Shown here: piece after piece, positions 1 to 33,881 of the stretch
How positions within the stretch are numbered: the first letter of the stretch is position 1
Layout: every line of letters starts with the position of its first letter
Assembly: GCA_000310025.1 (NCBI GenBank)
Contig: FN648764.1
Location: 9,110 to 42,990, forward strand
From: Ectocarpus siliculosus
Taxonomy: Eukaryota > Sar > Phaeophyceae > Ectocarpales > Ectocarpaceae
Length of the DNA stretch: 33,881 bases
Direction of reading: 5' to 3'
Made by a program: the position numbers and the translations under genes
The notes under the pieces: model-generated
What the model was told of the DNA's origin: nothing
Seen by the model: the letters and a program-made list of their open reading frames with translations, nothing else
Database searches by the model: none

Positions 1-1720
1 CTACTATGGCGAAGGCTTGCTTCCCTGCGGCGACACTCAAACGTCGATCGCACTCATGGTAGTTTTCGAACGCGTTAGCGCTCGGGAACATGTGGTTGGT
101 TGCGCCGGTATCGGCCACAAACCTTTCCTGCCTGGCCTGCTCTACACCCCCTCGATCAACGACTCTGTTCCACTCGCCTGTGAAGTCACGGACCACTAGC
201 GCCTCCTCTGCCACGTCCAGTGCGGTGGCGTCCAAGACCGGCAGCTCCACCGCGAGCACCGTCTGCTCGGACGAGCACTTGCTCTTGTCGTGTCCGTAGC
301 CCAGGCATTTCTCGCATCGCAGGGGCTCCGGCTTGGTACAGGCGGCCGCCTGGTGACCCTTCTCTCCGCACCGGAAGCAGCGGCCGTGCATGCTACCTGC
401 ACCGCCGCCGCCTCCGCCGCTGTTGCCACCACCACCGCCCTTGCGACCACCCCCTTTCCCCTTCTGGCTGCCACCGCCGCCGCCGCCCTTGCTGTGGCCG
501 CCGCTGCTGCGGCCGGGCGCTCCGCCCCTGTTGCCACCGTCGCTCGCGAGGAAAGCATGCTCCGCCTTCCGCTGGCCCTTCGTGGCCCTCCTCCCCTCCG
601 GGAGGCTCGCGTGCACGGTACTGACTACCCTGATTATCTCGCCCCGGTCCAGGTTTGTAGCCGTCTCCAGCAAGAATTTGGCTTGTTGGTACTCGGGTGG
701 AAGGGCATCGACAAAGTGTGCGAGAACAAAGGGTGTGTCAGCGTTGAGCCCTTTTTCCCGCAGTCGTGAGTACAGCAGCTCGAGCGTGTATAGATGCTCG
801 ACGGGGTTGCTGTTGCCGTGTGCGGGGATCGTGAATCGAAACATCTTCTTCATGAGGGCTTGTTTCGAGCCCTGCGACTCCGGGTTGTGTACTTTGTCGA
901 GCTCCGCAAGGATCTCCTTTGCGGTCTCGCATTTATTCACGATTGCCTTGTCGGCTTCTCGGACGATGGCTGTAGTCACAAAGTGGAACGCCTGGAGGCC
1001 CCTCTGAACCTCATCACTTGTGTAGCCCAAGCTATACAGCTCCGAGCTAGGCCTGTTTGGGTCACCGACGGGTGCGTGCTTCTCGGCGTTGCCGATAAGC
1101 TGCCCGTCCAAGCCTACGGTTTTTGCGGCTTGAATAAGTGCCTTCCTCCACGAGTCGTACCCGTGGCCGCGACTCTCCCCTTCGAGACGCGGTGCATTGA
1201 CCGAAACACGTTTTTGGCTACTACTGCTGTACCCATAAAAAAATGCTCCGGCCCCTCGAATTGCGGTTTGCTCACCTTGGGGGTTTAACCCCCTCGCTTC
1301 CCCGCGGTCCGGTCCTACGCCCGGGCTCATTCCGGCTGGCCCCACAGGATTCGCTCCCGATCTACCTGCCCAGCCAGTCGTCACTCTCGCTGGAACCCCA
1401 GGACTCGCTCCCGGTATGTTGTCCCAGCTGCTTTCCTGCGGGTGATTTCGCCCATCATGGGCCGTTTCCCGGGAAAACGCCCCGCCGCCCCCAGGCGGCA
1501 GAGCCTCTCTCTGGCTTGGGACGGCAGCACCGCCGCCCCTACTGGCATCGCCCGCCACGGCGTCACCAGGCTCCTTCCTCTTCAACTCCATCACTACGCT
1601 CATCAGCTGCGATAACTGGCCCTCCAGCCTCGCAATCGCCGGATCCTCGGCGTGTTGCTGTTGCGTGGCTGAGGTCTCTTCCCCCAGCCCTGCGACGGAA
1701 CCGCTGTCCGACGCAGACAT
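1..1720 (-). CDS. Copia Gag-Pol polyprotein, N-terminal part (copy 1, runs off the window)
   Basis: The protein would form the retrotransposon capsid and, further along, the protease. ATG is at 1720-1718. Downstream come a copia-type Gag region, a glycine-rich linker read from GGC-rich DNA (about 390-560), two CCHC zinc knuckles and a protease Asp-Thr-Gly near 104-112. The decisive feature is a run of four C at 593-596, where the other copy has five. With four, the start codon and the zinc-knuckle region are an exact multiple of three apart (1329 bases between 1720 and 391), so gag and pol are in one frame here. I see no stop before the window edge. The rest of pol cannot be judged from this window. 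Confidence 0.8.
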   Translation of the reverse strand, partial: MSASDSGSVAGLGEETSATQQQHAEDPAIARLEGQLSQLMSVVMELKRKEPGDAVAGDASRGGGAAVPSQREALPPGGGGAFSRETAHDGRNHPQESSWDNIPGASPGVPARVTTGWAGRSGANPVGPAGMSPGVGPDRGEARGLNPQGEQTAIRGAGAFFYGYSSSSQKRVSVNAPRLEGESRGHGYDSWRKALIQAAKTVGLDGQLIGNAEKHAPVGDPNRPSSELYSLGYTSDEVQRGLQAFHFVTTAIVREADKAIVNKCETAKEILAELDKVHNPESQGSKQALMKKMFRFTIPAHGNSNPVEHLYTLELLYSRLREKGLNADTPFVLAHFVDALPPEYQQAKFLLETATNLDRGEIIRVVSTVHASLPEGRRATKGQRKAEHAFLASDGGNRGGAPGRSSGGHSKGGGGGGSQKGKGGGRKGGGGGNSGGGGGGAGSMHGRCFRCGEKGHQAAACTKPEPLRCEKCLGYGHDKSKCSSEQTVLAVELPVLDATALDVAEEALVVRDFTGEWNRVVDRGGVEQARQERFVADTGATNHMFPSANAFENYHECDRRLSVAAGKQAFAIV

Positions 1721-1768
1721 GACCCGATGCGGCTATCCCTCGAGGGACAATCAATCTAAACTCTAGAG

Positions 1769-2022
1769 TGTTTGTCGGCCGTACTCCGCGTACTTATCGG
1801 GTATTGTTTGTGTAGTGTATTAACTTCAGACGGTGAGGCAACGCCCGTACCCAGGGCGCTGTCGTGCTCAGAGAGGAGGAGTGGCAGCAGGGCTGCTGCA
1901 CACAACAAAAGGGGGCCCCGGTGCATCATCACCGTACCCCTACCTAAAAGGTTCTACACCATCTGCGTCACACTTGTACGTACGGCTAACATATCCAAAC
2001 CATGTCCGTAGACCCACGAACA
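1769..2022 (-). repeat. 5' LTR of family B copy 1 (254 bp)
   Basis: The LTR starts TGTTTGTCGG and ends CACGAACA on the plus strand, so it has the usual TG...CA ends. By eye it is identical to the two LTRs of copy 2 at 21195-21448 and 27135-27388. As the 5' LTR of a minus-strand element it should carry the promoter for the genomic RNA. Confidence 0.92.
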
Positions 2023-2146
2023 ATCATCACCAAACCCGTGGGCCCACGGTCGCCAAGGCCACCAAATCCCGTCCAAGTCCTACACGACGCCGAAGGAGAA
2101 GGGTCGCAAGACCATCGTCCGGAAGAAGAGGCGAGCGCCATCCTTG
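2023..2146 (+). CDS. Host exon fragment next to the copia insertion
   Basis: In the frame with codons starting at 2072, the segment reads a basic, lysine/arginine-rich peptide (PSKSYTTPKEKGRKTIVRKK, coded by about 2069-2128) with G or C at almost every third position. The other two frames lack that bias. It ends at TTG|GTGAGT (donor GT at 2147-2148), a near-ideal 5' splice site, in phase 0. Going upstream, the frame meets a TAG at 2009-2011 inside the LTR, so the original 5' part of the exon must lie left of the element, outside the window. The basic stretch could be a nuclear-localisation or nucleic-acid-binding segment. No family is recognised. Confidence 0.45.
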
Positions 2147-2736
2147 GTGAGTCTCACGTGTTGTCCCCGAATATATCCTGCATCGTTTGGAATGTATGGG
2201 CGCATGGGCGCATGCGCATGCATGCACCCATTTTGCCTTTTTTTTCGCGGTTTTTTTTTTTCTAGGTCCGCCCTTGTCGTTCGTTGTTCTCCTTCTCACT
2301 TAAGTACAATCGACCGCTGTGGCCGTTGTCGCTGTCTTGGGCCCCTCTGCACCCACCCAGTGCATCCGGGCTCTGCACCCCGTCAGCGTTGCATTCATTC
2401 ATTGCTTTCGCCCGCACCTCGCACGCTGTTCAGTAGCCACATCCCCGTGCCCAAGGCAGCTGCTCGCATCCATGCTCTCCGCAATCTACCATCGACCGTG
2501 CTGCAGTCATCCAAGTGTACGCACACACAGAATTCGATTGTTGCATCACGGGTATAAATCATCAGTGTGTAGACTTAAAAAAGACTCGAAATAAGTCCAG
2601 TACCCAGCCGGTTTTCCTCCACTCACTGAAAAGACTCCACCACATCCCGTTCGACTGCTGTGGGTATATCTCGAATGGGTAGTATTTCTGTGTGTATTTT
2701 TATTACTGTATTCCTTAATTGTCTGCATGTACCCGG

Positions 2737-2779
2737 TCTTTCTCTCTCCTCTCTCTCTCCACTCTCTCTCCCTCTCTCT
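2737..2779. repeat. CT-rich imperfect microsatellite
   Basis: About 43 bases of TCTCTC units interrupted by CC and CAC. It is a low-complexity tract with no other signal. Confidence 0.8.
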
Positions 2780-3049
2780 ACCACTTACTATACGTAGAAG
2801 CGGGTTTTTGTGTTTCGATCTTGAGTCGTCAGGTCGTCGCCCGTCTGTGCAATCGCAAGATATGACAACCATGGGTGACGCTTTTTCTCGACACCCGCAC
2901 TCGTTCGGTCGCGCATGTTCCTCACTCCTCAACGTTCTCCCACATCCCAACTTACCCAGGCTTCGTTAACATCGTACCGTACGTGGTAATATACGACGCC
3001 CCCTGGACCGATTTTCAAAGCTCGATTACTCCACAAAGAGTGCACACGA

Positions 3050-3200
3050 AGGAAACGATACATTTTCGGAAAGCACTCGATGAGATGGCTTGAACGCTAC
3101 CGTTTACGGCGCTGCCATTCTTGCTGCTGTGGATCAATTGAGCTTTACACATCGACCCGGGGGGTGTGGTATCGTGTGTCACAGACGGTATGTTGGAAGT
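3050..3200 (+). repeat. Diverged dispersed repeat, partner at 20876-21035
   Basis: The segment shares interrupted blocks in the same order and orientation with 20876-21035, including TTTCGGAAAGC, GGCGCTGCCA and a GTGGTATC...TGTGTCAC block. The match is roughly 75-80 percent by eye over the best 80 bases. It is probably an old non-autonomous transposon remnant; ends could not be defined. Confidence 0.45.
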
Positions 3201-4787
3201 CTGTGTCAATGGTGTCGGGATCGCGATTGCGTTTATCGTGTGTGTGTGTTGTTGGCGGGTATAGACACCGCTGTCGCGTTGTATCACCTCCTGTCGTTTC
3301 GTCGCTCATGACAATCTCCTTCCTGTCTTGTAGTTCGAACGATTACGCATTTGCTCATGCGGGTATAGTCGCTGCTGGTGTTTCGGAGGTGTCGTTGGCA
3401 TAGCCCTTCGGTCAAGATTGTCGTTCGGGTAGATGTTCCCTTTTGATTTCGTCTTGGCTAGATTACGTGGGAAACTCATCTCGGGTACATATTCGGTGAA
3501 AAGCTGCGACATAAAAGAGCCGGTCAACATCGTTCAAAACACATAAACTTTGAACACGAACGTCGGGAAAAGCATGCCACACACAAACATCTACCCCCAT
3601 GCCCACGTTTCATCGATCGTGTATTTTACGGGAAAAACGAAGTAGATGCATGTTGGAATCGCTTCCTTAAGCGAGGCGGCGCAAGCCGCCGAAACCCCTT
3701 GTAGGTTTTACAAGTGACGAAGAGCGTGTGGTATCTTATGCAACCTATGCCAGGTACTCCGTATAAGCAGAGGATGGCATGTGTTGTGCCACTCAAGTAC
3801 GTCCTGTCACGCCTGAACAGCGGTGACAGGTAATACTTGCACACCACACACAAGAATGCATGCACACCCACATGTAAGGTGGATAGAATCCGCGTCGGTG
3901 CTCCGTGGGGTTGTTCCGAGCGCGAGTGAAAGAGTTAGAACATTCAAAGGTACGACATTGGCGTCCCTTCTGCCGGAGAATCCGGCAACATGCACTTAAT
4001 TCTTTGCAAATCGGAAATCAACGGTGCCGCACCGCGGGGAGGGGATGAACTTTGCATCTGAATTGCGCGCCCGGAGTACGTACAAACAGGGGGGGGGTCG
4101 TATTTTTCCTGCCATTGAATACCCCGGGTAATGATGTAACCCGGGGGGAGAACAGCAACCTCGACACACATCCACATATTCTGTGTTCCCGCAATGGACA
4201 ATAAATGCGAAGTATGCATACTAGCATCCAATCCGATCGATACGGCCATGTGCCCTCTTTTCTTTTCGCTACCGGCAGTCGAATGGTATTGGATACAGTA
4301 TTCCGCGGCGTCCACATAGGAATTGCAATATATAAACCGTGCATTTTACAAGGACACAGGGCTTCCACTCAAGAGTTTGGTTTGTTGATTCCCACGGGGT
4401 TCGCAAGAGGACATGGTCGATGTTGGCCCCCGGTTGTATCTCCGATTCGATGGTCACCCAACACGTTCATATCTTGCACAGATGTATGCGAGTCCATTGC
4501 TTTCTCCCTCTGCCTATAAGGCCGTTTCCTACAGCAACGAAAAATCTCGGACAAAAAAATGCGCAATTTCCTGCTTGATGACTTCTTTGTGCAAGAGTTT
4601 CAAATTTGGGGTGGGCCGTATCTCACATACTGGGTGTAGATCGTCATGGTTGGCCCGAGATGGTTCATTTGTTCAAATACATAGCGCCGGCAAAGTTTTC
4701 GCCCACAGCATACCACACTCTATCCGACCAACTCATGCATTTTTGCACCCTCCGCCGTTCCCGACCTCTGTCTCCCCGTGGATGCAG

Positions 4788-5281
4788 GACTCGGAAGATG
4801 CCGTCCAACCCATGCAAGAGTTCGGTTCATAGTACGACCCGGAGAGCGACCCCGGCAACGACTCGAGGGACGAAGAGCTGACCGTCGACTCCAACCGGTT
4901 CGACATCGACGACAACGGCGGTGAGGGGTCTGACGCAGGCAGCGTGGACCTTCTCGCGCCGCGGCCGCTCCCGGCGGCGATGCGCGGCAACGACGCCCGC
5001 TCGGTCCGCCTGCCTTCCAGGCGCGGCGGGCATGCAGGGCAGTGCTCCAGCCGCCGCGATCCCGCCAGCACCTCTTCGACCCCAGGCGGACGGTCGTTCC
5101 GGTGCCTTTTCACGCGGCGGAGCTGCCTCGGTCGTGCACCGCGCTGCCTCCACCGGCGCCTCCGGCACTTCACCGTAAGCAGATCAACTCTGGAATGACC
5201 GGGGATGAGCTTTACGACTGCCTCCTGGTCGCTCATGTGAACGTGGTGGCTAGGTCAGGTCTGCTGGTCAATCCGCAGTTG
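4788..5281 (+). CDS. Exon of unknown gene (acidic, then Pro/Arg-rich)
   Basis: A pyrimidine-rich tract ends in GATGCAG (AG at 4786-4787), and the exon ends at CAGTTG|GTAAGT (donor GT at 5282-5283), phase 0. The first half in frame 4788 reads an acidic stretch (YDPESDPGNDSRDEELTVDS, about 4833-4892) with strong G/C third-position bias. An in-frame TAG lies at 4830-4832. It could be a real stop, or the end of an alternative acceptor (TTCATAG) that would make the exon begin at 4833. The last part (from about 5042) is coding-like in a different frame (HRKQINSGMTGDELYDCLLV), so a frameshift or unseen short intron lies around 4960-5040. The gene may be decaying. No family is recognised. Confidence 0.4.
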
Positions 5282-5926
5282 GTAAGTGATCGTTGTTTTG
5301 TACGATACCGTAGTATCCTTTGTCGTAGCCCCCCTCCGTGCAACCCCCCCCCTCCCCCAAAAAGAAAAGAAAAATACCGCCGGGGTACCAAAAATACATT
5401 GTAGTAGGCCCGGATGACCATAGTTTTTTTCGTACCCCCCCACCCCTGTTTCTTGTGCGAGCCCCAACGGGATGTTCTTCATTGACGTCAAAATTGTCCT
5501 ACCGATAGGGGCATTCACACACAAACCCAGGCATTCCATTATGGGAGAATTTTCGTGTGTGCGGTTGCCGATTGGTCGTATAATAGTAGGTGGTTTGCTG
5601 TTGGTGTTGCTTCTAGGGTGCTATGGCAGGTGCATCACAGCAGAGAACAGACAACACCGCGGGTACTATTCGCCCCGTGGCATTTTTTTTTTTTATCGTT
5701 CTTCTACCGTTGTCTCAGTGTTTTATTCGAACAGGATGTTTAGGTATGTTTCCATATGGCTTGGTTTACAGCTTCACCCCTCTTATAGTAGCCAAAACCG
5801 GTTTACCAACACCTTGGATGTTGCCGAGTGTGTTTTTCACATGCTTAGATCCGCACCGTTCAACCATAATTTAGCGACGGCACCAACATAACAGAAGCAC
5901 CTGTAACCCACAGGGTTCACTTGCAG
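5282..5926 (+). other. Probable intron (645 bp)
   Basis: It is bounded by GTAAGT at 5282 and TTGCAG ending at 5926, and both flanking exons are in phase 0. The interior has C-runs and T-runs and no coding bias. Confidence 0.45.
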
Positions 5927-6094
5927 ACTTGCAGCGCTGAACTTGACGGCCGTATCGCGCGGGTGTCTCTTGCCACCTCTCCCACCGTCCTTGTTCGCGT
6001 ACTTGCACCCCCCGACACCCAGGTGCCCATGATGCAAGGGCAGCCTCCCGTTCCGTCGGACAAGGACGCGTCGAACAAGGCCCTACGCGGATCT
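5927..6094 (+). CDS. Exon of unknown gene
   Basis: After TTCACTTGCAG the frame starting at 5927 reads about 56 residues with no stop and a G/C-ending codon bias (for example TCSAELDGRIARVSLATSP). Phase 0 continues directly from the exon ending at 5281. Two donors are possible: GTGGGT at 6095 (phase 0, which fits the next exon at 6167) or GTAAAT at 6099 (phase 1). Function is not recognised. Confidence 0.45.
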
Positions 6095-6166
6095 GTGGGT
6101 AAATGTACTTCTACGTAGATGGCTCACTTGCTGACCCACTTGTGTGCTGACCCTATTTGCATGTAG

Positions 6167-6340
6167 TTTGCGACACCAATGCTCCTCCACGCGGTCCGCG
6201 ATATGGATTTTCTGCGTGTGTCCGAGATCGGCACGCACGAGTCGGCGGCGTGCAGGGCCACCAGGCAGATGCGGTCTTGGTCGAGGCTGATCAACGGGGG
6301 ATTCCCTGACCGTCGAGCGCGAGCCTTCCAGGAGAGATGA
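6167..6340 (+). CDS. Exon of unknown gene, ending at a TGA
   Basis: The acceptor TTTGCATGTAG ends at 6166. In phase 0 the exon reads 57 codons (beginning FATPMLLHAVRDMDFLRVSE) with clear third-position bias up to a TGA at 6338-6340. If the donor at 6095 is used, this joins the previous exon after a 72-bp intron. The TGA may be the true end of a transcript form. A downstream exon at 6551 suggests the gene continues, but I cannot find a good phase-0 donor to join them, so the junction is unresolved. Confidence 0.4.
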   Translation, partial: FATPMLLHAVRDMDFLRVSEIGTHESAACRATRQMRSWSRLINGGFPDRRARAFQER

Positions 6341-6550
6341 ACATTTTTGCTGATGTTGTGTTGCGATGAAAGAATAAATACTCTGGCTGGTTTGTCTTGT
6401 TTTAGTCCTCCCACCATAAAGAATTAGCTGCCTGCTCCCGTGCGTACATGTAGTAAACGCACCGATACTTTAGGCCAACCTTATTTCTAGCTTGACCAAG
6501 CCCAGGGCATTGTCCATATCTTCGTGATCACACTCCTTTGTGGCTTTCAG

Positions 6551-6749
6551 ACGTTGCTCGACAGCATCTCGTCTGTCGCCCTATCCGACGACCCGTGTAC
6601 TGTGTTTTACCTTGCCAGCATGTGGCGCCAGATGTTCCATTATCTCACGGGACCCCGCCGCCACGGGCACGCCCTCCGGACGCTCTCCCACTGGGATTAC
6701 GACAACCCCAAGATCGTCAAGTTCCTGTGCCCGTACGCCGTCACCTCAG
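6551..6749 (+). CDS. Exon of unknown gene
   Basis: The acceptor TGTGGCTTTCAG ends at 6550 and the donor is TCAG|GTGCAA at 6750. The frame (starting TLLDSISSVALSDDPCTVFY) has strong G/C third-position bias and is rich in His, Trp and aromatic residues. The same frame is open upstream to about 6490, so an earlier acceptor (AAGCCCAG, about 6508) is possible. The exon ends with one spare base (phase 1), which fits the exon at 7054. No family is recognised. Confidence 0.45.
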
Positions 6750-7053
6750 GTGCAACAAAACGTTAGTTGCTCACAGCTCTCAACAACATTCCCATCGACG
6801 TCAATGTTTGATAGCGCGCGTTGTGGGCGTCTGTCCCTTCCACTTGCTAAGTTAGGCCAATATCGATACGGAAAATAGGTGGAGCACAAAACACGCAGAG
6901 TTAATGCACGATTTCCTCCACTCGCCATACCTCGCTTAAGATATGTACAGGTTCGTCAACACTGCGTGCGATGCCTCACATACCACAAGTATTCCTGCCC
7001 CGTCAAAATGGTCCCGTCCGACTTTCCTCTCGGTCTTGAAAATTTCTCTGCAG

Positions 7054-7178
7054 AGGGCGCTGCCGGAGAATCGTCCGACACGGAGGGTTGCCTCGTGGTC
7101 GCAGAGACCCTCCCCCGGGGCGACAGCATCGAGCTGGATGGCGAGGAGCTCGAGGACTTCCTTGCCGACATGAACTGA
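7054..7178 (+). CDS. Terminal exon of unknown gene (acidic C-terminus)
   Basis: The acceptor AAATTTCTCTGCAG ends at 7053. Taking the single base left from 6749, the reading frame continues as E-GAAGESSDTEGCLVVAETLP and ends in an acidic tail (EELEDFLADMN) at TGA 7176-7178. The phase match between the two splice sites supports the join. An open frame also extends upstream of 7054, so a longer exon start cannot be excluded. Acidic tails like this occur in many nuclear regulators, but nothing specific can be claimed. Confidence 0.45.
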
Positions 7179-8640
7179 GCTCAGGTTCTCCCACGCCGTC
7201 CTCGCCTTCGGCTTTCGGTGGGGATGGACCTGCCTCCCTGGGTCGCCTTTTAGGACGACGAACCTCGCACTTGGGTTTTTTTCTCAAGATTTCTGTCTGC
7301 CCTCTACACACGGTCCTGCATATGGAGATTCGCGACACGTGTGATTGGTTAGAATAAGTTGTGTTGGTGTGCTCTTGGCATGATTCGTCCCAAGATGTCC
7401 TACACCTCGCGTCTTGCCGACTTAGGTTCTTAGCGGGGCACGAGCTGTTCGCAAAGTTTAGTTTGGACTTGTTCTGTCGCCCTTTCACATACACAGAGGG
7501 GGGCTCCGGAGATCCACTAGTCTGTAGGCTTAGTTGAGCATTCTATATTGGCTTGTTGTTGCATCGGCTTTTTCTGCTGAAATGCGTGAGGATCCGTCTT
7601 TTGTTGTGTGGGTAGTAATCGGCTTGTCGCGTAAACTCTTTGGGTATCCTGCACTCATGGTGTGCACCACGAGGTTGTTCGCTTATCCGTGTGAGAACGG
7701 GGGGCGGGTTGCGGTGTGGATGGGGAGCTCATAATCGCCGGTTGCTTTGTAGCATGTGTAGCTCATGTGGGAAAGTTTTTTTCCCTCTGTTCTCGTCACA
7801 ACCTGTGGCAGTGTTTTGGCTCACACGCTTGGGGGGCGGACGGCTCCTCCTCTTGATTGCGTGTTTTGCTCTGACCTTGTCAGATCATGTGTTCACGGGG
7901 TTGCATCGTATCTTTTGGGGCACAAAATGATCCTCGCATAGGGTTCGTTGTTGTTGGGATATGGGTTTTCATGGCTGGGTCTCTCGCTAAGCTGTTAGCG
8001 GGCTGAGAGCGACTCTCTATTTTGGTCTGTCGCGCGTGCGTTTTTTTTTTCGTTTTTTTTCTCAAGGAAGTCTTGTGCAGGTCAGAGAAATGCGTGCGTT
8101 GGCACGGGTGTAGTTGGTGTGGGGAGAACTCACAGCCTGTGTGGCAGGTTGTAGTTGAGCACTACAGCTGACCTCTTGGAATTGGGACCCAGTCCGCGTA
8201 GAGCGTGTTTTTTTTTGGGCGGGTACCAAGTGATTCTCTGCTTCGCCTTCAAAAAACGACAGCAGCCTAGCTGAATGCGTCGCGCGAAATGATCTTGTCC
8301 ACAGTGTTGTTAATGGCGATGTAATTTCTTGTCCTCTTTTGTCGCACAGAAGCCCCCGCCGGGTGGGTTTCTTCATGTATTGTGAGAGCCGGAGTCCGGG
8401 CTACAGCTTTGTGGGGCTGCTTGCCCGAACTTTAGGATTGTTGACGATGCTTGAAGTCACGAGGAGAAACATGATGAATGAACAAACCCCGAATACGAAA
8501 CAAATTGAGAAACTGAATGCTCATATAGCTAAATGCTCAGTGAAGCCTCGGCTTAACCCTGCGCAGAAGTTATCATTGCCAGGCCCCCCCCTGGCACGGT
8601 GCCCCCTTGAGGAACCTCTCGGGTCTGTCCCGAGGGTTGT
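7179..8640 (+). other. Non-coding stretch (possible long 3' UTR)
   Basis: No coding-like frame was found. The sequence has T-rich runs (8041-8060) and G-rich blocks. A long 3' untranslated region followed by intergenic DNA is the simplest reading. A short stem (CTCGGG-TCTGT-CCCGAG, 8618-8634) lies at its right end. Confidence 0.35.
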
Positions 8641-8703
8641 GACCATGCGACGAGGGTAATAGGGTATACCCTTACTGTTTTTGCCAGGGCGGGACCATAA
8701 ATT

Positions 8704-8945
8704 TCGTCCGCCATTCTATGTCACCACCCTGCCAAGGTCGGAGTAGCCCACCCTGCACATGGAGCAAGATTGTCACATGGTAACCATGTGTCTCGTCCGC
8801 CATTTTTTGTCACCACCCTGCCAAGGTCGGAGTAGCCCACCCTGCACATGGAGCAAGATGGTCACATGGTAACCATGTGTCTCGTCCGCCATTTTTTGTC
8901 ACCACCCTGCCAAGGTCGAAGTAGCCCACCCTGCCCATGGAGCAA
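8704..8945 (+). repeat. Tandem repeat of an 89-bp unit carrying a palindrome
   Basis: Units start at 8704, 8793 and 8882 (TCGTCCGCC at each start, exactly 89 bases apart); the third is partial. Units one and two are nearly identical. Each full unit ends with an odd-length perfect palindrome, CACATGGT-A-ACCATGTG (8774-8790 and 8863-8879). The third unit departs from the consensus before the palindrome. Confidence 0.9.
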
Positions 8946-9119
8946 AGTGGCTACCAGTGGACGCATCCACAGTCGGGTCTCTTGCTGATCAACCATCAGT
9001 AAGATCCTCCGTTCGGATCGTATCTTGGTCCTACTTTTGTATGTGCAACAACAATGGTTACAGCACTTCTACACCTGTCATCCACATAACACTTCTATGA
9101 TATGTGCATAATACCAGAT

Positions 9120-9704
9120 GGGAAATAGACACAAGTGGGTACACCCACCCCTTTCTCGGACAAAAGTGGGTACTCGAAAATCCAGCGCGCGCGCACTCCG
9201 TAGGCGACCCCCAAACGACTCATAACCCCATTCTGACACCTGGGCGACACAGCCAGGGACCATACAAAGCACGGGCATTGATGTTTTCCCACTATTAGGC
9301 ACATCTTTGGCCCTAATACCGCCGATGCGCGCAAGGCCTCACCAGAGTGCCCACTTGTGTCCAACATCGCGGTGGGTATACCCACCGGCGTCAACTAATT
9401 TTTTCATGTACCCACTTGTGTCTGTATTTTGACCCACTTTTGTCCAAAATGTACCCACTTTTGTCCTGCCACTTACGGACGGCGAAAATCGAACAGAAAT
9501 CGACCTCCGCATCACCGCACGGCAGAACATCGAATAGCCTCGGAACGTCTCAGAACCTCCCAAAACCGTATCCATGGCATCTTTCCTATCCATGGCTGCC
9601 GACTGCGGACCGACCACGAAAGGAAGAACATGTCAGAAACATGCCAGACCCCTTCGGAACCGGCACGGGAAGATACCAGGCACGGGGAGATACCCGCGGC
9701 AAGC
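9120..9704 (+). repeat. Left arm of the foldback element
   Basis: Inverted copy of 9896-10455. It carries motif copies such as ACAAAAGTGGGTA near 9163 and ACCCACTTTTGTCC near 9432 and 9453, and is about 25 bases longer than the right arm because of a short internal duplication plus small indels. Confidence 0.85.
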
Positions 9705-9895
9705 CTACTGCTGCCGTGACGAGTCGGTGTGCACTCGTCGTGGTGGTTGGTGTTTTTGTGTGTGTGTTGTTGCTGTTTGCGCGTGTTGTTGCTGTTTGCG
9801 CGTCTTTTTGTTCTGTATGCGCGACCCGTTGGTTGTGTTGTCCGTTGTGTGTTACGCATTTGTTTGTGGCGTGCCGTTAGTGCGCTACTTGCCGG

Positions 9896-10455
9896 GCTTG
9901 CCGCGGGTATCTCCCCGTGCCGGTTCCGAAGGGGTCTGGCATGTTTCTGGCATGTTCTTCCGTGGTCGGTCCGCAGTCGGCAGCCATGGATAGGAAAGAT
10001 GCCATGGATACGGTTTTGGGAGGTTCTGAGACGTTCCGAGGCTATTCGATGTTCTGCCGTGCGGTGACGTGGAGGTCGATTTCCGCTCGATTTTCGCCGT
10101 CCGTAAGTGGACAAAAGTGGGTACATTTTGGACAAAAGTGGGTCAAAATACAGACACAAGTGGGTACATGAAAAAATTAGTTGACGCCGGTGGGTATACC
10201 CACCGCGATGTTGGACACAAGTGGGCACTCTGGTGAGGCCTTGCGCGCATCGGCGGTATTAGGGCCAAAGATGTGCCTAAAAGTGGGGAAAAATCGATGC
10301 CCGTGCTGTGTATGGTCCCTGGCTGTGTCGCCCAGGTGTCAGAATGGGGTTATGAGTCGTTTGGGGGTCGCCTATGGAGTGCGCGCGCGCTGGATTTTCG
10401 AGTACCCACTTTTGTCCGAGAAAGGGGTGGGTATACCCACTTTTGTCTATTTCCC
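9896..10455 (-). repeat. Right arm of the foldback element
   Basis: Reverse complement of the left arm. Motif copies include GGACAAAAGTGGGTAC at 10109-10124 and another starting at 10130. The GTGGGTATACCCAC palindrome occurs twice, near 10191 and 10428. Confidence 0.85.
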
Positions 10456-10668
10456 TTTTTTTTTTCCCATTGGTGATGATCTCCGATTGTACATGCTGTA
10501 CCAGGTGTCGCGCCGGACAGCAAAGGTACATATCACGTTCGTACGATGACGAGCCAAGACCACAGTGGGCATCTTGGCGATTTCCTGAGCCAGATTGTGG
10601 ATAAATTTGTCGTTGTGGTACTCGTTGGTGTAGAGAACGGGATAAGAGTCGTTGCTCCGGCTGCGCAA
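10447..10668 (-). CDS. Coding-like fragment abutting the foldback element
   Basis: The minus-strand frame from about 10665 to 10466 reads like real protein with G/C-ending codons (SYPVLYTNEYHNDKFIHNLA, then KMPTVVLARHRTNVICTFAV). The frame has a TAG just upstream (about 10671) and no good ATG, so it is an exon or fragment, not a whole gene; an acceptor-like GTTGCGCAG lies at about 10666-10674. It becomes poly-lysine in the T-run and stops at the foldback edge. No continuation is evident left of 9120. No family is recognised. Confidence 0.4.
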   Translation of the reverse strand: MRSRSNDSYPVLYTNEYHNDKFIHNLAQEIAKMPTVVLARHRTNVICTFAVRRDTWYSMYNRRSSPMGKKKGK

Positions 10669-11811
10669 CCCCTACGGATCCACTCGGAGACGCTTTGAGG
10701 AGCAGCCGCTTTGTCAGGCACTGCTATCCACCTGGCGGTAGGGGGGCGGCAGGCGAGGCCGCAGGTCATGGGGTTCCGCAGGACTAGGGTAGTGGAGTCG
10801 TCGAGCTGGCGACCCGAACGGAATCATCAATTCGAACGCCTCAAGGTAAATGTTTCATGTGAACAGCAGTGTATAGACAGACATCATCGCTGCAGTCCGA
10901 GAAGCAGTGCCGTATGTTGCATAAGATACCGCACCCCCTTGGACGGATTTTTAATGCCCGATAACAATCCATGACAAAAACAGCAGTGTGTAGGCATAGC
11001 CCCGGCCTCAAGTGATGGAACTTTTTCCTTTTTCCCACGGAGTCCGTCTATCTGTCTGTTTGGCATATGATGTGAGTTTTGGTCGGCGTGACGAGAGGAA
11101 TCTGTTTGAGGTTGGATAAAACAACCGCAGTACGAAAATGTTAACATCGAAACATTGTGGGCAAGATAAAAGACAGCAGGTCACCTGGGTCCCAACCACT
11201 GACGACGTTACCCACCCGACGTTCGCAAAGATGATAACCGCACTTAAGTTTTGTTGGAAACGGTTTGGGGGTAATGAATGGGAACCCGGACGATTTGAGT
11301 GGGAACGGTAATTCCAATTGACAGCGGGAAGATATCTGCGGATAAATTTCCGACGACCGCCAGCTGTGGTGTGTTCAACGACATATGAACGGGAATGGTA
11401 CGTGCGCGTGCTGCAGTCTGAGAGAGGGAGACTACACCTAGACTAGACTAGTCTGACTGGTGGAAAACGTGTGGCTAGCCTGTAGCCACGGGCTTGATTG
11501 AACGAACGAAGCGATGTATAAGATATAGCGAACACCTCTCACAAGTATATGGTATTGTCTTCGTTACATGTAGCATGTGCAACGGAATATGTATGTCTTG
11601 TGTGCCATCTCTCGCGCGAGGCCAGAACCGAGATCATAGAGGTGATTTGGCTGCAGTCTGGTAGCCTGCGACCCTCAAGCTCTCGCAAACATGGTCTCGG
11701 TATTTCATTTCCAATGCGTGGACTAAGGTTCGGAAAACACAAAGAGAGAGGAAGCGGTAAACTGGTTGAACTCAAACCGAAACACAATGGTTGACGACAG
11801 CCGCGGAAAAG

Positions 11812-11894
<83 letters not shown>

Positions 11895-12800
11895 CAAGGG
11901 CGGCGGACAATACGGAACGGGTGGGGTGATCGAAAGCAAGGGCAACATGATGGATCTCTTCTTACGGAAACGCGTGGATATCTGCGGCATGTTTGCGTTT
12001 GATAATATACGCCACAGAGACTTGATGAGACGAGTCATGTCGGACCGCATCAGACCGTGCGAGCGACAGACATCCCCAGCGCGCGACTGAGAAACACGGC
12101 GCGACTGAGCGATTCATGGGCAAGGCAGTCGGCAGTTGCCTTTCTTGCACTTCAGTGCGTTGTTGGTCGTCGGAATTTGATTCCTTTCCTGTGCCCATTT
12201 TCTCGCAAGACGAGGAAGAGTTTGAGTACGGATGAGGGGAAAACGACAGTCAGTGAAGAACTGCTGTTGTAGGGGTAGTAACGAATCAACCGGTATGTGT
12301 ACCTGCGGTCTACAGCAGTAGTCGGGAGGGAGACTAATACTTTATCCGTGTGCGTGTTTGCTTCGCTGGCTGCCCTTTTGATACTGGTTCTTATCGGGAC
12401 GCGTCTGTCAATAGTTTAGCCGCTTCCATGGGCGTAGGGCTTGAGAGAGGGCTTGAGAGAGGGCTCCATGGCTCCATCATCATCTGTCCTCTTTCCTCAC
12501 AGCCTGCAACTTGATCTTCCTTCCAAGAGATTATTCCATCGAACTATCCTCGTTCCTGATGGCGACGGCAAGTAGTAGTAGAGCCAGAAGTAGCAAGTTG
12601 AAAACCCGTAGGGGTAAAACCGAACGAGATACTGCAGTTCTGCCTGTGGTTGGTGCTATGTATCGTTTTTCCCGCGGGATGATTCTTCACATAGCAGAGT
12701 GGGATTACCTGGGATGGACAATTATATATACAACACCCCCTCAACAACAACAATCTGTGTGGGACTGTGCTCTGGGAAGATACTTTTACGTAGACCCTCA
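10669..12800. other. Non-coding stretch
   Basis: I see no supported gene. It contains the GA microsatellite (11817-11884) and small tandem copies of GGGCTTGAGAGA (about 12438-12465). Confidence 0.35.
11817..11884 (+). repeat. (GA)34 microsatellite
   Basis: An uninterrupted GA dinucleotide run of about 68 bases follows GAAAAT and decays into GAAAGACAGAGACAAGG. Confidence 0.95.
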
Positions 12801-12832
12801 CAAAGTTGCTTCATCTCCGCCCACACCCTCCC

Positions 12833-13034
12833 CCGTATATAGGTGTCCCGGACGCGAGTTCCGGGGAATTCGCGCACCAGCAGAACAAGTCTGGCGCCAA
12901 GTCGGACTGTGGACGTAACCCTCCGCTGCACTATGCGCGCCAACACCAATGCCGCCATACTGGCACTCGCCAACGGCCTGCAGTACGAAGTGACAAAGTA
13001 CAACCACAGCACCAGGACGCACGAGGTTGTCTAG
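12833..13034 (+). CDS. Coding-like host fragment upstream of element A
   Basis: Two adjoining frames look coding. The first (about 12838-12915) reads IGVPDASSGEFAHQQNKSGA; the second, from ATG 12932, reads MRANTNAAILALANGLQYEV and ends at TAG 13032-13034. Both show G/C third-position bias but are in different frames, so there is either a short intron (a GTAACC lies near 12915) or a frameshift. A TATATA-like sequence sits at 12836. It may be part of the gene that continues at 13110 and resumes after the copia insertion at 19379. No family is recognised. Confidence 0.3.
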
Positions 13035-13119
13035 GTCAGCCCCGGTCTGCTTGCGTTCGGATGTTGCAATGGCTCGGCCCTAGCCTTGGCCACGATCGCG
13101 TGCCTACAGACATCAAAGC

Positions 13120-13552
13120 TGTTCGTGATAGTTGCTGCTGTGTGTGTCGACAGAGTAACGTAGCACAATATGATTGGACAGTTTGAATTGAGGGACTGTC
13201 GATGTTGCAGATCGCTGAGTAGCCACATATTATCAGAACAGCAAGGAACGTTCTGTAGGAATGTTCCTCGTGGATGGTACATTTCCCCGAGTGTGTTCTT
13301 TATGGATAGTGCATCAACCAGAGGATTCATGGTACGTTGTGAAGTACGTTGGCCCCTGTTGAGTCGTTGTGTTCCGATATTATTGTGTTCCGATATTGTG
13401 TTCTGCTTTCGTGCGTTGGTCGAGCGACGGGTGGTGCTGCGGTGCTGCGGTGCTCGCCCCACCCTTGCTCACTCCACCTTTTGACCTGTTCTCCTGGTCC
13501 AAGGTCTCATCAATACAACATCTTTTCCCCAGAAGCCACGACTTTACCAACA
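13120..13552 (+). repeat. 5' LTR of element A (433 bp)
   Basis: It begins TGTTCGTGAT and ends TTTACCAACA. Inside are two adjacent copies of a 16-bp unit around TGTGTTCCGATATT (about 13371-13402) and a GGTGCTGC micro-repeat near 13433. These lie in the likely promoter/R region, but their role is unknown. Confidence 0.95.
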
Positions 13553-13639
13553 CGCTATAGCGAACCAGTCGACTGCTGCTTGTCCCCTTGGACTGTACGT
13601 CAAGACTGAACGGAGGAAGATTGATCACCTTGCTTCGTG
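13553..13639 (+). other. Leader and presumed primer-binding region of element A
   Basis: The LTR is followed at once by CGCTATAGCG, a perfect 10-bp palindrome (13553-13562), then AACCAGTCGAC. This does not match the common copia primer site TGGTATCAGAGC. Priming by another tRNA or an internal tRNA fragment is possible and was not resolved. Confidence 0.5.
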
Positions 13640-16600
13640 ATGAGTGGGCCTGCTGGGGATCATGTGGATGACCCACCTCCGGGTGATTCGCAAGGTGTTA
13701 TTGGTGGTGAGAGATTGGATTCGATTGAGACACAGTTGTCCCAGCTCACGAGCATAATCAAGTCGCTTGTTGGGCAACGAGGTGATCAGGTGGAGTCCTC
13801 TGTTTCATTTGCTGCTGCGCCGGGAAGCGGCGGAACAGAGTATGCTGGTGTGCATCAATCGGATGTCACCGGCAGGACTGCGGGAGGTACGGACAGTAGT
13901 GCCCAAGGCCTTGGCATGTCCAGCGTGGGAGTTGGGAGTAGTAGTGTTGCAAACACAGGCTTGAACTCACACGATACTGCTGTTAACCGTTCCTCTGCTG
14001 GTGTCACAAGCTTTGGTTCGGTTGGGATGGGAAGTAGGGCTTTAGGTAGCCAGTCATTCATTCCAGGAATGGGTAGTGGGGCTTTCAGTAGTCAGTCTTC
14101 CATTCCGCCCGCACCTACTGCTTCGAGTAGGTGGTGGGAAAATGTCGCCAGTGGAACCACATTGATTCCTGGGGCCGGCATTACTGAACCAGGAGAAAAC
14201 TTGGGTAGGAGCCCTTTGAAAGTTCCCAAAGCTCCTGTGTTCGACGGATCGGACGTTGCATACCCGTCATGGTCACAAAACTTTCTGCTAAGTGCCCGAC
14301 ACAACAACTTGTTAGAAGCATTTACTTCTGAAGTGGAAATTCCGATCGCAAGCATTGAATTCGATTTGACCCCTTGGGTAGACAAAGGATACAGTGTGGG
14401 AGTGCTACGCCAGGCAGAGATGGGATGGTGGTTTTTGTTCGACTGTTTAAAGAACGACTCGCTTAAAACCATGGCTAGGCATGCAGGTTCCCCCAGCAAG
14501 GCATTCCAGGTGTTGAAGGATCATTTTCTCCCTTTGAGCCAGAGTCAGATTCGTGTGCAGGAGGACAAGCTGAAGTCATTGCGCATGCGTACAAACGAGA
14601 ACCCATCCACCTTCTTTGCATCCATGAGAGAGACGCTTGGTGTTTTGCAGATGCTTGAAGTCAAGAAGGAGGACAGGGAGGTGTGCACACTGATGCTAGA
14701 GGGTCTATCCCACGAATACAAGACTTTGCGTGAGACTCTTGTAGTGTTTTGCCCGAACGATCCTGCTTTCATCGAGACTAAAGTACGTGAGCGTTACCTA
14801 GACTTGCAAACACAGACTGGTACGAAGAAGCATAGTGTAGCTCTTGTGTCTAGGGCAGAGAGGAAGACTAGTCGAAAGTCGAACCACGCAAAGTCGAAGT
14901 CTCGCCCTGAATCTGATTCCTCCAAGAAGAAAAAGTTTCAGGGAACGTGTTTCAAGTGTGGGGAGAAAGGTCACATGAGGACGGACTGCCTGGCTCGTGT
15001 GATCGCTCATCCCTCCCAGACTGGGAAATCAGAGAACAAGGAGGATGAGACCGGTGAGAAGTTCGACTCGGAGTTGTCTGCGTTGTCTGATAGGTTTTCT
15101 GACTCGGAGTTGTCTGAGTTGTCTGATAGGTTCTCTGACTCGGAGTTGTCTGAGTTGTCAGAATTGCTGCTACTGCATCAACAAGAGGAATCCCGCCGCA
15201 AGTCGAGAAAACTGAATTCCGGTAGACTTAGAGAACTCGCCCAAGAACTCACCCCAGAAGTATTTGCTGATCAGATTAACAAGCACCTTGAGTGGCAAAA
15301 TAGTCATGTCGAAGATTGGTATGCGGACACCGGCACTGCTTTTCATATGACTGACCGTCTCTCTTGCATGAAGAATTTGAAGCCTTGCCACAAGAACGTA
15401 AATGGGATTGGTGGCGTGACTTGTGAGGTAGAATTTTCTGGAACCCTGGAGTTGGTGTTTGTGAATGCTGACAGCGAGTTTTCCGTAGAGCTGGAGAATG
15501 TATTGTACTCTCCCAACTTGGGATACAACCTCTTTTCTCCAAGCGCAGAGTTTGATGGTGAGTCATGGAATTTCCTTGGTGGTCCGGATGGTGTGATGAC
15601 TGCTTTCGATGAACATGTTACTTTTCAGAATTTCGATGGCATGCTCATTTCGACTGCGTATCGTCTAGAAAATAACTCTGTTGGTTCGGTGTTGGCTGCC
15701 CTCACTCCTTCAAACCCCAAGCATGAATCTAAGATGGATGTGAACGAGTTTCATAACATTTATGCTCATTCGCATGAGGGATTGCTTCGTACAACTGCAA
15801 AGCGACTAGGTATCGAGTTGACCGGTAAAATGCATGCTTGTACGGGATGTTCGATGTCGAAGGCGTTCAAGAAAGGGATTGCTCATGAAACAAAATGCAG
15901 ATCAGACAAAAAGTTGGGCAGAGTTTTTGTTGACCTGGGAGGGCGGAAGGACGTTGCGTCCGTAGGGGGTAAACATTACCCCATGATAGTGAAGGATGAT
16001 TTCACAAGACGCACATGGATGTATTTCCTGAAAAGTAAATCAGACGCTGCGAGTGCTTTCCGGAGTTTCCTTGCAAGTGTGCGTGCTGATGGTATCCCAT
16101 CATTGGTTGAGATTGTTAGATCTGACAATGGGGGGGAGTTTTTCGGAGGAGAATTTGCGTCCGTGTGCAACGAGCTCTTAATTAAGCAAGAGTTCACCCC
16201 GGCTTACAGTCCCCAATACAACGGTGTTGCAGAGCGTGGTTTGGGATTGATTGGGGCGGCGGCAATGGCTGCTCGTATTCAGGCAAAAGTTTTGTTTGGG
16301 CATGTGCAATTACCTAAGACTGATAGACTATGGGCTGAGGCGATGCATTGGGCTTGCGAAGCAATCAACCACACAGCTTGTTCCGCTAACCCCGACAGTA
16401 AGTCACCGTATGAGATGTGGCATGGTGAAGCTAGTCATGCTAGACCGTATCCGTTTTTGAAACCGGCGTACTGTAGGTGGCAGCGTCCGTCTAAGCTGCT
16501 ACCGAAAGGTGAGGCTTGCTTTTATGTCGGTCCTTCAAGAGACCACCCGCGTGACTGTCATAGAGTACTTACGAGGGCTGGAACTATTCAGGAAACGAGG

Positions 16601-18862
16601 AATGTGACATGGGAAGCGTTGCCGTCACAACTCCCTCCACTGCAACCGTCTCTCTTGCCGATAGAGGTTGCAGAGCAGGGAGGGGAGGAACGTGACGACG
16701 ATGTAGAAGCTGAGGTATGGCCGCTTTTAGGGAGAGGAGTTCCCCACATTCTTTTGCGACGTGATATCTCTGGTGGAACAATCAATGAGGTTGGCAGTGT
16801 TGATGCAGGCAGTGTAGGTCAACCCCCCTCTATGCCATCTTCGCCCGCGATTAACTCCCCTAGTAGCGCAGCTCCCCCTGTGTCTTCTCCAGCAGACGAG
16901 TTCTCCGATGAGGGAGGGCAGGGAGGGCCGGAGCCAGGGCAGACAGAATCGGCGGGTCCGGGAGGGCAGGAGGTAGAGTCGGAGAGTCAGGAAGGTTTGG
17001 ATGAAGAGTTGGTTGAGCCGGGAGGGCAGGAGGTACCATCGGAGTCATTCCCCCCTGCTACGCACGTACCATCCAATCGTCGTGCGCGGCATGAGCTTGC
17101 TAGTTACAACACTGCTATGAATGAGAATGTTGAAGTCAGAGAAGGCAGAACCCGTGCACAAACTCGGGCAGTAAATCAGCAGAGCGTACCCGGCCTCATG
17201 GCCACTCTAGGACCCATCTCCGCATCAGAAATAATATTGGCACTCTTAGTCGAACAGAGAGCATCTGATGCAATGGAATTGCCGAAAGTGCTTATTCAAG
17301 ATGTAGAGTCAGAACCGGGAAGCTATCAAGAAGCCCGCCAATCGAAGTATTCCACGATTTGGGACGAAGCCATGTCTGTAGAATTTGAAGGCTTGTTAAG
17401 AGCAGGAACGTTTGCGTTAGCAGTAAAGGCTCCGATAGGCTGTAACGTGATAGATGCTAGATGGGTCTACAAATGGAAAGCAGATGAAACAGGCAAGATA
17501 GTGAAGGCCAAGGCTAGGCTTGTAGCGAAGGGCTTCAAGCAGAAGCATGGTGTGGATTATCTTGAGACTTTCTCGCCTACTGCAAATGCTGCATCAATTC
17601 GTTTGTTGGTAGCATTGGCGTGCAAGTATGACTTGGAATTTCTTCACTTTGACATTGAGCAAGCGTTTGTTCAGTCGGAATTGGATCACGAGGTGTTCAT
17701 GAAGTTGCCTCCTGGCTGTGAGTCGATGACAGGAAAGGTAGTCCGTTTAGACAAGAGTTTGTATGGACTGAGACAGGCATCTAGAACATTTCACAAGAGA
17801 CTTGTGTCGGACCTGAAGAGGATTGGTTTCGAACAGTCTCTGTCTGACCCCTGTGTTCTTCGTTTCATTATGGGAGACGAGGTGTTGGGTATGATTGCGA
17901 TTCATGTGGATGACATTCTGTATGCAGGAATTGAGAGGCTTGCCAAGATGGTTGTGGAAGCGCTAGGTGACTCTCTCCCCACGAAGAATTTGGGCGAGGT
18001 CAAGTTCTTTCTTGGTTGCGCATTCGTTCGCGACCGCGAGGCTGGTACGATTGAGATGTCTCAAGAGAGTTACATCAGGAGTGTTCTCGAGAGATTCAAT
18101 GTTTGTCGCACCAGCTCGATCCCTGCTTCCCCTGCTAACGATTACAGGTCCGTGATGGAGGATGAGGGGGCAGGAGATGTGCCGTTCCGAGAGGTGGTGG
18201 GGAGCCTGATGTGGATCGCCAACCAGACAAGGCCCGACATCTCAAATGCTGTGCGGGCGGTGGCGAGGCACTCTCACGATCCAAAGAAGAGCCACTGGAA
18301 GGCGGCCCAGAAGATTCTGAATTATCTTCTGGAGACGGCACATCTAACTTTGAAGTGCAAGCAGGACACTATGGTAGACGTAGGCACGTTGGTGTACGTA
18401 GACGCAGACTTCGCCAGTAAGGCCACTGACCGTAGATCAGTTTCGGGAGCACTAGTTCTTGTAGCTGACTGTCTTGTTGCTTGGATTTCTAGGACGCAGA
18501 AATGTGTCACACTTTCAACAACTGAAGCAGAGTATGTTGCGATGGGTGACGGTGTGAAAGAGGCTCTGTTTGTCAATGGAATGCTCGAGTTCTTGAGGCC
18601 TAGTGAGAAGCTTGGTAAGATCCAGGTACGCGAGGATAACGAGGGTGCGATTGCACTTGCTGAGAATCCACTTAGTTCGTGTAACAGTAAGCACATTGAC
18701 GTGAGGCACCATTTCCTTAGGAATTTGACAGAAGAGGGAGTGTTGGAAATCAGTCATGTCGCTAGCGAAAGACAGCATGCGGACATCCTGACGAAGGCGC
18801 TGCCGAGAGATCTTTTTGAAGTTCATCGTAATTTTGCTCTAGGCTCGAGATCTGAGAAGTAG
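13640..18862 (+). CDS. Copia Gag-Pol polyprotein, intact (1740 aa)
   Basis: It encodes all retrotransposon proteins as one frame with no frameshift between gag and pol. ATG 13640 is the first ATG of the frame. In order: Gag; CCHC zinc knuckle CFKCGEKGHMRTDC (about 437-450); a 12-residue tandem repeat (about 476-508); aspartic protease DTG at 563-565; integrase with an HHCC region and catalytic D765, D829 and E865 (35 residues between the last two); a Pro/Ser/Gly-rich linker with repeated PGGQEV; reverse transcriptase with an HVDD box at 1422-1425, where YVDD is more usual; and RNase H with D1588/D1590, E1629/E1631 and D1666, ending in a HADILTKAL motif. The length suits copia polyproteins. 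Codons are noticeably more A/T-ending than in family B or the host exons. Confidence 0.95.
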   Translation: MSGPAGDHVDDPPPGDSQGVIGGERLDSIETQLSQLTSIIKSLVGQRGDQVESSVSFAAAPGSGGTEYAGVHQSDVTGRTAGGTDSSAQGLGMSSVGVGSSSVANTGLNSHDTAVNRSSAGVTSFGSVGMGSRALGSQSFIPGMGSGAFSSQSSIPPAPTASSRWWENVASGTTLIPGAGITEPGENLGRSPLKVPKAPVFDGSDVAYPSWSQNFLLSARHNNLLEAFTSEVEIPIASIEFDLTPWVDKGYSVGVLRQAEMGWWFLFDCLKNDSLKTMARHAGSPSKAFQVLKDHFLPLSQSQIRVQEDKLKSLRMRTNENPSTFFASMRETLGVLQMLEVKKEDREVCTLMLEGLSHEYKTLRETLVVFCPNDPAFIETKVRERYLDLQTQTGTKKHSVALVSRAERKTSRKSNHAKSKSRPESDSSKKKKFQGTCFKCGEKGHMRTDCLARVIAHPSQTGKSENKEDETGEKFDSELSALSDRFSDSELSELSDRFSDSELSELSELLLLHQQEESRRKSRKLNSGRLRELAQELTPEVFADQINKHLEWQNSHVEDWYADTGTAFHMTDRLSCMKNLKPCHKNVNGIGGVTCEVEFSGTLELVFVNADSEFSVELENVLYSPNLGYNLFSPSAEFDGESWNFLGGPDGVMTAFDEHVTFQNFDGMLISTAYRLENNSVGSVLAALTPSNPKHESKMDVNEFHNIYAHSHEGLLRTTAKRLGIELTGKMHACTGCSMSKAFKKGIAHETKCRSDKKLGRVFVDLGGRKDVASVGGKHYPMIVKDDFTRRTWMYFLKSKSDAASAFRSFLASVRADGIPSLVEIVRSDNGGEFFGGEFASVCNELLIKQEFTPAYSPQYNGVAERGLGLIGAAAMAARIQAKVLFGHVQLPKTDRLWAEAMHWACEAINHTACSANPDSKSPYEMWHGEASHARPYPFLKPAYCRWQRPSKLLPKGEACFYVGPSRDHPRDCHRVLTRAGTIQETRNVTWEALPSQLPPLQPSLLPIEVAEQGGEERDDDVEAEVWPLLGRGVPHILLRRDISGGTINEVGSVDAGSVGQPPSMPSSPAINSPSSAAPPVSSPADEFSDEGGQGGPEPGQTESAGPGGQEVESESQEGLDEELVEPGGQEVPSESFPPATHVPSNRRARHELASYNTAMNENVEVREGRTRAQTRAVNQQSVPGLMATLGPISASEIILALLVEQRASDAMELPKVLIQDVESEPGSYQEARQSKYSTIWDEAMSVEFEGLLRAGTFALAVKAPIGCNVIDARWVYKWKADETGKIVKAKARLVAKGFKQKHGVDYLETFSPTANAASIRLLVALACKYDLEFLHFDIEQAFVQSELDHEVFMKLPPGCESMTGKVVRLDKSLYGLRQASRTFHKRLVSDLKRIGFEQSLSDPCVLRFIMGDEVLGMIAIHVDDILYAGIERLAKMVVEALGDSLPTKNLGEVKFFLGCAFVRDREAGTIEMSQESYIRSVLERFNVCRTSSIPASPANDYRSVMEDEGAGDVPFREVVGSLMWIANQTRPDISNAVRAVARHSHDPKKSHWKAAQKILNYLLETAHLTLKCKQDTMVDVGTLVYVDADFASKATDRRSVSGALVLVADCLVAWISRTQKCVTLSTTEAEYVAMGDGVKEALFVNGMLEFLRPSEKLGKIQVREDNEGAIALAENPLSSCNSKHIDVRHHFLRNLTEEGVLEISHVASERQHADILTKALPRDLFEVHRNFALGSRSEK
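15065..15165 (+). repeat. In-frame 36-bp tandem repeat inside Gag-Pol A
   Basis: Units at 15065-15100 and 15101-15136, and a partial third from 15137, code for DSELSELSDRFS-type 12-residue repeats between the zinc knuckle and the protease. Being a multiple of three, the copy number can change without breaking the frame. Confidence 0.9.
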
Positions 18863-18936
18863 AGGTCTGAGTCGTGTTTTATTTTGGTTTGTTGTTTTTC
18901 TGTTGTATATTTGATCTGGTCGAAGACAACAGCCCC

Positions 18937-18945
18937 AAGGGAGGG
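18937..18945 (+). other. Polypurine tract of element A
   Basis: AAGGGAGGG lies immediately before the 3' LTR, where plus-strand DNA synthesis is primed in LTR elements. Confidence 0.85.
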
Positions 18946-19378
18946 TGTTCGTGATAGTTGCTGCTGTGTGTGTCGACAGAGTAACGTAGCACAATATGAT
19001 TGGACAGTTTGAATTGAGGGACTGTCGATGTTGCAGATCGCTGAGTAGCCACATATTATCAGAACAGCAAGGAACGTTCTGTAGGAATGTTCCTCGTGGA
19101 TGGTACATTTCCCCGAGTGTGTTCTTTATGGATAGTGCATCAACCAGAGGATTCATGGTACGTTGTGAAGTACGTTGGCCCCTGTTGAGTCGTTGTGTTC
19201 CGATATTATTGTGTTCCGATATTGTGTTCTGCTTTCGTGCGTTGGTCGAGCGACGGGTGGTGCTGCGGTGCTGCGGTGCTCGCCCCACCCTTGCTCACTC
19301 CACCTTTTGACCTGTTCTCCTGGTCCAAGGTCTCATCAATACAACATCTTTTCCCCAGAAGCCACGACTTTACCAACA
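18946..19378 (+). repeat. 3' LTR of element A (433 bp)
   Basis: Same length and, by eye, same sequence as 13120-13552. It is followed by the second AAAGC target copy. Confidence 0.95.
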
Positions 19379-20067
19379 AAAGCAAAGGCAGCCAGTCGCC
19401 AGGCCAGCTAAAGGTGCAGTTCCCGGGCTCGGCAGTATGGGCGGCGACTCTGTTCGAAGACGGGGACGTGTGCAACGTCGCTGGGACCTGGACGGATCGT
19501 GTGGCGTCAGGACATCTCCGACCCGACGAAGAAACTTTGTCTAGGGCTTTCGAGACGTACTACGGATGCGGGAGGGAAGAGCCGTGCGAGAACCTACGAT
19601 GTCCCTCGTGCTGGGACGATGGTCATGCCTCAGCGCTCGAAGTCAACCAGATCGCGTGTTCTACATATATACGCGTCCCCCTCGTGGCCAGTTGCGGACA
19701 GGGTTGCTTGAAGGGCGGCGATGCCAAAACCTCGGACAGACCCGGGCCGCGCGATGACTGGGCCTTGGGGGGCGGAGGTGGTGATAATGTTGAGGTATAC
19801 AACGGGCCACCGCCACCACCTGACGTTGGAACTGTTGTAACGGACCAATTGACATTGGTCAAGATCCTCTACTTCCTGCACGAGGGGAACCCTCGTTCCT
19901 TGAGCGGGGAGCCGCCTCCGCTTACCTGGTGGGTGCTCGGGTACGAGTATGTGGGGGTTGGTGAAGGAAACGAACGTGTGCCCGATTCCATCACGGGGCA
20001 CCCAACCTTGCTCCTGCGTGGTCGGGGGCTTCCGTTGGTCTTCCCCGTGGACGCCATCCGACGCCAA
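19379..20067 (+). CDS. Host exon interrupted by element A
   Basis: After the LTR the frame starting AGC at 19381 reads about 229 residues without a stop (for example GQLKVQFPGSAVWAATLFED), with strong G/C third-position bias. It includes a cysteine-containing stretch (CGREEPCENLRCPSC) and ends in RGRGLPLVFPVDAIRRQ. Across the insertion the same frame continues back into CATCAAAGC (13111-13119), preceded by an acceptor-like CCTACAG. So element A sits within an exon, close to its 5' end. A good donor, CAA|GTAAGT, is at 20068, but the same region may instead carry a frameshift into the next block. I do not recognise the protein; the paired cysteines could bind zinc. Confidence 0.55.
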
Positions 20068-20071
20068 GTAA

Positions 20072-20275
20072 GTGCACATCTATCACCAATGCCCTAGGAG
20101 AGGAGATGTCGATCCGGGAGAGGCTTTTGTTTGCGAACAAACCCAAGGGGAGGGTCGCAACACGCGCGCTTGGCACCACAGATTCAGGCTGGCACATCCG
20201 GGCTCTCACAACGGCTACGATAGGTACCTTTTAAACGAGGTTCACCACAGCGTCAACCAGGACACTTTTGTTTGA
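20072..20275 (+). CDS. C-terminal continuation of the interrupted host gene (frame +1)
   Basis: In a different frame from the preceding exon, this reads HIYHQCPRRGDVDPGEAFVC and later HHRFRLAHPGSHNGYDRYLL, with coding-like third positions, and stops at TGA 20273-20275. Only a few bases separate the two frames (about 20066-20075), which is too short for an intron. A one-base insertion, or use of the GTAAGT donor with an unseen acceptor, are the alternatives. The His/Cys content continues the possible metal-binding character. No family is recognised. Confidence 0.4.
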   Translation: MHIYHQCPRRGDVDPGEAFVCEQTQGEGRNTRAWHHRFRLAHPGSHNGYDRYLLNEVHHSVNQDTFV

Positions 20276-21194
20276 GGTGGGAATGGATCTATATGCTTCT
20301 CAACATTCGGATGTTGGGCCGGGACGCGGCCAAATAAGGCCCTCATTGTACGAGCCACGCATTAATTTTTCGTCGACGTAGAAATTGTACGGGCCCTGAA
20401 TTCACTGTATACTTGTACGAGTACACGTCGCCACCGCAGAGCTTGTAGATGTTGTTTTGTCGTCTTCCTTTTTGACAACGACTCGTTTCGTCCTGTATGC
20501 ATTGACGTCACAGGATCGACGGTTCTGATGGACCCGACGTGGCGGAGACAAACCCCGAGGGAGACAAACCCCGAGGGAAAGGGTAAATAGTGCCCTCGGC
20601 CTCATGCTCATCATCGACAAAGTAGCACCACATGTTTGGGTTGTATGTTGTATATTCGCGCGTTGTACGGACCGTTGTTTTAGTTTGCGCCAAGTGTCGT
20701 TCATCGAAGCTTTTTTGCGTATCCTTGCGTGCTGCACACTTTGTAGTTAGCAGATTAAACCGCGGTAACCGTGTGACATCTGAACTACTATACCTCTTGT
20801 TGGGGAATTTCATTGGTGTCCGTGTTGGTGTCTGTTCAAAATGTTTTCCTTTTTCTTTGGTGGATATATTGCATAAATGGAACGACACCTTTCGGAAAGC
20901 TCTTGACGAGACGGCTTCTTCAACGCCGCCGTTTTCGGCGCTGCCACTAATTCTGTTTTGCGGAGAAAAATCGAGCTCTGAAAAGCGGTTCAGGGGACGT
21001 GGTATCTTGTGTCACCTCCGGTACGTGCTGCGGATCTTTTTCTTTTTTTTCCGTACTCGTAGACTGCCTCTGGAAATCAAAACACATCGTACTCCGGAGT
21101 ATGCATATTCTGATACCATATTTAGTATAATACGAACACATATCGTCGGGTGAGGACTCTTCAATGGTGGTGCCTCTTTTGGCACTCTAAATAC
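20276..21194 (+). other. Non-coding stretch left of family B copy 2
   Basis: No convincing frame. It holds a 17-bp tandem copy of GAGACAAACCCCGAGG (about 20546-20579) and the dispersed repeat at 20876-21035. AATAC at 21190-21194 is the left target duplication of the adjoining copia element. Confidence 0.4.
20876..21035 (+). repeat. Diverged dispersed repeat, partner at 3050-3200
   Basis: Shares ordered blocks with 3050-3200, including TTTCGGAAAGC, GGCTT, GGCGCTGCCA and GTGGTATC...TGTGTCAC. Confidence 0.45.
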
Positions 21195-21448
21195 TGTTTG
21201 TCGGCCGTACTCCGCGTACTTATCGGGTATTGTTTGTGTAGTGTATTAACTTCAGACGGTGAGGCAACGCCCGTACCCAGGGCGCTGTCGTGCTCAGAGA
21301 GGAGGAGTGGCAGCAGGGCTGCTGCACACAACAAAAGGGGGCCCCGGTGCATCATCACCGTACCCCTACCTAAAAGGTTCTACACCATCTGCGTCACACT
21401 TGTACGTACGGCTAACATATCCAAACCATGTCCGTAGACCCACGAACA
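21195..21448 (-). repeat. 3' LTR of family B copy 2 (254 bp)
   Basis: TG...CA ends, identical by eye to 27135-27388 and 1769-2022. Confidence 0.95.
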
Positions 21449-21456
21449 CCCTCCCT
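21449..21456 (-). other. Polypurine tract of family B copy 2
   Basis: CCCTCCCT on the plus strand (AGGGAGGG on the element's strand) touches the 3' LTR. It matches the tract of element A at seven consecutive bases (GGGAGGG plus A). Confidence 0.8.
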
Positions 21457-21758
21457 GGTTCTTCACGCAAGTGACTAACCATCAGTGGGGCAAAAACACC
21501 CCGGATACATCAATAAAATGCCAATACGGTGGTCGAGGGGAAACCCGGCGCCCGGGCAAAACCCCTCGAAAATAAATCCCATCCAACACAAACCATTGCT
21601 ATCACAGCGGATCACAACGGCCGCACTTATCAGGAAGGCCAAGGCGAAGACAAGAATGCGAGGCAAGCCTCCTACTCCTGCCATTGGGACACAGCCCGCG
21701 ACAGTAATGCATCTTTCCCCGCATGGTATACATGACCTTCCCCAAGCGCTAGAAAATC

Positions 21759-22454
21759 CTACAGAAGCTCCGGCAAATTCATCAGCTTTTTCCGGTGGTA
21801 CTGCAGGTTGCTCTTGCTAAGAGCCTTGGTGAGCATGTCTGCATGTTGCTCCGACGTCGACACAAACTTGATCGAGATGTCACCCGACCTAAACAATCCA
21901 CGAATGAAGTGGTACCGCACGTCGATGTGCTTGCTACGCGCTGAGCTAAGGGGGTTCTGCACCAAAGCCATGGCCCCCTGATTGTCCTCAAGGACCTGAA
22001 TGCTACCGCCGCTGGTCTCTGGGGCAATAAACGAAAGCACTGCACGCACAAACAAAGCTTCTTTCACACCCTCTCCGGCAGCAATGTACTCTGCCTCCGT
22101 AGACGACAAAGATACGATAGCTTGCGTCTTGCTACCGTGGCTGATGACGGTTCCTCCAACCGTTGTTGCCAGCCCTGACACCGAACGTCTATCCTCAGCG
22201 TCGGCGTAGCTAGCGTCCACGTACACCGCCAGCCCCAGCCCCGATCCCCGTTTGTAGGTGATCCCGAGGTCCCTCGTCTCTTTGAGGTAGGCGAGGATCT
22301 TCCGTATCGCCTTCCAGTGCCTCTCGGCAGGGGCGTGGGCGTGGCGCGCTACCGCGCGCACAGCGAACGAGATGTCCGGGCGCGAGAACGTCGACACCCA
22401 CATCATGCTGCCGATGGCCTCCCTCACCGGCCACCTCCCCTCCACTTTCGTCAT
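21759..22454 (-). pseudogene. Copia pol, RNase H part (third frame)
   Basis: This is the last part of pol in copy 2. It joins the reverse transcriptase tail (REAIGSMMWVSTFSRPDIS) to RNase H: catalytic YVDA and STEAEY blocks, EDNQGA, and a HADMLTKAL C-terminal motif. It ends at a stop at 21759. The internal Met at 22454 is not a real start; the segment is separated from the preceding pol frame by a frame change at about 22455-22500. A non-coding stretch of roughly 300 bases follows before the polypurine tract. Confidence 0.85.
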
Positions 22455-24135
22455 CTCGCTTCGGTCCTAGGTCAGCACCAGGGGAAGCAGGGATGGGGGA
22501 GGTCGATTGCACATCAAAGCGATTCACGATGCTGTCAATGTACGCGGTTTGGGAGATTCTAAGGGTCCCAGCCTCTAGGTCTCTCTCAACGGCACACCCG
22601 TCGAACCACACACACTCTCCAAGGTCTTTAGTGGGGAATGCCTTGTTGAGGGAAGCGAGCAACTCCTTGCAATCATCATCAGACCCAGCCACCAGAATGT
22701 CATCCACATAAATCACGATAATCATCACCACGACACCGTCTTTCATCTTGCGGAAGACGCACGGGTCCGCCTTGCACTGCTCGAACCCGTTTTCTACAAG
22801 CGTGTCGGCAGCGTGGTACCCCCACTGCCTGCCGCTCTGCTTCAAGCCGTAAATAGCACGCTCAGCCTTCACAACTTTGTGGGATTTTTCCCCGCACCCC
22901 GCGGGGAGCCTCAAGAACACATCCTCGTCTAACTTAGCGTGTGTAAACGCCTGCTTGACATCCCAGTGGTTGAGTTTCAATGATTTCTCATTGGCTACCG
23001 CAAGCATCAGTTTAATGGATGCGGATGATGGGCAAGGGGAGGATGAGTAGAAGTAGTCCACATTCGGAATTTGCGAAAAACCCCAAGCGACCAGACGCGC
23101 TTTGAACTTCTCGATTTTCCCCTCCTTGTTCGTCTTCCAAGTAAAACGCCACTTAGAACTCACAGGTCTACGCCCCTCTGGCGTACCGTCTACGAATGAA
23201 AACGTTCCCGTGTCCAAGTGTCCATCGAACTCTTCCCTCATGGCCTGTTCCCACCCCTCTCTGTACACAGACTTGGCCACGCCGGCTACGGTCATGGGGG
23301 GGGATTCAACGTCACTCGGACGCTTGCCTATGGGGGATTCTGTACTCAGCTCGGTCGACGCCAGGGCCCTCACGAAGGCGTCTGGAGAGTTGAGCACGAG
23401 GTCCTCCGCTCCCAGCAGGAAGTCCTCTGCCTCTTGGCGCGCGATGTTGGCCTCCTCCGCGCGCTCGCACAGCAGCGCTTGCACCGCCCTCGCCTCTAGC
23501 CCTTCCACCACGTCGACCACACACGCGAGCATCCAGTGGGTGTACTCCTCCGTGCTGGTGATGGGCAGGGTAGGCAGCCCGGCCGCCGATGCATGGCGGG
23601 CGAGCAGACCTTCGGCACTCGTTGACGACTCGTACCTCGTGTTCCGGCGAGGGTTCTCCCTGAGTCGGCGGCTGGTGAGTTCGGCCGGCTCGCCAAAGCG
23701 GGCGAGCCTCCGTTCCTCGGGCCCGCGGAGCACCGGAATATCCGTGTCGCTGCCGCTGTCGCTGCCGCCACCGCTGCTGCTGCTGCTGCCGCCGCCACCG
23801 CGGCTGCTGCTGCTGCTGCTGCTGCTGCGGCGGTCGTCCTCGCCGCCGCCCACATCGGCCATCCCGGTCGACGTGGTAGATGGGGCGACGCTCGCGCCCT
23901 CCCTGCTCGAGGGGGCGCCATCGCCAGCGTCGCCCGCGCCCGACTCCTGGGGCGCGGCCGGCGGCGCCGCCGGCGCATCGCGCGCGGGCGGCTCCGCGGG
24001 CCCCGGGTTTGCCGTCGTGTCAAGGTGGAAACCTCCATCCTCAGGTTCTCCCTCCGCCCTCCCTCCACTCGTGGCATGACGCACCCCCTCCGCCCTCGTG
24101 CTCCCCAGTCGTGAGCTCCTCGTCCTCCTCTGCAA
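22455..24135 (-). pseudogene. Copia pol, linker and reverse transcriptase part (second frame)
   Basis: The first third is a low-complexity Ser/Gly/Pro-rich linker read from GCT/GCC-type triplet runs (about 23756-23832). Then come the copia reverse transcriptase blocks: KARLVAWGFSQ, NHWDVKQAFTHAKLDEDVFL, IYGLKQSGRQW, and the catalytic YVDD at 22699-22710. The frame has no ATG at its left edge and begins inside the previous frame, so it depends on a frame change somewhere in 24040-24135, where C-runs such as 24084-24088 are present. The frame physically stays open to 22210, but beyond about 22455 it is out of register with RNase H. Confidence 0.85.
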
Positions 24136-25756
24136 TGGGAGGCAGCGGCTGGGGGTGCGCGGTCGGGGCGGCGGGCACAGATTGCCAGGTGAAGTTGCGA
24201 GTGGTGATCGCTTGGCGTTTTTCGTTCAGGATGCGCACGCAATCACGGTTTGTGTTGATTCCAGGGCCGAGGTAAAAACACTTTTTTGCTTTCGGCTCTG
24301 ACTTGTGCGTGCGCTTGACCTTGTATACGGCGGGTTTGAGGAACGGGTACGTCGCCTCTGGGGGAGGTGGGTGCCCGTGCCACATTTCGTACGGCGATTT
24401 CTTGTCCGGGTTGGATGTGGTGGAGGTGCAGTTCAGGGCGTTGCATGCCCAAGCTGTGGCTTCGGCCCAAAGGGAGGGGTAGCTTGGTGCTTCGGGGTAA
24501 AGAATCGGCGCTTGTATGCGGGCGGCTAGTGCTGCATCCTTTATCAGTCCCAGTGCTCTCTCAGCTACACCGTTGTATTCTGGGCTGTATGCGGGGGTGA
24601 ACTCCTGCTTGATGCAATACTTGCGGCACAGCTTTCCGAATTCTCCCTCGAAAAACTCTCCTCCGTTGTCAGACCGCACGACCATGACCTCGGATGGGGC
24701 TCCGTCTGCTCTGTTTTCCGCTAGGTATCTCTCGAATGCCTCTGCAGCGTCTGACTTGTTTTTCAAGAAGTAGACGCGGTTCCACCTCGTGCAGTCATCC
24801 CTTACAATGAGAGTGTACCACTTCCCCCCCAAGCTCTGCACCCTTGCCTTCCCACTCAAATCCACGAACACTCTCTGCAGTTTCTTAACTGCTCGGGTTG
24901 ACGTCCTGTTGGGGATGGGCTTGGATAGCCCCTTTGCCGTCGAGCACCCCATGCACTCCCGGAGCTGACCCACCAGCGTCACCCCTTGCTGCTTCGCCGT
25001 GTTCTTCAGCAGCACCTCGTGGGAGTGGCCGTGCGCGCAGTGGAAGTCGTTGATGTCAACGGGGGTGCGGTTCGCTTTCGCGTTACCAGGAGCAATTATG
25101 GCACAGGCTAGTTCCCTACCCGAGTCTATGCGGTGACCAGTCTGAACGAACAGGTCCCCCCATAGAGGGAAGTACACCGACTCCCCCCCACCAACGAACA
25201 CCTCCAACTCACGCTCGTCTGCGGCTAAGCGGCGCTTGGTATGCTTCAAAAGGGCTGTGAGGGACACGAGGTTGTAATTCAGCTCCGGCACATGAGCGAC
25301 CCGTTTCAACAGCAGGTCTGTGGTCCCAACGCGAGAACCGATGGACACCCTCACGTCGCCGTAGCCTACTATGGCGAAGGCTTGCTTCCCTGCGGCGACA
25401 CTCAAACGTCGATCGCACTCATGGTAGTTTTCGAACGCGTTAGCGCTCGGGAACATGTGGTTGGTTGCGCCGGTATCGGCCACAAACCTTTCCTGCCTGG
25501 CCTGCTCTACACCCCCTCGATCAACGACTCTGTTCCACTCGCCTGTGAAGTCACGGACCACTAGCGCCTCCTCTGCCACGTCCAGTGCGGTGGCGTCCAA
25601 GACCGGCAGCTCCACCGCGAGCACCGCCTGCTCGGACGAGCACTTGCTCTTGTCGTGTCCGTAGCCCAGGCATTTCTCGCATCGCAGGGGCTCCGGCTTG
25701 GTACAGGCGGCCGCCTGGTGACCCTTCTCTCCGCACCGGAAGCAGCGGCCGTGCAT
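24041..25756 (-). pseudogene. Copia pol, zinc knuckle-protease-integrase part (first frame)
   Basis: From Met 25756 it contains two CCHC knuckles (CFRCGEKGHQAAAC and CEKCLGYGHDKSKC), aspartic protease DTG at residues 94-96, the integrase HHCC region (HSHE...CMGC), and the catalytic triad D299, D363 and E399, the last two separated by 35 residues. All catalytic residues are present. Its TGA at 24041 comes just after the integrase C-terminus, inside the linker, and is premature compared with element A. In copy 1 this frame is joined to gag; here the extra C upstream breaks the join. Confidence 0.88.
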
Positions 25757-25757
25757 G

Positions 25758-27086
25758 CTACCTGCACCGCCGCCGCCTCCGCCGCTGTTGCCACCACCAC
25801 CGCCCTTGCGACCACCCCCTTTCCCCTTCTGGCTGCCACCGCCGCCGCCGCCCTTGCTGTGGCCGCCGCTGCTGCGGCCGGGCGCTCCGCCCCTGTTGCC
25901 ACCGTCGCTCGCGAGGAAAACATGCTCCGCCTTCCGCTGGCCCTTCGTGGCCCTCCTCCCCCTCCGGGAGGCTCGCGTGCACGGTACTGACTACCCTGAT
26001 TATCTCGCCCCGGTCCAGGTTTGTAGCCGTCTCCAGCAAGAATTTGGCTTGTTGGTACTCGGGTGGAAGGGCATCGACAAAGTGTGCGAGAACAAAGGGT
26101 GTGTCAGCGTTGAGCCCTTTTTCCCGCAGTCGTGAGTACAGCAGCTCGAGCGTGTATAGATGCTCGACAGGGTTGCTGTTGCTGTGTGCGGGGATCGTGA
26201 ATCGAAACATCTTCTTCATGAGGGCTTGTTTCGAGCCCTGCGACTCTGGGTTGTGTACTTTGTCGAGCTCCGCAAGGATCTCCTTTGCGGTCTCGCATTT
26301 ATTCACGATTGCCTTGTCGGCTTCTCGGACGATGGCTGTAGTCACAAAGTGGAACGCCTGGAGGCCCCTCTGAACCTCATCACTTGTGTAGCCCAAGCTA
26401 TACAGCTCCGAGCTAGGCCTGTTTGGGTCACCGACGGGTGCGTGCTTCTCGGCGTTGCCGATAAGCTGCCCGTCCAAGCCTACGGTTTTTGCGGCTTGAA
26501 TAAGTGCCTTCCTCCACGAGTCGTACCCGTGGCCGCGACTCTCCCCTTCGAGACGCGGTGCATTTACCGTAACACGTTTTTGGCTACTACTGCTGTACCC
26601 ATAAAAAAATGCTCCGGCCCCTCGAATTGCGGTTTGCTCACCTTGGGGGTTTAACCCCCTCGCTTCCCCGCGGTCCGGTCCTACGCCCGGGCTCATTCCG
26701 GCTGGCCCCACAGGATTCGCTCCCGATCTACCTGCCCAGCCAGTCGTCACTCTCGCTGGAACCCCAGGACTCGCTCCCGGTATGTTGTCCCAGCTGCTTT
26801 CCCGCGGGTGATTTCGCCCATCACGGGCCGTTTCCCGGGAAAACGCCCCGCCGCCCCCAGGCGGCAGAGCCTCTCTCTGGCTTGGGACGGCAGCACCGCC
26901 GCCCCTACTGGCATCGCCCGCCACGGCGTCACCAGGCTCCTTCCTCTTCAACTCCATCACTACGCTCATCAGCTGCGATAACTGGCCCTCCAGCCTCGCA
27001 ATCGCCGGATCCTCGGCGTGTTGCTGTTGCGTGGCTGAGGTCTCTTCCCCCAGCCCTGCGACGGAACCGCTGTTCGACGCAGACAT
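25758..27086 (-). pseudogene. Copia Gag, frameshifted at its C-terminus
   Basis: True ATG at 27086-27084, 48 bases inside the 5' LTR. Gag should assemble the particle. The reading frame matches copy 1 for about 370 residues, including a copia Gag core (for example ELYSLGYTSDEVQRGLQAFH and FVDALPPEYQQAKFLLETAT). At 25958-25962 there are five C where copy 1 has four. After that the frame reads an Arg/Gln-rich tail and stops at 25758 instead of the glycine-rich linker leading to the zinc knuckles. The true product is thus truncated Gag without its nucleic-acid-binding knuckles. Confidence 0.9.
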
Positions 27087-27134
27087 GACCCGATGCGGCT
27101 ATCCCTCGAGGGACAATCAATCTAAACTCTAGAG
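27087..27134 (-). other. Leader and presumed primer-binding region of family B
   Basis: On the element strand the LTR end ...ACAAACA is followed by CTCTAGAG, a perfect palindrome (27127-27134), then TTTAGATTGATTG. As in element A, this is not the usual initiator-methionine tRNA site. Confidence 0.5.
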
Positions 27135-27388
27135 TGTTTGTCGGCCGTACTCCGCGTACTTATCGGGTATTGTTTGTGTAGTGTATTAACTTCAGACGGT
27201 GAGGCAACGCCCGTACCCAGGGCGCTGTCGTGCTCAGAGAGGAGGAGTGGCAGCAGGGCTGCTGCACACAACAAAAGGGGGCCCCGGTGCATCATCACCG
27301 TACCCCTACCTAAAAGGTTCTACACCATCTGCGTCACACTTGTACGTACGGCTAACATATCCAAACCATGTCCGTAGACCCACGAACA
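27135..27388 (-). repeat. 5' LTR of family B copy 2 (254 bp)
   Basis: Identical by eye to the 3' LTR at 21195-21448. Followed by AATAC, the right target duplication. Confidence 0.95.
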
Positions 27389-28352
27389 AATACATGCCAG
27401 GTAGCACAGGGTATAGGCAATGCACCCCTGACCAGGGTGGTCTCTCCACAAGGTCTCCGGTACGGCGACCTTGTAGAACAACAGTCCCCGGCAGGGTCTC
27501 GACAGGGTCTGGACAGGTGTGTACAGGGTGTTGGTCCCGCAGGGTACGCAAAAGGCGGAGCAAAGTGGCTACGTGTGTTCGTTCTTGAAAGTAGTAGTCG
27601 GTGACCCATTTCTCCGCGCTGTATCCTGGTTGCCGAGCTCTGCTTTCGCGCCAGCTGCGTCCCTTGCTCTCGGCAAGGTCTTTCTTCTACCAGTCGTCTA
27701 CTCCGTCACGCGAGGAACGTAATTTTGTTCATCTTCTTCTAGCTTTATGAGGTGCGGTCGCCGACTGCAGCGGCATTTCGCCTTGATTGCGCAAAAAAGA
27801 AGTGGCAACGGTGCGGGACGCTCAGTCAAATATTGCATTGTAGCAGAGTCGCACCCCAGAAATCTGGCGAGTGCAGGCGAGCAGAGAGCGGTAGGTCTAG
27901 GTAAACACGTACCAGTTTTTTCTCGCGTCCTGGTCAGGCATATTCGGTGTCGGCAACGCCGGAGGGGTGATGGGGCGTATTCCGACAAAAGCGTTGTACT
28001 CGTACAATACAATCCACACTTTGTCTCACAAGGACCGCAGGCAGAATAGACCACTTGCAACAGGACCCCCCGCACCAAAAAAAATGCTCTGAGCGGAGGG
28101 GGTGTGGTGGTACAAAACAGTTAAATTTAATTAATCCGCATTTTTTTTAAGAAGACACACTCTACAGCAGCAGCCGCGCCACGAGCAAGGGCACACAACC
28201 TTCACCTCCCACAGCAGTGGACACACCCCCGCACGCCGACACAACAGGAGACAAAGGGTGTACCCAGAAACCGGAAAAAGCTTGAGATGTACAGCAGCAC
28301 CCAGAGAAAATGCATTTGCAACTCACGGGTGTGCCGGGGGAGGGAGAAATAA
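27389..28352 (+). other. Non-coding stretch with clustered ACAGGGT-like motifs
   Basis: Between about 27408 and 27550 the heptamer ACAGGGT or GCAGGGT/CCAGGGT recurs at least six times in one orientation. It lies upstream of a transposase gene, so it might be a subterminal repeat array. No inverted partner was found past the transposase. No coding frame was accepted here. Confidence 0.4.
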
Positions 28353-28886
28353 ATGCGGGTGCCCTTGGGTAAAAGAGCGGCCTACCAGAACGCACTCGGC
28401 CTGGCTGATGAAATCACCTTGCAAGACCCAAGAGTGTGGCTTGGTCATTTCCCAGCTGACGACGTGGAGGCTAGCAAGCAAGGTTCGGGGCCTTATGGCA
28501 CAAACGTCGTGGTGAAGCTAGTAGAAGGGGCTCTTCCGAGCCAAACGGACGAACAGATGTCTGCCGGTACCAAGGGAAAGGTGTTGTTGTCGGCACTGCG
28601 TAGAAGCAACGCCATCATGGAGCGCCACCGACAATCCCTGCTAGACGCAAGCATGACGGGCGTGGAGGAAGATGCTCGAATACGAGAACTACAGGACCGA
28701 GTCAACATGCTGGAGAAGACAATCCGCGAGCTCACGGTTGACGGGAAACAGCAGAGGGCGAACCGAGAGGAGGATGGGGAGGCACCGGGTGCACGTAGCA
28801 GCAGGATTGACGATTCCATTCTCGAGGGGAAGAGAGACGAGGCAGCTAGGAGCTTGTGTGGACTCAGGAGCGCGGAATCCCTGAAG
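28353..28886 (+). CDS. Coiled-coil exon upstream of the transposase
   Basis: ATG 28353 opens a frame of 178 codons to a good donor, CTGAAG|GTATGC (GT at 28887). It reads MRVPLGKRAAYQNALGLADE near the start and a charged heptad-like stretch (DARIRELQDRVNMLEKTIRE, coded by about 28671-28730) typical of a coiled coil, followed by a hydrophilic segment. Unspliced, the frame would end at 28922. Position and orientation suggest it is the first exon of the transposase gene downstream, but the matching acceptor was not pinned down (CTTACAG at about 29204 is a candidate). A role in multimerisation is inference only. Confidence 0.5.
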
Positions 28887-29221
28887 GTATGCCTGGCGCA
28901 CACCGTCGTGTTGTCATCTTAGGGTTTACGGTGTGCAGAGATTGTTCGATAAGAATGTTAAGTCCTGAAAACTACTGCTGTTGTTTGGTGCACCAGATCC
29001 ATCCGCGACTAAACTCAAAATCAACTCCAGTTGCGACTGCTGTTGTAATGTCGAGGCTCCGTCGTATGTAAGCATTTCCGTCGTTGACTTGTACAAACTT
29101 TGTACCACCGCAGTGGCCAAGTAACCGGTACTCGGCGGTGTAAACGAACAACACATACATATAGCCTCGACCCGAGGTCGATCGTGTCACCAACAGGACT
29201 TACAGCAGGTCCCGACTATTT

Positions 29222-30151
29222 TTGTACTTGTTGCTGCCGTCTGTCGATGCTACGCCGAACCTGTACAACTTCCTCAACATCGGCGGCGTGGCAGAAAACA
29301 CGAACTTTTACAACGCGAACCCGGTACAGGCAGAGGGTGTGAAAGAAGACGGGCGGAGGGTAGTCAGGCGCCCGAAGCCGTTGGGGGGGACCAACGGCCT
29401 GTTTTTCGTTCTGTTCGTGTTGCGTACAGGTGTACAGGTACCTCCATTCGCGTTGCGTCCACGCTGTTCGGTGTCAGTGACTCGACCGGTGGTAGGGCGT
29501 TCACGGGTTGGCTCGACTTGTTGGCGAACAGCTTGAGGCCCCTCGTGCGACTGCCAGATGTAGGAAGCGTGGTGTCGAGTGCCCCACCCAATTTCCTCTG
29601 TGGCCGTTGTTCTCGACGGGACAGAGATTTGGTGCGATAAAGTGTGGCAGTCAGATGCGCAACATGCATTGTGGTCGCAGTACAAGAAGAGATATACAGC
29701 GAAGATACTCATCGGCATCATCCCCGCGGGTGCCATCTGCTACGTGTCCGATGCGTTCGTTGGACGAACGAGTGACGTCGAGTTGGTTAGACAGTGTGGG
29801 ATTGTGGAGGAGTTGGCTGAGCAGGGTTTCGGGGGCCAGGGCATGCATGTAATGGCTGATAGAGGATTAAACGCGATGGCACCACTACTGATCAACATTG
29901 GAATGCACTACGTTGCGCCGCCGAGCAAGCGAAAGGGTGAAGATCAGTTCAATGAGGAGGATGCCGGCGTCACTCGGGAGGTGGCCAACCTCCGTATTCA
30001 CGTAGAACGAACGATAGGAGCCATGAAAAAGTGGCGTATTCTTGATACCAAGTTCGATTCCCAGCAGATGGACAACATAGGAGAGATAGCTCTGGTTTGC
30101 GCTGCCATTGGTTAACCTCACTCGCAAGCCCTTTGCGTCTGCGAAGTGACT
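29222..30151 (+). pseudogene. DDE transposase, Harbinger/ISL2EU type (DDE_Tnp_4), frameshifted
   Basis: Three frames together give the domain order of this family. The first (to about 29431) carries NLYNFLNIGGVAENTNFYN and FFVLFVLRTG, the start of a helix-turn-helix. The second (29440-29600) carries the rest, TLFGVSDSTGGRAFTGWL. The third (29603-30115) is the catalytic domain: D in VVLDGTEIW (29615-29617), D in MADRGL (29858-29860), E in RIHVERTIG (30005-30007), i.e. 81 and 49 codons apart. The first break coincides with an 8-bp tandem duplication (29424-29439). The second is about one base near 29596-29605. A third may lie at 30111-30114, because VNLTRKPFASAK fits the family C-terminus in another frame, ending near 30151. 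It would have cut and pasted a DNA transposon; as it stands it should be inactive. Confidence 0.75.
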
Positions 30152-30209
30152 ACGCGAAGTGATTTTTTTTTTTTAATCCTGGGTGGTCGTTGTGGTTTTT
30201 GTCTGCGCG

Positions 30210-30726
30210 CGAGCGCTCCCCGTACATATCAACAGTTTATGTGAACGGGGGCAGACATGCGGACGAGCTGAACGTTCTTTAACCATTTGTACTTGTCCTT
30301 GAATTTATTGTACAAACAACAAGCCGTGCACCGACCCTTGTCCGCTGTTTTTTTTGGGGGGGGGGGGTTAGGTATGATGGTCCTGTCGCGGACCCTCATT
30401 TGGGGCGGTGCCAAGGTCGACCATTGATGCTTTTCTTCAAGCGCAAACGTGGTCTCCGATGCAATTGGTGTGGGGGGCATCGTGCTGCACAGAAAGGGCG
30501 CGACCCACGCTGCAAGTAGCGGTGTACTTCGACGTACGTTTGTTCGCAAGCACCTGCTTAAAATGAGCGACACTCGTTTGGAAGGGTACCATGTATCTTG
30601 AGTATTTTTTCAAAATCAGACTCATTCGACGCGACACCGGTAAAAACAAAAAAAAACGTCGATCGATACCGTGCGTCTTCAAGTAGATTCACGCCTCAAG
30701 CGGGGTCTCAGGACGTCGACTGCTAA
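30210..30726 (+). repeat. Tandem duplication, unit 1 (517 bp)
   Basis: Head-to-tail copy of 30727-31236, from CGAGCGCTCCCCGTACATAT to GTCGACTGCTAA. Differences are mainly homopolymer lengths (T8/G12 versus T9/G9), one CGAT unit and scattered substitutions. A minus-strand frame of about 100 codons (30229-30573) exists in both units but is not recognised. Confidence 0.92.
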
Positions 30727-31236
30727 CGAGCGCTCCCCGTACATATCAGCAGTTTATGTGAAAGGGGGCAGACATGCGGACGAGCTGAACGTTCTTTAAC
30801 CATTTGTACTTGTCCTTGAATTTATTGTACAAACAACAAGCCGTGCACCGACCCTGTCCGCTGTTTTTTTTTTGGGGGGGGGGTTAGGTATGATGGCCCT
30901 GTCGCGGACTCTCATTTGGGGCGGTGCCAAGGTCGACCATTGATGCTTTTCTTCAAGCGCAAATGTGGTCTCTGATGCAATTGGTGTGGGGGGCATCGTG
31001 CTGCACAGAAAGGGCGCGACCCACGCTGCAAGTAGCGGTGTACTTCGACGTACATTTGTTCGCAAGCACCTGCTTAAAATGAGCGACACTCGTTTGGAAG
31101 GGTACCATGTATCTTGAGTATTTTTTTCAAAATCAGACTCATTCGACGCGACACGGGTAAAAAAAAAAAACGTCGATACCGTACGTCTTCAAGTAGATTC
31201 ACGCCTCAAGCGGGGTCTCAGGACGTCGACTGCTAA
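30727..31236 (+). repeat. Tandem duplication, unit 2 (510 bp)
   Basis: Directly follows unit 1. Its right end (31189-31236) is the last 15 codons and stop of the minus-strand gene at 31189-31986, so the unit is the 3' end of that gene plus downstream DNA. Confidence 0.92.
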
Positions 31237-31986
31237 GCTAGTGCTCCCTCCTGCTCCCGGAACCCTTTCCCCGTCAATAAACCTGGACAGCACGTCCCAC
31301 TGTGCGTGGCTCATACTTTCGCCACCATCAAAGTCCTCGCGGGCGCTCGCCCATTTGCCATGATCGGGGTGCGAGCTAAACTCAGTTCTGCGATCCATTG
31401 CCACCACTCCACGAGTGTTCGGCACGTCGTCACCACCCCCCTCGAACGGGACTCTCTTGGGATCTCTCAGCGTTCGTAACTCTCCCACGACTTCCCTGAC
31501 CGTCGCCCCGTTGAAGATGTCGAATTCAGTATTTCGTCCCCCCCCACAGTGTCTGAGGACCCACTGGCAAGCGACACTCGTGAGCGAATCCGGGTCCCAC
31601 GTCTCTAGCTCGTGCTCTATCAGCTGCAGAAGGCGCACTAGTTGCAGGAGCTGGCAAACGTGGTGGCAACCCCCCCCCGCTCCTGACTGGCACTGGCACC
31701 ATGCCGCTTCTACACAAGTGGCGACCAGTCTCCGTCGAATGTCATCGTCGCTCCTTCCGTCACTAGAGTCGCTGTCACCCTCGTTGACGTCGGGGTGTTC
31801 GGCAACAACATCCACCCTCTCCACACGCACATCAGCTTGGACGAAATATTCATTGTCTCTCATGGATCCGCGCGAGCTGAAATCACACACAGGCATGCGT
31901 ACAGTTGGAAAAACGGGCGGCACCCGCAACATTGTAGTGCCGATATTTGGAAGCGATGGTTGCATGAATACACCTGACTTTGGAAC
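31189..31986 (-). CDS. Hypothetical protein exon (258 aa from ATG 31965)
   Basis: The frame has an ATG at 31965, but it is also open up to a strong acceptor-like TTTGCCTTTTAG (AG complement at 31987-31988), so this may be the last exon of a longer gene. It reads an acidic Asp/Ser-rich patch (GDSDSSDGRSDDDIRRRL), a Cys/His-containing stretch (WCQCQSGAGGGCHHVC), a leucine-rich helix (QLLQLVRLLQLIEHELETWD) and a C-terminus rich in Arg. Third positions are G/C-biased. The stop is at 31189-31191, inside the duplicated unit. No family is recognised. Confidence 0.5.
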   Translation of the reverse strand, partial: VPKSGVFMQPSLPNIGTTMLRVPPVFPTVRMPVCDFSSRGSMRDNEYFVQADVRVERVDVVAEHPDVNEGDSDSSDGRSDDDIRRRLVATCVEAAWCQCQSGAGGGCHHVCQLLQLVRLLQLIEHELETWDPDSLTSVACQWVLRHCGGGRNTEFDIFNGATVREVVGELRTLRDPKRVPFEGGGDDVPNTRGVVAMDRRTEFSSHPDHGKWASAREDFDGGESMSHAQWDVLSRFIDGERVPGAGGSTSLAVDVLRPRLRREST

Positions 31987-31989
31987 CTA

Positions 31990-32342
31990 AAAGGCAAACG
32001 TCGTGTGCATTTCCCACATCCCTTGCCACTACAAGGACCTGCTTTCTTTTTTCGGTCCAAGTAACGCAGATCGGCTCACGAGCACGCCGCGCTTGTGGAT
32101 TACTGAAACGGCATCGCGGCGCATGGGTATGACTTCATAGGGCGGGATTTTATTCGCGGACGAAATGTAGGTTTGGGAAAACACCGCGGAAATAATTTGA
32201 CACGTTCTTTCGAGTCTGGCAACACCAACGATAAAAAAAGAGAACGAAAATACAAGTTGCCCTGCTAGTTCTTATTGTTGTCTTCACACTAAAACGTTCG
32301 ACCAAGAACACAAAACAAAATGATTCCACTCACTTTTAAGCG
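31990..32342. other. Non-coding stretch
   Basis: AT-richer than its neighbours, with A-runs near 32232 and 32312. It probably holds the upstream intron of the minus-strand gene and intergenic DNA. Confidence 0.3.
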
Positions 32343-32582
32343 CAGGTGCAACGTCCCGTCGTTTTCGCCGCACGGGATGCGAAACACGAGCGAGCTCCCC
32401 ACCAACCCGCTCTGTTCGACAACCTGTACGATCCCTTTCGCTACGCTGAGGAGTTTAGGCTTCAAGAACGAATTAGTTCCAGCCTGCTCCAAACACCTGA
32501 ACGGCTGCTCGGAAGATGTCAGAGAGACGGGCGGGCAAACGAGACAGCGCCGAACGAGCGAGATATGCGCTCCATTAGATAG
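32343..32582 (+). CDS. Coding-like exon, unknown function
   Basis: After CTTTTAAGCGCAG (AG ending at about 32344) the frame reads VQRPVVFAARDAKHERAPHQ, then ALFDNLYDPFRYAEEFRLQE, and runs to TAG 32580-32582. The aromatic/charged pattern in the second block vaguely recalls the N-terminus of PIF/Harbinger nucleases, but this is not enough to name it. No ATG starts the frame, so an upstream exon or a broken gene is implied. Confidence 0.35.
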   Translation, partial: QVQRPVVFAARDAKHERAPHQPALFDNLYDPFRYAEEFRLQERISSSLLQTPERLLGRCQRDGRANETAPNERDMRSIR

Positions 32583-32700
32583 TGGTATTTGTGGGCAGGA
32601 TCTACTCACTTCCGGACAAGTGGGAGTTTGCACAGCCGCAGCCAAGAAGTAGGGATTTCCAACGAATTCCAAACGCAAACCTAAGCACAAAAAAACGCAG

Positions 32701-32870
32701 TCATCGACGTTCTGAAATGCCGTTTTCGATGCGCTGAAGTGCTCTCACCCCCAAGAATTCACACAGCTGAGCTACGGTCATGCTGCCAAGTTGGGCATCT
32801 GTAGGCAGCCGCGAAAAAACCGTGCGCCCGAAGTTGTTCGTTTCTCGGGATGTCAGTGTCCGCCGTCCTC
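32701..32870 (-). CDS. Possible terminal exon, unknown function
   Basis: The minus-strand frame ends in SMTVAQLCEFLGVRALQRIE...SERR with a TGA at 32701-32703. It has reasonable codon bias near the end; an internal ATG lies at 32781. The frame is open back to an ATG at 33165 but looks less coding-like there. Confidence 0.25.
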
Positions 32871-33441
32871 GTTTACAGGGGGCGTGCGACGGCAGGGAGT
32901 CCAGCTGTTCTGGGAAGTCAGACTCCCACGGACGCAATGTGCACGGGCAGATTTTCCCACAGCAGGCTACTTTCACCGCGACTTCAGGGTTGGCGATGAC
33001 CCCTGCGTATCGACACGATACAGGAGGGGGAGAGTGGAAACGGCATGCACACGTAGCGGAGTTGCTGTCGTCCTGTTTCCAATACCTAAGGGTGTGTGCC
33101 ATTAAATGGCACGAACGATACAAGTACGAGAGGAAGAGGTTTTGTATGCATACCATTACACACATGGGTGTTTTGGATACAATAGACTATCCCAATGCAT
33201 TTAAAGGTGTTGGTCCAAAGTAGGGAGGCGCCTTCCGATGTCATAAACCAACGACCACAACCCGAGGGGGCACACGCACGCTGCCGGAAATCAATTGTGA
33301 CAAAATAATCGATCAACCCAGGAGAGAGAGGTCGACGTACGCATACAGGAGGAGGGTACACCGGGAGCCAGAATTGAATGATTTTGGACCAACCCACACA
33401 ATGAATGGTAGATTACGTACAGTTGCACATCTAGATGGCAG

Positions 33442-33591
33442 CAGTCCATACCAGTACTGCAGACAGCAGAGATATGTATCGTCTACAGCGCGTCGTTGCA
33501 CGACTACGAGGTCGCTATCTACCCGGACGGTGACATACCTGTGTTGGAAGTAACGCGACTTGTCGGAGCGCAACCGGACAGGTGTCGTTGA
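33442..33591 (+). CDS. Possible terminal exon, unknown function
   Basis: The frame reads AEICIVYSASLHDYEVAIYP, then DGDIPVLEVTRLVGAQPDRC, and ends at TGA 33589-33591, with clear G/C third-position bias. Acceptor candidates are the CAG triplets at about 33460-33469. No ATG is available, so it would be the last exon of a gene starting upstream. Not recognised. Confidence 0.35.
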   Translation, partial: QSIPVLQTAEICIVYSASLHDYEVAIYPDGDIPVLEVTRLVGAQPDRCR

Positions 33592-33881
33592 ACTCCTTCC
33601 TCAGGACAGAACACTGTTGAAATACAGCGCATCACTGCTGTAGGATGTGTGTAGTAGAATAGATGCAGCTGTATGATTGCTGTATGCAATGATACGTACA
33701 TGCGGTGTGATATGTGACGTTTGGTAAAACGTAACATGTATGACGAGTTCTAGCGAGGAACTCACGAATGAATTGATGGTTGAGCAGAGGATTGTAATTG
33801 TAGCGAGATCACGAGGTGTTGCGAGCCCCACCGGGTTCACTCCCCAACTATCCCTCAACATCTCACCTCTGCAACTGAGCT
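33592..33881. other. Non-coding stretch at the window end
   Basis: No coding-like frame or repeat was noticed. Confidence 0.3.

Follow-up and report, generated by a model that had tools for sequence, protein, structure and literature searches.

A foldback transposon family in the brown alga Ectocarpus siliculosus, with one copy whose target duplications are exchanged in the assembly

The locus studied here raises the question of what kind of element is built as a large, gene-less palindrome filled with copies of one short motif, and why it is flanked by two unrelated sequences instead of by a target duplication. It lies in a stretch of 33,881 nucleotides (the window; C223:9110-42990), which was analysed as a whole and against its host assembly (189 Mb, 492 contigs). 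The 1336-bp foldback that spans window positions 9120-10455 is one copy of a real, multi-copy, non-autonomous, gene-less family of foldback DNA transposons. The family is new but its kind is known from animals and plants, Tm1 and Galileo being examples, and it is set apart from both by their descriptions. It is quite probable that the window copy is a non-autonomous foldback that a Mutator-like (MULE) transposase mobilised in trans, with arms that were homogenised and with target duplications that were exchanged by a reciprocal crossover.

Architecture, dispersal and target duplications

Near-perfect inverted repeats account for 558 and 550 of the 1336 bp and contain internal short repeats (12 motif copies), as is characteristic of foldback structure (Table 1). 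The inverted repeats consist of three blocks, namely 9120-9466/10109-10455 (98% identity), 9469-9622/9957-10110 (97%) and 9622-9677/9906-9961 (96%). When 9120-9677 and the reverse complement of 9906-10455 are aligned as a whole, 536 of the 558 columns are identical and eight are gap columns. An earlier reading of this DNA, made from the sequence only, had described inverted arms around a spacer; the arm pair is real and its outer coordinates, 9120 and 10455, are as that reading gave them, but its arms of about 570 bp and spacer of 191 bp have to be corrected to the lengths in Table 1. The absence of coding capacity was confirmed as well, since the four mechanical open reading frames (122-238 amino acids) had no Pfam match at E-values up to 0.1.

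Table 1. Features of the foldback and its immediate flanks, in window coordinates.
Feature	Position	Strand	Remarks
Half of target duplication X, ATACCAGAT	9111..9119	+	Other half flanks the C4:4007494-4008825 copy
Left arm	9120..9677	+	About 558 bp; starts GGGAAATAGACACAAGTGGGT; from inverted-repeat search and arm alignment
Terminal motif pair	9128..9170	+	GACAMAAGTGGG starts 9128 (+) and 9159 (+), 31 bp apart; mirror pair 10405-10447
Inner motif cluster	9350..9465	-	GACAMAAGTGGG starts 9350, 9411, 9433 and 9454 (all -); steps 61, 22 and 21 bp; mirror 10110-10225
GTGGGTATACCCAC palindrome	9372..9385	.	Exact also at 10190 and 10427; with one mismatch at 9135
Spacer	9678..9905	.	228 bp; GT-rich low complexity in part
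Right arm	9906..10455	-	About 550 bp; mirrors the left arm; finishes ACTTTTGTCTATTTCCC
Half of target duplication Y, T10 run	10456..10465	+	Inside a dispersed repeat; other half flanks the C4:4007494-4008825 copy

The element is dispersed over the host genome. A search with the left arm gave at least 41 matches (best 40 of 185 candidates scored) and a search with the spacer at least 68, 28 of which were short arm-end pieces (best 40 of 70 candidates scored); among the matches listed, only two other places, both on contig C4, carried the spacer at 99-100% identity. Furthermore, the terminus pattern GGGAAATAGACAMAAGTGGG, with up to two mismatches, matched 77 times in forward and 80 times in reverse orientation (157 matches in all; reversed control, 0 and 0). 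The 140 distinct termini that were used for pairing, taken from the listed terminus matches, formed 47 inward pairs spanning 1216-2124 bp (median 1330 bp) and left 46 termini without a partner. Copies of the family are about 1.33 kb long, hold no recognised gene and have the ends GGGAAATRGACAMAAGTGGG; a shorter relative (L064) measures 596 bp between its ends, and L048 is an 89-bp hairpin with the same kind of ends. Viral contigs contained no exact terminus match. The earlier expectation of other genomic copies was thus borne out by the arm, spacer and terminus searches, and arms present only at this locus, a finding that would have spoken against that reading, were not encountered in the assembly, which holds many copies.

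Comparison of the 9 bp outside each element end revealed a perfect 9-bp target duplication in 16 of the 27 copies scored, and agreement at eight or more of the nine positions in 20 of them, whereas 702 control pairings of flanks from different copies gave none at 9/9 and five at 8/9 or better. No exact duplication of 7, 8, 10, 11 or 12 bp was found among these 27 copies. In the 16 perfect duplications, A+T reaches 89%, T being abundant at the start and A at the end. The copies scored were 24 of the 27 fetched places together with L044, L049 and L053; those left out were L016, L025 and L035 (no recognised end pair), L039 (no recognised second end), and L036, L037 and L063 (nested insertions). 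L053, a shorter relative with mis-paired ends, was counted as a miss, and its exclusion changes the fractions to 16/26 and 20/26. Their excess over the control makes these 9-bp duplications the trace of DNA transposon integration; dispersed copies with target duplications, as expected of the foldback class, uphold the earlier interpretation as a foldback transposable element. The window copy itself lacks a target duplication (ATACCAGAT on the left, TTTTTTTTT on the right), and so do its twin, L053, L010, L018 and L020, while L028 reaches 7/9. Hence, the absence of a duplication noted before holds for the window copy and fails for the family.

Several other repeats surround the foldback in the window. 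A copia-type LTR element (13120-19245, forward strand) contains a 1741-amino-acid open frame with integrase and RVT_2 domains, gag being below the cut-off, and its flanking 300-bp direct repeats are 100% identical, indicating a probably recent insertion. The best named match of its protein (13637-18862) is from Ectocarpus sp. CCAP 1310/34 (64% over 19% of the query), and an unnamed protein matches at 66% over 66% of the query. A second copia element (21195-27388, reverse strand) has three frames between 254-bp repeats that are identical, and stretches of it are found again at 1-2022. In addition, a tandem array of an 89-bp unit (8694-8960; 2.7 copies) adjoins, on the left, the dispersed repeat next to the foldback, and positions 30203-31236 form a tandem duplication (period about 516 bp, identity 91-96%).

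The motif array and the homogenisation of the arms

Twelve copies of GACAMAAGTGGG, all exact and six per arm, are present in the foldback, in agreement with the more than ten copies in both orientations reported earlier; the GTGGGTATACCCAC palindromes reported with them were also recovered (three exact and one with a mismatch). In the left arm, the motif occurs at offsets 9 and 40 (forward) and 231, 292, 314 and 335 (reverse), and the right arm mirrors these positions. Six copies in one arm compare with a mean of 0.014 under a Markov-1 model (500 simulations, maximum 1, up to one mismatch allowed), and the remaining 32.5 kb of the window holds a single match, with one mismatch. The inner cluster was also found as a tandem repeat with period 21. 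Offsets and spacings are near-constant across 26 full-length copies, all of which are close relatives; 24 of them have the terminal pair at offsets 9 and 40, the exceptions being L010 (12 and 43) and L044 (no match at 40). The 31-bp spacing approaches three helical turns and those of 22 and 21 bp approach two, and these spacings are found again in the shorter relatives L053 and L064. Judged from its sequence, the array is likely to represent putative transposase binding sites.

It is quite possible, albeit short of probable, that the array is instead a by-product of foldback growth, in which slippage or hairpin-templated copying produced short direct and inverted repeats that arm homogenisation then preserved. 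Other foldback TIRs, as described for known families, also hold tandem arrays (PMC3169594), and the motif sites are position-wise no better conserved than random blocks, with an identity of 0.727 versus 0.708 in 16 arms of relatives (6228/20000 reaching the observed value) and of 0.638 versus 0.609 in the ten most divergent arms (5017/20000). Against it, a test with a 30-bp tolerance on 22 arms of relatives gave a motif retention of 0.48 versus 0.31 for background 12-mers (172/20000 resamplings reaching the observed value), a weakly positive result that is inflated by similar motifs nearby. The approximation of whole helical turns by the spacings, also in L053 and L064, argues in the same direction. 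The sequence-only reading had further held that ordinary TIR elements need no such array, a generalisation that leaves out of account the several transposase binding sites in the long TIRs of Galileo (PMC3688188) and the repeat arrays of Tm1 (PMC3169594).

The arms of the 26 full-length copies are on average 98.4% identical within a copy versus 95.9% between copies, indicating that one arm has probably been re-copied from the other. In the tree, the two arms form a pair in 17 of the copies and do not in nine; of the 52 arms, 28 have their sister as the strictly nearest arm, and there are two ties. These values suggest that the arms of a copy are homogenised, probably through gene conversion or through repair on a hairpin template, possibly in connection with transposition. 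Contrary to a simple rule of homogenisation, the window trio L009, L010 and L011 shows 99.5-100% identity between the left arm of one copy and the right arm of another, and 97.5% between the two arms within each copy. These three, none of which has a target duplication, seem to be copies of a single unit with two arms, in either orientation. The third member of this subfamily, L010 (C4:4042786-4044126), is flanked by TTTGTGAAA and TAATATAAA, without duplication, and the region C4 3.98-4.05 Mb contains three foldback copies.

Exchanged insertion scars

Among the matches listed, the closest relative of the window copy is the one at C4:4007494-4008825; five substitutions and one 4-bp indel separate the two copies, the spacers of which are 100% identical. 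When read on the opposite strand, this twin has a T-run on its left and ATACCAGAT on its right, and the ATACCAGAT left of the window copy and the left flank of the twin are reverse complements at 9/9 positions. The two ATACCAGAT flanks, joined into a 28-base pattern, matched the genome once, with three mismatches, at C4:4090548 (reversed control, 0). This locus (L074) aligns with the left flank of the twin over 1193 columns (93%) and with the left flank of the window copy over 37 bp (89%), the two alignments overlapping on it by exactly 9 bp. By these alignments, L074 is a paralogous empty site and shows that both ATACCAGAT flanks once formed one sequence. Similarly, the other pair of flanks is uninterrupted in two empty copies of the dispersed repeat (L071 and L073); a third copy (L072) differs within the T-run. 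Since site Y is a T-run, a 9-bp duplication is not measurable there.

In this assembly, one half of either insertion site is found at the other element, and it is this exchange of flanks with the near-twin that leaves the window copy without a target duplication. An exchange of target duplications between two copies is also described for Galileo. Two copies, moved in trans by a MULE transposase that would recognise their ends and probably also the helically spaced GACAMAAGTGGG sites, would have inserted, the one into X and the other into Y. A reciprocal crossover between them would then have produced the junctions X-Y and Y-X and a rearranged chromosome, be it by inversion or by translocation, C223 having no chromosome assignment.

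The exchanged scars stem either from such reciprocal recombination between two copies or from an assembly mis-join, recombination being the most likely. A mis-join, with the assembler having crossed between two near-identical foldback copies of a genome that in reality contains X-element-X and Y-element-Y, is possible as C223 is a contig of only 43 kb; it would leave an identical reciprocal pattern, there are few differences between the copies (spacer 100%), and an assembly artefact had already been named as possible for the inverted arm. It is nevertheless unlikely, as the element is only 1.3 kb long and contigs of several megabases in the assembly suggest reads that exceed it, and as the copies are not quite the same (five substitutions and the 4-bp indel). 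Unrecombined parental copies of the window subfamily were not seen, only three places reaching 99% among the matches listed. No reciprocal flank partner was noticed for L010, L018 or L020 among the copies fetched either, inner motifs making up most of the matches listed.

A bolder and less probable proposal may be put forward tentatively, namely that the palindromic transposon acts as a recombination hub, the arms of which are repeatedly homogenised, the reciprocal crossovers of which rearrange chromosomes as in Galileo, and the helically spaced array of which would hold many transposase molecules.

The mobilising transposase and relation to known foldback systems

MULE elements make target duplications of 8-11 bp, mostly 9 bp, those of the P superfamily make 8-bp duplications, and CACTA (En/Spm) elements have CACTA ends and a 3-bp duplication. 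The present family has the ends GGGAAATAGAC and makes 9 bp, which differs from CACTA elements and also from the 7 to 8 bp of P and Galileo elements. Its exact 9-bp duplication (16 copies) and long TIRs point to the Mutator-like superfamily, as in Tm1, for which 9 bp is described as a common duplication size (PMC3169594). From duplication size and long TIRs alone, the mover is most likely a Mutator-like transposase. A transposase from another superfamily (P/Galileo-like, Merlin, hAT or CACTA), the resemblance to MULEs being only apparent, is rather improbable. Such an origin would fit the lack of a MULE partner at the loci read, and foldbacks are described from the P superfamily too, e.g. Galileo (PMC2775673, PMC3688188). 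However, exactly 9 bp were duplicated in 16 copies and none had an exact duplication of another length between 7 and 12 bp, Galileo being described as making 7 bp (PMC2775673); the ends are not CACTA; and no Merlin-type match (PF12762, DDE_Tnp_IS1595) occurs in the genome, as represented by this one assembly.

The MULE transposase domain has 45 matches in the genome, about 28 of which are near-identical in score. Ten MULE loci of 4.6-8 kb each were read (L038, L057-L062, L075, L092 and L093), and they showed neither paired foldback ends nor a motif array, only isolated mismatched matches; of the 35 other matches, 27 are near-identical in score to one of the loci read and eight fall outside the abundant family. 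Both L038 and L075 have TIRs of their own, unlike the foldback ends. Similarly, 34 single-end termini (1.5 or 0.5 kb read for each, with masked stretches in some, including L046, L048 and L051) contained no recognised transposase. Of these, 28 match the window element over at least 200 bp, some at only 66-75%, and six (L040, L043, L045, L047, L048 and L082) match just about 50-130 bp at the end. Nine frames of L040, L043, L045, L047 and L082 and one of L065 contained no transposase when scanned, the yield being ankyrin repeats beside L040 and one sub-threshold match in L043.

Three long spans between foldback ends were considered as autonomous partners, and all three hold nested insertions. 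The 9.4-kb span on C4 (L036) was rejected, as it is a foldback with a nested DDE_1 element of about 8 kb, presumably of the pogo type; the latter (L036:90-8115) has a DDE_1 transposase frame, TACAGATGGCGCC ends and a C2H2 finger below the cut-off, and is inserted about 20 bp from the end of the foldback copy. The 4.3-kb span on C210 (L063) was rejected as a foldback with a LINE-like reverse transcriptase frame inside, identified from the frame sequence, and two frames of the 2.8-kb insert in L037 had no Pfam match. The autonomous relative with the same ends proposed earlier was hence not found among the ten MULE loci, the three long spans and the 34 single-end termini. The transposase may have been lost from the strain, be unassembled, lie at an unread locus or have diverged ends. 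The abundant MULE family (C6:226366 and some 27 further places) scores almost uniformly and has, in most copies, a 233-amino-acid frame; the one copy read has TIRs with doubled subterminal repeats (GGGGCGCGAATATTTGC...), and the family may have been recently active.

A palindromic small-RNA source, or another host element in place of a transposon, is scarcely credible: a transcript would indeed fold into the near-perfect long hairpin foreseen earlier (predicted minimum free energy -1232.9 kcal/mol, shuffled controls not being available at such length), but the copies are dispersed with 9-bp target duplications, an Rfam scan of the window at gathering score gave no match, and any silencing role that the element has once transcribed would be secondary.

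The literature found on brown-algal foldback transposons, or on Mutator elements with TIRs, does not describe this family in the text available, and none of the papers listed seems to deal with a foldback transposon. Tm1, a Mutator/Foldback family of root-knot nematodes with TIRs composed of arrays of 13-15-bp repeats (PMC3169594), resembles it, as described, in its foldback-like TIRs of short repeats, target duplications that are mostly of 9 bp, a predominance of non-autonomous, MITE-like copies, and TIR pairs that are not quite identical within a copy (93% on average in Tm1). It differs in that one Tm1 copy encodes a MULE transposase whereas no autonomous copy was found here, in its tandem repeats of 13-15 bp as opposed to another motif sequence in both orientations, in its asymmetric ends, and in its targets, for which that account gives no clear consensus, those here being A/T-rich. 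By description only, the FARE elements of Arabidopsis share the foldback structure and include a member bearing a transposase, of the MULE type (PMC3169594).

Galileo, of the P superfamily in Drosophila, is likewise described with long, internally repetitive TIRs (PMC2775673, PMC3688188), which contain several sites for the THAP domain of the transposase (PMC3688188), where the present family has a motif array of putative sites. It differs in its 7-bp duplications with consensus GTAGTAC, compared with 9 bp here (PMC2775673), and in encoding a P-type transposase, no known transposase being available for the present family. Its exchange sits at an inversion, whereas the rearrangement here may be an inversion or a translocation. 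At that inversion, the exchanged duplications and chimeric sequence of Galileo copies were read as ectopic recombination (PMC2775673), and such exchanged duplications, which the window copy shares with Galileo, are the unusual part of this brown-algal foldback family with exact 9-bp target duplications. The exchanged scars, together with paralogous empty sites for both, offer a ready test of chromosome rearrangement by foldback elements outside animals, in a family in which arm homogenisation is measurable copy by copy.
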